From NCBI GenBank assembly GCA_017307355.1, contig JAFKFG010000011.1, positions 62,001 through 126,000 of the forward strand: a DNA stretch of 64,000 nucleotides, read 5' to 3'. The position numbers and the translations under genes are program-made. Below, one piece after another: positions 1-64,000 of this stretch (position 1 is the stretch's first letter; each line of letters starts with the position of its first letter). The DNA is from Alphaproteobacteria bacterium (GTDB taxonomy: Bacteria > Pseudomonadota > Alphaproteobacteria > Micropepsales > Micropepsaceae). Below the pieces are notes generated by a model. It saw nothing but the letters and a program-made list of their open reading frames with translations, was not told the origin of the DNA and did not search any database.

Positions 1-677
1 ATCTGTTGAAGGCGCATGGACTGACGGCAACCTTCTTCGTTCCGACCTGGGTAGTCCTGCATTGGCCGGGCCGGTGCGAGCGGATACTGCGGGAGGGTCA
101 TGAGCTCGCCTATCACGGTCACCGGCATGAGGTTTTCAGGGATTGTTCCCTGGAGGAACAGCGCGCGATCATGGGCCGGTCGCGTGATATTTTTGCTTCG
201 CGGTTGGGCATCAAGCCGCTGGGCTTTCGCACGCCGTCCGGCGATTGGGGCGATGAGACCGCCGATATGCTGATGGAGTTCGGCGTGATCTATTCCAGTT
301 CCATGCGCGGCGACGATCGCCCCTATTTTCATGTCCGCGCGGACGGCGGCAGGGGCCTGGTCGAAATTCCCGCCCGCTGGGACATCGACGATTATACGGC
401 GCTGGCCTATTTCGAGGATCCGGATTTTCCCATCGGGCTGGATCGCATATCGGACTATCGCCTGGTGGAGCAGAATTGGCGCGAGGAATTTCGCGGCTAT
501 TACCGCGACGGATTGTGCTGGACCACCATTTTCCACCCCAAAGTGGTGGCGAAGCCGGGGCGGCTGCGCATTCTGGAAGGCTTGTTCCGGGACATCAACG
601 AACATCCGAATGTGTGGATCACGTGTGGCGCGCAGATCGCCCGCTGGTGGATCGCCGAGAATGAGGAGGTGGCTTGA
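1..677 (+). CDS. Polysaccharide deacetylase family protein (5' partial)
   Basis: The reading frame is open from base 3 at the left edge, so the N-terminus lies outside the window and about 224 residues are visible. The sequence is NodB-like: a TATFFVPTW strand, a GHELAYHGHRHE segment that supplies the paired metal-binding histidines, and GFRTPSGDW. The closest functional group is probably the PuuE/allantoinase-like deacetylases, which act on amide bonds of small molecules or sugars; the substrate cannot be read from sequence. It overlaps the next deacetylase by four bases and ends in a GAGGAGGTGG stretch that serves as the next gene's ribosome site, so the two are translationally coupled. Confidence 0.85.
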   Translation, partial: LLKAHGLTATFFVPTWVVLHWPGRCERILREGHELAYHGHRHEVFRDCSLEEQRAIMGRSRDIFASRLGIKPLGFRTPSGDWGDETADMLMEFGVIYSSSMRGDDRPYFHVRADGGRGLVEIPARWDIDDYTALAYFEDPDFPIGLDRISDYRLVEQNWREEFRGYYRDGLCWTTIFHPKVVAKPGRLRILEGLFRDINEHPNVWITCGAQIARWWIAENEEVA

Positions 678-1579
678 GCGACGCGTCTTCGAACCCCGAA
701 ATCGTGTGGCCCGCAGGCAAGCGCGCGGCCGCCATCATCTCGGTGATATTCGACGATGGCATGGATGCCGTGGCCAAGGCGCCGGACCTGGCCGAACGCG
801 CCAAGAGCCATTCCGTGTGGCTTTACGGCGCCCGGCGCGGTGTCGAGCGGCTGTGCCGGACTTTCGACGATGCAGGCATTCGCGCCAGCTGGTTTGTTCC
901 CGGCCAGGTTGCCGAAACACATGGAGCGTCGCTTCGCGCCATTGTCGCCGCCGGTCACGAGCTGGAAAGCCATGGTTGGGCGTTCGAGCGATATGACTGC
1001 CTGTCGCGTGCGGACGCGGCTGCGCTGCTGGCGCGGTCGCGTCAGGCGTTGGAAGACGCCGGCGACCGGACGCCCGCCGGCTTCAGGTTGCCCATTGGGG
1101 CATGGCCCGACGGATTCGATCATCTGTTGAAAGAGGCGGGATTTCTTTGGTCGGCGTCGCTCAATGGCGACGATGTGCCTTATCTGCACCCCTCATCGCT
1201 GGTGGAAATTCCCGTGCATCTCGAGCTGGAGGATCGGCCTTATTTCCAGTTCAACTTCACGCCGGCATTCCCCAAGGGGCTGAGCCGCATCGCATCTTAT
1301 GATAGCGTACTCGCCAACTGGATTGCGGAATTCGATGCCTACCGGAAATTCGGCGCCTGTTTCGTGCTGCAGCTGCGCCCCGAAATGACGGGAACGCCGG
1401 GCCGGATCGGGCTTGTGGAAGCGTTCGTCAGGCACATCCAGTCTTGCGACGATGTCTGGGTGGCCACGGCGGACGAGGTCGCCCAATGGCACATGGCCAA
1501 CAACGCCCGCGCGGCGGAGCCGGATCATCCGCTCAATGTCTTTGCCGCCTATCAGCGAGAAATCCGTGACGCGCGATAG
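674..1579 (+). CDS. Polysaccharide deacetylase family protein
   Basis: A 301-residue NodB-fold hydrolase. Visible motifs are the DD pair in SVIFDDGMD (about residues 23-31), GHELESHGW with the two histidines (about 94-102), and GFRLPIGAWPDG. The TTG start is chosen because it overlaps the previous stop and sits just behind a strong GAGGAGG. It is homologous to the preceding gene, so the pair is either a tandem duplication or two subunits. Together with the following MmgE/PrpD gene it looks like a small-molecule amide or ring degradation operon; the compound is unknown. Cytoplasmic, since no signal peptide is seen. Confidence 0.85.
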   Translation: MSDASSNPEIVWPAGKRAAAIISVIFDDGMDAVAKAPDLAERAKSHSVWLYGARRGVERLCRTFDDAGIRASWFVPGQVAETHGASLRAIVAAGHELESHGWAFERYDCLSRADAAALLARSRQALEDAGDRTPAGFRLPIGAWPDGFDHLLKEAGFLWSASLNGDDVPYLHPSSLVEIPVHLELEDRPYFQFNFTPAFPKGLSRIASYDSVLANWIAEFDAYRKFGACFVLQLRPEMTGTPGRIGLVEAFVRHIQSCDDVWVATADEVAQWHMANNARAAEPDHPLNVFAAYQREIRDAR

Positions 1580-2942
1580 GAGTTTTGCCGGCGCGTTGGC
1601 GGAGCGGCTGTGCCGGGTCGGCGTTTCCGATTTCCCCGCCGCCACGGTTCACAAAGCCAAGCTGCATCTGCTCGATACGCTTGGTGCGGGCCTGGCGGGG
1701 GCGGCGTCGCCGGAAACGCAGCGCGTCTGGCACGGCCTTGGCCTTCAGACGGATGCGGGGCGCTCGGTCGTGTGGGGCATGCCGCATGAGGTTGGCGCCC
1801 GCTCGGCCGGCTTCATCAATGGTGTTTCGGCGCACGCGCTGGAATTGGACGATTCCGGCGGTTGCGATCATTCGGGGGCGGTGGTGGTGCCGGCGGCGCT
1901 GGCGATCCTGCCGCAATTGGCGCACGCGGTTTCGGGCCGGCATCTGCTGACCGCGATCGTGATGGGCTATGAAGTTGGCCGCCGCGTTCTGGAAGCGGCA
2001 GGCGGCTATGAAACGCACAATGGCCTTGGCTGGCATTCGACCGGAACTTGTGGCGTGTTCGGTGCCGCGGCCGCGACCGGCTTGCTGATGGGCTTGGATG
2101 CGTCGGGGTTGGAACAAGCGTTGGGCATTTCCTGTTCCTTCGCGGGCGGAACCTGGGCCTTCATCCATGACGGGAGCCAGACCAAGAAGCTTCATCCCGG
2201 CCGCGCGGCCGAAGGCGGACTGACGGCCGCCTTGCTGGCGGCCGGCGATTTCACCGGACCTGCGGAAATTTTCGAGCCCGAAGCCTGGGGCAGTTTTTTC
2301 AAGACATTCTCGCCGGGCCGATCAGCTCCGCATCTTTTGACCGAGGCATTCGGGGAGAAATGGCGGATCGATCGTTGTTCGATCAAGCCTTATGCTACTT
2401 GCCGGGGAACGCATTCCGCCATCGACGCCATCCGGCAATTGCGGTCGGCGCTTCATCTGAAGATCGAGGACATTGCCGCCATCGCGGTGGAGATGAGCGG
2501 CTTTCAGTTCGGGATGTGCGGCGGCAAAGACCTCGCCTCGCGGGCCCAGGCGCAGATGAGCCTGCCTTACGCGGTGGCCGCGGAGCTGCAGTTCGGCAAA
2601 GTCGGCCTGGCCGAGCTTGAACCCGGCAGCTGGTTATCGCCGGCCATTCAGGCCTGGCTCGACAAGATCGAGGTACGGATCGATCCAGGCATGGCCGACG
2701 AGGATGAACCTGCGGTCACGCTCGTCGCAAAGGATGGGCGGCGCTTGAGGACGGTGGTGGAATTTCCCGCCGGAAGCCCCGCCAATCCTCTGCCCGACGG
2801 AGAACTGATCGCCAAGTTTCGCGAGCTTGCGGAGCAGGTCTTGCCTGCGCCCCAGATCGCAAGGATCGAGGATGCCGTTCTGAAACTGGATGACATCGCG
2901 GACGCGCGCGACCTGCCGGGCCTGTTGAAGCGCCCGTCTTAA
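1566..2942 (+). CDS. MmgE/PrpD family protein
   Basis: A member of the family that includes 2-methylcitrate dehydratase PrpD, cis-aconitate decarboxylase and iminodisuccinate epimerase. Recognisable family blocks are LHLLDTLGAGLAG near the N-terminus, the HALELDDS segment, HSTGTCGVFGAAAATG in the helical domain, and KKLHPGRAAEGGLTAALLA. With the GTG at 1566 it is 458 residues; an in-frame ATG at 1536 is an alternative. Both starts overlap the end of the deacetylase gene, so it belongs to that operon. The propionate-cycle partners prpB and prpC are absent, so a true methylcitrate dehydratase role is unlikely; the substrate is unknown. Confidence 0.85.
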   Translation: MTRDRSFAGALAERLCRVGVSDFPAATVHKAKLHLLDTLGAGLAGAASPETQRVWHGLGLQTDAGRSVVWGMPHEVGARSAGFINGVSAHALELDDSGGCDHSGAVVVPAALAILPQLAHAVSGRHLLTAIVMGYEVGRRVLEAAGGYETHNGLGWHSTGTCGVFGAAAATGLLMGLDASGLEQALGISCSFAGGTWAFIHDGSQTKKLHPGRAAEGGLTAALLAAGDFTGPAEIFEPEAWGSFFKTFSPGRSAPHLLTEAFGEKWRIDRCSIKPYATCRGTHSAIDAIRQLRSALHLKIEDIAAIAVEMSGFQFGMCGGKDLASRAQAQMSLPYAVAAELQFGKVGLAELEPGSWLSPAIQAWLDKIEVRIDPGMADEDEPAVTLVAKDGRRLRTVVEFPAGSPANPLPDGELIAKFRELAEQVLPAPQIARIEDAVLKLDDIADARDLPGLLKRPS

Positions 2943-3298
2943 TCGTCCAGCAAGGCTTCGAACATGATCTCCACCCTGTAGATGGGATCGGCGAGCCGGG
3001 CTTCGACCGTGGCGCGAACCGGCGTTTGGCCGGGAACGACCCATTCGTCCCAGGCTTTGTTCATCTCTTCAAATGACCCGATCTCCGCCAGCCATATATT
3101 GGCTTTGAGAATTTTGGTCTTGTCGGCCCGGTTTTTCTGCAGAAGGGAATCGATCTGGCGAAGAATGTCTTTGGTCTGAAGATAGACCGAAGGCCCGATC
3201 CCGTCGTCCGCCACCAGCCCCGAAGTATAAAGACGGTCGCCGCACACCAGCGCTTCGCTGAGGCGGGGACCGGGATCGATGCGCCGTATCTTCGTCAT
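2939..3298 (-). CDS. RidA family protein
   Basis: A 119-residue member of the RidA/YjgF/UK114 family, which hydrolyses reactive enamine/imine intermediates released by PLP or flavin enzymes. The family core is seen in GDRLYTSGLVADD, in the central ILRQIDSLLQKNRADKTKI helix, and in the C-terminal TPVRATVEARLADP block that carries the conserved arginine. Its end overlaps the MmgE/PrpD stop by four bases, tail to tail. Presence beside a cluster of amine oxidases and transaminases fits imine scavenging, but this is inference. Confidence 0.85.
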   Translation of the reverse strand: MTKIRRIDPGPRLSEALVCGDRLYTSGLVADDGIGPSVYLQTKDILRQIDSLLQKNRADKTKILKANIWLAEIGSFEEMNKAWDEWVVPGQTPVRATVEARLADPIYRVEIMFEALLDD

Positions 3299-3327
3299 GA
3301 TCGTTTCACCCGGAAAATGGCCTTGAA

Positions 3328-3522
3328 TCAGCTATTGAGGCCGCCGAGCGATAGATATTTGATTTCCAGGAAATCTTCCATGCCGTATTTGGAGCCTTCG
3401 CGGCCGATGCCGGATTCCTTGACCCCGCCGAATGGCGCGACTTCGGTCGAGATCAAGCCGTCATTGATTCCGATCATGCCATATTCCAGCTGTGTCGATG
3501 CGGGGCCGGGCATGGCCGGCAT
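3328..3522 (-). pseudogene. gabD 3' remnant (succinate-semialdehyde dehydrogenase C-terminus)
   Basis: About 55 codons match the extreme C-terminus of succinate-semialdehyde dehydrogenases: [36 protein letters not shown] and [10 protein letters not shown]. The rest of the roughly 480-residue enzyme, including the catalytic Cys and Glu, is absent. Homology begins abruptly near 3490, directly after an aminotransferase fragment in another frame. It is a deletion scar: an aminotransferase-gabD operon on the minus strand has collapsed to its two ends. No function is expected. Confidence 0.8.
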
Positions 3523-3686
3523 TGACGCACGCCGTCCAGCACCGCGCGGCCGTCGCCGGTGAAATAGAACATATCTTCGGCGCGGGTCACCAGGCGGGGA
3601 TCGGCCTTGAAATGCCGATTGGGCGTGAACGGCATCCAGTAGGATTCGAGGCCGGTATGGATATTGGCTCTATCGGACATGCGCAT
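3494..3686 (-). pseudogene. Omega-aminotransferase 5' remnant
   Basis: The first about 52 codons match the start of omega-amino-acid/beta-alanine:pyruvate aminotransferases ([20 protein letters not shown], then [17 protein letters not shown]). In the family the next residues are TAGLWCVNAGH. Here the TAGLWC codons are mostly lost with a frameshift of about 14 bases, and the [10 protein letters not shown] block continues in a different frame. Homology then stops and gabD begins. The remaining about 380 codons are gone, including the PLP lysine. Operator-like site A lies 39-51 bases upstream of the old start. Confidence 0.78.
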
Positions 3687-3724
3687 CTTCGGCGCGGCAC
3701 CGGAAATGCCGCCGGGCTCAATTA

Positions 3725-3737
3725 GTGATCACAGTTT
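3725..3737. promoter_or_regulatory. Operator-like site A (GTGATCACAGTTT)
   Basis: Copy of the palindromic TGTGATCACA-type motif repeated at five other places in the first 20 kb. It lies upstream of the decayed minus-strand aminotransferase remnant. Sites A and B are identical over 13 bases although 157 bases apart. The binding protein is not shown by the sequence; the nearby GntR gene is the simplest candidate. Confidence 0.55.
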
Positions 3738-3880
3738 CAATAGCGACTTCGCGCATTGGTGTCAACCGTTTTCCGGCTTTAAGATTGCGCTCGGGATGAC
3801 AGATTTAATACTGGCTTATCGCGCTACATTTGATCCGGTCTCGATTGCAATCGACCTGAGGCCGGGCCATGGAGAGGGAC

Positions 3881-3909
3881 TTGACAGCGGATAAGTGATC
3901 ACAGTTTAG
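3881..3909 (+). promoter_or_regulatory. Promoter with operator-like site B
   Basis: TTGACA at 3881-3886 resembles a -35 box, and TTTAGT near 3905 is a weak -10. The palindromic GTGATCACAGTTT at 3895-3907 fills the spacer and overlaps the -10, a position where a bound protein would block polymerase. It directly precedes the aldehyde dehydrogenase-glutamine synthetase-aminotransferase operon. Site D has the same geometry. Confidence 0.55.
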
Positions 3910-3917
3910 TGAGCGCC

Positions 3918-5417
3918 ATGTTGCTGGATCTCAATGCGTGCGAAATGGAGCGACGGGCCGCCGCGATAGAGCTGCCGCATCTGGCGGTGATCGGCGGGCG
4001 GCTGGTCGCAAGCCAGTCCGGCGCGACATTCGACAATATCTCTTCCCGCAACGGGCAGCTGCTGAACCGCACCGCCGCGGGCGATAAAGAAGACGTGGAT
4101 CTGGCGGTGGGCGCGGCGCGGCGCGCGTTCGAAGACGGGCGCTGGCGCGCAATGGCCCCGGCGGACCGCAAGAAGATCCTGCATCGGCTGGCCGATCTGA
4201 TGGAGCGCCATGCCGATGAGTTGGCCATCCTGGAATCGCTGGACACCGGCAAGCCCATTCGCGACGCGGCTAATGTGGACATCCCGCTCTCGATCCAGAG
4301 CGCGCGCTGGTATGCCGAAGCGCTGGACAAAGTGTATGGCGAGGTGGGACCGACGCCGCCAAACCGTCTTTCCTTTGCCGTGCATGAGCCGCTCGGCGTC
4401 ATCGGCGCGGTGGTGCCGTGGAATTTTCCGCTGCTCATGGCGATGTGGAAAGTGGCCCCGGCATTGGCGATGGGCAATTCGGTGGTGCTGAAACCGGCCG
4501 AGCAATCGCCCATGACGGCGCTGCGCCTGGGCGCGCTGGCGCTGGAAGCGGGCTTGCCGGACGGGGTGCTGAATGTGGTGCCGGGCCTGGGCGAAACCGC
4601 CGGCCAGGCCATCGGCCGGCATATGGATGTGGACATGATCGCCTTCACCGGATCGGGCGCGGTGGGGCGGCGGCTGATGATCTATTCGGGCGAAAGCAAT
4701 CTGAAGCGCGTCAGCCTGGAGCTGGGCGGCAAGTCGCCCCAAATCGTGTTCGCCGATTGTCCCGATTTCGAAGCCGCGGCCCAGGCCGCCTTCTGGGGCG
4801 TGTTCTACAATCAGGGTGAAGTGTGCACTGCCGCCTCGCGGCTCCTGGTGCATCGGAGCGTGAAGGACAAGCTGCTTTCGCGGGTGCTGGAAATCGCGCA
4901 AACCGTCAGTGCGGGCGATCCGCTCGATCCCGCCACCCGGTTCGGCGCGATGGTCAGCGAAGGTCAGATGAACACGGTGCTGCGCTATATCGACATCGCG
5001 CGTGCCGATGGCGGGCGGCTGGTGCTGGGCGGCCATCGCGCGAATGCGGAAACGGGCGGATTTTACGTCGCCCCGACGATTTTCGACGATATCGGAAACC
5101 GGTCCCGGCTGGCGCGGGAAGAAGTGTTCGGGCCGGTCCTGGGCGTGATCGCGTTCGATACCGCAGAAGAAGCCCTGACGATGGCCAACGATACCGACTA
5201 TGGCCTCGCCGCCGGGATCTGGACCGGCGATCTCAATCTGGCGCATCGCGCGGCGCAGAAATTGCGCGCCGGGCTGGTCTGGGTCAATGGCTGGGACGCA
5301 TGCGACATCACCATGCCGTTCGGCGGCTTCAAGCAGTCGGGCTTCGGCCGCGACCGCTCGCTGCACGCCATGCACAAATATGCCGATCTCAAAAGCATCT
5401 CGATAACCTTGAGGTAG
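3918..5417 (+). CDS. Aldehyde dehydrogenase (PuuC-like)
   Basis: A 499-residue NAD(P)-dependent aldehyde dehydrogenase. The general-base glutamate is in ELGGKSP (residue 268) and the nucleophile in GEVCTAASR (Cys303); PWNFPLLMAMWKVAPALA and the FTGSGAVGRR nucleotide loop are intact, and the C-terminal PFGGFKQSGFGRD block is typical. The context with a gamma-glutamyl-polyamine synthetase, gamma-glutamyl-GABA hydrolase and oxidase makes a PuuC role likely: oxidation of gamma-glutamyl-aminobutyraldehyde or 4-aminobutyraldehyde. ATG 3918 is chosen; GTG 3909 is an alternative but lies within the promoter and operator. First gene of a three-gene operon. Confidence 0.88.
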   Translation: MLLDLNACEMERRAAAIELPHLAVIGGRLVASQSGATFDNISSRNGQLLNRTAAGDKEDVDLAVGAARRAFEDGRWRAMAPADRKKILHRLADLMERHADELAILESLDTGKPIRDAANVDIPLSIQSARWYAEALDKVYGEVGPTPPNRLSFAVHEPLGVIGAVVPWNFPLLMAMWKVAPALAMGNSVVLKPAEQSPMTALRLGALALEAGLPDGVLNVVPGLGETAGQAIGRHMDVDMIAFTGSGAVGRRLMIYSGESNLKRVSLELGGKSPQIVFADCPDFEAAAQAAFWGVFYNQGEVCTAASRLLVHRSVKDKLLSRVLEIAQTVSAGDPLDPATRFGAMVSEGQMNTVLRYIDIARADGGRLVLGGHRANAETGGFYVAPTIFDDIGNRSRLAREEVFGPVLGVIAFDTAEEALTMANDTDYGLAAGIWTGDLNLAHRAAQKLRAGLVWVNGWDACDITMPFGGFKQSGFGRDRSLHAMHKYADLKSISITLR

Positions 5418-5423
5418 AAGATC

Positions 5424-6815
5424 TTGCTCGCCAAACCCAATGCCGTCGCCAGCCCGGACGAAGCGCGCCGCTTCCTGGAAGCCAATCCGGCGGTCGAATT
5501 CGTCGAAATGATCTTCACGCCCTTGTCCGGTGTGCCGCGCGGCAAGCGGCTGCGGCGCCACGAAGTGCTGCCGATCTATGAGATAGGCCGCTTTCTGCCG
5601 GGCTCGATCCTGGTCGGCGACATCACCGGGCAGGATTGCACGGACACCGGCCTGGTCTGGGAGGATGGCGATGCGGACCGTGTCGCCAAGCCCGCACCGG
5701 GAACCTTGGTGCTGGCGCCCTGGTTGGGCGGACATGCCGCGCAGGTCATCACCTCGCTCTACGAGCTTGACGGAACGCCCAGCGACCTGGACCCGCGTCA
5801 TGTTCTGGCGCGGGTGATGGACCGGTTCGCGGCCGATGGGCTGGTGCCGGTGGTGGCCTGCGAACTGGAATTCTATCTCACCGATCCGGTGCGCCTGGCG
5901 GATGGCGGCGTACAGCTGGCGCTGCCGCTCAAGGGCGGAGAACGGCCGCGCCTGCACGGTGTCTATGGCTTGCGGGAGCTGGAGGATTTCGCCGCGTTCC
6001 TCAACGGGCTGTGGGCCGACGCGGACATTCAAGGCATTCCGCTGGAAAGCGCCATCTCCGAATATGCGCCCGGCCAGTTCGAACTCACGCTCAAGCATCG
6101 CGACGACGCTCTCAGGGCGGCCGACGAAGCGGCGATGTACAAGCGGCTGGTCAAGGGCGTCGCGGCGCGCAATGGCTGCGAAGCGACCTTCATGGCCAAG
6201 CCGTTCGGCGACCGGGCGGGCAGCGGCCTGCATCTGCATGTCAGCGTCAACGATGCCAAGGGCAACAATATTTTCGCCAGCGACGATCCGTCGGGCTCGC
6301 CCCGCCTGCATCACGCGGTGGGCGGCCTGAAGGAGACGCTGGCCGACTCGATGGCGATTTTCGCCCCCAATGCCAATTCCTATCGCCGCTTCAAGGCGAA
6401 TTCCTATGCGCCGGTGGCCTGCGCCTGGGGAATCAACAATCGCACCGTGGCCTTGCGCGTGCCGGCGGGCGCCGCCAAGACGCGGCATATCGAGCATCGC
6501 GTCGCCGGCGCGGATGCCAATCTTTATCTGGCGCTGGCGGCATTGCTCGCCGGCGTTCATCACGGCCTGACCGGAAAGATCGATCCCGGCCCGCCCACGG
6601 TGGGAGACGGCTATGCCGCCGCCGCCAAGGCCCACGAGCATTTGCCCGCCAACTGGTTCGCCGGCGTCGACCGGTTCGAGCATTCGCGCCTGATGCGTGA
6701 TTATCTGGGAAGCCGGTTTGTCGACATGTTCACCAGCGTCAAGCGCACCGAGCAGGACCGTTTCAACGAAGTCATCTCGCCGCTCGATTACGACTGGTAT
6801 TTGAAGAATGCGTGA
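5424..6815 (+). CDS. Gamma-glutamyl-polyamine synthetase (glutamine synthetase family)
   Basis: A 463-residue glutamine-synthetase-fold enzyme. Seen are the N-terminal beta-grasp domain with LSGVPRGKRL, the metal-ligand ELEFYL strand, the GSGLHLHVSV block, and ANSYRRF / NNRTVALRVP of the nucleotide/glutamate site. The divergent N-terminus and the neighbours match PuuA/GlnA3-type enzymes, which ligate glutamate to putrescine or other amines with ATP, rather than housekeeping GlnA. The TTG start follows GAGGTAGAAG by a normal gap and lies six bases after the dehydrogenase stop, so the two are co-transcribed. Cytoplasmic. Confidence 0.88.
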   Translation: MLAKPNAVASPDEARRFLEANPAVEFVEMIFTPLSGVPRGKRLRRHEVLPIYEIGRFLPGSILVGDITGQDCTDTGLVWEDGDADRVAKPAPGTLVLAPWLGGHAAQVITSLYELDGTPSDLDPRHVLARVMDRFAADGLVPVVACELEFYLTDPVRLADGGVQLALPLKGGERPRLHGVYGLRELEDFAAFLNGLWADADIQGIPLESAISEYAPGQFELTLKHRDDALRAADEAAMYKRLVKGVAARNGCEATFMAKPFGDRAGSGLHLHVSVNDAKGNNIFASDDPSGSPRLHHAVGGLKETLADSMAIFAPNANSYRRFKANSYAPVACAWGINNRTVALRVPAGAAKTRHIEHRVAGADANLYLALAALLAGVHHGLTGKIDPGPPTVGDGYAAAAKAHEHLPANWFAGVDRFEHSRLMRDYLGSRFVDMFTSVKRTEQDRFNEVISPLDYDWYLKNA

Positions 6816-6849
6816 TGCGTAGCCATCGAGACTTTAAGGAAGCCATGCC

Positions 6850-8274
6850 ATGACCCGCCGCAATTATGATATCGCCGAACTCCGCCGCCTGGATGTCGCC
6901 CATCATCTGGCGCCGCATCAAAATCATCGGATGATGCGCGATATCGGAGGCGCGCGCATCATCACCCGCGCGGATGGCGTCTTCATCTATGATGGCGACG
7001 GCAACGCCATCCTGGACGGGATGGCGGGGCTGTGGTGCGTGCAGGTGGGATACGGCCGCGAAGAGCTGGCCAAGGCCGCTTACGACCAGATGCTGGAATT
7101 GCCCTTCTACAATTCCTTCTTCAAGACCACCTCGCCGCCGACGGTGCTGCTGGCCGCGAAACTTGCGGAGCTTCTGGGCGGCCATTTCACCCATGTGATG
7201 TTCGGCAATTCGGGGTCGGAAGCGATCGACACGCTCATCCGCACGGCGCGTTATTATTGGCAGCTCAAGGGCCAACCGCGGCGCAATATCATCATCAGCC
7301 GCGTCAATGGCTATCACGGTTCAACCATTGCCGGCGCCAGCCTGGGCGGCATGCGGCCGATGCACGAGCAGGGCGGTCCCTGGGTCCCCAATATCGAACA
7401 TGTGATCCAGCCCTATTGGTTCGGCGAAGGCTTCAAGGAAGACCCGCAGGTGTTCGCGGCGCGCGCCGCCGATGCGATCGAACGCCGGATTCTCGATGTC
7501 GGGCCGGAGAATGTCGCCGCCTTTATCGGCGAGCCGATCCAGGGTGCGGGCGGGGTGATCATTCCGCCGGACGGCTATTGGCCCCGCGTCGAAGCGATCT
7601 GCCGCAAATACGGCATCCTTTTGATCTGCGACGAAGTCATTTGCGGCTTCGGGCGGCTCGGCCGCTGGTTCGGCCACCAATATTACGGGGTCAGGCCCGA
7701 CATGGTGTCGATGGCCAAGGGCTTGTCATCCGGCTATCTGCCCATCGCCGCGGTCGGCATGGCGGATCATATCGTCGAAGCGTTGCGCAGCGTGGACAAG
7801 GATTATGTCCATGGCTTCACTTATTCGGGGCATCCCGTCGCGGCCGCGGTAGCGCTGAAGAATATCGAGATCCTCGAACGTGAGCATCTGATCGAGCGCA
7901 CGGCGAATGACACCGGGCCTTACCTGGCGCGCGGCATGGCGGAGCTGGCCAAGCATTCTTTGGTAGGTGAGGCTCGGTCGGTGGGCCTGATCGGCGCGGT
8001 GGAAATCGTGTCCCGCAAGGGCAGCAACGAACGCTTCGCGGGCGGCGACGGATCGGCGGCGTTGACGGTGCGCGACCTCTGCATCCAGAACGGGCTGATG
8101 GTGCGCGCGGTGCGCGACAGCCTGGTGATGAGCCCGCCGCTCACGATAACCCATGCCGAGATCGATCAGCTTCTGGCGACGATCGGCAAGTCGCTGGACC
8201 AGGCCGAACCGGGCTTGCGCGCCGAGGAGATCAAGCGTCAGGCCGCCAAACAGGCCAGGGCGCCCGCGGCCTGA
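6850..8274 (+). CDS. Class III aminotransferase (SpuC-like)
   Basis: A 474-residue fold-type I PLP enzyme. VMFGNSGSEAIDTLIR is the phosphate-binding segment, LLICDEVICGFGRLG holds the cofactor-contacting Asp, and Lys290 in MAKGLSSGY is the PLP lysine. The N-terminal HHLAPHQNH motif and overall layout resemble putrescine/polyamine:pyruvate aminotransferases (SpuC). Such an enzyme would deaminate putrescine directly to 4-aminobutyraldehyde, feeding the dehydrogenase upstream and giving a route parallel to gamma-glutamylation. It lies 34 bases after the synthetase and is probably the last gene of the operon. Confidence 0.87.
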   Translation: MTRRNYDIAELRRLDVAHHLAPHQNHRMMRDIGGARIITRADGVFIYDGDGNAILDGMAGLWCVQVGYGREELAKAAYDQMLELPFYNSFFKTTSPPTVLLAAKLAELLGGHFTHVMFGNSGSEAIDTLIRTARYYWQLKGQPRRNIIISRVNGYHGSTIAGASLGGMRPMHEQGGPWVPNIEHVIQPYWFGEGFKEDPQVFAARAADAIERRILDVGPENVAAFIGEPIQGAGGVIIPPDGYWPRVEAICRKYGILLICDEVICGFGRLGRWFGHQYYGVRPDMVSMAKGLSSGYLPIAAVGMADHIVEALRSVDKDYVHGFTYSGHPVAAAVALKNIEILEREHLIERTANDTGPYLARGMAELAKHSLVGEARSVGLIGAVEIVSRKGSNERFAGGDGSAALTVRDLCIQNGLMVRAVRDSLVMSPPLTITHAEIDQLLATIGKSLDQAEPGLRAEEIKRQAAKQARAPAA

Positions 8275-8280
8275 CGGATG

Positions 8281-8961
8281 TCAGTTCCAGCTGCCTTGAA
8301 CGATCAGTCCCATGCCGTCGGAAATGTCCGAGGCGATGGCGCGGCGCAGCGCCTCTCCATCGCCGGCCTGGATCGCATCGACCGCCACTCGGTGCTGATC
8401 GATCAGGTTGGCGGTGCCGAAGCGGCCATAGACCACGCGCATGAAGGGACCGAATTGCAGCCACAGCGTCTCGATCAGGCGATTGAGGGTGGGCCGCTTG
8501 TTGGCGCGATAGAGCATGAAATGGAATTGAAAATTATATTCCATGTAGCGAATGACATCGCCCCGCTCCATCGCCGCATCTATTCGCGCGTCGATCTCGC
8601 GCAGGCGCTTGAGCAGGCCCGGACCGATATGGGGAAGGGCATCGACCGCCGCCTGCGGCTCCAGCAGCAAGCGGCATCCCAGAAGATCGGCGAAGCGTTC
8701 GGCCGTCATCGCCGTCACTTCGATCTTGCGCTTGGAGCGGATCTGCACCGCGCCTTCCGCCGCCAGCCGGCTCAAGGCATCGCGCACGGGCATCTGGCTG
8801 ACGCCCATCTCCTGCGCCAGGCCGCGGGTGGAAAGGCCCACGCCCGGCATGATCTTGCCGGTGATCATGCGGCCGCGCAGCTCTTCATAGATGCTGGCGT
8901 GCAGGACCGGCTCGGTCGCTGACTTCTCAGCCGTTGCCCCCTTTTTTGCCGGCTTATCCAT
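8281..8961 (-). CDS. GntR family transcriptional regulator (FCD type)
   Basis: A 226-residue regulator. The N-terminal winged helix-turn-helix is at about residues 20-85 (ASIYEELRGRMITGKIMPG, then LSTRGLAQEMGVSQMPVRDA). An all-helical FCD-like effector domain follows, with RLLLEPQAA, the FHFMLYRA helix and the late DQHRVAVDAIQAGD block. MDKPAKK at 8961 is taken as start; a longer frame reading upstream lacks domain support. It sits convergent to the aminotransferase and inside the amine cluster, so it is the best candidate to read the repeated GTGATCACAG motif, with an amine, aldehyde or acid as effector. That link is inference. Confidence 0.85.
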   Translation of the reverse strand: MDKPAKKGATAEKSATEPVLHASIYEELRGRMITGKIMPGVGLSTRGLAQEMGVSQMPVRDALSRLAAEGAVQIRSKRKIEVTAMTAERFADLLGCRLLLEPQAAVDALPHIGPGLLKRLREIDARIDAAMERGDVIRYMEYNFQFHFMLYRANKRPTLNRLIETLWLQFGPFMRVVYGRFGTANLIDQHRVAVDAIQAGDGEALRRAIASDISDGMGLIVQGSWN

Positions 8962-9328
8962 CTCGGGACACTTTCGGGATTTCCTGTTGTGGCGCTCGTC
9001 GCTCAATATAGCCTGAATCGGCGGAATTCCCATAAATGTTCGATATAAAACGGACCTCCCGTCGGAGCCTCGCCTCATGGAGAAGCGCGCCCGCGTCGGC
9101 TTCGTAAGTGCTGCGGTCCTTGACGCTATCGAACGCGATCATGGCGCCGGGCGCGGACCATCGATTGGGATCGGATCGTTGCGCGCGGCGATCGTATTCC
9201 GCCGGATCGCACGTCCCCAAATATGAAAGTTCACTGTTCTTGGTGTCTGAAAGAGAAATCCAATGTGTGATCCCAGTTGACGGGGTGGGTGAACCGCGAC
9301 AGTCTCATGCCTCTCAGGTGGGGTCAGG
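8962..9328. other. Intergenic region between gntR-like gene and dehydrogenase 1
   Basis: This 367-base divergent spacer shows no convincing gene. It carries the degenerate operator-like site E (GTGATCCCAGTT, 9267-9278) about 50 bases upstream of the dehydrogenase start. No clear second copy is visible near the regulator's own start. Confidence 0.5.
9266..9278. promoter_or_regulatory. Operator-like site E (TGTGATCCCAGTT)
   Basis: Differs from the repeated GTGATCACAGT motif at one core position, so the palindrome is imperfect. It lies upstream of the first spermidine-dehydrogenase-like gene, consistent with the other sites, but on its own it would not be convincing. Confidence 0.4.
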
Positions 9329-11281
9329 ATGAGCGGCAAGGACAAGGTGCCTAGCAACCGAGATCTGGGGATGGATCGCGATATCGACCGACGCGATTTC
9401 CTCAATGGCGTGGCGGTCAGCACCGTGGCGCTAGCGGCGGCGGCGACGGATGCTCAGGCGGCTGAAGCAGCCGCTGCCCAGGACCGGCCCGGCTATTATC
9501 CCCCCGAACGCACGGGCATGCGCGGCAGCCATCCCGGATCCTTCGAAGTCGCCCATGAATTGCGCGACGGAAAATTCTGGCAGACGGCGGCCAAGCCGGA
9601 AGACGTCGATACCGTTTACGACTTGATCGTGGTGGGCGGCGGCATATCCGGCCTTTCCGCGGCCTATTTCTATCGCGCCGCCAAGCCCGACGCGAAGATC
9701 CTGATCCTGGACAATCACGACGATTTCGGCGGGCACGCCAAGCGCAACGAATTCCAGTTCGCCGGCGGGCGGATGGAACTGATGAATGGCGGGACCATGC
9801 TGATCGACAGCCCCCGGCCCTACAGCGCCGTGGCGGATGGGCTGATGAAAAGCCTGGGCATCGACCCCGTGGCGCTGGCCAAGCAATGCAACAAGCCGGA
9901 CGTCTATCGTTCGCTGGGATTGCAGAGCGCCACTTTTTTCGACCGGGAAACCTTCGGAACCGACAAGCTGGTGGTCGATGGGGGCGGGCGCCGCCGGGGC
10001 GGCGAAAGCCGCAGCTTAAAACTTTTTCTCGACCAGGCGCCGCTGACCGACAAGGTCAAGGCGGACATACTGCGCATCGAGGAAGGCAATGACGATTATC
10101 TGCCCGCCCTCTCATCGGCCGAGAAGAAGGATCGCCTGTCGGGGCTCAGCTATCGCGATTTTCTGTTGACCATCGCCAAGGTCGATCCGGGCGTCATTCC
10201 CTTCTATCAGACGCGGACCCATGGCGAGTGGGGCATCGGCATCGATGCGGAGCCCGCGTTGGATTGCTGGGGATTGGGGCTGCCGGGCTTTCAAGGCATG
10301 AAGCTGGATCCGGGCTCGGCGCCGCGAATGGGCTATACCGCGGCGGGCTATGCCGATGGCGGTTCCTACCGGTTTCATTTTCCCGACGGCAACGCCACCA
10401 TCGCGCGCCTCCTGGTGCGCAATTTGATCCCGGCGGCGATGCCGGGCGCCAGCGTCGAAGACGTGGTGACCGCCAGGGCGAACTATGCCGCCCTGGACCG
10501 CAAAGGCGCGCCGGTGCGCGTAAGGCTTTCCAGCATCGTGGTGGGGGCCCGCAATATCGGCGATCCCGCCAATTCGCGCGGGGTCGAAGTCGCCTATGCC
10601 CGCGACGGGCATGTCTTCCGGGTGCATGGCGTTCATTGCGTGCTGGCAAGCTGGAACATGATGATCCCCTATATCTGCCCGGAATTGCCCGCGGCGCAGA
10701 AGGCGGCTTTGCATCAGCTGGTGAAGGTGCCGCTGGTTTATACCACTGTCGCTCTCGACAATTGGCGCGCCTTCCAGAAGCTGGGTATCCAGGGGGCGAG
10801 TTGTCCCGGCGGATATTTCACCGGCATCCAGCTCAATGCGACCGTCGATATCGGCAGCTATCGAAGCGTGCGTTCGCCGGACGAACCGATCCTGGTTCAT
10901 CTGACGCGCACGCCCTGCAAGCCCGGGCTGCCGGAACGCGACCAGCATCGTGCCGGCCGTTACGAGCTTCTCGCCACGCCGTTCGAAACCTTCGAGCGCA
11001 ACATCCGCGATCTGATGGGGCGGGTGCTGGGTGCGGGCGGCTTCGATCCGGCAAAGGATATTCGCGGCATCATGGTGAACCGCTGGCCGCACGGTTATGC
11101 CTATGAATACAATCCGCTGTTCGATGATTTCGATGTGCCGCCCGATCAGCTGCCGCATATGGTGGGCCGCAAACATTTCGGGCGCATCCACATCGCCAAT
11201 TCCGATTCCGGCGCCGGCGCCTATACCAGCACCGCGATTGACCAGGGCCGCCGCGCGGTCGACGAAATTGTGGCGGGTTGA
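9329..11281 (+). CDS. Tat-exported spermidine dehydrogenase-like FAD oxidoreductase, paralog 1
   Basis: A 650-residue flavoprotein. A twin-arginine signal (RR at residues 21-22 in DRRDFLNG, then an Ala-rich stretch) directs a folded, FAD-loaded protein to the periplasm. The Rossmann FAD motif VVGGGISGLSAA is near residue 95, followed by ILDNHDDFGGHAKRNEF. The HPGSFEVAHELRDG signature and overall length match bacterial spermidine dehydrogenases (SpdH), which cleave spermidine to 1,3-diaminopropane and 4-aminobutyraldehyde. Two paralogs lie at 17.8-21.9 kb. Specificity within the family varies, so the substrate is inferred from context. GGGGTCAGG precedes the ATG. Confidence 0.85.
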   Translation: MSGKDKVPSNRDLGMDRDIDRRDFLNGVAVSTVALAAAATDAQAAEAAAAQDRPGYYPPERTGMRGSHPGSFEVAHELRDGKFWQTAAKPEDVDTVYDLIVVGGGISGLSAAYFYRAAKPDAKILILDNHDDFGGHAKRNEFQFAGGRMELMNGGTMLIDSPRPYSAVADGLMKSLGIDPVALAKQCNKPDVYRSLGLQSATFFDRETFGTDKLVVDGGGRRRGGESRSLKLFLDQAPLTDKVKADILRIEEGNDDYLPALSSAEKKDRLSGLSYRDFLLTIAKVDPGVIPFYQTRTHGEWGIGIDAEPALDCWGLGLPGFQGMKLDPGSAPRMGYTAAGYADGGSYRFHFPDGNATIARLLVRNLIPAAMPGASVEDVVTARANYAALDRKGAPVRVRLSSIVVGARNIGDPANSRGVEVAYARDGHVFRVHGVHCVLASWNMMIPYICPELPAAQKAALHQLVKVPLVYTTVALDNWRAFQKLGIQGASCPGGYFTGIQLNATVDIGSYRSVRSPDEPILVHLTRTPCKPGLPERDQHRAGRYELLATPFETFERNIRDLMGRVLGAGGFDPAKDIRGIMVNRWPHGYAYEYNPLFDDFDVPPDQLPHMVGRKHFGRIHIANSDSGAGAYTSTAIDQGRRAVDEIVAG

Positions 11282-11376
11282 TGCTTTTTTGCTATCGCAG
11301 AATGAGCAATCTGATCAGGAAGTCAGCAAATATTGGATCTAGAAAAAAACCTGTCGTGTCGCGCAGGGCGCTTTTT

Positions 11377-11419
11377 GTGATCACAGTATCTTGACAGACC
11401 TATGACGCGGCCATAGCGT
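11377..11419 (+). promoter_or_regulatory. Operator-like site C plus promoter of the TonB receptor gene
   Basis: GTGATCACAGTAT (11377-11389) is followed one base later by TTGACA (11391-11396); 17 bases further is TAGCGT, a weak -10. Here the motif abuts the -35 from upstream instead of filling the spacer, a position that would suit activation or a different repression geometry. Site F has the same arrangement on the other strand. Confidence 0.5.
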
Positions 11420-11465
11420 TTCAAGGCCGCATAAATAATTGATCAGGCAGCAGGGGGAGATTTCG

Positions 11466-13886
11466 GTGGCTATCAAACCTTCGTTCAAGACCATGATTCT
11501 GGCATCGGCGGCGCTCATACCGCTTGGCCAAACCGCTTCGGCCCAGGACGCGACCGTCTCGGCCAGGAATTCCGTGATCGAGACGGTCACCGTCACGGCC
11601 ACCCGGCAGGAAGAATTGTTGAGCCGCGTGCCTGCCAGCGTCAGCGCTTTCACGCCGGAAAAGATGGATGTTCTGGGCGTGAAGGATTTCGGCGACATTG
11701 CGCGCTTCACCCCCGGCGTCAACTTCAACGCGGGCAGCAACGCGGTCTCGATCCGCGGCATCAGTTCGACATCCGGCGCGGGCACCACCGGCATCTATAT
11801 CGACGACACGCCGGTGCAGATGCGCGGGCTGGGCTTCGGCACCGTCAACGCGCTGCCCACGGTATTCGATCTTCAGCGCGTCGAAGTTCTGCGCGGCCCT
11901 CAGGGCACCCTGTTCGGCGCCGGTTCGGAAGGCGGCACCATCCGCTATATCACGCCGCAACCCAGCCTGACCGATTACACCGCCTATGCGCGCACCGAGT
12001 TTGCCTATACCCAGGATGGCGCCCCCAGTTACGAAGCCGGCGCCGCGTTCGGTGGCCCGATCATCGACAATGTGCTGGGCTTCCGTGTCAGCCTTTGGGG
12101 CCGCCGCGAAGGGGGATGGGTCAGTAAGGTCGATACCAATACCGGCCGCGTCACCGACCGCGATGCCAACAGCACCGAAACCTATGTGGTGCGCGGGGCC
12201 CTGACCTGGCAGCCCACCGCCGGGCTGCTGCTGACGCCGACATTCGAATATGAAAGCCGCAACGTGCATGACGACGACAGTTATTGGGTCGGATTGTCCA
12301 ACCCCGGCAAGGGCCAATATCTCAGCGGAACGCCGGACCGGCTGGGCGACCCCGATCATTTCTGGCTGGCGTCACTCAAGGGTGAATATAATCTGGGCGC
12401 TGTCGATCTGTTCTCGAACACCTCCTTCTTCAAACGCTATGAGCCCGTGAACGGCTATAGCGGCACCATGTACAATCTGGGCTATTTCCAGCAGACCATC
12501 GATCCGAACCAGGATGGCGGGGCGGAGGATCCGCAAGGCAATCCATGCCCGCAATGCAACACCGCGATTTATCCCTTGCTGCGCTCCAACAGGATCAACC
12601 TCCCGGCCATGCCTTATTATACGGCGCCGGCCACGACCTCGAACTGGCAGGAAAATTTCACGCAGGAATTCCGGATCCAGTCTTCCGATCCCAATGCCCG
12701 CCTCAGATGGGTCGCGGGCGTTTTCTATTCCCTCAATACCCAGGAAAGCCGCGAAGAGATCAACGACCCGCAGCTCGACCAGATCAGCCAGTATCTGTTC
12801 GGAGAGGATATTCTCACCGCCTGGGGTGCCGGCCTCCTGCCCAACGGCGACGACTATATCAACGACACGATCGGTCACGACCGCCAGATCGCCGGCTTCC
12901 TCAATGCCACGTACGAGATTGTCGACGGCCTGAAGATCATCGGCGGTGCGCGCATCGCCCGTACCCATTTCGATTTCCGCAACTATGCCGATGGCGCGCA
13001 GAATTTCGGTTACAGCAGCGGCGAAGGCAAACAGGACGAAACGCCGTTCACGCCGATGCTGGGCATGTCCTGGCAGGCGACGGACGACGACATGTTCTAT
13101 GCCACCTATTCGCGCGGCTACCGGGTCGGCGGCGCCAATCCGCCCATTCCCGTGGCGGCCTGCCACAACGATCTGGTTGCTCTGGGCATCACCAAGTCGC
13201 CCGATACCTATGGTTCCGATACGGTTTCCAACTACGAACTCGGCGCCAAGAACAAATTGTTCGGCGGCCGCATGTCGCTCGACAGCAGCGTCTATCATCT
13301 GGAATGGAACAATATCCAGCAGACCGTCAATTTGCCGATCTGCGGCATCCGCTATACCGCCAATCTTGGCAAAGCGGCGAGCAATGGCTTTGACGCCCAG
13401 ATGGCGTTTCAGCTGGATGAAGCGCTCGGCTTCGAACTGAGCCTGGGCTACAACGACGCCTATTACACCACCGCCACCCATTCCAGCGTATCGCCCAGCT
13501 CGAGGATCGTCATCAACAAGGGCGACTCGCTGGGCTCGACGCCATGGCGGGTGGCGGGCGCCATACAGTATAATTGGACATTGCTCGACCATGATGCGTT
13601 CTTCCGGGTCGACGACGAATATAGCAGCGGGCCGAACCGCCCGACCCAGGCGCTCGATCCGGTAAACGCCTCCTACGATCCCGCCTTGCTTCCTGTGCCC
13701 GCCACCAACTTTCTTTCGGCGCGCGCCAGCATCAATCTGGGGGCCTATAATGTGGCGCTGTTCATGGACAATGTCCTGAATGCCCACCCGCAGCTCACCT
13801 ATTCGCACGAAGCCAGAGGCGATCTGTACGAGGCCTCCACATTCCGTCCCCGCACCATGGGCGTCACGGCGACCTTCCGCTACTGA
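11466..13886 (+). CDS. TonB-dependent outer-membrane receptor
   Basis: An 806-residue protein with a signal peptide ending near QTASA, a TonB-box-like ETVTVTA, a plug domain (VPASVSAFTPEKM through RVEVLRGPQGTLFG and GGTIRYIT), a long beta-barrel and a C-terminal aromatic strand ending TFRY. An extracellular-loop-like CPQC pair lies near residue 360. Substrate type is not readable. Its position among amine genes and its GTGATCACAG site suggest uptake of a polyamine conjugate or other amine-containing compound; that is inference. GTG 11466 is chosen because GGGGGAGA precedes it and it opens the signal peptide. Confidence 0.87.
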   Translation: MAIKPSFKTMILASAALIPLGQTASAQDATVSARNSVIETVTVTATRQEELLSRVPASVSAFTPEKMDVLGVKDFGDIARFTPGVNFNAGSNAVSIRGISSTSGAGTTGIYIDDTPVQMRGLGFGTVNALPTVFDLQRVEVLRGPQGTLFGAGSEGGTIRYITPQPSLTDYTAYARTEFAYTQDGAPSYEAGAAFGGPIIDNVLGFRVSLWGRREGGWVSKVDTNTGRVTDRDANSTETYVVRGALTWQPTAGLLLTPTFEYESRNVHDDDSYWVGLSNPGKGQYLSGTPDRLGDPDHFWLASLKGEYNLGAVDLFSNTSFFKRYEPVNGYSGTMYNLGYFQQTIDPNQDGGAEDPQGNPCPQCNTAIYPLLRSNRINLPAMPYYTAPATTSNWQENFTQEFRIQSSDPNARLRWVAGVFYSLNTQESREEINDPQLDQISQYLFGEDILTAWGAGLLPNGDDYINDTIGHDRQIAGFLNATYEIVDGLKIIGGARIARTHFDFRNYADGAQNFGYSSGEGKQDETPFTPMLGMSWQATDDDMFYATYSRGYRVGGANPPIPVAACHNDLVALGITKSPDTYGSDTVSNYELGAKNKLFGGRMSLDSSVYHLEWNNIQQTVNLPICGIRYTANLGKAASNGFDAQMAFQLDEALGFELSLGYNDAYYTTATHSSVSPSSRIVINKGDSLGSTPWRVAGAIQYNWTLLDHDAFFRVDDEYSSGPNRPTQALDPVNASYDPALLPVPATNFLSARASINLGAYNVALFMDNVLNAHPQLTYSHEARGDLYEASTFRPRTMGVTATFRY

Positions 13887-13911
13887 CCGCGCCACGAACA
13901 GGAGAACAGGC

Positions 13912-14358
13912 ATGAAGCCGGTAATTTGCGCCGCCATTGCCGCGGCGTTGCTGTCGGGACCGGCTCTCGCCGCCGATGCGGTTCACCCCGCCCTGATCGA
14001 CAAGGCCGATATCGCGGGCGCGATTTTCAAGCGCCCCAACACCGTCACTCATGAAAGAAACGGGAACATGATCCAGGACACCGTCACATTGATGACGGCG
14101 GACAAGAAATATGAGACCGGCATGTACAAATCCGGTCCCAGCCATTTCGAGCGCAAGGGCGACAAGACTTATGGCGTGGACGAGTTCATGTATTTCATCG
14201 ACGGCAGCGTCACCCTGACCTCGCTGGACGGTTCGGCCATGACCGTTCATGCTGGCGAGGCGGTCACGATTCCGCACGACTGGCAGGGAACCTGGGATAC
14301 CAAGGGCTATACCAAATTCTATGCGATTTACGCTCCCAAGGGTAACGTCGACCAGTAA
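13912..14358 (+). CDS. Exported cupin domain protein (DUF861-like)
   Basis: A 148-residue protein with an N-terminal Sec signal (about residues 1-20, ending ALAAD). The single cupin domain has DEFMYFIDGSVTLT and then HAGEAVTIPHDWQGTWDT, the latter typical of the Cupin_3/DUF861 group related to EutQ and ureidoglycine aminohydrolase. The usual first His-x-His metal motif is not present, so metal binding may be weak or altered. It lies 25 bases behind the TonB receptor gene with AGGAGA before its ATG, so the two are likely co-expressed. Function unknown. Confidence 0.75.
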   Translation: MKPVICAAIAAALLSGPALAADAVHPALIDKADIAGAIFKRPNTVTHERNGNMIQDTVTLMTADKKYETGMYKSGPSHFERKGDKTYGVDEFMYFIDGSVTLTSLDGSAMTVHAGEAVTIPHDWQGTWDTKGYTKFYAIYAPKGNVDQ

Positions 14359-14420
14359 TCGCCGCCGCCGGAATATGGCCATGGCGCCGGAACGATTTGC
14401 GCCATGGAGCGCCGGGTAAG

Positions 14421-15791
14421 ATGAACAACCAGCTGAAGGCGAATTCGCTTTCATTTTTCGAATCCCTTGTCATGGGCGTGGCGGGGAGCGCGCCCGGCTA
14501 CACCATCGCCGTCACCACGGCGGTGCTGCTTTCGGTGGCGGGTCCGCTGTCACCCGGCGCGCTGGTGATCTTCGCGGTGCCGATGCTGGGCGTCGCGGTT
14601 GCTTACAAGGCACTTAACCAACGCGATGCCAGCGCGGGCGCCGCCTATCAATGGACCAGCGCCGTATTCGGAAAATTCCTGGGTTTCTTCTCCGGCTGGG
14701 CGCTTTTGATCGCCTCGCTGGTTTTCATGGTGGCCGGCAGCGTTCCGGTCGCCACCTCGACCCTGAATTTCGTCGCCCCCCACCTGACCGGCAATGTGTT
14801 TGCGACGGCCGCCGTGGCCAGCGCCTGGTTCCTGCTGATCGCGCTGGTCCTGATCACCGGCATCGAGATCACCAGCAAGGTGCAGGTGGTGATGACCACG
14901 GTGGAGCTTCTGATCCTGACCATCGTGCTGGTCGCCGCCTTCGTTCACACCGGCGTGTCGGGCATGGCCAACCCCTTCAGCTGGTCCTGGTTCGGATTCG
15001 GCTATACGCCGTCGGCCTTTTCCGCCAGCGCCCTGATGGTGGTGTTCTTCTATTGGGGCTGGGACGTCACTTCCAATCTGAGCGAAGAGACGGTCAATGG
15101 CGGCGAGAATGCCGGCAATGGCGGCTTCTCCAGCATATTCATCACCATCGCCTATTATATCGGCTTCACCGTGGCCGCCCTGTTCCTGTTCTCTCTGCGC
15201 GATGCGCGCAACCTGACGGACAACATCATCTACAATATCGCCGTGGCGTCCGGCCTTGGCCGTTTCGGCGGTCTATGCGCGTCGATGGCGGTGATCCTTT
15301 CCAGCATCGCCACCCTGGAAACCACCATGCTGCAATTCTCGCGCACTCTCTTCGCCATGGGGCGGGACGGCGCATTGCCCCGCGTCTTCGGTGAAATCGC
15401 GCCCAAGAGCCAGACGCCGGTCAAGGCCATGTATGTGCTGATCGCCATTGGATTGCTCCTGATCTGGTCGTCCAGTTTGATGCCCACCGTCAGCGCGGTG
15501 ATCGCCGCTTCGGTCAATGCCGTGGCGATCCAGGTCTGTTATTATTACGGCTTGGCCGGCTTGGTCGCCGCCTGGACCTTCCGCGGCACGCCCACGCCCG
15601 GGCGCTGGATCACGCTCTGCCTCTTTCCCGCACTCAGCGGCCTGCTGCTTCTGGGTCTTGGGATTTACGCCATCACCACCTTCAATCTCGTGACCAAGAT
15701 CGTCGGCCTTGGCGGCTTTGCACTGGGAATCTTCTTCTACCGGCCGCGCCCCTATGTGGCGCCGGCGGCCGCTCCGTCCGGCGCAGAATGA
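14421..15791 (+). CDS. APC family amino acid/polyamine permease
   Basis: A 456-residue inner-membrane transporter with about 12 hydrophobic segments. MGVAGSAPGYTIAVTTA is the unwound first helix typical of APC transporters, and AYQWTSAVFGKFLGFFSGW and FFYWGWDVTSNLSEET are further family blocks. PuuP-type putrescine importers belong here. The gene overlaps the gamma-glutamyl-GABA hydrolase start by four bases (ATGA), tying it to amine catabolism. The precise substrate is not readable from sequence. Confidence 0.85.
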   Translation: MNNQLKANSLSFFESLVMGVAGSAPGYTIAVTTAVLLSVAGPLSPGALVIFAVPMLGVAVAYKALNQRDASAGAAYQWTSAVFGKFLGFFSGWALLIASLVFMVAGSVPVATSTLNFVAPHLTGNVFATAAVASAWFLLIALVLITGIEITSKVQVVMTTVELLILTIVLVAAFVHTGVSGMANPFSWSWFGFGYTPSAFSASALMVVFFYWGWDVTSNLSEETVNGGENAGNGGFSSIFITIAYYIGFTVAALFLFSLRDARNLTDNIIYNIAVASGLGRFGGLCASMAVILSSIATLETTMLQFSRTLFAMGRDGALPRVFGEIAPKSQTPVKAMYVLIAIGLLLIWSSSLMPTVSAVIAASVNAVAIQVCYYYGLAGLVAAWTFRGTPTPGRWITLCLFPALSGLLLLGLGIYAITTFNLVTKIVGLGGFALGIFFYRPRPYVAPAAAPSGAE

Positions 15792-16537
15792 CCCGGCCTC
15801 TCGTCATCGGTATCCCATGCGATTATCGCGCGGTGGGCCCGCACCCCTTTCACATGGTGGGGGAAAAATACATCACCGCCATTCGTGAAGCGACCGGTGC
15901 GTTGCCGCTGCTTATTCCGGTTCTGGATCCGCCCATCGCGCCGGCCGAGATCCTGGCCAGCGTAGATGGGCTTTTGTTCACCGGATCCTATTCCAATGTG
16001 GCGCCGCGATTATATGGCGGGCCGGCACCGCGCCCAGGCGTCCTGCAGGACGAACATCGCGACGCCACGACCTTGCCCTTGATGACAGCGGCGATCGAAG
16101 CGGGGTTGCCCAGCTTCTGCATCTGCCGTGGTTTTCAGGAGTTGAATGTGATGCTGGGCGGCAGCCTGCATCAGCATCTGGGCGAAGTGCCGGGCCGCGC
16201 CAACCATCTGGAAGACAAAAGCGCGCCTTTGGATGCGCAGTATGGTCCGGCGCATGACGTCAACTTGACTCGGGACGGTGTTCTTGCCGCGCTTCTGAAG
16301 CGCGACAGGATCACGGTCAATTCGCTGCATGAGCAAGGGATCGACCGGTTGGCGCCGGCCCTGGCGGCCGAAGCGGTGGCGGACGACGGCACGGTCGAAG
16401 CGGTTTCGTTGCCTGGCGCGAAAGGCTTCCTGCTGGGCGTGCAATGGCACCCGGAATGGCGCTGGTCGGAGAATCCCGTTTCCCGCCTCCTGCTCCGCGC
16501 GTTCGGCGATGCGGTGGCCGCCCGTGCAGGCCGCTAA
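15788..16537 (+). CDS. Gamma-glutamyl-gamma-aminobutyrate hydrolase (peptidase C26, PuuD-like)
   Basis: A 249-residue class I glutamine-amidotransferase-fold hydrolase. The nucleophile is Cys113 in CICRGFQELN, and the His-x-Glu pair is in GVQWHPEW; GLLFTGSYSNVAP is the oxyanion/substrate loop. PuuD releases GABA and glutamate from gamma-glutamyl-GABA, the last step of the Puu route. Start and stop overlaps with the permease and the oxidase indicate one transcript. It would act after the synthetase at 5.4 kb and the dehydrogenase at 3.9 kb. Confidence 0.88.
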   Translation: MTRPLVIGIPCDYRAVGPHPFHMVGEKYITAIREATGALPLLIPVLDPPIAPAEILASVDGLLFTGSYSNVAPRLYGGPAPRPGVLQDEHRDATTLPLMTAAIEAGLPSFCICRGFQELNVMLGGSLHQHLGEVPGRANHLEDKSAPLDAQYGPAHDVNLTRDGVLAALLKRDRITVNSLHEQGIDRLAPALAAEAVADDGTVEAVSLPGAKGFLLGVQWHPEWRWSENPVSRLLLRAFGDAVAARAGR

Positions 16538-17804
16538 CGGAACCCAAAGCTGGTATCGCGTCAGCGCGCCGCCATCCCATGCGCATATCGCGTTGTTGGG
16601 CAGCGCCCGCGCCGACATCTGCGTGGTGGGCGGCGGATTCACGGGCCTGTCGGCGGCACTGCATCTGGCGGAAAAGGGCGCCAAGGTGGCGCTGATAGAA
16701 GTGGGAACGGTGGGATCCGGCGCTTCGGGACGCAATGGCGGGCAGATTCATACCGGCCTGCGCCAGCGCCAGAAAGCGCTGGAGCGATGGCTGGGAAAGG
16801 AGCATGCGCGCGCGCTTTGGGATCTCGCCCAGGAATCGAAAGCCCTGGTGCGCGATCTGGCGGCCCGGCACGGAATCGATTGCGCGCTCAAGGATGGGTT
16901 GGTGATCGCCGCCCATCATCGCCGTGCCCTGCGCCCGCTGGCTGAAGACACCGAGCATTTGCGGCGCCATTACAATTACGGCCAGGCGGAGATGATCGAC
17001 GCGGCCGGAACGGCGCGGTGCCTGGGAACCTCGGTCTATCCGGGCGGGCGGCTGGACAAGGGCGGCGGGCATCTGCATCCCCTGGCGTTCGCGCGCGGGC
17101 TGGCGCGCGCGGGCGAAGCCGCCGGCGTCCGCTTTCACGAACATACGCGCGCCGTCCGGATCGAGCAGAATGAGCGCTGCGTGCGGGTGCAGTGTGAGAG
17201 CGGCGCCATCGATGCCGGGCAGGTGATCCTGGCCTGCGATGCCTTGTCGGGCGACGTGGCGCCGCAGCTGGCGCCTTTCATCGCCCATGTGGAAAGCTTC
17301 ATCGTGGCGACCGAGCCTTTGGCCAGTCCGCTTTACGATACGATCCTGCCGCTGGATGCCGCCGTCGCGGATACGCGCCATGTTCTGGATTATTATCGCA
17401 AGAGCGAGGACCGGCGGCTGCTGTTCGGCGGCCGGGAGAGTTATTGGACTCCGCCTGCCGACATTGCCGCGATGGTGCGGCCGCGCATGGAGAGCGTCTA
17501 TCCATTCCTGAAAGGCGCGCGCATCGAATTCGCCTGGAGCGGCACCGTCGGCATCACCGCCACCCGCATGCCGCATTTCGGGCGCATCGGCAGCCGGGTT
17601 CTTTTCGCCCATGGCTATTCCGGTCAGGGTGTGGCGCTGGCCAATCTGGGCGGCAAGCTGCTGGCGGAAGCCGCGCTGGGCGCGCCGGAACGGTTCGATG
17701 TTTTCGCCCGTGTTCCGGCCAAGGTCTTTCCGGGCAATGCGTGGCTGCGCAAGCCGCTGGTCACGGCGGGCCTGGCCTGGTTCAAGCTGCTCGACTATTT
17801 CTGA
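16509..17804 (+). CDS. FAD-dependent oxidoreductase (DAO family, PuuB-like)
   Basis: About 431 residues. The N-terminal SWYRVSAP precedes the FAD motif ICVVGGGFTGLSAALHLAEKG and GASGRNGGQIHTGLRQ, typical of gamma-glutamylputrescine oxidases and related amine oxidases. The C-terminal GTVGITATRMPHFGR and HGYSGQGVALANLGGKL blocks complete the D-amino-acid-oxidase fold. It would oxidise gamma-glutamyl-putrescine to the aldehyde and peroxide. ATG 16509 lies inside the PuuD gene; GTG 16524 is an equally possible start. It converges on the minus-strand dehydrogenase paralog, with three bases between the stops. Confidence 0.86.
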   Translation: MRWPPVQAANGTQSWYRVSAPPSHAHIALLGSARADICVVGGGFTGLSAALHLAEKGAKVALIEVGTVGSGASGRNGGQIHTGLRQRQKALERWLGKEHARALWDLAQESKALVRDLAARHGIDCALKDGLVIAAHHRRALRPLAEDTEHLRRHYNYGQAEMIDAAGTARCLGTSVYPGGRLDKGGGHLHPLAFARGLARAGEAAGVRFHEHTRAVRIEQNERCVRVQCESGAIDAGQVILACDALSGDVAPQLAPFIAHVESFIVATEPLASPLYDTILPLDAAVADTRHVLDYYRKSEDRRLLFGGRESYWTPPADIAAMVRPRMESVYPFLKGARIEFAWSGTVGITATRMPHFGRIGSRVLFAHGYSGQGVALANLGGKLLAEAALGAPERFDVFARVPAKVFPGNAWLRKPLVTAGLAWFKLLDYF

Positions 17805-17807
17805 GGA

Positions 17808-19775
17808 TCAGCTTCCCAGAAGTTCGTGCACGGCGCGATAGCCCTGGTCCATCGCCACATCGGTATAGGCCGCCATTCCGGAATCGGAATTGGCGATGGC
17901 GATGCGGCCGAAGCGCTTGCGCCCGATCAGGTTGGGCATGCGGTCGCGCGGCGTGTCGCCGTCGCACAGGGCATTGTATTCGGGCGAATAGCCGTGCGGC
18001 CAGCGATTGACGGCGATGCCGGCAATATCGCGCGCCGGATCGAAGCCGCCGGCGCCCAGGCAGCGGGCCATCTGATCGCGGATATTGCGCTCGAAAGTCT
18101 CGAACGATGTTTCCAGCAATTCGGCGCGTCCGGCCTTGTGCTGTTCGCGTTCATTGAGGCCGGAATTGGCCTTGGCCGGCGTGCGGGTCATGTGCACCAG
18201 GATCGGCTCGTCCGGGGAGCGCGGGCTGGTGAAGCTGCCGATATTGACCGTCTCGTTGAGGCTGAGGCCGGTGTGATAGCCGCCGGGCGCGGAGATGCCG
18301 CGAATGCCCAGCTTCTGGAAGGCGGTCCAGTTTCGCAAGGCCACGCTGGTATAGACCAGCGGCGTCTTGACCAGCTTGTGCAGGGCCGCCTTTTGCTCTG
18401 TCGGAAGCTCCGGGCAGAGATAGGGGATCATCATGTTCCAGCTGGCGAGTACGCATTGCGCGGCCCGGGCGCGATAGACTTTGCCGCCGCCGGCCGATGG
18501 CGTGTAGGCGATTTCGACGCCGGTCGCGGAATTCACCGGTCCGTTGTTCCGGGCCCGCACCACCATATGGCCCAGCCGGATGCGGATGGGATTTCCGGGC
18601 TTGTCGAGCTGGCTGTAGTCGCATCTGGCGGTGACGATATCGCGGGCATCGTGTCCGGGCATCGCCGCCGGTATCAAATCGCGTACCAGAAGACGGGCGA
18701 TCGACGCATTGCCGTCGGGATAGTGGAAGGAATAAGAGCCTTCGGAATCCACCGCGCCCGCCGGGGTATATCCCATGCGCGGGGTCGAGCCGCGCGGCAG
18801 GTTCAGGCCCTGGAAGCCGGGCAGCCCGCTGCCCCAGCAATCGATCGCCGAAACCGCATCGATGCCGCAGCCCCACAATCCATCGGTGCGGTGCAGATAA
18901 TATGTGATGACGCCCGGGTCCGCCTTCGCAAGCGTGAGCAGATAATCCTTGTAGGACAGGCGCGACAGGCGGTCCTTTTTCTGCTCCGCGCCGAGGCCGG
19001 GGAGGAAATCTTCATTGCCCGTCTCGATCCGCACCACGTCGCGCTGAACCGCCGCCGATAGCGGCGTCTTGGCCAGGAAGGCCGCCAGCGCCACAGGATC
19101 GCGCCCCGCGCCGCGACGGCCGCGCCCGCCGCCGATCACCAGCTTGTCGGTGCCGAATGTCTCCTTGTCGAAAAAGGTGGCGCCTTCGAGTTTCAGGGAA
19201 TTGTAGACGCTGGGATCGACGCATTCCTTTTCCAGCTGTTCGGGATGAATGCCCAGAGTCTTCATCAGCCTGTCGGCCACGGCGCTGTAGGGATAGGGGC
19301 TCTCGATCCCCATGGTGCCGCCGTTCAGGATCAGCTCATGGCCGCCGACATGGAATTCGTTGCGCTTGGCATGGCCGCCGAAATCATCGTGATTGTCGAT
19401 GATCAGGATCTTCGCCTGCGGCTTGGCCTGGCGCCAGAAATGGGCGGTCGCCAGCCCACTGATGCCGGCGCCCACGATGATCAGGTCGTAATTTTCGTCG
19501 GCATTCTGCAGGTCGTGGACATGGCTCCAGAAATCGCCGTCGCGCAATTCATGCGCGGCCTCGAAAGAACCGGGATGGCTGCCCCGCATGCCGAGGCGCG
19601 TGGGGGGATAATAGCCGGGCTCGTTCTGGGCCAGCTTTTCGGCTTCCGCTGCCGCTGCCAGTTCGGGTGCCAATCCCCCGGCGAGCGCCACGGTGCCGAT
19701 GGCCGCGCCTTGCAGGAAGTCGCGGCGCGCGATCGGCCGGTCCATGCCAAGCTCTTTGTCGTCCGGTCTGCTCAT
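17808..19775 (-). CDS. Tat-exported spermidine dehydrogenase-like FAD oxidoreductase, paralog 2
   Basis: 655 residues. The twin-arginine signal is in IARRDFLQGAA. The FAD motif IVGAGISGLATAHFW and HGHAKRNEF-like segment follow, and the HPGSFEAAHELRDGD family signature is intact. It is closely similar along its length to paralogs 1 and 3. The start at 19775 is preceded on its strand by GGGAGGGA. It diverges from paralog 3, with sites F and D in the 179-base spacer. The three retained copies suggest different amine substrates or conditions; sequence alone does not separate them. Confidence 0.84.
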   Translation of the reverse strand: MSRPDDKELGMDRPIARRDFLQGAAIGTVALAGGLAPELAAAAEAEKLAQNEPGYYPPTRLGMRGSHPGSFEAAHELRDGDFWSHVHDLQNADENYDLIIVGAGISGLATAHFWRQAKPQAKILIIDNHDDFGGHAKRNEFHVGGHELILNGGTMGIESPYPYSAVADRLMKTLGIHPEQLEKECVDPSVYNSLKLEGATFFDKETFGTDKLVIGGGRGRRGAGRDPVALAAFLAKTPLSAAVQRDVVRIETGNEDFLPGLGAEQKKDRLSRLSYKDYLLTLAKADPGVITYYLHRTDGLWGCGIDAVSAIDCWGSGLPGFQGLNLPRGSTPRMGYTPAGAVDSEGSYSFHYPDGNASIARLLVRDLIPAAMPGHDARDIVTARCDYSQLDKPGNPIRIRLGHMVVRARNNGPVNSATGVEIAYTPSAGGGKVYRARAAQCVLASWNMMIPYLCPELPTEQKAALHKLVKTPLVYTSVALRNWTAFQKLGIRGISAPGGYHTGLSLNETVNIGSFTSPRSPDEPILVHMTRTPAKANSGLNEREQHKAGRAELLETSFETFERNIRDQMARCLGAGGFDPARDIAGIAVNRWPHGYSPEYNALCDGDTPRDRMPNLIGRKRFGRIAIANSDSGMAAYTDVAMDQGYRAVHELLGS

Positions 19776-19805
19776 GGCGTCCCTCCCGCTGACCCGCCAT
19801 TCAAT

Positions 19806-19844
19806 CATTGATTCCGGCAGGGTGTCAATCTGTGATGGCAGTAT
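19806..19844 (-). promoter_or_regulatory. Operator-like site F plus promoter of dehydrogenase paralog 2
   Basis: Plus-strand TGTGATGGCAGTAT (19831-19844) is a degenerate copy of the repeated motif. Read on the minus strand it is followed one base later by TTGACA, then a 17-base spacer and ATTGAA. The order motif, then -35, matches site C. Confidence 0.42.
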
Positions 19845-19899
19845 TCCGGACGAATGCCTTGGTAATGCTGACTGATATAACGAGACCCAAGGCCGAGTG

Positions 19900-19928
19900 T
19901 AGACAATTCTATGATCACAGTATTAGAT
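19900..19928 (+). promoter_or_regulatory. Promoter with operator-like site D
   Basis: TAGACA (19900-19905), a 17-base spacer and TTAGAT (19923-19928) form a plausible promoter for paralog 3. ATGATCACAGTAT (19911-19923) occupies the spacer and touches the -10, as at site B. Sites B and D also share the TTAG following the palindrome. Confidence 0.52.
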
Positions 19929-19954
19929 GATGCGGTTGGCGGGAGGCACGGCGG

Positions 19955-21910
19955 ATGGGCGCGAAAGACGGCGGAATAGACCGGCGCGATTTCCTGAACG
20001 GCGCGGCGGTCGCCATCGGGGCATCGCTTTGTCCCTTTCACGAAGCCTTCGCCCAGGAGGCCGGCCCGGATGCCTCGGCGCTCGATCCGTTGCTGGCGGA
20101 GGGGATCACCCAGAACGACGCCCGATATTATCCGCCCGCGCTGGGTGGCATGCGCGGCAGCCATCCGGGATCCTTCGAAAATGCCCATCGCGCGCGCGAC
20201 GGGCGCGGCTGGCCGCCCGATGCCGTGGAGGATACGGGGGAAAGCTACGACTTGGTTGTGGTGGGCGGCGGCATCAGCGGCCTGTCGGCGGCCTATTTCT
20301 TCCGCAAGCAGAACCCCAATGCGCGCGTGCTGATCCTGGACAATCACGACGATTTCGGCGGCCATGCCAAGCGCAACGAATTTCATGCCGGCAACCGTTT
20401 GCTGCTGGGCTATGGCGGCACGCAATCGATCGAAGCGCCCGGACGCTACAGCGATGTGGCCAAGGGGTTGCTTCGGGACATCGGCATCGATGTGCGGCGT
20501 TTCTACAAATATTACGATCAGAACTTCTATCACGCGCACAAGCTGACGCCCGCGATCTTCTTCGACCGCGAAACATTCGGGCGCGATCGCCTGCTGGTGG
20601 GCCGGGAAGGCGAAATTCCCCTGGCCAATCTGGAATCCTTCATGGACGCCAAGCTGATCGCGGCGATGCCGATCGCCGAAGCGGCCCGCGCCGATCTTGT
20701 CCGCCTGCGGGACGGCGCGGTGGATTACATGCGGGGGCTCTCCCCGGAAGAGAAGCGGGCACGGCTGACCAAGACCAGCTACCGGGACTTTCTTCTGCAG
20801 CATGTGAAGGTTCACCCCGATGTGGTGAAAATTTTCCAGAAGATGCCGCACGACCTGTACTGCGTCGGCATCGATGCGGTCTCGGCGAACACCTGCCGCC
20901 AGGAAGGCTTCCCCGGCTTCAAGGGGATGCACGTCCAGGAACGCAGGGGCGGCGGCGCGCAAGCCGAGGAAGAAGAGCCTTACATATTCCATTTCCCCGA
21001 CGGCAATGCCTCGGTCGCCCGCCTTCTCGTCCGCGCGCTCCTGCCCGATGCGGTGCCGGGCAATTCGATGGAAGATGTGGTGACGGTGAAAGCCGATTAC
21101 ACGCGGCTGGATCGCCCCGGCAATGGCGCGCGCATCCGCCTCAACAGCACGGTGATTTCGGCGCGTCATGCCGGCGATCCGGGCACCGCGCGCGCGGTGG
21201 ATGTCACTTATGTCCTGTCCGGAAAGCCGTACAAGGTGCGCGGCGCAGCCTGCGTCATGGCCTGCTACAATTGCATGGTGCCTTATCTGTGTCCGGAAAT
21301 GCCGGATACGCAGAAAGAGGCTCTTGCTTATGCCGTGAAGGAGCCGTTGGTCTATACCAATGTCCAGCTCCGCAACTGGGAAGCGTTCCAGAAGCTCGGC
21401 ACCAACGCCATCTATGCGCCGGGAAGTTATTTTTCCGACATCACCCTGGATTTCCCCGTCTCGCTGGGACGCTATCAATTTCCCGCGTCGCCGCAGGAGC
21501 CTTGCCTGATTCATATGCTGCGGACGCCTTGCAGTCCCGGCCTGACCGCCAAGGAGCAATATCGCGCGGGGCGGTGGGAACTTTATGCGACACCGTTCGC
21601 CACCTTTGAACAAAATGTCCACGACCAGCTTGGCCGCATGTTGAAGGGCGGCGGCTTCGATCCGGCGAAGGATATTGAGGCCATCACCGTCAATCGCTGG
21701 CCGCACGGCTATGCCTATGAATACAACCCTCTGTTCGAGCCGCTGGACCGGCCGGCTTCGGAGCGTCCCTGCGTGATCGGGCGCCGGCCGTTCGGGCGCA
21801 TCGCGATCGCCAATTCCGACTCCGACGGCCGTGCTTACACCAACGCGGCAATCGATCAGGGCTGGCGCGCCGTCAATGAGGTCGCTGCCATTCTGGCGGC
21901 CGCCAGATAG
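19955..21910 (+). CDS. Tat-exported spermidine dehydrogenase-like FAD oxidoreductase, paralog 3
   Basis: 651 residues. The Tat signal has IDRRDFLNGAA, followed by the family HPGSFENAHRARDG, the FAD motif VVGGGISGLSAAYFF, and ILDNHDDFGGHAKRNEF. It carries a Glu-rich insertion (AQAEEEEPY, about residue 345) absent from the other two, and a loop CYNCMVPYLCPE with extra cysteines. GGGAGG lies about nine bases before the ATG. As with the paralogs, the likely reaction is oxidative cleavage of a polyamine in the periplasm, with the electron acceptor unknown. Confidence 0.84.
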   Translation: MGAKDGGIDRRDFLNGAAVAIGASLCPFHEAFAQEAGPDASALDPLLAEGITQNDARYYPPALGGMRGSHPGSFENAHRARDGRGWPPDAVEDTGESYDLVVVGGGISGLSAAYFFRKQNPNARVLILDNHDDFGGHAKRNEFHAGNRLLLGYGGTQSIEAPGRYSDVAKGLLRDIGIDVRRFYKYYDQNFYHAHKLTPAIFFDRETFGRDRLLVGREGEIPLANLESFMDAKLIAAMPIAEAARADLVRLRDGAVDYMRGLSPEEKRARLTKTSYRDFLLQHVKVHPDVVKIFQKMPHDLYCVGIDAVSANTCRQEGFPGFKGMHVQERRGGGAQAEEEEPYIFHFPDGNASVARLLVRALLPDAVPGNSMEDVVTVKADYTRLDRPGNGARIRLNSTVISARHAGDPGTARAVDVTYVLSGKPYKVRGAACVMACYNCMVPYLCPEMPDTQKEALAYAVKEPLVYTNVQLRNWEAFQKLGTNAIYAPGSYFSDITLDFPVSLGRYQFPASPQEPCLIHMLRTPCSPGLTAKEQYRAGRWELYATPFATFEQNVHDQLGRMLKGGGFDPAKDIEAITVNRWPHGYAYEYNPLFEPLDRPASERPCVIGRRPFGRIAIANSDSDGRAYTNAAIDQGWRAVNEVAAILAAAR

Positions 21911-22007
21911 CGAAACGCGGGCCGCGCGCGGCGAAGCGAGACAAATCGGGGATTTTGCACTAGAGGATCGCGGCCCAGGGCTTATGGCCCGTTTCTCGCG
22001 CCGGATC

Positions 22008-24449
22008 ATGTCGTTGCCTTCATTTTCCTTGCCAGATCTGCCGGTTGCGGAATGCCTGCCGCGTCTGTTGGCGGTGCTCGGCGCCGAGCCCAATGCCGTG
22101 CTGGTCGCGCCGCCGGGCGCGGGCAAGACGACGTCCGTGCCGCTGGCACTTCTGGATGCGGCGCCCGTGGATGGCGGCCGCATTCTCATGCTGGAACCGC
22201 GCCGGCTGGCCGCCCGTGCCGCGGCCACTCGCATGGCAAGCCTGATCGGCGAGAAGGTAGGCAAGACCGTCGGCTTTCGCACCCGGCTGGAAAGCGCGGT
22301 GTCGTCCGCCACCCGCATCGAAGTGGTGACCACGGGCCTGCTCGTTCGCCGCCTGTTGGGCGATCCGGGTCTCGATGGTGTTTCCGCCGTCATTCTCGAC
22401 GAAATCCATCAACGCTCGCTGGAAGCGGATCTGGCGCTCGCGCTCTGCCTGGATGCGCAGGCGATGCTGCGGCCGGATCTGCAGTTGCTCGCCATGTCCG
22501 CGACTCTCGATGGCGCGCGACTGTCCGCGATCATGACCGCGCCCATCGTGGAAAGCGCCGGGCGCATGCATCCGGTGGAGATCCGCCATGCCGCGCGCGA
22601 TATTTCCGACGCGCGGGATCTGCCGGGCGCGATGGCGCGCGCCATCCGCGCCGCGCTGGCCGAAGCGCCGGGCGACATTCTCGCCTTTCTGCCCGGGATG
22701 GGAGAAATCCGCCGCACGGAAACAGCGCTCGAGGGGCTGGGTGCCGCGGTGCTGCCGCTGCATGGCGATCTGCCGCCATCGGCGCAGGATCTGGCGCTCA
22801 GGCCCGCGGAAGGACGGCGCGTGGTGCTGGCCACCGCGATTGCCGAAACATCGCTCACCGTGCCCGGCGTGCGCATCGTCATCGATGGTGGCTTCCGCCG
22901 CGCGCCGCGCTTCGATCCGGCCAGCGGCCTGACTCGGTTGGCGACGGAGCGTGTCAGCCGCGCGGCGGCCGACCAGCGCGCCGGCCGCGCGGGACGCGAA
23001 GCGCCGGGTCTTGCGGTCCGGCTTTGGACGGACGCCGCGCAGAGAGGTCTGCGCGCCTATGACCGGCCGGAAATTCTGGACGCCGAACTGTCCGGCTTGG
23101 TGCTGGATTGCGCGGCCTGGGGCACGGCGCCGGGCAAACTGGCTTTTCCGGATGCGCCGCCCGAAGGTGCGCTGGCCGCGGCCCGTGCGCTGCTCGCCGA
23201 TCTGGGCGCCATGGATGAAACCGGCGAGATCACGCCGCTGGGAAAGCGGATGAGCATGCTGGGCGCCCATCCACGCCTGTCCGCGATGATGCTGGCGGCG
23301 GAGGCGGGGGATCGTGCCGCGCGTGCCTGCGATATTGCGGCGTTGTTGGAAGGACGCGATCCTTTGCGCGCGGGCATGGAGACGCCGGCCGACATCATGA
23401 CGCGGCTGGACGCGATTGCCGATCCGTTGCTGGCAGCGGGCGCCGACCGCAATGCGATTCACGGCATCCGCCAGGCGGCCCGGCAATACCGGACGCGGCT
23501 GGGCATCGGCGCGGAGCGCGCCGCGGGCGGCGATCCGGCGCCGCTGATTGCCGCCGCTTTCCCCGACCGGCTGGCGCAACGCCGCAGCGAAGTCGGCAGT
23601 TTCCGTCTGTCGGGCGGCGGCGGCGCCAGGCTTGGCGTGACCGATCCGCTCGCGAAAGCGGGGCTGCTGGCGGTGGCGTCGCTGGAAATGAAAACATCGC
23701 CGCTGATCCGCATGGCGGCGCCGCTGGCTGTGGCAGATCTGCCCGCCACGCTTGCCGCGCGGATCAAGGAGACGGTGGAGACAAGTCTCGATCCGGTTTC
23801 CGGCAGCATTCTCGCGCGGCGGCGCAAGCGCCTCGGCGCTCTGGTGCTCGAAGAAGTCTCGGCGCCGCCGGATCCCGCGGATGCGGTCCAGGCGTTGCTG
23901 GCCGCGGTGCGGAGCGATCCGTCACACCTGCCTTGGACGGAAGCGGCGCGCAATCTGCAGGCGCGCCTTCGGCTGATGCATGGCTTGGAGTCCGATATCT
24001 GGCCGGCTTGCGATGACGAGAGCCTGATCGCAAGCCTCGACGATTGGCTGGGGCCGCATCTGCATGGGCTCACGCGGCTGGGCGATCTGGGCGGCCTCGA
24101 TCTCAATGCCATTCTGTTCGAGCGGCTGGAATGGTCGCTTCGCGTCCGGCTCGACCGGGAATTGCCCACCCATCTGCCGCTTCCCGGCGGCCGCGCGCCG
24201 GTGGACTATACCGAACCGGTGCCCATCGCGGCGGCGCGGGCTCAGCATTTCTATGGCCTGGCGGAAACGCCCAAGCTTGCGGGCGGGCGCGTGCCGCTCA
24301 GGCTGGCGCTTCTGTCGCCGGCGGGCAGGCCGATCGCGTTGACCGCCGACATTGCGGGTTTCTGGCGCGGCGCCTGGGCCGATGTGCGGCGGGACATGCG
24401 CGGCCGCTATCCCAGACACAATTGGCCGGAAAATCCTTTGCTGCCATAG
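22008..24449 (+). CDS. hrpB: ATP-dependent helicase HrpB
   Basis: An 813-residue DEAH-box helicase of the HrpB family. Motif I is APPGAGKTTS, motif II is DEIH, motif III is MSATLDG, and the motif VI region is RVSRAAADQRAGRAGR. The HrpB C-terminal domain is present, with the late PRHNWPENPL block. Length matches the family (about 800-830). The RNA or DNA substrate in vivo is poorly known. ATG 22008 is chosen; 21984 is also in frame. The gene ends inside an 18-base palindrome shared with the converging SDR gene. Housekeeping, unrelated to the amine cluster. Confidence 0.88.
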   Translation: MSLPSFSLPDLPVAECLPRLLAVLGAEPNAVLVAPPGAGKTTSVPLALLDAAPVDGGRILMLEPRRLAARAAATRMASLIGEKVGKTVGFRTRLESAVSSATRIEVVTTGLLVRRLLGDPGLDGVSAVILDEIHQRSLEADLALALCLDAQAMLRPDLQLLAMSATLDGARLSAIMTAPIVESAGRMHPVEIRHAARDISDARDLPGAMARAIRAALAEAPGDILAFLPGMGEIRRTETALEGLGAAVLPLHGDLPPSAQDLALRPAEGRRVVLATAIAETSLTVPGVRIVIDGGFRRAPRFDPASGLTRLATERVSRAAADQRAGRAGREAPGLAVRLWTDAAQRGLRAYDRPEILDAELSGLVLDCAAWGTAPGKLAFPDAPPEGALAAARALLADLGAMDETGEITPLGKRMSMLGAHPRLSAMMLAAEAGDRAARACDIAALLEGRDPLRAGMETPADIMTRLDAIADPLLAAGADRNAIHGIRQAARQYRTRLGIGAERAAGGDPAPLIAAAFPDRLAQRRSEVGSFRLSGGGGARLGVTDPLAKAGLLAVASLEMKTSPLIRMAAPLAVADLPATLAARIKETVETSLDPVSGSILARRRKRLGALVLEEVSAPPDPADAVQALLAAVRSDPSHLPWTEAARNLQARLRLMHGLESDIWPACDDESLIASLDDWLGPHLHGLTRLGDLGGLDLNAILFERLEWSLRVRLDRELPTHLPLPGGRAPVDYTEPVPIAAARAQHFYGLAETPKLAGGRVPLRLALLSPAGRPIALTADIAGFWRGAWADVRRDMRGRYPRHNWPENPLLP

Positions 24450-24465
24450 CGGCGCATGCGCCGCT
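24448..24465. terminator. Perfect 18-base palindrome between convergent genes
   Basis: AGCGGCGCATGCGCCGCT is fully self-complementary and spans the stop codons of hrpB and the converging SDR gene. It may form a short strong hairpin in both transcripts, though without a T-run on either side. A bidirectional terminator or mRNA-stabilising end is likely. Confidence 0.45.
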
Positions 24466-25348
24466 AAACGTCGAAATATCCCGGCCGGCTGATGTCGGCG
24501 ATCATTCCGATCTGCATGGGCTTCCATCCCAGCCATTGCTGCGTCCATGTGCTGGACGCCGCGCCATCCCGCCCGGCGAACATCGCCATCAAGCCGAAAT
24601 GCGCGGACAGCTGATCCTCGGGGATGGAGGCGGCTGGCAGATTCAAATGGCGGCCGACAATCTCGGCAATGTCGCGCGCGGTCACGCCTTCATCCGCCAC
24701 GGCGTGATAGCTGGCACCCGCCATGCCTTTTTCCAGTGCCAGCCGGTAAAGGCGCGCGACATCCAGGCGATGCGCCCCGGACCAGCGGTTGCTTCCGTCG
24801 CCGACATAACCGGAGACGCCTTTGTCCTTTGCGATATTGAGAAGCCAGTTGACCAGGCCGCATTTTCCGTCGGCGCCATGGACCTGGGGCAGCCGCACTG
24901 CCATCGCCCGGACGCCGCGCCCGGCAAAACCCAGTCCGGCCGTTTCGGATACGCGCGGCAAACCCGGCATCACCGGATCCTTCTCCGTGGCGATGCGTCC
25001 CGGCGTCACCAGCAAGGTTCCGGACGTGACGATGAAGGGCTTGCCGGATCCTTCCAGCGCTTCGCCCATGGCGTCGATGGCGTACCTGTCGAGCTGACCG
25101 TTTTCGGCGAATTTCGAGAAATCGTGATTGAAGGCGAGATGGATGGTGCCGTCCGTGCGTTTGGCGCCGTTGCGCAGGCTGTCCAGATCTTCCAGCGAGC
25201 CGCGATGAATTTTCGCGCCCAGTTTTTCCAGGGCCGCGGCATTGGCATCGGACCGGGCCAGGCCCAGCACGTCATGGCCGGCCGCGATCAATTCTTTGAC
25301 GACGGCGGTGCCGATGAAGCCGGCCGCGCCGGTGACGAATACGCGCAT
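24464..25348 (-). CDS. NAD(P)-dependent epimerase/SDR family oxidoreductase
   Basis: A 294-residue atypical/extended SDR. The N-terminal nucleotide motif is VTGAAGFIGTAVV, then SGTLL and a ...VRLPQVHG segment typical of the NAD-dependent epimerase group; the classical YxxxK is not obvious. It diverges from the XRE regulator over a palindromic spacer, the common arrangement in which such a regulator controls the SDR. Probable role is reduction or oxidation of a small carbonyl compound; substrate unknown. Confidence 0.82.
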   Translation of the reverse strand: MRVFVTGAAGFIGTAVVKELIAAGHDVLGLARSDANAAALEKLGAKIHRGSLEDLDSLRNGAKRTDGTIHLAFNHDFSKFAENGQLDRYAIDAMGEALEGSGKPFIVTSGTLLVTPGRIATEKDPVMPGLPRVSETAGLGFAGRGVRAMAVRLPQVHGADGKCGLVNWLLNIAKDKGVSGYVGDGSNRWSGAHRLDVARLYRLALEKGMAGASYHAVADEGVTARDIAEIVGRHLNLPAASIPEDQLSAHFGLMAMFAGRDGAASSTWTQQWLGWKPMQIGMIADISRPGYFDV

Positions 25349-25412
25349 GGGAAGCTCTCCTGTTCGGGCAGGGGAGATATGGTAGGCTGCGTATGCGGGT
25401 AAAGTAGTGAGG

Positions 25413-25426
25413 TTATACAGGTATAA
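25413..25426. promoter_or_regulatory. Divergent operator palindrome TTATAC-N2-GTATAA
   Basis: A perfect 6+6 inverted repeat with a two-base centre lies in the 89-base spacer between the SDR and XRE genes. It overlaps a TATAAT-like -10 (25422-25427) for the XRE gene, 12 bases before its ATG. It is a natural site for autoregulation and co-repression of the SDR gene. Confidence 0.5.
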
Positions 25427-25437
25427 TCGCTAACAGG

Positions 25438-26310
25438 ATGGCGGCCATGAATGCATTGGGCAATTACCTGAAGGATCGCCGCGCCAAGCTCGATCCCACG
25501 GCGTTCGGTTTTGCGCTGACGCGGCGCAGGACGCCGGGCCTGCGGCGGGAGGAAGTGGCGCAACGCGCCAATGTCAGCGCCACCTGGTACACCTGGCTGG
25601 AGCAAGGCCGGGGCGGCGCGCCGTCCGCCGATGTGCTGGATCGCATCGCCCGCGCGATGATGCTGACGGATGTGGAGCGCGAGCATCTGTTCCTGCTTGG
25701 CCTGGGCCGGCCGCCCGAAGCCCGCTACCGGGCGCCCGAAGGCATCACGCCGCGGCTGCAGCGCCTGCTCGACACGCTGGATCACAGTCCCGCTTTCATC
25801 AGGACGGCGGTCTGGGACGTGATCGCCTGGAACAAGGCCGCGGCGGTCGTGCTGACGGATTATGGCGCCTTGCCGGAAGGTCAGCGCAATGTGCTGCGCA
25901 TGATGTTCCGCGACACGCGTGTGCGCGCGGCGCAATCCGACTGGCAAAGTGTCGCGCGCTATGTGGTCGCTTCGTTCCGCGCCGATGTGGCGCGCGCCGG
26001 CGCGGCCCGCAATGTTCAATCGCTGGTCGACGAATTATGCGCGACCAGCGCCGAATTCGCGGCCATGTGGCGCGACAATGACGTGCGCGGGCATGGCGAT
26101 GGGCTGAAGGTGCTGCATCACCCCGTCGCCGGAAAATTATCCCTGGAATTTTCGGGCTTTGCCGTCGATGGGCGGTCCGATCTCACCATGGTGATCTATA
26201 ATCCCGCCACAGCGTCGGACGCGAAAAAAATTCGCGCCTTGCTCAAGCCGGCGCGCCGCAAGCTCAGCGCTGCGCCAGCTGGCCGGAAGGCGGCGGCAAA
26301 TCGCCGATAG
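25438..26310 (+). CDS. XRE family regulator (MmyB-like)
   Basis: A 290-residue regulator. The N-terminal helix-turn-helix (about residues 5-75) contains RRTPGLRREEVAQRANVSATWYTWLEQGR, shortened here to the recognisable GLRREEVA and TWYTWLEQGR blocks. A PAS-like MmyB ligand domain follows, with FIRTAVWDVIAWN, LRMMF and the late KVLHHPVAGKLSLEF. Such proteins commonly regulate a divergent SDR. Its last 47 bases overlap the 3' end of the converging S8 protease. Confidence 0.83.
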   Translation: MAAMNALGNYLKDRRAKLDPTAFGFALTRRRTPGLRREEVAQRANVSATWYTWLEQGRGGAPSADVLDRIARAMMLTDVEREHLFLLGLGRPPEARYRAPEGITPRLQRLLDTLDHSPAFIRTAVWDVIAWNKAAAVVLTDYGALPEGQRNVLRMMFRDTRVRAAQSDWQSVARYVVASFRADVARAGAARNVQSLVDELCATSAEFAAMWRDNDVRGHGDGLKVLHHPVAGKLSLEFSGFAVDGRSDLTMVIYNPATASDAKKIRALLKPARRKLSAAPAGRKAAANRR

Positions 26311-27610
26311 TGCTGTTCGGCATCAGGCTCGCGGCCCGCGTCAGCGTGTCGAGCGCGGCTCTGCAATTGTCGGTTCCGGGCGCCGGAACAAGCAGCGCGA
26401 ACCGCGCGGCGACCAGCGGGCTGGCATAGGATGTGCCACTGACCTGGCCATAGCCGCTGGGCAGGGCGGCGGCCCGGATGCCGACGCCGATCGCGGAGAA
26501 GCGCGCGGCGCCGCGATTGGCGTCCAGCGCGAAATGATGACCGGCATCCGAGGCGGTGACGCCGATGACCCCCGCATAGGCGGCGGGATAGTTAGGCGGC
26601 GCGGCCGGGCCGTCATTGCCGGTTGCGGCCACCAGCACATGGCCGCTATCGACAAAGGCTTTGACCGCCGCGCCCAGCAGCGCGTTGGCCGGCCCGGCAA
26701 GACTGATGTTGGCGACGGGAATGTTATTTTCGGCCAGCCAATTCAGCGCCTGGGCGATTTCGGCTGCGCTGCCGCCGCTGGCCTGGCCGCCGAACACATC
26801 GGCGGCATAAATCGTGGCGCCGGACAGATAGCCGGAGAAATCCTTGTCGGAACCGGCGAGGAGAGAGGCGATGGCGGTTCCGTGCGCGGTCGCCAGTGGT
26901 TCGCCGGGGCCTGCGAAATTCCGGCTCACGATTTTCGTGTTCGAAAAAGCGGCATGATGGGATTCAATCCCGCCATCGATCATCCCGATGCGCAAAGAGG
27001 ATCGGGCGGGGGCAAGCGAAGTAGAGCGTGGCGCGCTGTTTTCGTCGGCGGCCTGGCCCCCGCTGGGATTGTAGATATTGGCATAATCATAATTGCCGCC
27101 GGGATCGGCTTGCCGGAGCGCCGTCAGCGCCTGGCTTTCGGTCAAGCCTTCGGGCGCGCGCAAAATCGTCACCGCCAGATTGAGAGCGCCCAGCTGATCC
27201 TGGCGGACGATGCCGAAATTGAGTCTGCGGGCGGTGGCCAGGCTTTCGGGCGTGGGCGACACCGCCAGGATTTCATTCCGTACGATGGGATGACCTTGAT
27301 CGTCCCGGCTGGGCGAAGCCTGGTTCAGCGGCCGGCCGACCAGATCGCGGGTTGCGTCCGCGGCGATCCCTTGCACGGTCTGCCCCAGCCTGTTCGCGGC
27401 ATTGTCGATGGGCGCGCCCGGCACGACGGTGGAAAGCGGAGCGGCGGGTGCCGTTCGCGGCGCCGTCACCACCGGCACATTGGGAAGGCCGTTCAGCCCA
27501 CCCGGTCCCAGCCCGCCAAGGCCTCGGCCGCCCAGCAATTGGGCATGGGCCGGAGCGCCCATGGCGAGGAGCATCGCGCCAATCAGAATGGATTTAACCG
27601 CCGGTGCCAT
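26264..27610 (-). CDS. S8 family serine peptidase, exported
   Basis: A 448-residue subtilisin-like protease with a signal peptide (ending AHAQ, residue 24). The mature start QLLGGRGLGGLGPGG is Gly/Leu-rich and resembles the mature start of the secreted protein at 29.0 kb. A prodomain-like region of about 180 residues precedes the catalytic core: Asp212 (MIDGG), His243 (AHGTAIASLL), oxyanion Asn332 (ATGNDG) and Ser394 (GTSYASP), all intact. It diverges from the ECF sigma gene, so it may cleave the anti-sigma factor or process the secreted protein; both are inference. Confidence 0.85.
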   Translation of the reverse strand: MAPAVKSILIGAMLLAMGAPAHAQLLGGRGLGGLGPGGLNGLPNVPVVTAPRTAPAAPLSTVVPGAPIDNAANRLGQTVQGIAADATRDLVGRPLNQASPSRDDQGHPIVRNEILAVSPTPESLATARRLNFGIVRQDQLGALNLAVTILRAPEGLTESQALTALRQADPGGNYDYANIYNPSGGQAADENSAPRSTSLAPARSSLRIGMIDGGIESHHAAFSNTKIVSRNFAGPGEPLATAHGTAIASLLAGSDKDFSGYLSGATIYAADVFGGQASGGSAAEIAQALNWLAENNIPVANISLAGPANALLGAAVKAFVDSGHVLVAATGNDGPAAPPNYPAAYAGVIGVTASDAGHHFALDANRGAARFSAIGVGIRAAALPSGYGQVSGTSYASPLVAARFALLVPAPGTDNCRAALDTLTRAASLMPNSTIGDLPPPSGQLAQR

Positions 27611-27695
27611 ATTCGTCTCGCAAGAACGCCTATAGTAGCATGCTTCAAGGCCCAAGGCTGATTTGCAAGTCTGACGAAAATTTGCCCTCCTCCAT

Positions 27696-27720
27696 GGAAG
27701 AAACCGGTCCGTCCGTCGTT
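27696..27720 (+). promoter_or_regulatory. ECF-type promoter of the sigma factor gene
   Basis: GGAAGAAA at the 5' end and CCGTCGTT at the 3' end span exactly 25 bases, 11 bases before the ATG. The same two blocks at the same spacing occur at 28964-28988. The GGAA...CGTC layout is that of ECF sigma promoters, so the sigma gene is probably autoregulated. Confidence 0.65.
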
Positions 27721-27731
27721 TCGTAAGAAAT

Positions 27732-28235
27732 ATGGCCAAAGTTGCCGACGATATTCGAGACCAGATGGTGCAACTTCTTCCCAGGTTGCGCCGCTTTGCG
27801 GCAGGTCTCACCGGTTCGATCGCCGATGGCGACGATCTGGTGCAGGATACGGTGGAACGGGCCTTGAAGAATTTGCATCAATGGGAGCCCGGTACGCGCC
27901 TGGACAGCTGGATGTTTCGTATCGCCAAGAACCGTTTCCTCGATGTCCGGCGCGGCCGGAAGCGTAGCGGCGTCGTGTCCGGGGAAATTCCCGAAGATGC
28001 GCCGGCTATTCGCAGCGACGGCGCGCGGGGGGCGGAGGCGCATATGATGTTGCGCGGTGCTGCTCAGGCACTTGATGGCCTGCCGCCGGAGCAGCGCGAA
28101 GCGCTGCTGCTGGTGACGGTGGAAGGTCTATCCTATCGGGATGCCGCCGATATTCTGGAAATCCCCATCGGCACATTGACCAGCCGGATTGCCCGGGCAC
28201 GCGAAGCCTTGGCTCTTTGGGCACCGGAGGGTTGA
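27732..28235 (+). CDS. ECF RNA polymerase sigma factor
   Basis: A 167-residue sigma factor with only regions 2 and 4. Region 2 contains ADGDDLVQDTVERALKN and SWMFRIAKNRFLDVRR; region 4 contains LPPEQREALLLVTVEGLSYRDAA and the recognition helix PIGTLTSRIARAREAL. It abuts the anti-sigma gene with no gap. Its own promoter carries the ECF-type motif shared with the glycine-rich gene downstream. The inducing stress is unknown, but an envelope signal is likely given the exported partners. Confidence 0.87.
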   Translation: MAKVADDIRDQMVQLLPRLRRFAAGLTGSIADGDDLVQDTVERALKNLHQWEPGTRLDSWMFRIAKNRFLDVRRGRKRSGVVSGEIPEDAPAIRSDGARGAEAHMMLRGAAQALDGLPPEQREALLLVTVEGLSYRDAADILEIPIGTLTSRIARAREALALWAPEG

Positions 28236-28937
28236 ATGGACCCGACGCGCGAGACATTGAGCGCCTTCATCGACGGAGAATTGCCGCCCAAGGAGATGGA
28301 GCGCATCGCCGCGCTTTTGGCCACGCGGCCCGATCTGGATGCCTGGGTGCGGCAGCAGGAAACGCTTCGGGCGGGCATGAAGTCGGCGCTCTCCGATCTG
28401 GCTGCCGCGCCGCCGCCCGAAAGGCTGGTGCGGATTGCGCAAACCACACCCATCTCTTGGCGTTGGCGCCTGGGCCGGGCCGGGCAAGGCGCGATACTGC
28501 GGACATGGATTCCGGCCGGCGCCACATTGGCTCTGGGTCTTCTGATCGGCATTGGGTTGGTACCGCCCGGCGACATCGGCAGCCGCGGCGGGCAGGTGGT
28601 CGCGCAAGGGGCATTGGCCTCGGCCTTGAACGGCAAGCTGGCATCGGACAATGGCGCCGGATCCGGTCCGCGCATCGGAGTTTCCTTCCGGGATCATGAC
28701 GGGCGCTATTGCCGGAGCTTCGATGCCGACGGGCAGAGCGGGTTTGCCTGTCATGGAAGCAGGGGCTGGGACATCGCAATGCTGGCGGCGCGGCCGAATG
28801 CCGAGGCTTCGGGCCCCTACCGCATGGCGGGTTCGGAAATGCCCGATGCGATACGCGCGGCGATTGCCGCCCGTATTCAAGGGGAACCTTTTGACATAAA
28901 AGCGGAAAAGGCCGCCCGCGATCGGGGCTGGCAATAA
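28236..28937 (+). CDS. Anti-sigma factor, single-pass membrane
   Basis: 233 residues. The N-terminal DPTRETLSAFIDGELPPKEMERIAALLA matches the anti-sigma helical domain of the FecR/RsiW/ChrR-like class (recognisable as FIDGELPP). One hydrophobic segment at about residues 92-112 (TLALGLLIGIGLV) puts the roughly 120-residue C-terminal part, with a CxxSFDADGQSGFAC-type cysteine pair, in the periplasm. It would hold the sigma factor at the membrane until a periplasmic signal. Coupled directly to the sigma gene. Confidence 0.78.
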   Translation: MDPTRETLSAFIDGELPPKEMERIAALLATRPDLDAWVRQQETLRAGMKSALSDLAAAPPPERLVRIAQTTPISWRWRLGRAGQGAILRTWIPAGATLALGLLIGIGLVPPGDIGSRGGQVVAQGALASALNGKLASDNGAGSGPRIGVSFRDHDGRYCRSFDADGQSGFACHGSRGWDIAMLAARPNAEASGPYRMAGSEMPDAIRAAIAARIQGEPFDIKAEKAARDRGWQ

Positions 28938-28963
28938 CGGCCCGGAAAAATTCTCCGGTTCCG

Positions 28964-28988
28964 GGAAGAAAACTCCATCCCCGTCGTT
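28964..28988 (+). promoter_or_regulatory. ECF-type promoter of the glycine-rich gene
   Basis: A second copy of the GGAAGAAA...CCGTCGTT arrangement, again spanning 25 bases, 56 bases before the ATG at 29045. The central bases between the blocks differ from the first copy, so conservation is limited to the presumed -35 and -10. Confidence 0.65.
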
Positions 28989-29044
28989 GATGGGCTGAAA
29001 GGTCCGGCATTCCGGACCCGACGGAACCTAGGAGGATCTTTCCC

Positions 29045-29635
29045 ATGAATACCAACACTCTGCGCCTTTCGGCTTTGGCCGTTCTGTTGTTGGGGACGCT
29101 GTCATTGACGTCACCCGCATCGGCCCAGTTGCTGGGCGGCGGTTTGGGCGGACGCGGCATGGCCGGTCCTGTCGGAGCGGGTGGCGGATTTGGCGGCGGC
29201 TTCGGAAGCGGTGGCTTCGGTGGCATGGCGCATGGCGCGGGCGGTTTTGGCGCCGCGACGCCGAGCTTGCCCAATGCCATGGGCGCGACGGGCGCGGCAC
29301 AGAGCCGGGCGAACAATGCGATTACGTCCGGTGAAGCGGCCGGACAGAGCGCCATCAACAGAGCGCCCGCGGCCTCCGCTTCCGGCAGTGCCGGCGCAAA
29401 TGCCGGCGCCATGGGCATGACGGCGGGCGGCTCGGCCGGCGGCGGCTTCGACAGCAATGCGGTCACCGGTGCGGCTTCCGACGCCTATTCGCGTTCGACC
29501 GGCGCGATCAATAACGCGGCGGGCCGCGCGGAAGCGGCGGGCGATCATGCGCTCAATACCGTCAACGGCGCGGCGGCCGGTGCCAATGTCAGCGCGGGCG
29601 GCAATGCCTCGGCCGGCGCGAGCGCAAATCCATAA
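29045..29635 (+). CDS. Exported Gly/Ala-rich low-complexity protein
   Basis: A 196-residue protein with a clean signal peptide (residues 1-27, ending ASAQ). Mature QLLGGGLGGRGMAG is followed by Gly-Phe-rich repeats (GGGFGGGFGSGGFGG) and an Ala/Gly/Asn/Ser-rich tail with no cysteine. No catalytic motif is seen. The likely role is a surface, matrix or cell-wall-associated structural protein. AGGAGG lies seven bases before the ATG. Its promoter matches that of the ECF gene, so it is a probable member of that regulon. Confidence 0.7.
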   Translation: MNTNTLRLSALAVLLLGTLSLTSPASAQLLGGGLGGRGMAGPVGAGGGFGGGFGSGGFGGMAHGAGGFGAATPSLPNAMGATGAAQSRANNAITSGEAAGQSAINRAPAASASGSAGANAGAMGMTAGGSAGGGFDSNAVTGAASDAYSRSTGAINNAAGRAEAAGDHALNTVNGAAAGANVSAGGNASAGASANP

Positions 29636-29650
29636 ACTGAGTCTTCATGC

Positions 29651-29683
29651 CCTTGGTCCGTCCGCGGTGCGGGCGGACCAAAG
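29651..29683. terminator. Bidirectional hairpin terminator
   Basis: CCTTGGTCCGTCCGC pairs with GCGGGCGGACCAAAGG around a short loop, allowing a G-T pair. It sits between the stop of the glycine-rich gene and the stop of the converging ABC permease. Confidence 0.65.
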
Positions 29684-29688
29684 GCTTC

Positions 29689-32169
29689 TTATTCGTAACG
29701 CAGCGCATGGATCGGGTTGGCGCGGGCAACCCGACTGGCATGGGCGAAGACCGTGGCCCAGGCGATCACCAGCGCGGCGGTGCCCGACGCCAGGAAATAA
29801 GCGGGGCTGAGGCCGATCCGGTAGGCATAACCGTCCAGCCAGCTGCGCAGATAATAATAAGCCAGCGGCCAGGCGATCAGATTGGCGATCAGCACCGGTA
29901 TCGAGAATTGCCAAAGCAGCAACCAGACGATGTCCCGGCTGCGCGCACCGAAGACTTTGCGAAAGCCGATCTCGCGGGTGCGCCGCTCCGCCGCGAAGGA
30001 TGCCAGCCCGAACAGGCCGAGGCAGGCGATGAAGATCGCGATCCCCACGAAGAGGGCGAACATGGTGCCTTGTTTCTCGACGGCTTGAAATTGATCTTCG
30101 AAATCGTCACTCAGAAAGTGACGGCTGATAACCGCGCTGGGCGCAAAGGCATGCCAGGTCCGGTCTATGAAGCCGAGGGTGTTGGAAAGATGCTGGCTCC
30201 GTAGATACACAGAAACCTGGCCAGTGAAGGCCGGTATATTGCGATATAGAGTGGGTCTGATGGGCCTGCTCGCGCCCAGCATCTTAATGTCCCCAGTCAC
30301 TCCCACGATGGTGGCAGGTGTTCCGTTTACCGTGATGGTTTTTCCGATCGCACTAGCATTGGAGTAACCGAGCATGCGAGCGCCGGTCTCGTTGACCATG
30401 ATGTTGTATGGCGGCGATGAAAAATTGAAGCCCGACATATGTATATCGGTCACTTTGTCCGCACTATGTTGCTCGGAAAGCAGCCGCCCTTGCAGCAGTC
30501 GGGCGCCATAGACTTCGGCATAACCGGGATCAGCTGAAATCACCCAAAAGGTCAAGCTCGACGGATTGCCTGGGACGTTGACGTCCGTGTTGTTATTGTT
30601 ATCGGAAAAGGGGATTGCGAAGCTGTCCGTAACTGAAACATTGGTGATATCGGGATTTGAGCGCAGTGCCTTGGCGAAGCTGTCTCTGCCGCTGGCCGAA
30701 ATATTGTTCGCGTCAATCACCAGCACACCATCTTTGCGGACACCAAGATCGACATGCCGGGCAAAGGAGATTTGTGCAAAGACCACGAGCGCGGCGATCC
30801 CCAGGCCGATGGAGACAGCAAATTGAAGGACGACGAGTGTGGTCCTCAGAATGCCGGAGTTTAGAGACTTCGAGGTATTTGCTCGTAGGGCATTGGCGGG
30901 TCGGAAGCCGGAAAGAATCAAGGCGGGATAGATTCCACTCAAAAACCCAGCAGCTATTGCCATCGTGACGATCAGACCCAGAACGTACCAGTTTCTCACG
31001 TATTGAAATGTAATTGGGATGTTCAGGAAGCGGTTAAATGCAGGTAGCAGCGTTTCGGTCAATGATAGCGCCAGTAGTAGCGCGATCAGTGCCGTCAGCA
31101 GCGATTCCCCAAGAAATTGAATGATCAGCTGCTTGCGCGCGGCGCCCATCACTTTGCGCAGAGAAATTTCACGAACGCGCAAGGTTGCCCGCGCTGTGGC
31201 CAAATTGGTAAAATTGAAGCAGGCGACCAGGAGGATGAGGATGCCGATGGCGGCAAATCCGTAGATGATGGTCCAGCTCCCCGCTGGTGTCATGCTGCCA
31301 TACCGGTCGGTCGAAAGATGGTCGTCGCGGAAGGGCGTGAGATAGGGGGGCTCCATCTCGCTACCCTTCATATTGAGCTTCATCCGTGTTCGCGGATCGA
31401 CGGAGCGGTCGATAATCGCTCTAAGTTTAGCAATAACCTGATTGGGATTGGCACCCGGCGCGAGTAGGACGTAGCCCCAGCCAGAAGTGTTTAGCCAGTT
31501 TGTTTTTGTATTCCAATCAGTCGGATCTGCTTGGGAGGTATTGGGCATTACTAAGTCTGCCGCCATTTGCGTGTTGTGCGGCAGATCGTACAAAATTCCT
31601 GACACGACAAGCGCGTGCTGTTGCGACTGACACTTCCCTTGGCTATCGCAATAGTTGGCGCTGATGGTGATGGTTTTTCCCAAAGCTGACCCGTGGCCAA
31701 AATATTTGCGCGCTCTGGCTTCGGATAAAACAACGGAATCGGGATGAGCAAAAACCGACGTCGGGTCGCCCGCAATCAGTGGCAGCTGAATCACTTGAAA
31801 GAAGTTTGGATCAACTGAATTTACTATTTCCGGGAATTGGCGATTTTCCACCGACACCGTTACTTGACTGCGAATTAGCCGAGTGCGGGCGCGTACTTCT
31901 GGAATTTGCTCCAACATCGCTTGCGTGACGGGGAATGGTATTTTGGAGGTCCACATCAATGGTTGACCTGGCACGTGCGTGGAATGCCCAACCCGATAGA
32001 GGTTTTCCGTACCCGGTATCCATCGGTCATAGGAAAGTTGATCGCGCACGAACAGGATGATGAAGATCGCGCAAGTCAACCCGACCGTGAGTCCGGCGAT
32101 ATTGATGAAGCTGTAGAGCTTGTGCCGCGTGAAGTTGCGCAGGGCCGTAATCAGATAATTGCGGAACAT
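29689..32169 (-). CDS. ABC transporter permease (MacB/FtsX type)
   Basis: An 826-residue permease with two FtsX-like units. Each has a periplasmic domain flanked by membrane helices: TM near 20-40 (FINIAGLTVGLTCAIFIILF), a large periplasmic MacB_PCD-like domain, three helices around 290-420, a second periplasmic domain, and three final helices. Conserved permease motifs are LRVREISLRKVMGAARKQL and TREIGFRKVFGARSRD. The ATPase and adaptor genes follow upstream in the same operon. The middle of the gene looks less GC-rich than its ends. Likely exports a peptide, lipid or antibiotic-like substrate. ATG 32169 follows GGAGGATAATCG. Confidence 0.84.
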   Translation of the reverse strand: MFRNYLITALRNFTRHKLYSFINIAGLTVGLTCAIFIILFVRDQLSYDRWIPGTENLYRVGHSTHVPGQPLMWTSKIPFPVTQAMLEQIPEVRARTRLIRSQVTVSVENRQFPEIVNSVDPNFFQVIQLPLIAGDPTSVFAHPDSVVLSEARARKYFGHGSALGKTITISANYCDSQGKCQSQQHALVVSGILYDLPHNTQMAADLVMPNTSQADPTDWNTKTNWLNTSGWGYVLLAPGANPNQVIAKLRAIIDRSVDPRTRMKLNMKGSEMEPPYLTPFRDDHLSTDRYGSMTPAGSWTIIYGFAAIGILILLVACFNFTNLATARATLRVREISLRKVMGAARKQLIIQFLGESLLTALIALLLALSLTETLLPAFNRFLNIPITFQYVRNWYVLGLIVTMAIAAGFLSGIYPALILSGFRPANALRANTSKSLNSGILRTTLVVLQFAVSIGLGIAALVVFAQISFARHVDLGVRKDGVLVIDANNISASGRDSFAKALRSNPDITNVSVTDSFAIPFSDNNNNTDVNVPGNPSSLTFWVISADPGYAEVYGARLLQGRLLSEQHSADKVTDIHMSGFNFSSPPYNIMVNETGARMLGYSNASAIGKTITVNGTPATIVGVTGDIKMLGASRPIRPTLYRNIPAFTGQVSVYLRSQHLSNTLGFIDRTWHAFAPSAVISRHFLSDDFEDQFQAVEKQGTMFALFVGIAIFIACLGLFGLASFAAERRTREIGFRKVFGARSRDIVWLLLWQFSIPVLIANLIAWPLAYYYLRSWLDGYAYRIGLSPAYFLASGTAALVIAWATVFAHASRVARANPIHALRYE

Positions 32170-32262
32170 TCGATTATCCTCCACGGGCCGGTTTGGGCCG
32201 CCCATCCAGTCTGGATGGCCGGGTCACGCCGGGCCATGGTGAGAAGGAGGCGGTTGTACTCA

Positions 32263-32949
32263 TCACAGTATCTGCCGAATACTTTCCGTGACGATGGCGC
32301 CGTCCAGCAGATTGACGACGCGATGGGCATATTCGGCGTGAGAATGCGAGTGGGTCACCATCACGATGGTGGTGCCTTCGTCGTTCAATTCGGTCAAAAG
32401 CTGCATCACTTCTTCCCCGTTCGCGGTATCGAGATTGCCGGTGGGTTCGTCGGCCAGGATCAGCTTCGGCCGCTTGACCACGGCCCGGGCGATGGCGACG
32501 CGCTGCTGCTGGCCGCCCGACAATTGCGACGGCATATGGCGCGCGCGGTGTGGAATTTTCATGCGCTCCAACGCTTCTTGGGCCCGCGCACGACGTTCCT
32601 TGGCGGAGATGCCCTCGTGATAGAGCAGCGACAGTTCGACATTTTCCGCCACGTTCAGCTCGTCGATCAGATTGAAGCTCTGGAAAACGAAGCCGATCGA
32701 TTTCTTGCGCAGGACCGAAAGCTGCGATTCCGAATAGCCCGCGATATCCGTGTTGCCGAACCAATATTCGCCGCTGGAGGGCGCATCCAGCATGCCCACC
32801 ACATTGAGAAGCGTGGACTTGCCGCATCCGGACGGCCCCATGATGGCCAGGAATTCTCCCTGATGGACTTCCAGATTCATGTTGCGTATGGCGGTGGTTT
32901 CCACCTCGTCGGTGCGATAGATCTTTGCCAGGTCTTTCAATTTGATCAT
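32263..32949 (-). CDS. ABC transporter ATP-binding protein (MacB/LolD type)
   Basis: A 228-residue ATPase. Walker A is GPSGCGKST, the Q-loop is FVFQSFN, the signature is [14 protein letters not shown], and Walker B with glutamate is [12 protein letters not shown]; the H-loop is MVTHS. This is the stand-alone ATPase of MacB-like efflux or lipoprotein-release transporters. It lies between the adaptor (11 bases upstream) and the permease (93 bases downstream) on the minus strand. Confidence 0.88.
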
Positions 32950-32960
32950 GCGGTCACCTG

Positions 32961-34169
32961 TTAGCTGCCTGTGCTGGGTTTCTCGAATTCGACCCGGTCC
33001 ATTTTTTGGAAGGCTTCATAGCCGGAGACGATCACTTTCTCGTTCGCGCTGAGACCATCGACGACCTCCACGAATTGCGGGTTGCGGCGGCCCAACCGGA
33101 CCGTGCGCTTGATGGCGGAATACCCATCCGGCGCCACGACGAAGACCCAGTTGCCGCCGCTGTCCTGATAGAAGGGCCCGTTGGGCAGCATCAGCACATT
33201 GCTTGCCCCGCCCAGTTCGATCTTCAAATCCATCGCCTGGCCGACATGAATGTTTGCCGGTGCGGTGCCGTTGAAATAGAAATCGGCCTTGAAGGTGCCG
33301 TTGCTGACTTGCGGATAGACTTTGGCCACGCGGGCTTCATGAGAGGTGCCGCCGAAGTCATACAGGGTTTGCTGCCCCGCATTGACGCGGCCGAGGTAAA
33401 ACTCGTCCACCTGTGCCGTCAGCTTGAAGCGATCCGCGGAATTGACCTGGCCCAAAACCGCCCCTTGCGGCTTGGCCTGGCCGACTTCGGCATCCAGGGC
33501 GCCGAGCTGGCCGTCCATGGGCGCGCGAATGGTCAGCGCGTCCACACCGGCACTTGCGATCGCCCCGCCGCTTTCACCATTGCCGCCCAGAAGCTGGGTG
33601 GTGCGAACCTTCTGCTCGACATCGCGCGAGGCGACCAATGCCGCCCGCAGCTTGATGTTGTAGGCATAGTCATTCTCTTCCTGGTGATAGACGGATGGCG
33701 CGATCGCCTGGCCGTCGAGCAGGCGCTTGTCGCGTTCCAGATTGTTTTTGATCCGGCTGATTTCATGGTCGATGTCCAGAAGATCATGCTCGTATTTGAA
33801 ACGAGTCTGTTCGAAGGCAAGCTGCTGGGCCGCGACCTGAAGCTGAAGCGCAGGATTCGACAACAGGATGAGCGGCTGGCCCTTGTGCACCATCGCCCCA
33901 TCCTCGACCAGGACCTGCTTCACGGTTCCACCTTGCTCGGTGGTGAGATAGCTGGTGATGAGGGGCGCGACCGAGCCGCGAACGGCGATGAAATCTTCGA
34001 ACGGGCCGGGCTTCACCGCCGCGATGGTCAGCTGGTTGACCGGCACGCGATAAACGCTGCCGCGCGGCGTGGCCAGCAGCCACAGGCCGGCGCCGGCCGC
34101 AAGCGCCGCAAAGAGCAGAGGTAAAAAGATGCGCTTCCACCAGGGCCGCCGCTGGATCGCGCGGTCCAT
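32961..34169 (-). CDS. HlyD/MacA-like periplasmic adaptor protein
   Basis: About 402 residues from ATG 34169: MDRAIQRRPWWKR, a single N-terminal membrane helix, a lipoyl-like half (GTVKQVLVEDGAMVHKGQPL), a long coiled-coil hairpin (residues about 115-185), the second lipoyl half, and beta-barrel/membrane-proximal domains. It would link the ABC pump to an outer-membrane channel. In-frame starts at 34247 and 34181 exist. The sigma-54 promoter at 34261-34276 would place the transcript start near 34250, so the downstream start is preferred. First gene of the efflux operon. Confidence 0.84.
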   Translation of the reverse strand: MDRAIQRRPWWKRIFLPLLFAALAAGAGLWLLATPRGSVYRVPVNQLTIAAVKPGPFEDFIAVRGSVAPLITSYLTTEQGGTVKQVLVEDGAMVHKGQPLILLSNPALQLQVAAQQLAFEQTRFKYEHDLLDIDHEISRIKNNLERDKRLLDGQAIAPSVYHQEENDYAYNIKLRAALVASRDVEQKVRTTQLLGGNGESGGAIASAGVDALTIRAPMDGQLGALDAEVGQAKPQGAVLGQVNSADRFKLTAQVDEFYLGRVNAGQQTLYDFGGTSHEARVAKVYPQVSNGTFKADFYFNGTAPANIHVGQAMDLKIELGGASNVLMLPNGPFYQDSGGNWVFVVAPDGYSAIKRTVRLGRRNPQFVEVVDGLSANEKVIVSGYEAFQKMDRVEFEKPSTGS

Positions 34170-34260
34170 TCCGGCGCGCATCGGCTCGCTGGCCGCCAGG
34201 TGTTGAAGCCGGTCTCTGGGCCCGAAAAAGGCGAAGCGGAATGTCATGGCTCTTAACCAC

Positions 34261-34276
34261 AGCAAGAGCTGTGCCA
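34261..34276 (-). promoter_or_regulatory. Sigma-54 promoter of the efflux operon
   Basis: On the minus strand the sequence reads TGGCACAGCTCTTGCT: TGGCAC, five bases, then TTGC, the -24/-12 layout of RpoN promoters. Transcription would start near 34250, just upstream of the adaptor gene. The divergent gene is an NtrC-type activator, the kind this promoter requires. Confidence 0.7.
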
Positions 34277-34325
34277 GAAAATATGTGTTCAATATCAATA
34301 TGTTATTTCGGCGCTCGCGCTACCC

Positions 34326-34361
34326 TGTCCGCTGGCGTACGGTCTGGCGGACACCTGTCCG
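34326..34361. promoter_or_regulatory. Candidate enhancer (UAS) for the NtrC-type regulator
   Basis: TGTCCGC (34326-34332) and GCGGACA (34347-34353) form an inverted repeat, with a third TGTCCG at 34356-34361. The block lies about 75-110 bases upstream of the predicted sigma-54 start, a typical enhancer distance, and directly ahead of the regulator gene's own ATG, which would also allow autoregulation. Confidence 0.5.
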
Positions 34362-34370
34362 AAAGCGCAC

Positions 34371-35741
34371 ATGGCAGATTCGCTTCAACCCGCGCGCATT
34401 CTGGTGGCGGACGACAATGAAGATGTGTTGCGGGCCGCGCACCTTCTGTTGAAGCGGCATTTTTCTTCGGTGGAAACCGTCAGCGATCCCAGCCGGCTTC
34501 CCGAACTCGCGGAACGGTCGGCATTCGATATTCTTTTGCTGGACATGAATTTTGCGCCGGGCGCGGACGATGGCGCCGAAGGCTTGGACTGGCTTTCCAA
34601 AGTTCTGAAGGCCGATCCCCAAGCCACAATCATTCCCCTGACCGCGCATAGCGACCTGGATCTGGCGGTTGAAGCGATGAAGCGGGGCGCCGCGGATTTC
34701 ATCACCAAGCCCTGGGAGAATGAGCGGCTGCTGGCAACCTTGCGATCCGCCCTCAATCTTCGGCGCAGCCGCCAGGAAACCGCCGAACTGCGCCAGCTCA
34801 ATCGCGGTCTGATCGCGGCCACGCATGGCGGCCCGGAGATGATCGGTACATCGCCTGCCATGCTGAAGGTATTCAGCGCCATTGCCCGCGCCGCGCCGAC
34901 CGACGCCAATGTGCTGATCCTGGGCGAGAACGGCACCGGCAAGGAATTGGTGGCCCGGGAAATTCATCGGCGGTCGCGTCGCAGCGGCGAGGTCTTCATC
35001 AATGTCGATCTCGGCGCTCTGTCGTCGCAACTGTTCGAAAGCGAATTGTTCGGCCACCGGCGGGGGGCTTTCACCGATGCCAAGCAGAGCAGGGTAGGGT
35101 TCCTGCGCACCGCGACGCGCGGCACGCTATTCCTGGACGAAATCGGCAACGTGCCGTTGCACCAACAAAGCAAGCTGCTGACCGCTCTGGAGCGCCGCGA
35201 AGTCACGCCCGTGGGCTCGGATCGGGCCGAGCCTATCGATGTGCGGCTGATCTGCGCCACCAATCTGCCGCGCGAAAGGCTGACAGACGAGAATATATTC
35301 CGGCAGGATCTGCTTTATCGCATCAATACCGTCGAAATCGTCCTGCCGCCTTTGCGGGAGCGGCGCGAGGATATTCCACTTCTGCTGGAACATTATGCCC
35401 GCCTCTATGCGCAGAAATACAATATGCAGCCCCGGCGCTTCAGCAGCCCGTTGCTCGACCGTCTGAGGAATTACAGCTGGCCCGGCAATGTGCGCGCGTT
35501 GCGGCATGCGGTGGAACGCGCCATGATCCTGGGCGAAGGTCTGCTTCTGCACGAGGTGGATTTTCCCCTGGCGGACGATCGCATCGTTTCCCAGGTGTCC
35601 GGCAGTCGTCTGGATGCGGTGGAAAAAGCCGCGGTCGACCAGGCCTTGAAGCGCCACGACGGCAATGTGAGCCGGGCGGCGCGAGACCTGGGATTGACGC
35701 GCACATCCTTGTATCGGCGAATGGACAAATATGGGCTTTGA
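34371..35741 (+). CDS. NtrC family sigma-54 response regulator
   Basis: 456 residues in three domains. The receiver has acidic Asp14/Asp15, phosphoacceptor Asp58 and Lys113. The AAA+ domain has Walker A GENGTGKE (185-192), sigma-54 contact loop GAFTDA (232-237, a variant of GAFTGA) and Walker B LFLDE (253-257). The Fis-type C-terminal helix-turn-helix ends NVSRAARDLGLTRTSLYRR. It overlaps the kinase gene by 11 bases. It is the presumed activator of the divergent efflux operon. Confidence 0.9.
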   Translation: MADSLQPARILVADDNEDVLRAAHLLLKRHFSSVETVSDPSRLPELAERSAFDILLLDMNFAPGADDGAEGLDWLSKVLKADPQATIIPLTAHSDLDLAVEAMKRGAADFITKPWENERLLATLRSALNLRRSRQETAELRQLNRGLIAATHGGPEMIGTSPAMLKVFSAIARAAPTDANVLILGENGTGKELVAREIHRRSRRSGEVFINVDLGALSSQLFESELFGHRRGAFTDAKQSRVGFLRTATRGTLFLDEIGNVPLHQQSKLLTALERREVTPVGSDRAEPIDVRLICATNLPRERLTDENIFRQDLLYRINTVEIVLPPLRERREDIPLLLEHYARLYAQKYNMQPRRFSSPLLDRLRNYSWPGNVRALRHAVERAMILGEGLLLHEVDFPLADDRIVSQVSGSRLDAVEKAAVDQALKRHDGNVSRAARDLGLTRTSLYRRMDKYGL

Positions 35742-37080
35742 CCGCTTCCAGTTCGGCGTGGGTCTTCGGGTCGCATTTCTGCTGATCACGATTGTCGGCG
35801 TGGCCTGGATGCTGGCCCGCACCAGCTGGTATTTGAGCGCCACGCTGCTTTCGGCCTTGGCTTTGGGCCAGACATTGCTTCTGGTGCAATTCACCACCCG
35901 TTGGTCGCAGGAGGCGGCGCGCTTTCTGGAAGCGGTTTCTTTCGGGGACAATTCGGCGAATTTTTCGAGCCTCGCGCGGGACCGCAGCTTTGGCGATCTC
36001 GGCCATGCCATGAATCAGGTGATGGAGCGGCTGAGAACCAGCCGGGCCGAGCGCGAAGAGCAGGCGCAATATCTCCAGGCCCTGATCAATCACATTCCGG
36101 TGGCGCTGATCGCCATCGAAGACAATGTGTCGGTGCAGCTGATGAATTTCGCGGCCCGGCGATTGTTCGAAACGCCCTGCACGAAGTTCGAGGAATTTGC
36201 ACGCCATGGCCCGGAATTTGCGGCTGGGCTGGAGAATCTCGGCCCGGGCGAGGGAATCATCTTGCGCATGGAGCGCAGAAACGGCCCCTTGCAACTGAAA
36301 GCGGCGGCAACCGACCTGTTTCTCGGCGGCAGGCGGAGGCGCCTGATTTCGCTGCAGAATATCGAAAGCGAATTGACGGCGCATGAATTGGTCGCTTGGC
36401 AGACGGTGATCCGGGTCATGGCCCATGAAGTCATGAACTCCCTGGCACCGGTGACCTCCCTGGCGGGGACGGCGCATGAGCTTGTGAATGGCGTGTTCTT
36501 GCAGTTGCCGGACGGCGATCCCAACAAAGCCGTACTGGCCGACGCCGACGATGCCTTGGAAACGATGAAGCGCCGCAGCGAGGGGTTGCTGCATTTCGTC
36601 CAGAGCCACCGGCGCTTGACCAAGCGCATCGTCGCCAAGCGCGAAACCGTGCCGGTGCGGCGTCTTTTCGCGCGCCTGGAACGTCTTCTGGCCGGGGAAT
36701 TGGAGACGCGCGGGGTCCGGCTGACCACCTCCGTCAAACCGCAAGGTCTGGAGATTCAGGCTGATACCGAATTGCTCGATCAGGCCCTGATCAACCTTGT
36801 TCGCAACAGTATCGAAGCCCTGGGGGAAAAAAGCGGCGGCGCGATTTCATTGTCCGCCTATTCCGACAGCGAAGGGAAATCGGTTCTTGCCGTTGCCGAT
36901 AACGGCCCCGGCATTCCGCCCGATCAGCGCGAGAAAGTGTTCGTGCCGTTCTTCACCACCAAGCGGATGGGCAGCGGTGTCGGCCTGACTCTGGTGCGGC
37001 AGATCGCATCGGTGCATGGCGGACTGGTGGTGATTTCGGAAGCGGAGGGCGGAGGCACCGTGGTGAGTGTGAAGCTCTGA
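35731..37080 (+). CDS. Sensor histidine kinase (NtrY/NtrB-like)
   Basis: 449 residues. Two N-terminal membrane helices (about 10-28 and 34-52) leave only a very short periplasmic loop, so sensing is likely within the membrane or the cytoplasm. A PAS-like region (about 112-210) follows. The phospho-acceptor is His232 in VMAHEVMNSLAPV. The ATPase domain has NLVRNSIEAL (N box), DNGPGIPP (G1) and GSGVGLTLVRQI (G2). It is the cognate partner of the overlapping regulator. Probable inputs are membrane stress or a pump substrate. Confidence 0.88.
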   Translation: MGFDRFQFGVGLRVAFLLITIVGVAWMLARTSWYLSATLLSALALGQTLLLVQFTTRWSQEAARFLEAVSFGDNSANFSSLARDRSFGDLGHAMNQVMERLRTSRAEREEQAQYLQALINHIPVALIAIEDNVSVQLMNFAARRLFETPCTKFEEFARHGPEFAAGLENLGPGEGIILRMERRNGPLQLKAAATDLFLGGRRRRLISLQNIESELTAHELVAWQTVIRVMAHEVMNSLAPVTSLAGTAHELVNGVFLQLPDGDPNKAVLADADDALETMKRRSEGLLHFVQSHRRLTKRIVAKRETVPVRRLFARLERLLAGELETRGVRLTTSVKPQGLEIQADTELLDQALINLVRNSIEALGEKSGGAISLSAYSDSEGKSVLAVADNGPGIPPDQREKVFVPFFTTKRMGSGVGLTLVRQIASVHGGLVVISEAEGGGTVVSVKL

Positions 37081-37380
37081 TTCTGCGCCTGATTTCAGGA
37101 AAGCGCCCCGTCAGCCGAAACTGACGGGGCAACAATGGGGTCGGGCTGTAGGCTTTCGAAGGAGCCCGACGCGACCTCTTTATAAGGGGCGCGGCGAGGG
37201 CTGATCAAGCAACGGCCGGGACGTTGGGGGCATTTCTTTTAAGGGCCGGTGGCTATGACAAGAATGCATTGTACATTGGCGTGCGATTTACGGCATTACT
37301 GTTCGCCGTTGCTTCCCCAAGCGGCAGCTAATGCCTTTCACGACGATCCCGTCATCTGTTGATTCTGCCGAGAGGCCCGA
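37081..37380. other. Intergenic region with two hairpins
   Basis: About 300 bases without a convincing gene. It holds the perfect 10-base stem at 37105-37130 and a second 7-base stem at 37141-37169 (TCGGGCT...AGCCCGA). The rest up to the protease start shows no clear promoter. A small structured RNA is possible but not supported by more than the hairpins. Confidence 0.45.
37105..37130 (+). terminator. Hairpin downstream of the kinase gene
   Basis: GCCCCGTCAG, a CCGAAA loop and CTGACGGGGC form a perfect 10-base stem 24 bases after the kinase stop. No T-run follows. Confidence 0.6.
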
Positions 37381-38238
37381 ATGGAACTGTACCTCTCTTA
37401 TGCCGCGCGCGGTCGCACCGCATGGTGGCGATATCTACTGACACTTGCTGTTGGCTTGCTCATCGCGGTTGCGGCGCTGGCGCTTCTTGGCGTGGTTCTG
37501 GCGGTGCTCAACCTGTTGCCGCGCGATCTTGCACAGCAAATGCAGAATTCCGGCGATCCCAGGATATTCTTCACCGCGATCGCGCTTGTATTCGCAGCCC
37601 TGGGTGGGGGCCTCGCCGCGGCCGCGGCGCTGATCCAGCGTAAGCATCCCGGCGATATCATCGGCGCCTGGCGCTGGCGGCTGTTCCTGTTGGGCGTGCT
37701 GATATGGCTGGCGGTCCAGGTGGTGCTGGCGGGCATCGATTTCGCCATCGCGCCGTCCGGCTTTTCCTGGTCGGGAAGGATCGCGCCGGCCTTGGCTTTA
37801 TGGACGTTCGGCGCGATCCTGGTCCAAACCTTCACCGAAGAGTTCATATTTCGCGGCTTCATCACGCAAGGCATCGCGCTTGTTCTGCGCCGCCCCTTGC
37901 CGGCTGCCTGTATCAGCGGCCTGATATTCGGCGCCATGCATATTCCCAATGGCGGCCCGCAGGCGCTCAACGCGGTGTGGTTCGGCATCATCTGCGCCTT
38001 CATCGCCATCCGCATGGGTGGCATTGCCTTCACCAGCGGCATCCATCTCGCCAACAATTATTTTGGGGCGATGGGCGTGGTGTCGGGCGGCGACGTGTTC
38101 AAGGGAAGCCCTGGCCTTGTGATTCAAAACACGCCGCAGCTGCAATGGTGGGACCTGGCGATGGCGGTTCTCGCGCTGGCGATTCTTCCCTGGCTGCTGC
38201 GCGCGCTGCGGCTTTTGCCGGATGATGCAAGGGCTTAA
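37381..38238 (+). CDS. CPBP family intramembrane metalloprotease
   Basis: A 285-residue polytopic protein with about eight hydrophobic segments. The three CAAX-protease/bacteriocin-processing (CPBP, Abi) motifs are visible: EEFIFRG, FGAMH and HLANN. These supply the glutamates, histidines and asparagine of the intramembrane metal site. Substrates of bacterial members are mostly unknown; possibilities are peptide maturation or resistance. It stands alone, between the kinase and the Tad locus. Confidence 0.83.
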   Translation: MELYLSYAARGRTAWWRYLLTLAVGLLIAVAALALLGVVLAVLNLLPRDLAQQMQNSGDPRIFFTAIALVFAALGGGLAAAAALIQRKHPGDIIGAWRWRLFLLGVLIWLAVQVVLAGIDFAIAPSGFSWSGRIAPALALWTFGAILVQTFTEEFIFRGFITQGIALVLRRPLPAACISGLIFGAMHIPNGGPQALNAVWFGIICAFIAIRMGGIAFTSGIHLANNYFGAMGVVSGGDVFKGSPGLVIQNTPQLQWWDLAMAVLALAILPWLLRALRLLPDDARA

Positions 38239-38342
38239 GTGCATTAACCATGTTTGCAGCTAATTTCGCAGCACGAATTGTGAAACGCGCGCGGAAACAT
38301 TAACATTTTTGCATCGCGGCGTTTTTTCGAAGGGAGCGCCCC
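38239..38342. promoter_or_regulatory. Leader of the TadG-like operon with a TTAACCAT box
   Basis: TTAACCAT at 38244-38251 matches the CtrA half-site word used in alphaproteobacteria. A further TTAA lies at 38300-38303. The nearest upstream TTAA is five bases away instead of the canonical seven. Confidence 0.4.
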
Positions 38343-39707
38343 ATGCCGATCCGTTTCAAAGTCCGCCGCATGTTCGCGCAGAACATGCGCCGTTTCCTGC
38401 GCAGCCGTCGCGGCAACATCGCCGCGTTGACGGCGTTGCTGATTATTCCGCTCGCGGCCCTGATGGGAATGGCCACCGAAGGCGGCAGCTGGTTCCTGAT
38501 CCAGCGCGCGGCGCAGAATGCGGCGGATTCGGCGGCGATCGCTGCCGCGACGAATGGCGGAAATGGCGGAACAGACTTCGTGACCGAAGCGAAGATGGTG
38601 ACATCGAAATATGGGTTCTCCGATGGCGGCGATACCACCATAACAGTCCCCAATCCCGTCACGACTTATTCATCGGTGTCGTCATGCGCCTCGTCCCCAT
38701 GCTATCGCGTGACCGTTTCGCACAATGTGCCGCTCCATCTGCTTCAGGTTGTGGGTTACAGCGGTAACGCGACCGTCAATGGCGGTGCGGCCCAATCCGT
38801 CACCGCCACGGCGTTGGCGACGACTAAAGTTATCAATGCGCCCTTCTGCCTGACGGCGATCGGAGGGGCGATCGACCCCAGCGGCTCCCCGAAAGCGAAT
38901 CTCGACTGCAACATTCAGGCAACCGGTGGCACAAGCTGCAACCCGACCCACAAGCTGACGAGCGGATATTCGGATAGCCTACCCAATCAGAGCAATACTT
39001 GCGGTGCTCATCAGCGTCAGGTGGACAAAGTCTCCACGCCCTATGACGGTCTCAAGAATTACATCCCTTCGCATAGTTGTTCCTCCGGCAACTCCTGGGT
39101 GCCAACCAAAAAGAAGGATCCGGCGCTGCGCAGCGATAACAGATGGACCACCAACTCGCTTCCCACTGGCCCGATATGTGGCGATTATCAACTGCAAAAC
39201 GACATCACGATATCCGGCGGCGGAGTTCTCGTGATCGCGAATGGCAGCCTCGATCTCAATGGTCACACCCTCACCGGTGATGGACTGACCATCATTCTCA
39301 CCGGAACGAGTGCCGCCGGCCACGCCCAGGTCATCGAGGGCAGTGGGATTTTGGATATTTCGTCGCCCCAATCGGGCACTTGGTCCGGCATGGCGATCTA
39401 TCAGGAGAATGATACTGCTATACCGATGCAGCCCCTCAAATATTCGGGCAATACGCCGGTCATGAAAATTTCCGGGATCGTCTATTGGCCCAGGACGAAT
39501 TTCGAAGTGGATGGCGCTGTTCCGGACGGTGATTCCTACATCAAGCAGTCCAGCGACGGTTATTCCTGTTTGACGTTGGTGGTCAACAGCATGGTCATCA
39601 AAGGAACCGGCAATCTGTTCTACGAGAATCCCCAGTCCGAATGCGCCCGGCAGGGCGTCACGTCGCCGACCAATGCGGCTTATGTAATTGGGCAGTTGGT
39701 ATATTGA
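38343..39707 (+). CDS. TadG-like pilus-associated protein
   Basis: 454 residues. The N-terminal basic stretch and hydrophobic segment RRGNIAALTALLIIPLAALMGMATEGG (visible as GNIAALTALL and the early Glu) match the TadE/TadG-like Flp pilus module that anchors these proteins in the inner membrane. The long periplasmic remainder has many cysteines and Gly/Ser/Thr-rich repeats and no clear von Willebrand MIDAS motif. Its stop overlaps the next TadE-like start. Likely a minor pilus or assembly component. Confidence 0.75.
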   Translation: MPIRFKVRRMFAQNMRRFLRSRRGNIAALTALLIIPLAALMGMATEGGSWFLIQRAAQNAADSAAIAAATNGGNGGTDFVTEAKMVTSKYGFSDGGDTTITVPNPVTTYSSVSSCASSPCYRVTVSHNVPLHLLQVVGYSGNATVNGGAAQSVTATALATTKVINAPFCLTAIGGAIDPSGSPKANLDCNIQATGGTSCNPTHKLTSGYSDSLPNQSNTCGAHQRQVDKVSTPYDGLKNYIPSHSCSSGNSWVPTKKKDPALRSDNRWTTNSLPTGPICGDYQLQNDITISGGGVLVIANGSLDLNGHTLTGDGLTIILTGTSAAGHAQVIEGSGILDISSPQSGTWSGMAIYQENDTAIPMQPLKYSGNTPVMKISGIVYWPRTNFEVDGAVPDGDSYIKQSSDGYSCLTLVVNSMVIKGTGNLFYENPQSECARQGVTSPTNAAYVIGQLVY

Positions 39708-40237
39708 TGAAGACCAAGCCATATCATTGTTTGCGTAACGTCGGCCGCACTTACCGGCAGGGCCAATGTGGCGCGGCGGCGGCTGAGTTTGCGCTGGTGC
39801 TGTCGCTCCTTGCCATCCCGATTCTGAATGTCGTCGATGTCGGCATCTATGTGTATGGCAGGATGGAACTCGATAATTCCGCGCAAGCGGCAGTCCAGAG
39901 GGCGTGGTCGCTCTGTGCCGTCACGGGCAAAGTGCCGGCCATCGGTAATTGTACGGGGGTATCGGGCGCCATGGCTGCTGCGGCACAGAACACGCCGTTG
40001 GGAACGTCCGTCACGATAACATCGACTTCCGAGCAATATTGCTGCCCAGGCGTCACACTTTCCTGCCAAGGACCTGTCGGTACCACCACGCCTACCAATT
40101 GCACCTCCGGCGCGGCTCCAGGCGATTATATTTTTGCCACCGCGTCGTATAGTTACACTCCCCTCTTTGCTGGTGTGTCCGTGGCAAGCCTGTTGACCAC
40201 GCCAATCGTACGCACAGCGTCGATGCGATTGAGTTGA
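39707..40237 (+). CDS. TadE-like pseudopilin
   Basis: 176 residues. A short basic leader precedes GAAAAEFALVLSLLAIPILNVVDVG, a pilin-type segment with Glu five residues into the hydrophobic stretch (AAAEFALV). The remainder is small, Cys-containing and Gly/Ser/Thr-rich. TadE proteins are pseudopilins cleaved by the Tad prepilin peptidase and needed for Flp assembly. ATG 39707 overlaps the preceding stop, so it is co-translated. Confidence 0.8.
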   Translation: MKTKPYHCLRNVGRTYRQGQCGAAAAEFALVLSLLAIPILNVVDVGIYVYGRMELDNSAQAAVQRAWSLCAVTGKVPAIGNCTGVSGAMAAAAQNTPLGTSVTITSTSEQYCCPGVTLSCQGPVGTTTPTNCTSGAAPGDYIFATASYSYTPLFAGVSVASLLTTPIVRTASMRLS

Positions 40238-40239
40238 CC

Positions 40240-40635
40240 ATGCGTGCTATTTCTCACTTTCTCCGAAACGAGAAGGGATCCGGCGCCGCCGAGTTCGCGC
40301 TCGTGGCGATTCCTTTCATTGCGCTTGTGCTGGGCATTATGGGGCTTTCCACGCTTCTCTATGCCAATCAGACTTTGCAATTCGCGACGGAAAGGGCTGC
40401 GCGCTACTATTCTGTTCAAACGGCGAATGCTGCCAATACAAGCAGTACGCTGCCTACGGCGAGCGACATCCAGACATATGCGCAAAACGCTTATTCTGGG
40501 CCCAATATTTCCCCCATCTTCTCTGCATCTCCTGCGGCGTGCGGTTACCAAGTCACGGGCAGTGCAAATTTTCCGCTCAATACCGGCATCTATAATACGT
40601 CAGTAGCGCTAACCTCCTCTGCCTGCTTCCCCTGA
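40240..40635 (+). CDS. TadE-like pseudopilin, second copy
   Basis: 131 residues. The EKGSGAAEFALVAIPFIALVLGI segment has the same pilin-like Glu position as its neighbour (AAEFALVAIP), and the mature part is short with a C-terminal cysteine pair. It starts three bases after the previous stop. Probably a second minor pseudopilin of the Flp system. Confidence 0.78.
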   Translation: MRAISHFLRNEKGSGAAEFALVAIPFIALVLGIMGLSTLLYANQTLQFATERAARYYSVQTANAANTSSTLPTASDIQTYAQNAYSGPNISPIFSASPAACGYQVTGSANFPLNTGIYNTSVALTSSACFP

Positions 40636-40647
40636 GCCGATGGTGAA

Positions 40648-40665
40648 ACGCCGTTAACAAGGCGT
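40648..40665 (+). terminator. Weak hairpin after the TadE-like genes
   Basis: ACGCC and GGCGT flank GTTAACAA, a short 5-base stem. It may mark the end of the pseudopilin operon; the ABC gene starts 27 bases later. Confidence 0.3.
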
Positions 40666-40691
40666 AAACCCGGCCCTGTTTTAATGCGGGT

Positions 40692-41642
40692 ATGCCGTCT
40701 GCTCCCGCCGATCTGCTCAAGATCACCGGTCTTGCCAAACGCTTTCGCGGTGGCGGAGGCGTCAGCGATGTTTTCTTTTCCGTTCCGGCTGGTGCGGTCA
40801 CCGGCTTCATCGGCGTCAATGGCGCGGGCAAAAGTACGACGTTGCGTTGCGCTCTGGGCTTGCTCAAACCCGATGCGGGTCAAGTTTCCCTGTTCGGCGC
40901 GCCGTTCGATTTGACGGCTCGCCGCCGTGTGGGCTTCCTGCCGGAAGAGCGCGGGCTTTTTGCGCATGAACGGGCACGCGATGCGATCGGCTTTCACGGT
41001 CGCCTCAAGGGAATGACGCGGAAGGAAGCCTTGGCGTCCGCTGACCGGTTGCTGGAACGCGTGGGGCTTGGTGCGCGCAAGAATGATCGCATCGCCTCGC
41101 TGTCCAAAGGCAATGCGCAGCGCGTGCAGGTGCTGGCGGCGATGGTGCATGATCCCGAATTGCTGCTGCTGGACGAGCCTTTATCCGGCCTCGATCCGAT
41201 TGCACAATCCGAATTGCTCTCGCTGCTGGCCGCGTTTCGGGCACGGGGCGGTGGAATTCTGTTTTCCACTCACTCCTTGGCGGCGGCCGAATCCATCTGC
41301 GACCGGGTGGTGATGTTGTCGGCTGGACGTACGATCTTCGAGGGCGGCGTACCCGACGCCTCGGCCTTAGCGCCGCATGGCGCCATTGTGGTGACGGCCG
41401 ATGCCGAAGGGCTTGGCACCGCCGCGGCCATGCTGGGCGGCCACATCGTGCCCGTGGCGGGTGCGATGGGCGAGGTGGCGCGCTGGCGTGTGGTATTGCC
41501 CCGTCACATCACCCACCCCGTCCTGATCCGTGCTCTGTCCGAACGCCGCGTTCCCATTTTTGCATTCGAGCCCATCAAGCCAGGCCTGGAGGGAGCTTTC
41601 TGGCACCTGGCGCAGAGTCTGCCCGAAAGTCGCGCCGCATGA
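40692..41642 (+). CDS. ABC-2 type transporter ATP-binding protein (NatA-like)
   Basis: 316 residues. Walker A is GVNGAGKST, the signature is LSKGNAQRVQVLAA, Walker B is LLLLDEPLSGLDP, and the switch histidine is in FSTHSL. The signature LSKGN instead of LSGGQ is common in NatA-type exporters. A C-terminal extension follows. It overlaps the next gene by four bases and pairs with the permease one gene further on. Possible cargo is sodium, a lipid or an antibiotic; not readable. Confidence 0.86.
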   Translation: MPSAPADLLKITGLAKRFRGGGGVSDVFFSVPAGAVTGFIGVNGAGKSTTLRCALGLLKPDAGQVSLFGAPFDLTARRRVGFLPEERGLFAHERARDAIGFHGRLKGMTRKEALASADRLLERVGLGARKNDRIASLSKGNAQRVQVLAAMVHDPELLLLDEPLSGLDPIAQSELLSLLAAFRARGGGILFSTHSLAAAESICDRVVMLSAGRTIFEGGVPDASALAPHGAIVVTADAEGLGTAAAMLGGHIVPVAGAMGEVARWRVVLPRHITHPVLIRALSERRVPIFAFEPIKPGLEGAFWHLAQSLPESRAA

Positions 41643-42271
41643 CGAATGTAATGGACCCGAAGGTCGAGCGCCGCCTGCAACGCGTGATTGACATCGCCGA
41701 GCGGCTGTTTCTGGTTATTCTGTTCGTGACTTTCGTGGCGCGGTTGTCCCACACGATTCTTCTACGGCCCTACAATATCCTTGCCATCATTTCAGAAGGC
41801 ATGGGTGTCTATTTCATCATGATGCGACGCAGCGCTTCCGCAGTGACGTTGCGCCCGCTGGATTGGTTCATGGCCTTGATGGGTACGACGTTGCCCATGT
41901 TCGCTCGGGCCGGCGGGGAACCTCTGATGCCAACCGCAATCGGCACCACGATCATGTTCGCTGGCTTGATGCTTACGATATGGGCGAAGGCGAGTTTGCG
42001 ACAGAGTTTTGGGATAGCGGCGGCGAACCGGGGACCCGTCAGCGAAGGGCCGTATCGTGGCATCCGCCATCCCATGTATGCCGGCTATATCTTGGTTTAT
42101 GTGGGTTTTTCCTTGAATAACCCTCTTCTTTGGAACGCGGCCATCTATGGGGCGGGCATCGCATTTCAAATTGCTCGGATCATGGCGGAAGAACGGATCC
42201 TGACCCAGGATCCGAAATATGCCGATTATCGGACACATGTCCGGCACCGTCTTGTGCCTGGGGTGTTTTGA
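41639..42271 (+). CDS. Isoprenylcysteine carboxyl methyltransferase family membrane protein
   Basis: 210 residues with about five membrane segments. The C-terminal block GPVSEGPYRGIRHPMYAGYIL, then the later EERILTQDPKYADYRTHVRHRLVPG, matches the ICMT/PEMT fold that binds S-adenosylmethionine. Bacterial members methylate lipids or small molecules, or have unknown roles. The gene lies between the ATPase and permease of one ABC system, overlapping the ATPase stop, which suggests it modifies the exported substrate. Confidence 0.8.
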   Translation: MTNVMDPKVERRLQRVIDIAERLFLVILFVTFVARLSHTILLRPYNILAIISEGMGVYFIMMRRSASAVTLRPLDWFMALMGTTLPMFARAGGEPLMPTAIGTTIMFAGLMLTIWAKASLRQSFGIAAANRGPVSEGPYRGIRHPMYAGYILVYVGFSLNNPLLWNAAIYGAGIAFQIARIMAEERILTQDPKYADYRTHVRHRLVPGVF

Positions 42272-42292
42272 GATGCCGATTGGGAGGCGCAT

Positions 42293-43417
42293 TTGACCTC
42301 GCCGACTTGGTTGATCGCGGAGCGCGAATTCCGCACCTATGTCGCCACTTTGAGTTTCTGGGTGGCGCTCGCTCTGGGGCCGCCGGCTGCTGGTGCGGGA
42401 TTGATGCTGGCGCAAAATGTCCAGCATCCGGCCGAGCCATCAAGTATCCAGGTCGTGAGCCAAAACGCAGATTTGGCCCGCGACGGGAAAATTGCGCTGC
42501 GGGAAGCGGCCATGCTGGAAGGACGTCATCTCGTATTCGGCGGCTCTGGCCCAAGCCTGACGGTGCGTGCTGTCTCGCCTCAGTTGGTCGAGCTTGCTTT
42601 CGCGCAGAATTTCCCGCTTTCCGATTCCGGTCGGGCGTTGGTGGCTCGCACGCTGGAACGGGATTACGCGCGCCGAACCTCTGGCGCGGCACCTCTGACG
42701 GTCCATCAAAAAGCGTCACCTGCATCCCATCGGCCCGATGCGGCCGCGGTTGCGCGGTTCCTGTCAATGTTGATCCTGTGGCTGACCCTCACGGGATCGC
42801 TGGGCATGTTGTTGCAGACCGTGGTGCGGGAAAGAGCGACGCGTGCCCTGGAGAGCCTACTTGCGGCCGCCGCTCCCTGGCAGATCATGGCCGGAAAGCT
42901 GCTCGGCGTCGGTGGAGTCTCGCTGTTGATACTCGCGTCATGGCTGGGATCTTCGGCGGCGTTGTCCTTGGCTGTGCCTGAGGGCGGACTTGCGCCTGCC
43001 ATCATTGCAGAGCTTGGCCGGCCCGAATTGCTGCTCCGTGCCGCTGTCATTTATTGCTTGGCATATGCCTTTTACGGATCGATCACGGTGGCGCTGGGCG
43101 CGATGGCGCGGGACAGTGCCTCCGCCCAGAACCTTGCCCGACCGATGTTCGCCTCGCTGGTGATTGTCTTCTTCGTCGCGCTGTCAACGGCCATGGGCGG
43201 AATCCCCCCAGCATTTTCGGGGCTGCTCTATGTGCCTGTGTTTACGCCGTTCTTGCTATTGCTCCATCCGGTCGGTGCGGTTTCGTGGGCAGTGGAATTG
43301 AGCATTCTTATTCTGATGGCCGCAGTTTCGTTTCCGATCGCGTGGTTCGCCGTCAGCCGCTTCGAACTGCAGGAGAATAGTCCGTTGCTTTTCCGCTCGA
43401 AAGTGCCCCAGGGTTAG
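42293..43417 (+). CDS. ABC-2 type transporter permease (NatB-like)
   Basis: 374 residues. An N-terminal helix, a periplasmic loop of about 110 residues, then five to six helices, including VRERATRALESLLAAAAPWQIMAGKLLG, the cytosolic coupling region (visible as ERATRALESLL). TTG 42293 is the start, behind GGGAGGCG. It pairs with the ATPase two genes upstream. Its stop overlaps that of the converging PAP2 gene by three bases. Confidence 0.82.
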   Translation: MTSPTWLIAEREFRTYVATLSFWVALALGPPAAGAGLMLAQNVQHPAEPSSIQVVSQNADLARDGKIALREAAMLEGRHLVFGGSGPSLTVRAVSPQLVELAFAQNFPLSDSGRALVARTLERDYARRTSGAAPLTVHQKASPASHRPDAAAVARFLSMLILWLTLTGSLGMLLQTVVRERATRALESLLAAAAPWQIMAGKLLGVGGVSLLILASWLGSSAALSLAVPEGGLAPAIIAELGRPELLLRAAVIYCLAYAFYGSITVALGAMARDSASAQNLARPMFASLVIVFFVALSTAMGGIPPAFSGLLYVPVFTPFLLLLHPVGAVSWAVELSILILMAAVSFPIAWFAVSRFELQENSPLLFRSKVPQG

Positions 43418-44352
43418 CTCGCGGCCGCTAGGGCGGGCACCACTTCTTTTCTGGTCGCCGTAATCGTCACGCGATTGGCGATAATGGTCGCGAGCCAGAT
43501 GGTGAAAGCAGCGGCGGCAATGCCGCCAATCACGTCGATGACATGATGCCCGCCCTGTATGGGCGTGGATAGGATTGTCAGGCTGTTGAAGATCAAGAAC
43601 GGGTAGAACAGGACTCCAGCGCGACGCGCGTACCAGGCGATGATGACGGCCTGGGCGGTGTGGAAGGAGGGAAATCCGACCAGGCCTTTGATGGTCAATG
43701 GGGATATCAGTCCTGGTCCATTGGCCAGCAGATTCACGAGTCTATGGGCATAATTCTGATCCACGACAATCGGCAGGTGACCGGCGATTGACGGAGGCAA
43801 TCCGTATACGGCAATGGCGCCGAATGAGGGGAACAGGATCCATGTGCCGATCGTGAGGATTCCACACAGTACCAGCGTCAGGCACAATTGCTCGACCGTC
43901 CTGGCCCGGTCGCTCCTGCCCAATATGATTATGAAGATCAATGTCTGCCAGGTGGATGCCCGGTACACATAGTACATAACAAGATTCGACGCGGGATGAT
44001 TTGCCATGAACGTCATGAGCGCCGGCCAATCCACGCCCATCGCGCGATCGACGGATGCTAGGAAGTCATCGATGCGCGGGCCGGCTATCGTCAGGCCGAA
44101 ATAACTAATCACATTGAGAGTCGCGCCATAGATCGTGATGAAGCCGAGGCCGAACAGCATGCTGCCGATGCAGGGGTCTTTGCGGATCCAATCATACAAT
44201 GCCGCGCTAATTGCAAAGACGGCGAAGATCGCCACAAGTGCAGCGAAAGCTGTAGCCTCTACATTGAAATGTCTTATTTGCTGCCAGACGTATGCCGTGC
44301 ATGCCAACAAGCCCAGGATCGCAAAGAGCACGCGGCGAATGGTGATCGTCAT
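43414..44352 (-). CDS. PAP2 superfamily phosphatase/phosphotransferase
   Basis: About 312 residues with five or more membrane helices. PAP2 motifs are GFPSFHTAQAV (C2 histidine) and GGHHVIDVIGG (C3 histidine); the first motif is less clear, as in Aur1/Ipt1-like inositol-phosphotransferases. Likely acts on membrane lipid phosphates in the periplasm. ATG 44352 follows AGG by eight bases; 44367 is an alternative. It converges on the ABC-2 permease. Confidence 0.8.
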   Translation of the reverse strand: MTITIRRVLFAILGLLACTAYVWQQIRHFNVEATAFAALVAIFAVFAISAALYDWIRKDPCIGSMLFGLGFITIYGATLNVISYFGLTIAGPRIDDFLASVDRAMGVDWPALMTFMANHPASNLVMYYVYRASTWQTLIFIIILGRSDRARTVEQLCLTLVLCGILTIGTWILFPSFGAIAVYGLPPSIAGHLPIVVDQNYAHRLVNLLANGPGLISPLTIKGLVGFPSFHTAQAVIIAWYARRAGVLFYPFLIFNSLTILSTPIQGGHHVIDVIGGIAAAAFTIWLATIIANRVTITATRKEVVPALAAAS

Positions 44353-44787
44353 TGCAGCAGCCTGCATGTTCGAATGGCGAGAGACGTGGCGTTCCGTGCT
44401 GCCAATGTCTGCTTCGGATGAATAACGATGCGCCCTTTCAATTCCGTGAAAGCTAGAGGTACAGCTGGTTTCGGGCGGTGGCGATGCAAAGGGAAGTTGC
44501 GAATGCGAATATTCGCAACGACGATGAAATCGTGCTCCGCCGCAGGGTGCTGTTAACCATGTTTTCACCGGACTGCGGCGACGAAATGCGAAGCCTTGCA
44601 ATTGGGGCTGGACATTAACCAGTGGCGCAAGAAACGCCATGTTTCAAGGCGTTAACCCCCTATTGAGCTTTACAACTTCTAAGCGTTTTGAGACTGTTTT
44701 TACTGGACGTTCATCAGAGCGTCCCGTCGTGCAACCGCTTTTCGAAGGGGCGATTGCAGGGCGCAATACGCAACAATGGGGTGCTTC
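44353..44787. promoter_or_regulatory. Upstream region of flp with three TTAACC boxes
   Basis: A 435-base spacer, lower in GC than its flanks. TTAACC words occur at 44553-44558 (TTAACCAT), 44615-44620 and 44652-44657. These match half of the CtrA site TTAA-N7-TTAA. In Caulobacter the pilin gene is activated by CtrA. No gene is seen. Confidence 0.4.
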
Positions 44788-44967
44788 ATGCGTAACACCA
44801 TCAAGTCTTATCTTTCCGACGAGTCGGGCGCTGCGGCGGCCGAATATGCGTTGATCTTGGCGATCGTCGGAGCTGGTATCGCAACTGCAGCTATCACGCT
44901 TCGCAATGATATTGCAGGGGCGCTCACTGGCGCTGCTACCATTATCGCCAACAACACTCCTAGCTAA
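44788..44967 (+). CDS. Flp family type IVb pilin
   Basis: A 59-residue pilin. The leader ends ...DESGA and is followed by AAEYALILAIVGAGIA, with the diagnostic Gly-x-x-x-x-Glu-Tyr arrangement; cleavage by the prepilin peptidase should occur just before the AAEYALI block. The rest is a single helix and a short tail. It is the major pilin of the Tad locus downstream, separated by a strong hairpin. ATG 44788 is chosen; GGGG lies upstream. Confidence 0.9.
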   Translation: MRNTIKSYLSDESGAAAAEYALILAIVGAGIATAAITLRNDIAGALTGAATIIANNTPS

Positions 44968-44981
44968 CTGGGCGAGCTAAT

Positions 44982-45005
44982 AGCGATGCGCTTTGGCGCA
45001 TCGCT
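44982..45005 (+). terminator. Hairpin after flp
   Basis: AGCGATGCGC, a TTTG loop and GCGCATCGCT form a perfect 10-base stem 14 bases after the pilin stop, followed by TTAGC. It probably limits read-through from the abundant pilin mRNA into cpaB. Confidence 0.7.
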
Positions 45006-45091
45006 TTAGCGGTGGAGTTTTCGAAGACAAGTTTCACCAGTGATTAAGGGGCTGGCGGTTTCGTGCGACCGCCTGACGGGAACGGACGGTC

Positions 45092-45973
45092 ATGTCTTCA
45101 ATTTCTTTGCGGACGATATCAACTTTGATGGTCGCGGCCTTCTTGGGTTTGATCGCAGTGGTACTCACGCGCTCCTATCTCAGCAACGCGGTGCGTTCGA
45201 GCCCGGCGGTTGCGACAAGTAGCGGTCCGGCGATCCCCGTGGTGGTCGCTGCCGCCAATGTCGCGCGGGGCGCCGTGTTGCAGGCCCCGATGCTGAAAGT
45301 GGCCGCTTATCCGATGGATGCAGCGCCCGCAGGTGCTTTTCATTCCATCGCTGAATTGACCGGCGGGGCGGGACAGCAGCGCCTGGCCTTGCGCAGCCTG
45401 GTCGCCAATGAGCCGCTTTTGCCCGCCAATGTTTCCGGCCCTGGCGGCAAGCTCAACCTCTCCGGTTCGGTGTCGCCTGGCATGCGGGCAGTGAGCTTGC
45501 GTTCCAATGACGTGGCGGGGGTGGGCGGCTTTGTGCTCCCCGGTGACCGGGTCGACATCCTTCTCACCCGTTCCACCGGTGGAGGCGAAAAATCCGACAC
45601 GCTCACACAAATTCTTGCCGAGAATGTTCGCGTACTGGGTGTAGACCAGTCCGACAATGATGAGGCCGACAAGCCGGTGGTGGCCAAGGCGGTCACGGTC
45701 GAAGTGACTCCAGAGCAGGCCGCGAGCATTTCGCTGGGCCAGCAGGTAGGCAGTGTTTCTCTGACCTTGCGCCGAGTGGCGGACGACGCGCCTCTGACAT
45801 CCAAAGCAATGAGTGTGGCCGATCTGGGGCCCGCGCCCAAAAGGCCTGCAGCCGCGCCCGCACCCACCGTGCGCGTCATTCGTGGGGCCGAATCCTCTCG
45901 TTTCTCTCTCGGTGTCGGCGGCGCGTTGCAAAAAGCAGCGGCCGAGATGCCTACAGCGGTGAAAGCGCCATGA
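45092..45973 (+). CDS. cpaB: Flp pilus assembly protein CpaB
   Basis: 293 residues. An N-terminal membrane anchor (residues about 8-28) is followed by a SAF/RcpC-like domain: IPVVVAAANVARGAVL, then SPGMRAVSLRSNDVAGVGGFVLPGDRVDILL, typical CpaB blocks seen here as VAGVGGFVLPGDRVD. The C-terminal region is Pro/Ala-rich. CpaB is a periplasmic partner of the CpaC secretin. It overlaps cpaC by four bases. Confidence 0.88.
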   Translation: MSSISLRTISTLMVAAFLGLIAVVLTRSYLSNAVRSSPAVATSSGPAIPVVVAAANVARGAVLQAPMLKVAAYPMDAAPAGAFHSIAELTGGAGQQRLALRSLVANEPLLPANVSGPGGKLNLSGSVSPGMRAVSLRSNDVAGVGGFVLPGDRVDILLTRSTGGGEKSDTLTQILAENVRVLGVDQSDNDEADKPVVAKAVTVEVTPEQAASISLGQQVGSVSLTLRRVADDAPLTSKAMSVADLGPAPKRPAAAPAPTVRVIRGAESSRFSLGVGGALQKAAAEMPTAVKAP

Positions 45974-47406
45974 GCACGACCAAGATCCGTTCCGGCCTTA
46001 TGAGAGCCGTCTTTATTTCCGCCGCGTTCGTGGCGCTGGGTGGCGGCGCCAGTCTTGCCGCCGATGCCCCCGTCAGCGTGAGCGGCGCGTCGTCCGATTC
46101 CTTCACCCTGGCGGCCGGGAAATCCCGGCTGATCGAGCTGCCATCGGCCTATACCGATGTAATGATCGGTGACCCTAAGATCGCCGACATCGTGCCGATC
46201 AACAATCATTCGGTTTATGTAGTGGGGCGCGGTATGGGCGCGACCGCGCTGACGGTCTATGGCGCCGGCAAGAAGGTTATTTATACCGCTGATGTGGTTG
46301 TCTCGGCTGACCTTGATGGTCTGAAGAGCCGGTTGCATGCCATTCTGCCCAATGAGAATGGAGTGGCAGTGAGTGCCGCCAATCAGTCCGTCATCGTATC
46401 CGGCACCGTTTCCAGTCCCGCGGCGTTGCATCAGGTGACCTCGCTGGCCGAAACCTATGCGCCCGGCAAGGTCGTCAACATGATGTCGGTGCAGGGCACC
46501 CAGCAGATTATGCTGTCGGTCCGCTTTGTGGAAATGCAGCGTACCGCCGCCAAGAATCTGAGGATCAACACCCGGGCGGAAGGTGTTTCGACGGGCACCC
46601 CGGTGACAGTTCTTACGGGTGACACGTTTGTGAATACCGCCCAATCGACTTTAGATTCATTTGGCGCGGCCGCGCTTAGCTGGAGCGTGGGCAACGGCGA
46701 TCTGTCTTTCCTGTTTGACGCGCTGGAAAATAAGGGCCTGGTCAAGACCTTGGCCGAGCCCACACTAGTCACCATGTCGGGCGACACCGCCAACTTCCTG
46801 GCGGGCGGTGAATTTCCGATTCCAGTGGCCCAGAGCGGTAACGGCCAGACCGGTGTCCCCACCATCACGGTGGAGTTCAAGCAGTTCGGCATTTCTCTGG
46901 CCTTCACGCCCACCCTGTTGCAGGACGGGCTGATCAACATGGTGGTCAATCCGGAAGTCTCCAGCATCGACCCCACCACTTCGGTGAAATTGGGTACCAT
47001 CCAGGTGCCTGGCATCAAGGTGCGCCGGGCGCACACCACGGTCGAGCTGCGGGATGGCGAAAGCTTCACCGTTGCGGGACTTTTGTCGGACAATTACCAG
47101 AACAGCATCCGGCAGTATCCGTTTGTCGGCGATCTGCCGATCATCGGCAGCCTGTTCCGGTCCACCGGTTTCCAGCATGACCAGACCGAACTCGTCATCG
47201 TCGTGACGCCGCATCTGGTTGTTCCGCGTCGTGTTGCGGCGGCCACGCCCATCGATCATTTCGTGCCGCCGTCGGATTTCGAGCTCTTCCTGTTCGGTGC
47301 GCAGCGCGGCAAAGCGGCGAACCTGAAGCCGGAGGATCGCGCCCTGATGTCGGCGGATCCCGGCAAGGGCGGCATGGATGGCCCGTTCGGCCATGTCCTG
47401 TATTGA
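45970..47406 (+). CDS. cpaC: Flp pilus secretin CpaC
   Basis: 478 residues: a signal peptide (to about 30), a pilus N-terminal domain (LAAGKSRLIELPSAYTDVMIGDPKIADI, seen as RLIELPSAYTDVM), a BON-like region, and the secretin core (VSIRF-type RFVEMQRTAAKNL, then the C-terminal GVPTITVEFKQFGISLAFTP and TELVIVVTPHLV). It forms the outer-membrane channel for the Flp pilus. Confidence 0.9.
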   Translation: MSTTKIRSGLMRAVFISAAFVALGGGASLAADAPVSVSGASSDSFTLAAGKSRLIELPSAYTDVMIGDPKIADIVPINNHSVYVVGRGMGATALTVYGAGKKVIYTADVVVSADLDGLKSRLHAILPNENGVAVSAANQSVIVSGTVSSPAALHQVTSLAETYAPGKVVNMMSVQGTQQIMLSVRFVEMQRTAAKNLRINTRAEGVSTGTPVTVLTGDTFVNTAQSTLDSFGAAALSWSVGNGDLSFLFDALENKGLVKTLAEPTLVTMSGDTANFLAGGEFPIPVAQSGNGQTGVPTITVEFKQFGISLAFTPTLLQDGLINMVVNPEVSSIDPTTSVKLGTIQVPGIKVRRAHTTVELRDGESFTVAGLLSDNYQNSIRQYPFVGDLPIIGSLFRSTGFQHDQTELVIVVTPHLVVPRRVAAATPIDHFVPPSDFELFLFGAQRGKAANLKPEDRALMSADPGKGGMDGPFGHVLY

Positions 47407-47419
47407 GGAGGAGGCGGAT

Positions 47420-47758
47420 ATGAAGATCATGCATCCCAGAGCTTTTCTTGCCGTCGCCGCCCTGCTCGGGCTTGGTGCCTGCGCCCAAAATCCCATGCAG
47501 AGCGAGATACGCCTGTCGCCCGATTTCGGCGATGCCGTGCGGGAGAATCTTGCCGCCCAGATCGCTGATCCGGATCCACACTATGCCGGCACTTTGGCGC
47601 CCGGCGCGTCCGACGGCGCTCGGGTAGATCTGGCGCAGACCCGATATCAGAAGAACCAGGTCATTCAGCCCGCCAACATCACCGCATCCAGCCGCACCGT
47701 CGGCGCTACTGATAATGGCGGCGGAAGCGGCGTCAGTACCGCTGGCGCGACGCAATAG
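47420..47758 (+). CDS. Short CpaD-like pilus lipoprotein
   Basis: A 112-residue lipoprotein; LGLGACAQ is the lipobox. The middle segment FGDAVRENLAAQIADPDP matches the C-terminal half of CpaD (FGxAVxxNLAAQIxxP), but CpaD is usually about 200 residues, so only that part is present. The tail is Gly/Ser/Thr-rich. It sits at the usual cpaD place between cpaC and cpaE, with GAGGAGGAGG before its ATG. It probably serves as the pilotin-like lipoprotein. Confidence 0.7.
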   Translation: MKIMHPRAFLAVAALLGLGACAQNPMQSEIRLSPDFGDAVRENLAAQIADPDPHYAGTLAPGASDGARVDLAQTRYQKNQVIQPANITASSRTVGATDNGGGSGVSTAGATQ

Positions 47759-47791
47759 GGATCTCATGCACCGCGCAATTCGGGAGCGATT

Positions 47792-49003
47792 GTGTTGATG
47801 GACCTCAGAGGTGGATTGAAGGGATTTGCCGGCGGGGATGCTCCCCGCGGTCATCTCCTGACGCTGGGGATCATGACGGGCGCCTTGACGGAAGCGCAGG
47901 CAGCCCACATGGCGGGTCTGTTTCCGGCGATCGACTTTCAATTCCTGGGAGGGCTGTTCGATGATGCGCCCCCCGGTCTGGATATCCTGTTCATGGCGGT
48001 TGACGGCGCTGCGCCGGACCAGATCGAGCGGGCCGTGCGGCAATGCAAGCTGAACCCGGCCGCGCCGCAGACGGTCTTCGTGCTGCGCAATGCCGACCTT
48101 TCCAATACCCGCGCACTGCTGCAAAGCGGCGCCGTGGACGTTCTGCCCGCTCCCGTCGGCGAAACGGCGCTTGCCCTTTGCCTGGAGCGTATCGTCGCCC
48201 GCGGCAAGCCCATGCGCGAACCCTCGCGACCCGTCGGTCAATTGGTGGCTGTGCTGAAAGCGGGCGGCGGCGTCGGCGCGACCGCGTTGGCGGTGCAGGC
48301 CGGCATCATGGCGGCGGGACGGATGGGATCTGGCAAGGTCTGCGTGGCGGATCTCGACCTGCAATTCGGCAGCGCCGCGCTCTATCTCGACATGGCCGAA
48401 GCGCTCACGGTTTCGGATTGCCTCGCGGTGGGGGAATTTCTGGGCGACACCCAATTCGCCACCGCCCTGGCGGCACATGGAAGCGGAATGCGGTTGTTGG
48501 CGGCGCCCCGCGAAGTGACGGCCCTCGATGCGCTCACGCCGCAATCGACGGACAGCCTTTTGACGGCCTTGCGGCGGGATTTCGCGCTGACCATCGCCGA
48601 TCTGCCGCCGGTTTGGACGGCTTGGACCTATCGCGCCTTGCAGAGTGCGGTCCGCATTGTCCTGGTGACGCGGTTGTCGGTTCCGCACGTGCATCTGGTG
48701 CGGCGTCAGCTGAATCTACTCTCCCTGCAGAAGCTGGATGCGATCCCGCTCACGCTGGTTTGCAACGCCGTCAATGGCGATCGCCAGAACATGCTGTCGA
48801 TTCGCGCGGCGGAGCGGGCGATCGGGCGCCCCTTCGATATCGTGATCCCGGAGGATAGCCGCGTGATGGAAGCCGCGTGCAATCAGGGGATGGATATCGC
48901 CGCGGTAAAGCGAGGAACGAAGCTGGAAAAAGCGACCGCCATGCTCGCCGAGGTGATGACGGCCGAAGCGCTGTCGGCGCAGCCCATTTCCAAGTTGCGG
49001 TGA
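47792..49003 (+). CDS. cpaE: Pilus assembly ATPase CpaE (TadZ)
   Basis: 403 residues. A receiver-like N-terminal domain precedes a MinD/ParA-like ATPase with KAGGGVGATALAVQ as the deviant Walker A (the signature lysine of ParA is at the start, as usual for TadZ), then VCVADLDLQFGSAALYLD and the later LVTRLSVPHVHLVRR. TadZ/CpaE localises the pilus machinery to the pole. GTG 47792 is taken as start with GGGAG just before; ATG 47798 is nearby. Confidence 0.85.
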   Translation: MLMDLRGGLKGFAGGDAPRGHLLTLGIMTGALTEAQAAHMAGLFPAIDFQFLGGLFDDAPPGLDILFMAVDGAAPDQIERAVRQCKLNPAAPQTVFVLRNADLSNTRALLQSGAVDVLPAPVGETALALCLERIVARGKPMREPSRPVGQLVAVLKAGGGVGATALAVQAGIMAAGRMGSGKVCVADLDLQFGSAALYLDMAEALTVSDCLAVGEFLGDTQFATALAAHGSGMRLLAAPREVTALDALTPQSTDSLLTALRRDFALTIADLPPVWTAWTYRALQSAVRIVLVTRLSVPHVHLVRRQLNLLSLQKLDAIPLTLVCNAVNGDRQNMLSIRAAERAIGRPFDIVIPEDSRVMEAACNQGMDIAAVKRGTKLEKATAMLAEVMTAEALSAQPISKLR

Positions 49004-49006
49004 CCC

Positions 49007-50350
49007 ATGCTGTTCAAAGAAGATATTTCCCGCGAGGGACATCAGGCTGAGGCCGGTACGCGAGGGCTGGCCACCGTCGAGGACGGGACCGCGCTGCGCC
49101 TCCGAATTCACGAGCGGCTGCTCGATCTTCTCAACCTCAGCCTTCTCGACAAGACGCCGCGCGAAGCCCTGCGGGTCGAAATACGAGGCGTCGTAGGCCA
49201 GCTGCTTTTGCAGGAAAAGCGCCTGCTCACGATCGGCCAGATCGATCAGCTGGTCGACGACGTCCTGGATGAGCTGCTGGGTCTGGGGCCCCTGGAACCG
49301 CTGCTCAAGGACGACACCATCAACGATATCCTGATCAACACGCACAAGATGGTTTTCGTCGAGCGCCGCGGCAGGCTGGAATTGACCAATATCCATTTCC
49401 AGGACACCCGCCATCTGCTCCGCATCATCAACAAGATCGTGTCGGCGGTGGGGCGCCGCGTCGATGAATCGCAACCGATGGTCGATGCCCGGCTTGCGGA
49501 TGGGAGCCGCGTCAATGCGATCATCCCGCCCTTGGCCGTGGACGGACCGCTGGTGTCGATCCGCAAATTCGCGACCACGCCCATTCACATGGCGAAGCTG
49601 GTCGACTACCGCAGCATCAGCGACGAGATGGCGAAGCTGATGCAGGCCGTGGTCAAATCCCGGCGCAACGTCCTGATTTCCGGTGGAACCGGCTCCGGCA
49701 AGACCACTTTTCTCAACGCGCTTTCCGCCTTCATCGATCATCGCGAACGCGTGGTGACTATCGAGGATTCTGCGGAACTGCAGCTGCAGCAGCCGCATGT
49801 GTGCCGTCTCGAAACGCGCCCTTCCAACATCGAGGGCCGCGGCGAGATCACCCAGCGCGACCTGGTGCGCAATGCCCTGCGCATGCGGCCGGACCGGATC
49901 ATCGTAGGCGAAGTCCGTGCCGGCGAGGCGTTCGACATGCTGCAATCCATGAACACCGGCCATGACGGCTCCATGACCACCGTGCATGCCAACAATCCCC
50001 GTGACGCGTTGGCGCGCGTGGAGCAGATGATCGGCATGGCGGGACTGGATCTCTCGCCGCGCTCGGTCCGCCAGCAGATCGCGTCCGCCATCAATGTGGT
50101 GGTGCAAGTCGAGCGCATGGAAGATGGCGGCCGGCGCGTGGTTTCGATTTCCGAAATCGTGGGCATGGAGCAGGACGTGATTTCGATCCAGGAAATCTTC
50201 CGCTTCCGCCGCCGCCAGATTGGCAGCGATGGCCTGATCCAGGGTGATTTCGAGACGACCGGCATCCGGCCCAAGGTCATGGACTTGATCACGTCGCGGG
50301 GCATCGAAATTCCCCCGATAAACTTCGCCCCGGGCAGAAAGTCGGTCTGA
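49007..50350 (+). CDS. cpaF: Pilus assembly secretion ATPase CpaF (TadA)
   Basis: 447 residues. The N-terminal helical domain ([20 protein letters not shown]) and then the GSPII/TadA ATPase with Walker [10 protein letters not shown], the Asp box [12 protein letters not shown] and Walker B IIVGEVR, followed by the His box ([15 protein letters not shown]). It powers assembly and retraction of the Flp pilus. It starts three bases after the cpaE stop and ends one base before tadB. Confidence 0.92.
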
Positions 50351-50351
50351 C

Positions 50352-51344
50352 ATGCAAGCCCTGCTGGCCGTTGCGATCTATGTGGTGGCTTTTCTGGCGG
50401 TGATCCTGGCCGTTCATGCGACCGCTCAGTTCGTCTTCTCCTCCGGCGACCGCAAGGAGCGGATCAATCGCAGACTGGCTATGCTGGCGTCGGGGATGGA
50501 TCATCAGGATGTCTATGAAAGACTAATCCGCCGGTCGGCGATGTCGCAGAGCGGGCCGGGACTGCTGCGCTACTACGGCCGCTTCTGCGCCGAATGCCAG
50601 CAGGCGGGGATCGAGACGGCGCCGCGGAATATCGCGCTTGGGGTGCTGGGCGCGGCGGCGTTGCTTTGGCTGTTGTCGCTTTCGGTGTTTCGCGCCGCCT
50701 CCTTCTCGGGCGGCGTCGCAAACGGGGTCACAACCCTTATCGCCAGCCTGGCTATTTCCATCACCATCGCCTGGCTTTGGATTAGCCGCAAGCGCGCCAG
50801 CCGGATGCGGCTGCTGGAAGAGCAGATGCCGCTGGCATTGGATGTGGTGAACCGGGCGCTGAGGGCGGGACACCCCGTCATTTCCGCGGTTCAGCTTGCG
50901 GGCAATGAAATGGGCGATCCGATAGGTTCGGAATTCGGCCTGATCGTGGACGAAACCACATACGGCTCCGAATTCCGGGAAGCTTTGACGAACTTCGCCC
51001 GGCGCACGGGCTCCCAGGACGCGCACTTCTTCGCCGTCAGCGTCGGCATCCAGGCCGACACCGGCGGCAATCTCGCGGAAATATTGGAAGGTCTTGCCAC
51101 CGTGATAAGGGGGCGCGCCACGCTCGCCAAGCGCGTCAAGGCGCTTTCCAGCGAAGGGCGTGCGTCCGCGCTGCTGCTGAGCGTGTTGCCGATTCTCTTG
51201 ATTTCCAGCTTGATGCTGATGCAGCCCGAATTCTACACCTCCAAATTCTCCGATCCGATTTTCTGGCCCACGGTCGGGGTGATCGGCGTCCTGTACCTGA
51301 TCGGATGGATGATGATCCATCGGATCATCAATTTCAGATATTAG
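50352..51344 (+). CDS. tadB: Pilus assembly inner-membrane protein TadB
   Basis: 330 residues with a GSPII_F/T2SSF domain. Hydrophobic segments lie near the N-terminus and at about 85-145, and the cytoplasmic loop has [22 protein letters not shown], then [18 protein letters not shown], and a terminal helix. TadB with TadC forms the inner-membrane platform that couples CpaF to the pilin. Confidence 0.9.
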
Positions 51345-51347
51345 GAG

Positions 51348-52298
51348 ATGGCCATGTCGGCGCACCTGGATCTGATCATCGAAGCGGTCATTTTCTTCAC
51401 TATCGTCGGAGTCACCTGGGTCTTCGGCCGCGAGATCGAGCGGGCCGTCGCGCAGCGCCGGCGACTGGGTGTTCAGAATGGAACCGCTGCCGGCTCCGCC
51501 ATGCCGCTGTTGCAGGGACGTGGGACCGACAATCGCTTTTTCCAATGGATCAGGGCTTCGACCTCGATCAGCGAGCCGGCCGAGCAAGAGAGGTTGCGCG
51601 GCGAATTGCTGTTGGCGGGATTCGAGAGCCCGGCGGCGCCCGTCTGGTATGTGATCACCCGCTTTCTTCTGGCGATCGGCCTGCCTCTGCTTTTCCTGCT
51701 GTCACGCGTCATTCTGGCGAAAACGGTCGGGGGCAGCGGCTTCATATTCGGCATGCTGGCTTTTTGCGGGATCGGCTTTTTGGCGCCATCCTTTTTCGTG
51801 CGACAACGCGCTCGGGCGCGGCGCCTGGACCTGGAGACCGAGTTTCCCGACGCGCTGGACCTGATGGTGGTCTGTGTCGAGGCTGGGCTCGGCATGGATG
51901 CGGCCTTTATCCGCGTCGGCGACGAGATTCAGGAATCGCATCCGCGCATCGCGCGGGAGTTCGGCCGGCTGACGGAAGAACTGCGCGCTGGCCGGAGCCG
52001 CACGGAAGCCCTGCGCGCCATGGCCGGTCGCTGCAACGTGGCGGGCATCCGTTCCTTTGTCGCGCTCGCCATTCAGACCGATGCCCTCGGTGCCAGCATT
52101 GCGCAGACCTTGCGCACCTATTCGGCCGAAATGCGGAGTACCCGCTTTCTCAAGGCCGAAGAGCGGGCCATGCGGATTCCCGTGTTGATGACCATACCTT
52201 TGGTGGCCTGCATTCTTCCCGTCATCATCGGGGCGCTCATGCTGCCGGCGGTCATCGATGTGATCCGGTACCTCGCGCCGGCGCTCAAGGGTCATTAA
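51348..52298 (+). CDS. tadC: Pilus assembly inner-membrane protein TadC
   Basis: 316 residues of the same GSPII_F family as TadB: FPDALDLMVVCVEAGLGMDAAFIRV, then LGASIAQTLRTYSAEMR, with a terminal hydrophobic helix. It overlaps the next gene by one base. ATG 51348 follows AGGAG; ATG 51354 is also possible. Confidence 0.9.
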   Translation: MAMSAHLDLIIEAVIFFTIVGVTWVFGREIERAVAQRRRLGVQNGTAAGSAMPLLQGRGTDNRFFQWIRASTSISEPAEQERLRGELLLAGFESPAAPVWYVITRFLLAIGLPLLFLLSRVILAKTVGGSGFIFGMLAFCGIGFLAPSFFVRQRARARRLDLETEFPDALDLMVVCVEAGLGMDAAFIRVGDEIQESHPRIAREFGRLTEELRAGRSRTEALRAMAGRCNVAGIRSFVALAIQTDALGASIAQTLRTYSAEMRSTRFLKAEERAMRIPVLMTIPLVACILPVIIGALMLPAVIDVIRYLAPALKGH

Positions 52299-53248
52299 TG
52301 AGGCATGGCATGAAAGGTATATTGCGCACCATCGGCATCTGCGTCTTTCCCCTGGCGGGGCTGAGCGTTACCGGTTGCATGCCTTTCCTGGATGGCGGCT
52401 TTTGGCAATCCCAGCCTCCGGCGGGCACGCGTGCCGTCCAGGCGGATTTGCGACCCTCCATCGGCTATTACGAGCGCGCCGTGACGGCGATCAATGACCG
52501 CCGCTATGCGCTCGCTCTGGAATATCTGCAGGCCGCCCGAAACCAGAAACCGGATGACGTTCGCGTGCTGACCGCATTCGGCGTAATCTATGATAAGCTG
52601 GGGCGTTTCGATCTCAGCGCCCGCTATTATGGCCAGGCGGCCGCTCTGGACCCGAAATCCCGCATCATCGCGGCGGATATGGATTATTCCCGGAAGCTGC
52701 AAGGCATTTCGGGATCCGCGGTGGCGGTGAATGCCGAGCCGGATCATGGCCAGGAGGCCCAGCCGCAAATCGCAGCGGCCGCGGAGGCCGTGCCAAATCC
52801 AGTGGCGGCGTTGGCCGAACCCGCCCTGGACGCGGTAGGTGTCGCCCAAACCCGCCGCAAGAACGAAGTCGCTCCCGCACAACCGGCGGTCAAAGCCGTT
52901 TTCCTGACCGGCCATCCCCTGGCGATCATCGATGCATCGGGCCGAAGCGATACGGGCAAGTCCGTGCGAAGCTATCTGTCCGGCCTGGGTTGGTCCGTCG
53001 CCAAGGAGGATGGCGTCAAATTGGCGGCCCGGCCGCAAACCACCATTGTCTATCAAGGAACGATGATCACGGCCGCCAAGGCGTTGGCGCGCACGCTTTC
53101 TCTTCCGATGCATCTCTCCGCAAGCGACAATGTTCAGGGCCTTCAGCTGGTCCTGGGCAGTGATGTTTCCGCGGCCAATCTTGCAGCAAAATCGCAGCAA
53201 GCGCGTCAGCTTGCATCGGCGATTTCAAAGCCAAAGACACGGGAGTAG
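52298..53248 (+). CDS. TPR lipoprotein with LytR_C-like C-terminus
   Basis: 316 residues. The lipobox is LSVTGC (Cys27). Two TPR-like helix pairs lie around residues 48-120 (ALEYLQAARNQKPDDVRVLTAFGVIYDKLG, visible as LQAARNQKPDD). A linker follows, then a C-terminal domain resembling LytR_C (VKAVFLTGHP...TTIVYQG...LQLVLGSDVSAA). This fusion is distinct from ordinary TadD. It is in the pilus operon and could tether the secretin to the envelope. Confidence 0.7.
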   Translation: MRHGMKGILRTIGICVFPLAGLSVTGCMPFLDGGFWQSQPPAGTRAVQADLRPSIGYYERAVTAINDRRYALALEYLQAARNQKPDDVRVLTAFGVIYDKLGRFDLSARYYGQAAALDPKSRIIAADMDYSRKLQGISGSAVAVNAEPDHGQEAQPQIAAAAEAVPNPVAALAEPALDAVGVAQTRRKNEVAPAQPAVKAVFLTGHPLAIIDASGRSDTGKSVRSYLSGLGWSVAKEDGVKLAARPQTTIVYQGTMITAAKALARTLSLPMHLSASDNVQGLQLVLGSDVSAANLAAKSQQARQLASAISKPKTRE

Positions 53249-53253
53249 GTAAA

Positions 53254-54156
53254 ATGCGGTGGAAAGCGGCTGCGGTTGTTTTCGTTCTGGCGGCGAATGG
53301 CGCTCTCTTGTCGGCGGGCCCGGCGCAAGCGGGCCTGTTCGGAAGCGATGCGGCGCCTGCTCCGGTTGCCAGCGACGGGATCGTCAATCAGATTCAGCAG
53401 GCGCTCGACGATCAGCGCTTCGTCGATGCGGGCTCGTTGCTGGACCGGGCGCTTATTTCGGGCATCTCCGATCCGCGGCTGGCGCTTTTGGGAGGTGAGC
53501 TTAATCTCTCGCGGGGCCGATATGATGCCGCCCTGGCCAGCTTCAAGCAGATCGATGCGCAACCGACCCTGCGTGCCCGGGCGCTGGAGGGAGAAGGGAT
53601 CGGCATGTCGCTGCTCGGCCGCACCGACGACGCGCAGCCGGTTCTGGAAGCCGCGGTTTCGCTGAAACCGGATGCCTGGCGCGCATGGAATGCCCTGGGG
53701 GTCATCTATGATCGCCGCCATGACTGGGCCAAGGCCGATGCGGCTTACGACCATGCCATGACCGCATCCAATGCATCGCCATTGGTATTGAACAACCGCG
53801 GCTTCTCGCGCCTGTCACAGGGCAGGTTGGATGACGCAGCGGCGGATTTTGTCGCCGCACTTCAGAAAAAGCCGGACTTTTCGTCGGCCCGCAACAATCT
53901 GCGCCTGACCATCGCCATGAAAGGCGATTATACACGCGCGACCGAAGGCGCCAGCGCGACGGACCGCCCTTCCATTCTCAACAATGCGGGTTTTGCCGCC
54001 ATGGCAAGGGGGGACTATTCGACGGCGAAAAACCTTCTCGGTCAGGCGATACAGGCCAAGGGTGAATATTATTCGGTGGCTGCGGCAAATCTCGAGACCG
54101 TTCATGGCCTTGAGTTCGGCACATCCGGCACGGTGCCCAATGCCGCCGCTCATTGA
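53254..54156 (+). CDS. Exported TPR protein (TadD-like)
   Basis: 300 residues with an N-terminal signal (ending PAQAG). At least four TPR repeats are seen: AWNALGVIYDRRHDWAKADAAYDHA, LVLNNRGFSRLSQGRLDDAAADF, and a final ILNNAGFAAMARGDYSTAKNLL (each shown by its ALG/NRG/NAG helix start). TadD-type TPR proteins are required for Flp pilus secretin assembly. Its stop overlaps the remnant prepilin peptidase start. Confidence 0.8.
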   Translation: MRWKAAAVVFVLAANGALLSAGPAQAGLFGSDAAPAPVASDGIVNQIQQALDDQRFVDAGSLLDRALISGISDPRLALLGGELNLSRGRYDAALASFKQIDAQPTLRARALEGEGIGMSLLGRTDDAQPVLEAAVSLKPDAWRAWNALGVIYDRRHDWAKADAAYDHAMTASNASPLVLNNRGFSRLSQGRLDDAAADFVAALQKKPDFSSARNNLRLTIAMKGDYTRATEGASATDRPSILNNAGFAAMARGDYSTAKNLLGQAIQAKGEYYSVAAANLETVHGLEFGTSGTVPNAAAH

Positions 54157-54530
54157 GATCGCGCGCTGGGCGACGATAGCGCTGCTCTGCCTGGTTCTGG
54201 CGACCGCGGGGGCCAGTGACATCCGCTTCCGCCGGAGTCTGCAGCTTTGTTCTCTATTCTTTTGGCGTCGTTGGTGCGGGAGATTCGAAACTGGCGACGG
54301 CGGTGGCCTTGTTCGCCGGCTTTCCCCACCTGCCGGAGTTCATTCTTTACATGAGCCTGACCGGAGGGGTGATCGTCCTCTGCATGCTGATGGCCGACCC
54401 GGCGAGAATTTTCGTGGCGATACAAATGCGTGGGCGTGGCTTCCTGGAGAGGGGTGTACCATACGGCGTTGCCATCGCTGTCGCGGGCGCGATGCTCGTG
54501 GCCGCGCCGGCTGTGCAGAAACTGATTTGA
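54140..54530 (+). pseudogene. cpaA/tadV prepilin peptidase, disrupted
   Basis: An ATG at 54140 opens MPPLIEIARWATIALL..., the first helix and the first catalytic-Asp region (GASDIRFRR) of an A24 prepilin peptidase. Beyond 54235 this frame degenerates. A second frame from about 54246 carries FVLYSFGVVGAGDSKLATA, the GxGD second Asp motif, and the final helices to 54530. The two Asp codons are 22 codons apart, when intact TadV has about 45-60. So some 30 codons and the frame are lost. It is unlikely to yield active enzyme; the flp and TadE-like proteins would need another peptidase. Confidence 0.72.
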
Positions 54531-54603
54531 CTTCTGCGGTGGCAGGCCGGATGACCCGATAGGTGGCGGCGGCGCGAATTCCTTGGGACTAGAGGAGCAT
54601 CCG

Positions 54604-54735
54604 ATGGCAAAGCTGGTAGTCGGCATTCTCATCGGCCTGGTCCTGGGATTGTATCTGGACAATTCGTCGACCGGCGCGGGGGCGTCCGTTTTTGCCCAGC
54701 TTGAGACCATTCTCAAAAACTTGCTCCAGTTCTGA
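54604..54735 (+). CDS. Small membrane protein (43 aa)
   Basis: A 43-codon reading frame starting MAKLVVGILIGLVLGLYLD, a single strongly hydrophobic N-terminal segment, and ending TILKNLLQF. GAGGAGC precedes the ATG by five bases, which supports translation. No homology is evident. It could be a membrane peptide associated with the end of the pilus operon. Confidence 0.5.
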   Translation: MAKLVVGILIGLVLGLYLDNSSTGAGASVFAQLETILKNLLQF

Positions 54736-54858
54736 ACATTTTCAACCGCCCTTGGATCGCCAGCTGCCTTTCCCGCTTCCTCTTTGCCCCAGGAGTGGCG
54801 GATTGGCCTGACGTGCGGTATGGGGATGGATGACAAGTCCCGATACGAAAGCGATCAC

Positions 54859-55923
54859 ATGACCGATACCAGCAAGAGCAATTTGGACCAGCACGCTGCC
54901 GCCGAACCCGAATTGTCTCGCCGAAGCGTGCTTTCGACCACCGCTTTGCTGCTGGCGGGAAGCGCCTTTGCGGCGGATGCGCCTGCGGCGAACGCGGCCG
55001 TGAGCGGGGACTTCGGAGCGTTGGTATCCCTCGACGAGCGTATCGCCAATCTGAGGATCGGCGGCGAGGTTGCATTGGGGATCGAAACCGATATCGGCGT
55101 GATCAATGTGACGGCCACGGCCAAGAATCTTGGCCTGTCCTGCCCCACCGACATGGACGATTTGCTTCAGAATGGCCGCGGTCGGGAGCTGGTGGCGTTG
55201 GTCAAGGAGGTCAAAGCCCGGCCAAAATCGGCGAAGATCATTGCGGCTGGTGACCTTCAGTTCGCGCCTCTGGTGATACGACCGGAGAAGATCGTCTGTG
55301 TCGGGTTCAACTATCGCAAACATGCCGAAGAAACCAACACGCCAATTCCCAAAGCGCCGCCATTGTTTGCGAAATACAACAATGCCCTCAATCACCACAA
55401 TGGACGCATTAAACTGCCGACCGAGGCGGACACCTGGTTCGACTATGAAACCGAGCTGGTGATCCTTTTCGCCAAGCCCTGCAAGAATGTCAGCGAAGCC
55501 GACGCGCTGGATTATGTTGCAGGTTATGCGACCGGAAACGACTTCAGTGCGCGCGGTTTGCAGAACGCCACCTCGCAGTTCACCGCCGGCAAGACCGCCG
55601 ACGGTTTCGCGCCCATCGGGCCGTGGCTGGCGACACGCAAGCGAGTGCCCGACCCGAACAAGCTGAAAATCAAGACGCTGGTGAATGGCGAAGTTCGCCA
55701 GGACTGGACCACCGAAGACATGATTTATAATTGCCGGCACCTGATCAGCTACGCGTCGCGCTGCATGACCCTGAAGCCGGGCGACGTGATGTATACCGGC
55801 ACGCCCCAGGGGGTGATCTGGGGCCAGAAGACGCCCCTCGACCAGCGGCGCTGGCTGCGGGCGGGCGACGTGGTGACTTCTTCGCTCGAAGGGCTTGGTG
55901 ATCTCACAGTAACGCTCGATTGA
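54859..55923 (+). CDS. Tat-exported fumarylacetoacetate hydrolase family protein
   Basis: 354 residues. The N-terminus has LSRRSVLSTTALLLAGSAFA, a twin-arginine signal, which is unusual for this normally cytoplasmic family. The FAH core has IVCVGFNYRKHAEE, the metal-binding DYETELVILF, GNDFSARGLQ, and the MYTGTPQGVIWG block. It would catalyse hydrolysis or decarboxylation of a beta-dicarbonyl compound outside the cytoplasm. It is followed 144 bases later by an exported RidA. Confidence 0.82.
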   Translation: MTDTSKSNLDQHAAAEPELSRRSVLSTTALLLAGSAFAADAPAANAAVSGDFGALVSLDERIANLRIGGEVALGIETDIGVINVTATAKNLGLSCPTDMDDLLQNGRGRELVALVKEVKARPKSAKIIAAGDLQFAPLVIRPEKIVCVGFNYRKHAEETNTPIPKAPPLFAKYNNALNHHNGRIKLPTEADTWFDYETELVILFAKPCKNVSEADALDYVAGYATGNDFSARGLQNATSQFTAGKTADGFAPIGPWLATRKRVPDPNKLKIKTLVNGEVRQDWTTEDMIYNCRHLISYASRCMTLKPGDVMYTGTPQGVIWGQKTPLDQRRWLRAGDVVTSSLEGLGDLTVTLD

Positions 55924-56067
55924 GGGCGCCGGGATCGGTCGGCCGCGCCTTCTGGCCAGGATTTGCGGGCGGCGGCGCGGTTGGCCGTCTGCTTGGCAGC
56001 CGATGGCGCGTCGAGTAATGATTCCAGGAGCCGCATGCGCGTCCGCCACTTTTCCCGGGAGAATGAC

Positions 56068-56544
56068 ATGAGCGCCGCCCTCGCCAAATCCACGCTCGCA
56101 GCCTTGATCGGCCTTTGCGCCTTGCCGGCATTCGCGCTGGCCGCGCCGGCCAAGCATTTCCCGGCCGGGAGCAACACGCCGGGCGGCACCTCGCCGGCCT
56201 TCTCCGCCGCCGTACAGGTGGGCAACACGCTTTACGTGTCGGGCACCACCGATGGAACCGATCCGGAGACCGGCAAGCTGCCGGCGGACGCCGCTATAGG
56301 GGCCAAGGTGGTTCTGAACAACGTCAAAAAGACGCTGGAAGCGGCCGGTTATACGATGGACGATTTGGTATGGGTTCAGATATTCGCGTCCGATCTGAAG
56401 GATTATGGCGCCTTCAACACCGTCTATCGCACCTATTTCAAAGGCCCGCTGCCCGCCCGCGCGTTCATCGGCGCCGGCAGCCTGTTGGGTGGGGCCCATT
56501 TCGAAGTGATGGGCATCGCGGAAAAGCAGTCGGCGGCGCAATAA
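56068..56544 (+). CDS. Exported RidA family protein
   Basis: 158 residues with a Sec signal peptide (about residues 1-24, ending LAAPA). The RidA core has TLYVSGTTDG, then KTLEAAGYTMDDLVWVQIF and ARAFIGAGSL. GGGAGAATGAC lies before the ATG. The usual arginine of the imine-hydrolysing subgroup is present in ARAFIG. Export of a RidA protein is uncommon. Confidence 0.8.
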   Translation: MSAALAKSTLAALIGLCALPAFALAAPAKHFPAGSNTPGGTSPAFSAAVQVGNTLYVSGTTDGTDPETGKLPADAAIGAKVVLNNVKKTLEAAGYTMDDLVWVQIFASDLKDYGAFNTVYRTYFKGPLPARAFIGAGSLLGGAHFEVMGIAEKQSAAQ

Positions 56545-56644
56545 GGGGCCATTGACCCCGACGGCCTGCCCATGAAAACTGCTGGAAATGGCGGCGGGGG
56601 CCGCGGCAAGCATTCGGCCGGGCGGCCTGGGAAGCATTCGGTCA

Positions 56645-57391
56645 ATGCATGAGACGCGCATCATCATGGGCATGCCCGTAAGTCTGGCCGTATCGGACAA
56701 AAGCGTCCGCAAGCTGGATTTGGAGGCGGTGTTCGCCGAATTCGTGGCCATCGATGCCCAGTTCAGCCCTTTCAAGGACGATAGCGAGGTTTCCCGCTTC
56801 AATCGCCGCGAAATCACAGAATGGGATTTCACGCCGCGCATGCGGGAGATCGTCGCGCTGTGCGAAAAAGCCAGGCAGGACACGGCCGGCTATTTCAACA
56901 TCAGCCGCCCCGACGGAACGATCGATCCTTGCGGCATGGTCAAGGGCTGGGCGATCCGGAATGCGGCGCGGCAGCTCGACGATATGGGCTTCCGCAACTA
57001 CTGCGTGGAGGCCGGTGGCGATATCCAATGCCGCGGCATCAACGACAAAGGTGGAGAATGGACGGTGGGCATCCGCAACCCCTTCTCGCGCGATGAGATC
57101 GTCAAGGTGATCCGGCCCAGGGGGCATGGCGTCGCCACATCCGGCAATTATATCCGGGGCGACCATATCTATAACCCGCACACGGGCCGGTACGGGTCGG
57201 ACGATATTGTGAGCCTTACGGTGATCGGACCGGATGTGCTGGAGGCGGATCGTTATGCGACCGCCGCTTTCGCCATGGGGCGGCAGGGCATTCACTTCAT
57301 CGAACACCTGCCGGATCTCGAAGGATATGAGATCGACGCTGCCGGCACGGCGCGTATGACCAGCGGATTGAAGAATTACCTGTCATGCTGA
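56645..57391 (+). CDS. ApbE-like FAD:protein FMN transferase
   Basis: 248 residues. The ApbE fold is marked by FSPFKDDSEVSRFN, a Mg/FAD motif DPCGMVKGWA (normally DLGGIAKGYA), EAGGDIQCRG, HIYNPHTGRYG and DVLEADRYATAAFAMG. It attaches FMN to Thr/Ser of FMN_bind proteins. No signal peptide is visible: an in-frame stop lies at 56573, and no hydrophobic leader follows. It is coupled to the FMN_bind gene by a seven-base overlap. Confidence 0.85.
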   Translation: MHETRIIMGMPVSLAVSDKSVRKLDLEAVFAEFVAIDAQFSPFKDDSEVSRFNRREITEWDFTPRMREIVALCEKARQDTAGYFNISRPDGTIDPCGMVKGWAIRNAARQLDDMGFRNYCVEAGGDIQCRGINDKGGEWTVGIRNPFSRDEIVKVIRPRGHGVATSGNYIRGDHIYNPHTGRYGSDDIVSLTVIGPDVLEADRYATAAFAMGRQGIHFIEHLPDLEGYEIDAAGTARMTSGLKNYLSC

Positions 57392-58173
57392 AGCCCGGTG
57401 GAAAACGAGCAAGTCTGGCCGGTAAGCTGCTTCTGTCCTCGGCATTGGTCGCGGTGTCGCTGGCTTATGGCTGGTGGCAACAGCATGATGCGGAGAGACC
57501 GAGATTGGCCATGGCGCCGGCACCTCTGCCGCACGCGCCGAAAAAGCCTCTCCCGCCCAGCCCGGCGATCCCGCTGCCCGCACCCGCGCCGCAAATCCAG
57601 CCCGTCGAGCCGGATGCCGATGTCGCGGCGGAAAAGACTCCAAAACAAGCTGCCGACGCGCCGCAAAAACCTGCCCTCGTTGCCAAAGCGGCCCCGCAGA
57701 CTGTCGCGCCGCCTGCTGCATCGGCTGCGCCGGACCCCATGCCGCAATCGCCGCCGGTTTCCGTCGCGTCCGTCATGCCGGCGCCGCTGCCGCCCGTCTC
57801 GCCGGCGGATGGCGATGCGAGTTCGCTCTTTTTTGTCACGGGAACGCCCGACCCTGCCGCCAAGTCCCCCGTCCCCGCTGGCGCGCATCTGGAAGACGGC
57901 GATTATGTCAGCAGCCGGCATAGTTTCATGTGGGGCGATCTCAGGATCAAGATTTTCATCCGTGGCGGGGCGATCACCGGCGTGCAGGCCTTGCAATTCC
58001 CCGATCACCGGTCCCAGTCCCTGTATCTGAGCGGGTTGGCGCTTCCGACGCTGGAAAGCGAAGTGATCAAGAAGCAGACTTCCCAGGTCGACACCGTCTC
58101 TTCGGCCACGGATACGAGCTATGTCTTCCAGGATGCCGTCGCCGATGCGATCGTAAAAGCGACCCGCGGATGA
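57385..58173 (+). CDS. FMN-binding domain membrane protein (RnfG-like)
   Basis: 262 residues. One N-terminal membrane helix (about 13-31) with a basic cytosolic end, a long Pro/Ala-rich linker to about residue 160, then an FMN_bind domain ending VDTVSSATDTSYVFQDAV; the Thr of SSAT is the expected flavinylation residue for ApbE. Topology places the domain in the periplasm. Its stop overlaps the RnfD-like start. Confidence 0.82.
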   Translation: MLKPGGKRASLAGKLLLSSALVAVSLAYGWWQQHDAERPRLAMAPAPLPHAPKKPLPPSPAIPLPAPAPQIQPVEPDADVAAEKTPKQAADAPQKPALVAKAAPQTVAPPAASAAPDPMPQSPPVSVASVMPAPLPPVSPADGDASSLFFVTGTPDPAAKSPVPAGAHLEDGDYVSSRHSFMWGDLRIKIFIRGGAITGVQALQFPDHRSQSLYLSGLALPTLESEVIKKQTSQVDTVSSATDTSYVFQDAVADAIVKATRG

Positions 58174-58997
58174 TGTTGTTCCGGCGCGTTCTCACTTACC
58201 GGCTGACGCTTTACTATCTGGCGGCAATCCTGCTCGCGGCGATGGTCCTGGCCATGTCGGGGTTTGTGCGCCAGCCATGGATCAATTTGGCTTTTTCCAC
58301 CGCCGTCGCGCTCGCTATGTGCTGGGGCGTCAATTGGGCTTTCGCGCGGGTCTGCGGGGCAGGGAGCAATTGGGAATCCGTCTGCATCAGCGCTCTCATC
58401 ATCGTCCTGATCGTAACGCCGTCTGCGCCGAACGATCTGGCCGCGGCGGGCTTTCTGGCTCTGGTTTCAGCCTGGGCGATGGCGTCGAAATATATCGTGG
58501 CGGTCGACAAGCGCCACCTTTTCAATCCCGCCGCGTTCGGTGCCGCGCTGATGAGCCTGGCATTTCACCGTCCCGTGAGCTGGTGGGTGGGCGATTATGC
58601 GATCCTGTTGCCGCTTCTGGCTTTGGGCGGGGTGCTGATCCTCAGCCGGCTGCGCTATTTTGAAATGCTGGCGAGTTTCGCGGTGGTCGCCCTGGGGCTC
58701 GCCGTCGCGCACGGCAATCTCTCCAGTTTCGCGGACGTGATGAATTCCCTGTCCAGAATGGGCATTCATTCCATGTTCGGCTTTTTCGGCCTGGTGATGC
58801 TGACCGAACCGCGCACCGCGCCGCTGGGACGCTGGCGGCAGATCGTTTATGGCGCGCTGGTCGGGCTGTTGTTTTCGCCCTTCACGCATATCGGCAGCTA
58901 TTATTTCACGCCCGAGATGGCGCTTCTCTGCGGCAACCTTTTTACGTTCTTTTCCAACAAGCGCCGGATCCGCCGCTGGACCGAAGCGCTCGCTTAG
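58170..58997 (+). CDS. RnfD/NqrB-like membrane protein
   Basis: 275 residues and about eight to nine helices. KRHLFNPAAFGAAL is the family NPAAF motif of RnfD/NqrB. The SGAT flavinylation motif of full-length RnfD is not seen. Together with the ApbE and FMN_bind genes it forms a compact membrane electron-transfer module; other Rnf subunits are absent from the window. Confidence 0.8.
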   Translation: MMLFRRVLTYRLTLYYLAAILLAAMVLAMSGFVRQPWINLAFSTAVALAMCWGVNWAFARVCGAGSNWESVCISALIIVLIVTPSAPNDLAAAGFLALVSAWAMASKYIVAVDKRHLFNPAAFGAALMSLAFHRPVSWWVGDYAILLPLLALGGVLILSRLRYFEMLASFAVVALGLAVAHGNLSSFADVMNSLSRMGIHSMFGFFGLVMLTEPRTAPLGRWRQIVYGALVGLLFSPFTHIGSYYFTPEMALLCGNLFTFFSNKRRIRRWTEALA

Positions 58998-59104
58998 CGC
59001 CCGGGAAATTGTACCGGCACAATATAGAAATTGACTTGCAAATCGCGGCCCTGAAAGATTGCGTGGATCTCCGGTCCGGACGTGAAGAAAAAGGGGAGCC
59101 GCGA

Positions 59105-59596
59105 ATGGCGAAGCGCATCGTTCCAAAGGCCCAGTCGGAAAATGTGGGCACCCTGTATCCGCCGCCCTTCGACAAACCGTGCCGCGCCCGGGGACGCACC
59201 AAGCTCGGCGATGTTGCGGGACTCACCCAGTTCGGGGTCAATCAATTGCGGCTGCCGCCCGGTACCTGGTCCAGTCAGCGGCACTGGCACGAGAAGGAGG
59301 ACGAGTTCATCTATATCCTCTCCGGCGAGGTCGTGCTCGTCACCGATGCGGGCGAGGAAATCCTGAAGGCGGGCGAGTGCGCCGGATTCAAGGCCGGCGA
59401 CCGGAACGGCCATCATCTGCAGAACCGAAGCAATGCCGAGGCCCTGGTGCTGGAGATCGGCACGCGTACCGGCGCCGACAGGGGCGAATATTCCGACATC
59501 GATCTGGCCTTCGACGCGGCGGGGTCGGCGCTGTATCTGCACAAGGACGGCACGCCTTACACGGACATCAAGCGGCGCGGTCCCGACGATCCGTGA
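59105..59596 (+). CDS. Cupin domain protein
   Basis: 163 residues. Cupin motif 1 is HWHEKEDEFIYILSG (His-x-His and Glu) and motif 2 is GDRNGHHLQN, so a metal site is intact. No signal peptide. AAAAGGGGAGCC lies before the ATG. Function could be a sugar isomerase or dioxygenase type; not determined. It converges on the DUF1579-like gene. Confidence 0.8.
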   Translation: MAKRIVPKAQSENVGTLYPPPFDKPCRARGRTKLGDVAGLTQFGVNQLRLPPGTWSSQRHWHEKEDEFIYILSGEVVLVTDAGEEILKAGECAGFKAGDRNGHHLQNRSNAEALVLEIGTRTGADRGEYSDIDLAFDAAGSALYLHKDGTPYTDIKRRGPDDP

Positions 59597-59611
59597 CCGG
59601 CGCCGGCCCGA

Positions 59612-60154
59612 TCACCGGGTCAATTCGCACACCCAATTCAATTCCCAGCTCGCGCCGCCGTCATCGGAATAGGATTGCTCCATCCGCGCGGATTTCGGCG
59701 AGATATTGAACCACACATAGCGCATCAAGATCGTGCGGCCCTTATACTGGGTCTGGCGGAAGAACGCGCCGCGTTTGCCGTCGAAGCGTCCGACCAGGGG
59801 GTTGGGATCCAGGGTGCCGGAATAAACATCGGTGAGATACATGCTCCATTGCCCCGTATCGGCATCGTAAAGGCGCAAAGTCTGGGCATGCAGATGGATC
59901 TGCTTCTCGGTGTTGTGGACTTCGAATTCTTCCAGATTGGCGCTGCTTTGCAGGATCCGGCTGTGATGCTCGGTGCCTTGAAATGCGATCCAGTCCTGCG
60001 AGTTGGCGAGCCGGGCCGGAAGCTGGCGGGCATGGGCGGTCCAATCGCCTAGCAGAAAATCGAAATCATGCGCGCCGTCGCGGGCAGGAGCTGCCATCGC
60101 CTGGCCCGTTAGCGCGAGGCCGAGGAGTAGTGCGCCAAGCCCTGTCCGGATCAT
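59612..60154 (-). CDS. Exported DUF1579-like protein
   Basis: 180 residues with a signal peptide (about 1-22, ending MAAPA). HDFDFLLGDWTAHAR is the DUF1579/lipocalin-like entry motif. The remainder is beta-rich with a Trp/Tyr pattern (YVWFNISPKSARMEQSYSDDGGASW). Function unknown. It diverges from the VOC gene over an AT-rich palindromic spacer. Confidence 0.7.
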   Translation of the reverse strand: MIRTGLGALLLGLALTGQAMAAPARDGAHDFDFLLGDWTAHARQLPARLANSQDWIAFQGTEHHSRILQSSANLEEFEVHNTEKQIHLHAQTLRLYDADTGQWSMYLTDVYSGTLDPNPLVGRFDGKRGAFFRQTQYKGRTILMRYVWFNISPKSARMEQSYSDDGGASWELNWVCELTR

Positions 60155-60185
60155 GAAGAAATCATCTCCGATGGTGAATGTAATA

Positions 60186-60211
60186 GTACAATATATGTAT
60201 TGATACATGTA
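60186..60211. promoter_or_regulatory. Nested palindrome between divergent genes
   Basis: ATGTAT-TG-ATACAT (60195-60208) sits inside outer GTACA (60186-60190) and TGTAC (60207-60211) arms. The region is AT-rich, with the divergent DUF1579-like and VOC genes on either side. A TetR- or LysR-like operator would be plausible, but no regulator gene is adjacent. Confidence 0.4.
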
Positions 60212-60307
60212 CCAATATAACGCAGATAATGGAGAAGACAAAGGACGGCGAAGCGCATCGGGGCGAGCCGGAAGACGACCGGCAATCCGTCCGGCAGGAG
60301 GCGCGCT

Positions 60308-60715
60308 ATGTTCAGTCATATAACGGTGGGCACGCGCAATCTTGCGCATGCGGCTGTATTCTATGACGCGCTTCTGTCTCCCCTCGGGCTGATTCAGCGG
60401 GCGGTGGTTCCGGATGGAGGGCCGCCGGCGGCATGCTGGATCCATCCCGGTGAAAGGCTGCCCAGATTTTTTGTCTATGTTCCTTTCGACGGAAATCCCG
60501 CCACGGCCGGCAACGGCACCATGATCGCGTTTCTTGCCCCTTCTTCCGAAGCGGTGGATCTTGCCCATGCGGCCGGCATGGTCTCGGGCGGCAGGGATGA
60601 GGGTGCGCCCGGCCCGCGCGAACATTATGGAAAGGGTTATTACGGCGCCTATATCCGCGATCCGGACGGCAACAAGATCCATATCGCCCATCGCGGCGAT
60701 CTGTTGCCCACATGA
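60308..60715 (+). CDS. VOC family protein (glyoxalase-like)
   Basis: 135 residues. The vicinal oxygen chelate fold is seen in FSHITVGTRNLAHAAVFYDALLSPLG and GYYGAYIRDPDGNKIHIAHR (seen here as HITVGTRNL and YIRDPDGNKI). Metal ligands His and Glu are partly visible. The substrate is not known. It precedes the PhzF-like gene by 34 bases. Confidence 0.82.
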   Translation: MFSHITVGTRNLAHAAVFYDALLSPLGLIQRAVVPDGGPPAACWIHPGERLPRFFVYVPFDGNPATAGNGTMIAFLAPSSEAVDLAHAAGMVSGGRDEGAPGPREHYGKGYYGAYIRDPDGNKIHIAHRGDLLPT

Positions 60716-60749
60716 ATCCCAATCATCTGTTGCTTCGAAGGAGTCGAAA

Positions 60750-61592
60750 ATGAAATTGAGGCTTTGGCAGATCGATGCCTTCACCGACACGGTCTTTGGC
60801 GGCAATCCCGCTGGCGTGGTTCCGCTGGACCGCTGGATCGATGCCAAGGTAATGCAGGCGATCGCGGCGGAAAACAATCAGGCGGAAACGGCCTTTTTCG
60901 CGCCCAACGCTTCGGGTTCTTTCGACCTGCGCTGGTTCACGCCCACGTCCGAGGTGGACCTGTGCGGCCACGCCACCTTGGCCAGCGCCTATGTGGTCTT
61001 CCGTTTTCTCGATCCGTCCTTGAAGGAAGCGCGATTCCAAACCCGCTCGGGCGAACTGATCGTACGCCAGGGGCTGGATGGCCGCGGTGCCATGACTATG
61101 CCGGCGGCATCCGCCGCACCGTTTCAGGCACCGCAGGGCTTTATCGCAGCACTGGCCAAGGCGGTGGGAAGCCGGCCGGATGAATTGCATTATGCGGAAA
61201 AAGGCGGCGCGGGTACCGGCGCCTTGATCGGCGTGTGGCCCACGCCGGACGCGGTCAAGGCGCTCAAGCCCGGATCGGAATTGGAAGCGTTGCTGCTGAC
61301 GGTCAAGGCGGGCTCGCTGATTGCAACGGCGCCCGGCGGGGGCAATCCGTACGATATGGTCTCGCGCTTCTTCGCGCCGCATTTCGGCGTGCCGGAGGAT
61401 CCGGTTACCGGCTCGGCCCATACCGCCCTGACACCGTTCTGGGCCAAGCGGCTGAACAAAAGCAGATTGCTGGCGCGCCAGGCATCGCCGCGCGGTGGCG
61501 ACATCCTGTGCATCCATGATGAAGATCGTGTGGTACTGGAAGGCGCCTGCGCGCTCTATCTGGCGGGAGAAATCGAGACCGGCGCTGGCTGA
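60750..61592 (+). CDS. PhzF family isomerase
   Basis: 280 residues. The PhzF fold has QIDAFTDTVFGGNPAGVV, ENNQAETAFF (catalytic Glu), TPTSEVDLCGHATLA, and the C-terminal PEDPVTGSAHTAL. PhzF enzymes isomerise by a 1,5-type shift; family members are widespread outside phenazine synthesis. GAAGGAG precedes the ATG. It converges on hemN. Confidence 0.87.
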   Translation: MKLRLWQIDAFTDTVFGGNPAGVVPLDRWIDAKVMQAIAAENNQAETAFFAPNASGSFDLRWFTPTSEVDLCGHATLASAYVVFRFLDPSLKEARFQTRSGELIVRQGLDGRGAMTMPAASAAPFQAPQGFIAALAKAVGSRPDELHYAEKGGAGTGALIGVWPTPDAVKALKPGSELEALLLTVKAGSLIATAPGGGNPYDMVSRFFAPHFGVPEDPVTGSAHTALTPFWAKRLNKSRLLARQASPRGGDILCIHDEDRVVLEGACALYLAGEIETGAG

Positions 61593-61597
61593 ATTCG

Positions 61598-62944
61598 CTA
61601 CACCGACAGTGAGTGAAGCGCCTTACCGGCGGGCAGATAGCGGTCGAACGAAGCCGCTGCGATGCGGACGGCCGATCGCCATTCGGGCATCATGGCGATC
61701 CGGTCATTCTGGATCGAAATGATTCCGCGCTGCGCCAATCGTTCAAGAGTGGCGAAGGCGTCGCCAAACGCGTCACGGCCGAGCCCATAAGCGCGGGCGA
61801 CGGCATCCAGGTCGACCGCCATGTCGCACATCAGGCTTTGGATCGCGTCCCGGCGCATGCGGTCGTCCTGGCTGAGGTGGATGCCGCGCGTTACCGGTAA
61901 TTTTCCGTCCGCCAGCAGCGCGCGATAGGCGGGCACGCCGGTGGCGTTCTGTGCATAGCCCTGGGGGAGGGACCCGATGGCGGACGCGCCCAATCCGATC
62001 AGGCTTTCGGCCCGGTCGGTGGTGTAGCCCTGGAAATTGCGGCAAAGCAGGCCCGCCATTTTGGCCTGGGCCAGGGAATCGCCGGGCTTGGCAAAATGAT
62101 CCAGGCCGATGGCGACATAGCCATGGGCGCAAAGTTTTTCGCGGGCGGATTCCGCCATCCGGTAGCGGGCTTCGATATCCGGCAGCGCGTCTGTGGGAAT
62201 CAGGGCCTGATGCTTTTTGAAGCCGGGTACATGAGCATAGCCGAAGACCGCCAGCCGATCGGGATCGAGCCCCAGCGCGAAATCCAACGTGTTTTCCCAG
62301 CTTTGCGGAGTTTGGTGCGGAAGCCCATAGAGCAGATCGATATTGATGCTGCGAACGCCCGCCCGGCGCAGCACCGCGATCGCCTGCTGGGTTTCCTGGT
62401 CGCTCTGGATGCGATTGATCGCGCGCTGGACTTGCGGGTTACAGTCCTGCACGCCAATGCTGGCGCGGTTAACTCCGATGGCCGCGAAAGCATCGACCAC
62501 CGCCTCGGTCAAGCCGCGCGGATCGGCTTCGATGGCGATCTCGGCATCGGGAAGAATATCGAAATGAGTCCGCAGCTGCTTTCCCAGGCGCCGGATGTCC
62601 GCCGGATCCAGCATGGTGGGCGATCCGCCGCCGAAATGGATGTGGCGCACGGCGTGGCGCCCGGTCAGGGCCCCGGCGACCAGCGCGATCTCCGTCTCCA
62701 GCAGGGCGCAATAATCGCGGACCGGCGCATAGTGATTCACCACCGAGGTGTGGCAGCCGCAAAACCAGCACAGCGTGTCGCAAAAAGGGATGTGCAGGTA
62801 AAGCGACAGCGGCACGTCAGGCGGCAACTCCGCCAGCCAGCCGCGATAGGCCGAAGGCCCCACGGCATTGCTGAAATGCGGCGCGGTTGGATAGCTCGTA
62901 TAGCGCGGCACCTGAGCGGAAAATACGTCCGAGATAGTGGTCAT
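61598..62944 (-). CDS. hemN: Oxygen-independent coproporphyrinogen III oxidase HemN
   Basis: 448 residues of the radical-SAM family. [10 protein letters not shown] holds the CxxxCxxC iron-sulfur motif (residues about 52-60), then [10 protein letters not shown], the [17 protein letters not shown] block and [18 protein letters not shown] typical of HemN. It makes protoporphyrinogen IX under low oxygen. GGAAGGCAAC precedes the start. It diverges from ccoN over two FNR-type boxes. Confidence 0.9.
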
Positions 62945-62994
62945 GTTGCCTTCCTTCGCATCGTTCAGAAGATCGGCCGCCGCCGCGCCGGGAA

Positions 62995-63008
62995 TTGATC
63001 CGGAACAA
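62995..63008. promoter_or_regulatory. FNR-type box near hemN (TTGATCCGGAACAA)
   Basis: One mismatch from TTGAT-N4-ATCAA. It lies about 50 bases before the hemN ATG on the minus strand, a distance suiting anaerobic activation by FNR/FnrL. Confidence 0.55.
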
Positions 63009-63070
63009 ACGCGTCCTTTCGCCGCGCGGCGCCCCTGCGACCGCACGGCGACCGCACGGCCCAAGCCCGC

Positions 63071-63084
63071 TTGATCCGGATCAA
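63071..63084. promoter_or_regulatory. FNR-type box near ccoN (TTGATCCGGATCAA)
   Basis: A perfect TTGAT-N4-ATCAA palindrome about 55 bases before the ccoN ATG. It is consistent with induction of cbb3 oxidase at low oxygen. Confidence 0.7.
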
Positions 63085-63138
63085 GGCCGGGCAGAGCCCC
63101 ACATCCCAGAAACAGGGTGCAGCTTTGGGGCCGGGCCA

Positions 63139-64000
63139 ATGGAAAAAGCCGTCACGCCAGCGCAGATCGGGCAATCGCCCTGGCGCATGGATCACTATTT
63201 CGTTTCGCTGGTGATCTTCCTGGGCCTGCTGGCGGCCATTATCGAGGCGGCCCGTTCACCCGATCCGCGCATGGTGATGCAGGCCTGGACCTTCGGGGCC
63301 TGCATGGCCGCGTTCGGTGCCTGGTACATGAAAACCTATGTCGGCCGTACCCCGGCCGACGAAAAGGCTCCCTATGCCGATGCCGTCATTAAGGCGGGGG
63401 TGATCGCCTCCACCTTCTGGGGCATCGTGGGAATGCTGGTGGGCGTGATCATCGCGCTGCAGCTTTGCTTTCCTCACCTTCTCTATTTTCCCGATCTGCC
63501 CTGGACCAATTTCGGCCGCATGCGGCCGCTTCACACCTCGGCGGTGGTCTTCGCCTTCGGCGGCAATGTCCTTATCACCACATCCTTTTATGCCGTGCAG
63601 CGGACCTGCCGGGCGCGGCTGTTCGGCGGTTCGCTGCCCTGGTTCGTGATGTGGGGCTACAACATCTTCATCGTCATGGCCGGGACCGGCTATCTGGAAG
63701 GCATCACCCAATCGCGCGAATATGCCGAGCCGGAATGGTATGCCGATCTCTGGCTGACCTTGGTATGGGTCAGCTATCTTATCACTTTCCTGGGTGCGAT
63801 CTGGAAGCGCAAGGAGCCGCATATCTATGTGGCGAACTGGTTCTATCTCGCCTTCATCGTCACCATCGCGGTCCTGCACATCGTCAACAATCTGGCGGTG
63901 CCGGTTTCCTTCCTGGAAACCAAGAGCTATTCGCTCTTCTCCGGCGTGCAGGATGCGCTGACGCAATGGTGGTACGGCCATAACGCGGTGGGCTTTTTCC
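63139..64000 (+). CDS. ccoN: Cytochrome cbb3 oxidase subunit I, CcoN (3' partial)
   Basis: About 287 codons visible; runs off the right edge. Multiple membrane helices are seen. [15 protein letters not shown] holds a low-spin heme ligand His, and [11 protein letters not shown] near the edge carries a copper-B histidine region. This is the heme-copper core of the high-affinity cbb3-type oxidase. The ccoO/Q/P genes presumably follow outside the window. ATG 63139 follows a modest GGGG. Confidence 0.88.

Follow-up and report, generated by a model that had tools for sequence, protein, structure and literature searches.

The closest characterized relative that we found for the system described here is S. 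meliloti RpoE6 (SMa0143), which is 48% identical to our sigma factor. RpoE6 has been placed in group ECF26, in which a divergent serine protease is a widely conserved context, and it activates ecfR6, SMa0148, and the gene of the divergent serine protease (SMa0142), all of which have GGAATA-N15-CGTT promoters of exactly 25 bases (PMC6180224).

The window analyzed here is a stretch of 64,000 nucleotides from an alphaproteobacterium of the Micropepsaceae (Alphaproteobacteria bacterium, GCA_017307355.1, contig JAFKFG010000011.1, positions 62,001 to 126,000, forward strand), and its sigma factor locus comprises the following features, in window coordinates.

26264-27610, minus strand: S8 (subtilisin-type) protease, with a signal peptide and then a Gly-rich stretch (Pfam PF00082, E = 1.1e-21)
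27677-27683, plus strand: A/T tract AAAATTT upstream of promoter 1, with a similar tract in most loci of the clade
27696-27720, plus strand: predicted promoter 1, -35 GGAAGAA at 27696-27702 and -10 CGTT at 27717-27720
27732-28235, plus strand: ECF sigma factor, 167 amino acids (Pfam Sigma70_r2 and Sigma70_r4_2)
28236-28937, plus strand: putative anti-sigma factor, 233 amino acids, assigned from its position directly after the sigma stop codon, its conservation, and weak model scores
28946-28952, plus strand: A/T tract AAAAATT upstream of promoter 2, conserved in the clade
28964-28988, plus strand: predicted promoter 2, -35 GGAAGAA at 28964-28970 and -10 CGTT at 28985-28988
29030-29035, plus strand: ribosome-binding site AGGAGG of the secreted-protein gene, read from the sequence
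29045-29635, plus strand: open reading frame of a secreted Gly/Ala-rich protein, 196 amino acids with a signal peptide, a predicted sigma target

The sigma protein carries Sigma70_r2 at residues 14-78 and Sigma70_r4_2 at 111-160, both over the Pfam cut-off, and is an ECF (group IV) sigma factor of the envelope-stress type. The putative anti-sigma protein consists of a cytoplasmic N-terminal domain, one predicted membrane helix, and a periplasmic domain with invariant C159 and C172; its zf-HC2/RseA_N and anti-sigma model scores stay below the cut-off (Pfam/NCBIfam), and its structure model (mean pLDDT of 66) had no Foldseek match below 0.001 and no PDB relative. The Gly-rich secreted protein had no match in Pfam or NCBIfam. 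A divergent serine protease, the ECF26 context, is present both here and in RpoE6-type loci, and the -10 CGTT fits the -10 GT that accompanies a -35 GGAATA in the ECF26 signature. Since the -35 element reads GGAAGA in the window and in 9 of 11 site-1 copies, and not the strict consensus GGAATA, we describe the system as ECF26-like and stop short of assigning it to ECF26.

The initial annotation had pointed to two near-identical sites of 25 bases overall, one before the sigma gene and one before the Gly-rich gene, with differing bases in between, and had taken them as evidence for the promoter specificity and autoregulation of the sigma factor. The pattern GGAAGAAA-N9-CCGTCGTT indeed occurs exactly, on the plus strand, at 27696-27720 and 28964-28988; the 16 fixed bases are identical, and the spacers CCGGTCCGT and ACTCCATCC agree at only one of nine bases. 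Motif scans were run by pattern with reversed-pattern controls, and the genome-wide scan that had been proposed as a check recovered this pair as the only exact copies in 3,494,698 bases. With up to three mismatches, the window holds 3 matches, a count that none of 100 shuffles reached, against 0.41 expected in shuffles. Three matches with two mismatches occur in the genome, two of them inside open reading frames of more than 300 amino acids and the third being locus L003.

Comparison with ten further loci of the same genus, all with the order S8 protease, divergent sigma gene, and anti-sigma gene, showed that the paired motif is real but that its 16-base form was drawn slightly too long, as the conserved core across these 11 loci is GGAAGAA-N14-CGTT. 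This core or a close variant stands before the sigma gene and after the anti-sigma gene in all 11 loci, with a best match at either position of 9 to 11 of 11 in every locus; the mean match is 10.7 before the sigma gene and 10.5 after the anti-sigma gene versus 6.8 and 7.0 in first-order shuffles (standard deviation, 0.23). Conservation is only partial for base 8 of the left half and for the CCGT preceding CGTT, the spacer bases are not conserved, and the second sites of L094 and L216 are imperfect. An A/T tract about 11 to 19 bases upstream of the -35 element is conserved as well, mostly at the second site, and the tract of promoter 1 may function in the manner of an UP element. The promoter pair, its conservation, the gene order, and the covariation described below are all results of sequence comparison. 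All 11 loci also have the divergent S8 protease.

The gene behind the second site, located by position in the orthologous loci, varies. In five loci (the window, L097, L098, L214, and L215) it encodes a Gly-rich secreted protein, and in L216 a secreted protein rich in Ala and Ser. In the other five (L094, L095, L096, L099, and L100), its product is an outer-membrane barrel (PF13557 in L096), and a low-complexity secreted protein is encoded next. No relative of the window's Gly-rich protein turned up in the orthologous loci by tblastn. Since the promoter persists even though the gene behind it has been replaced, there is strong evidence that site 2 is functional. In half of the clade (L094-L100), a PF13557-type barrel and a GPP-repeat secreted protein take the place of the Gly-rich protein behind the second promoter.

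The distance from the end of promoter 1 to the sigma ATG (27732) is 11 bases, and that from the end of promoter 2 to the Gly-rich ATG (29045) is 56 bases. Among the 11 loci, there are 8 in which the sigma ATG follows CGTT at 11 to 15 bases. Because the published transcript of SMa0142 starts 9 bases after CGTT (PMC6180224), this yardstick would put the sigma transcript start within a few bases of the ATG, and the leader of the sigma mRNA is probably a few bases long or absent. In L094 there is no clear start codon 11 to 15 bases after CGTT. The Gly-rich gene, unlike the sigma gene, is preceded by a leader that contains a strong ribosome-binding site; just upstream of this site, a perfect inverted repeat, GGTCCGG-CATT-CCGGACC, occupies window positions 29001-29018. 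An Rfam search gave no match, and a sigma-70 promoter scan of 27550-29750 found none.

To relate promoter to sigma factor, 59 loci were gathered by sigma similarity, nearly all of them alphaproteobacterial, and the base at the fifth -35 position was taken from matches to a pattern in which this position is free. All 31 loci that have a site and carry Met at the position aligned with R171 of E. coli RpoE show T at the fifth -35 base, whereas the 16 loci with Thr at this position show G only (12 loci), a mixture (2 loci), or T only (2 loci). The association of Thr with G and Met with T has a Fisher P value of 3e-9, with relatedness ignored. In two Thr loci, L098 and L216, the fifth base of site 1 is T. 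In a tree built with this residue masked, Thr/G appears in separate places, namely, the clade of the window, a clade of L166, L197, and L201, and L177 among Met/T relatives, with support below 95 for the fork that places L177. The aligned residue in the window sigma factor is T150, which lies in the recognition helix and has the highest mutual information with the fifth -35 base among all alignment columns. According to a SigW structure paper that includes E. coli sigma-E in a comparison, R171 of sigma-E forms a hydrogen bond with the G opposite C-31, and C-31 is the fifth base of GGAAC (PMC6713349). T150 is thus our predicted specificity residue for base 5 of the -35 element. There is also a weaker trend of V, L, or T at the F175-aligned residue with T at the fourth -35 base. 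In five loci (L166, L171, L182, L197, and L201), the R171 position holds Thr or Asn, the F175 position holds V, L, or T, and the -35 element is GGAT[GT]AAA with spacing that is one base longer, a pattern that suggests a second specificity residue.

The regulon is apparently tiny and local, confined to these two promoters as far as motif scans can tell. The looser core GGAAGAA-N14-CGTT has four other matches in the genome, of which the three examined all lie inside long open reading frames and the fourth is at C52:84958, and off-locus core matches in related genomes occur at control level only; these scans do not support a wider regulon. The protease was rejected as a sigma target, as no motif faces it in the clade of the window, unlike in rhizobia.

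Conservation in 11 loci, base/residue covariation, and the promoter geometry of RpoE6 together argue that the local sigma factor reads both promoters and hence its own, so that the specificity and autoregulation initially proposed are well supported by sequence comparison. We consider it highly probable that the ECF sigma factor encoded between the two sites uses both of them as its promoters, even though RpoE6 in S. meliloti has no motif before its own gene. It is very unlikely that they are instead general-stress promoters of EcfG, with the local sigma factor serving other targets. The EcfG consensus, GGAAC-N16-CGTT, is one base away and shares the spacing and -10 element, and the RpoE6 and RpoE2 regulons of S. 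meliloti overlap (PMC6180224). However, base 5 at both sites tracks the residue of the local sigma factor and not that of EcfG, and the motif travels with this locus. Moreover, the local sigma gene shows neither nepR/phyR linkage nor a GGAAC -35 element, and the only NepR match of the genome lies on another contig (C15) beside another ECF gene, EcfG, which has its own GGAACC...CGTT promoter. EcfG is therefore disfavored as the reader, and cross-talk is possible. Even less probable is binding by some other regulator common to both genes, such as a repressor; a dual-acting regulator is conceivable in an intergenic region shared with a divergent gene, but GGAA...CGTT at ECF spacing, in the right orientation and at the right distance for both genes, and covarying with the sigma residue, speaks for a sigma factor. 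Chance resemblance or recent local duplication, to which the four looser matches and the control-level matches in relatives might lend some weight, can be dismissed, as sixteen fixed bases recur within 1.3 kb and nowhere else in 3.49 Mb, spacers and flanks differ as they would not after duplication, and conservation of both sites in 11 loci already refutes it.

With the local sigma factor as the preferred reader, we infer active promoters, a signal, a direction of regulation, and a possible part for the protease, as follows. The membrane-anchored anti-sigma factor would hold the sigma factor until an envelope signal releases it, and the freed sigma factor would then transcribe its own sigma/anti-sigma operon from promoter 1, a positive autoregulatory loop that includes its own brake, and the gene of the secreted Gly-rich protein from promoter 2. 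The protease might act on the anti-sigma factor or on the secreted protein.

In several lineages, the low-complexity stretch that follows the signal peptide of the protease is similar in composition to the low-complexity secreted protein encoded alongside it (window 26264-27610 and 29045-29635; L094-L100, L102, L105, L190, and L214-L216), the matched types being GGLGG, GPP (GPPxG), Ala/Gln, Ala/Ser, and Arg/Asp. Own pairs are closer in composition than permuted pairs (P = 0.003, 16 loci) in a small post hoc test that leaves genome-wide composition uncontrolled, and the same test with one locus per lineage, also post hoc, gave P values of 0.001 to 0.017. There are misfits: the score of the window itself is slightly negative, L098 is without the stretch, and the rhizobia differ in sequence. 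It is speculation that the locus is a self-contained envelope module, with the stretches changing together between lineages; in such a module, the secreted protein would bind, titrate, or feed the protease and so close a feedback loop via the anti-sigma factor. We regard this as rather unlikely. Seven further loci (L177, L179, L186, L187, L192, L194, and L134) have S8 proteases divergent from related ECF genes and with extreme Asp-rich stretches after the signal peptide, amounting to dozens of consecutive Asp residues in L177, and no matching secreted protein was seen near them.

From the resemblance of two sites, our analysis arrives at a sigma-promoter pair that can be tested and that has a named specificity residue: where E. 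coli RpoE has R171, Thr is paired with G and Met with T as the fifth base of the -35 element. Pairs of this kind aid the prediction of ECF targets in genomes that lack annotation, and they could be used as orthogonal switches. The locus is also a case of a promoter staying put while the gene behind it changes, and it ties an uncharacterized secreted protein to a poorly understood ECF26-type signaling module.

Among known systems, E. coli RpoE shares with this one a GGAA -35 element read by the same recognition helix and a membrane-bound anti-sigma factor, here a putative one, but it has Arg at position 171, C as the fifth base, and a different anti-sigma factor and regulon. EcfG (ECF15) is likewise an alphaproteobacterial ECF sigma factor with a CGTT -10 element at the same spacing, and it differs in its GGAAC -35 element, Lys at the helix position, and control by NepR. 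From RpoE6 the present system differs in having GGAAGA instead of GGAATA and Thr instead of Met at the helix position, in its downstream genes, and in its intergenic motif, which faces the protease in rhizobia and the sigma gene in the clade of the window. The RpoE6-EcfR6 system nevertheless also has a divergent S8 protease and an anti-sigma gene directly downstream, the position of the putative one here, and its target promoters combine a GGAA-type -35 element with CGTT in the same 25-base geometry.
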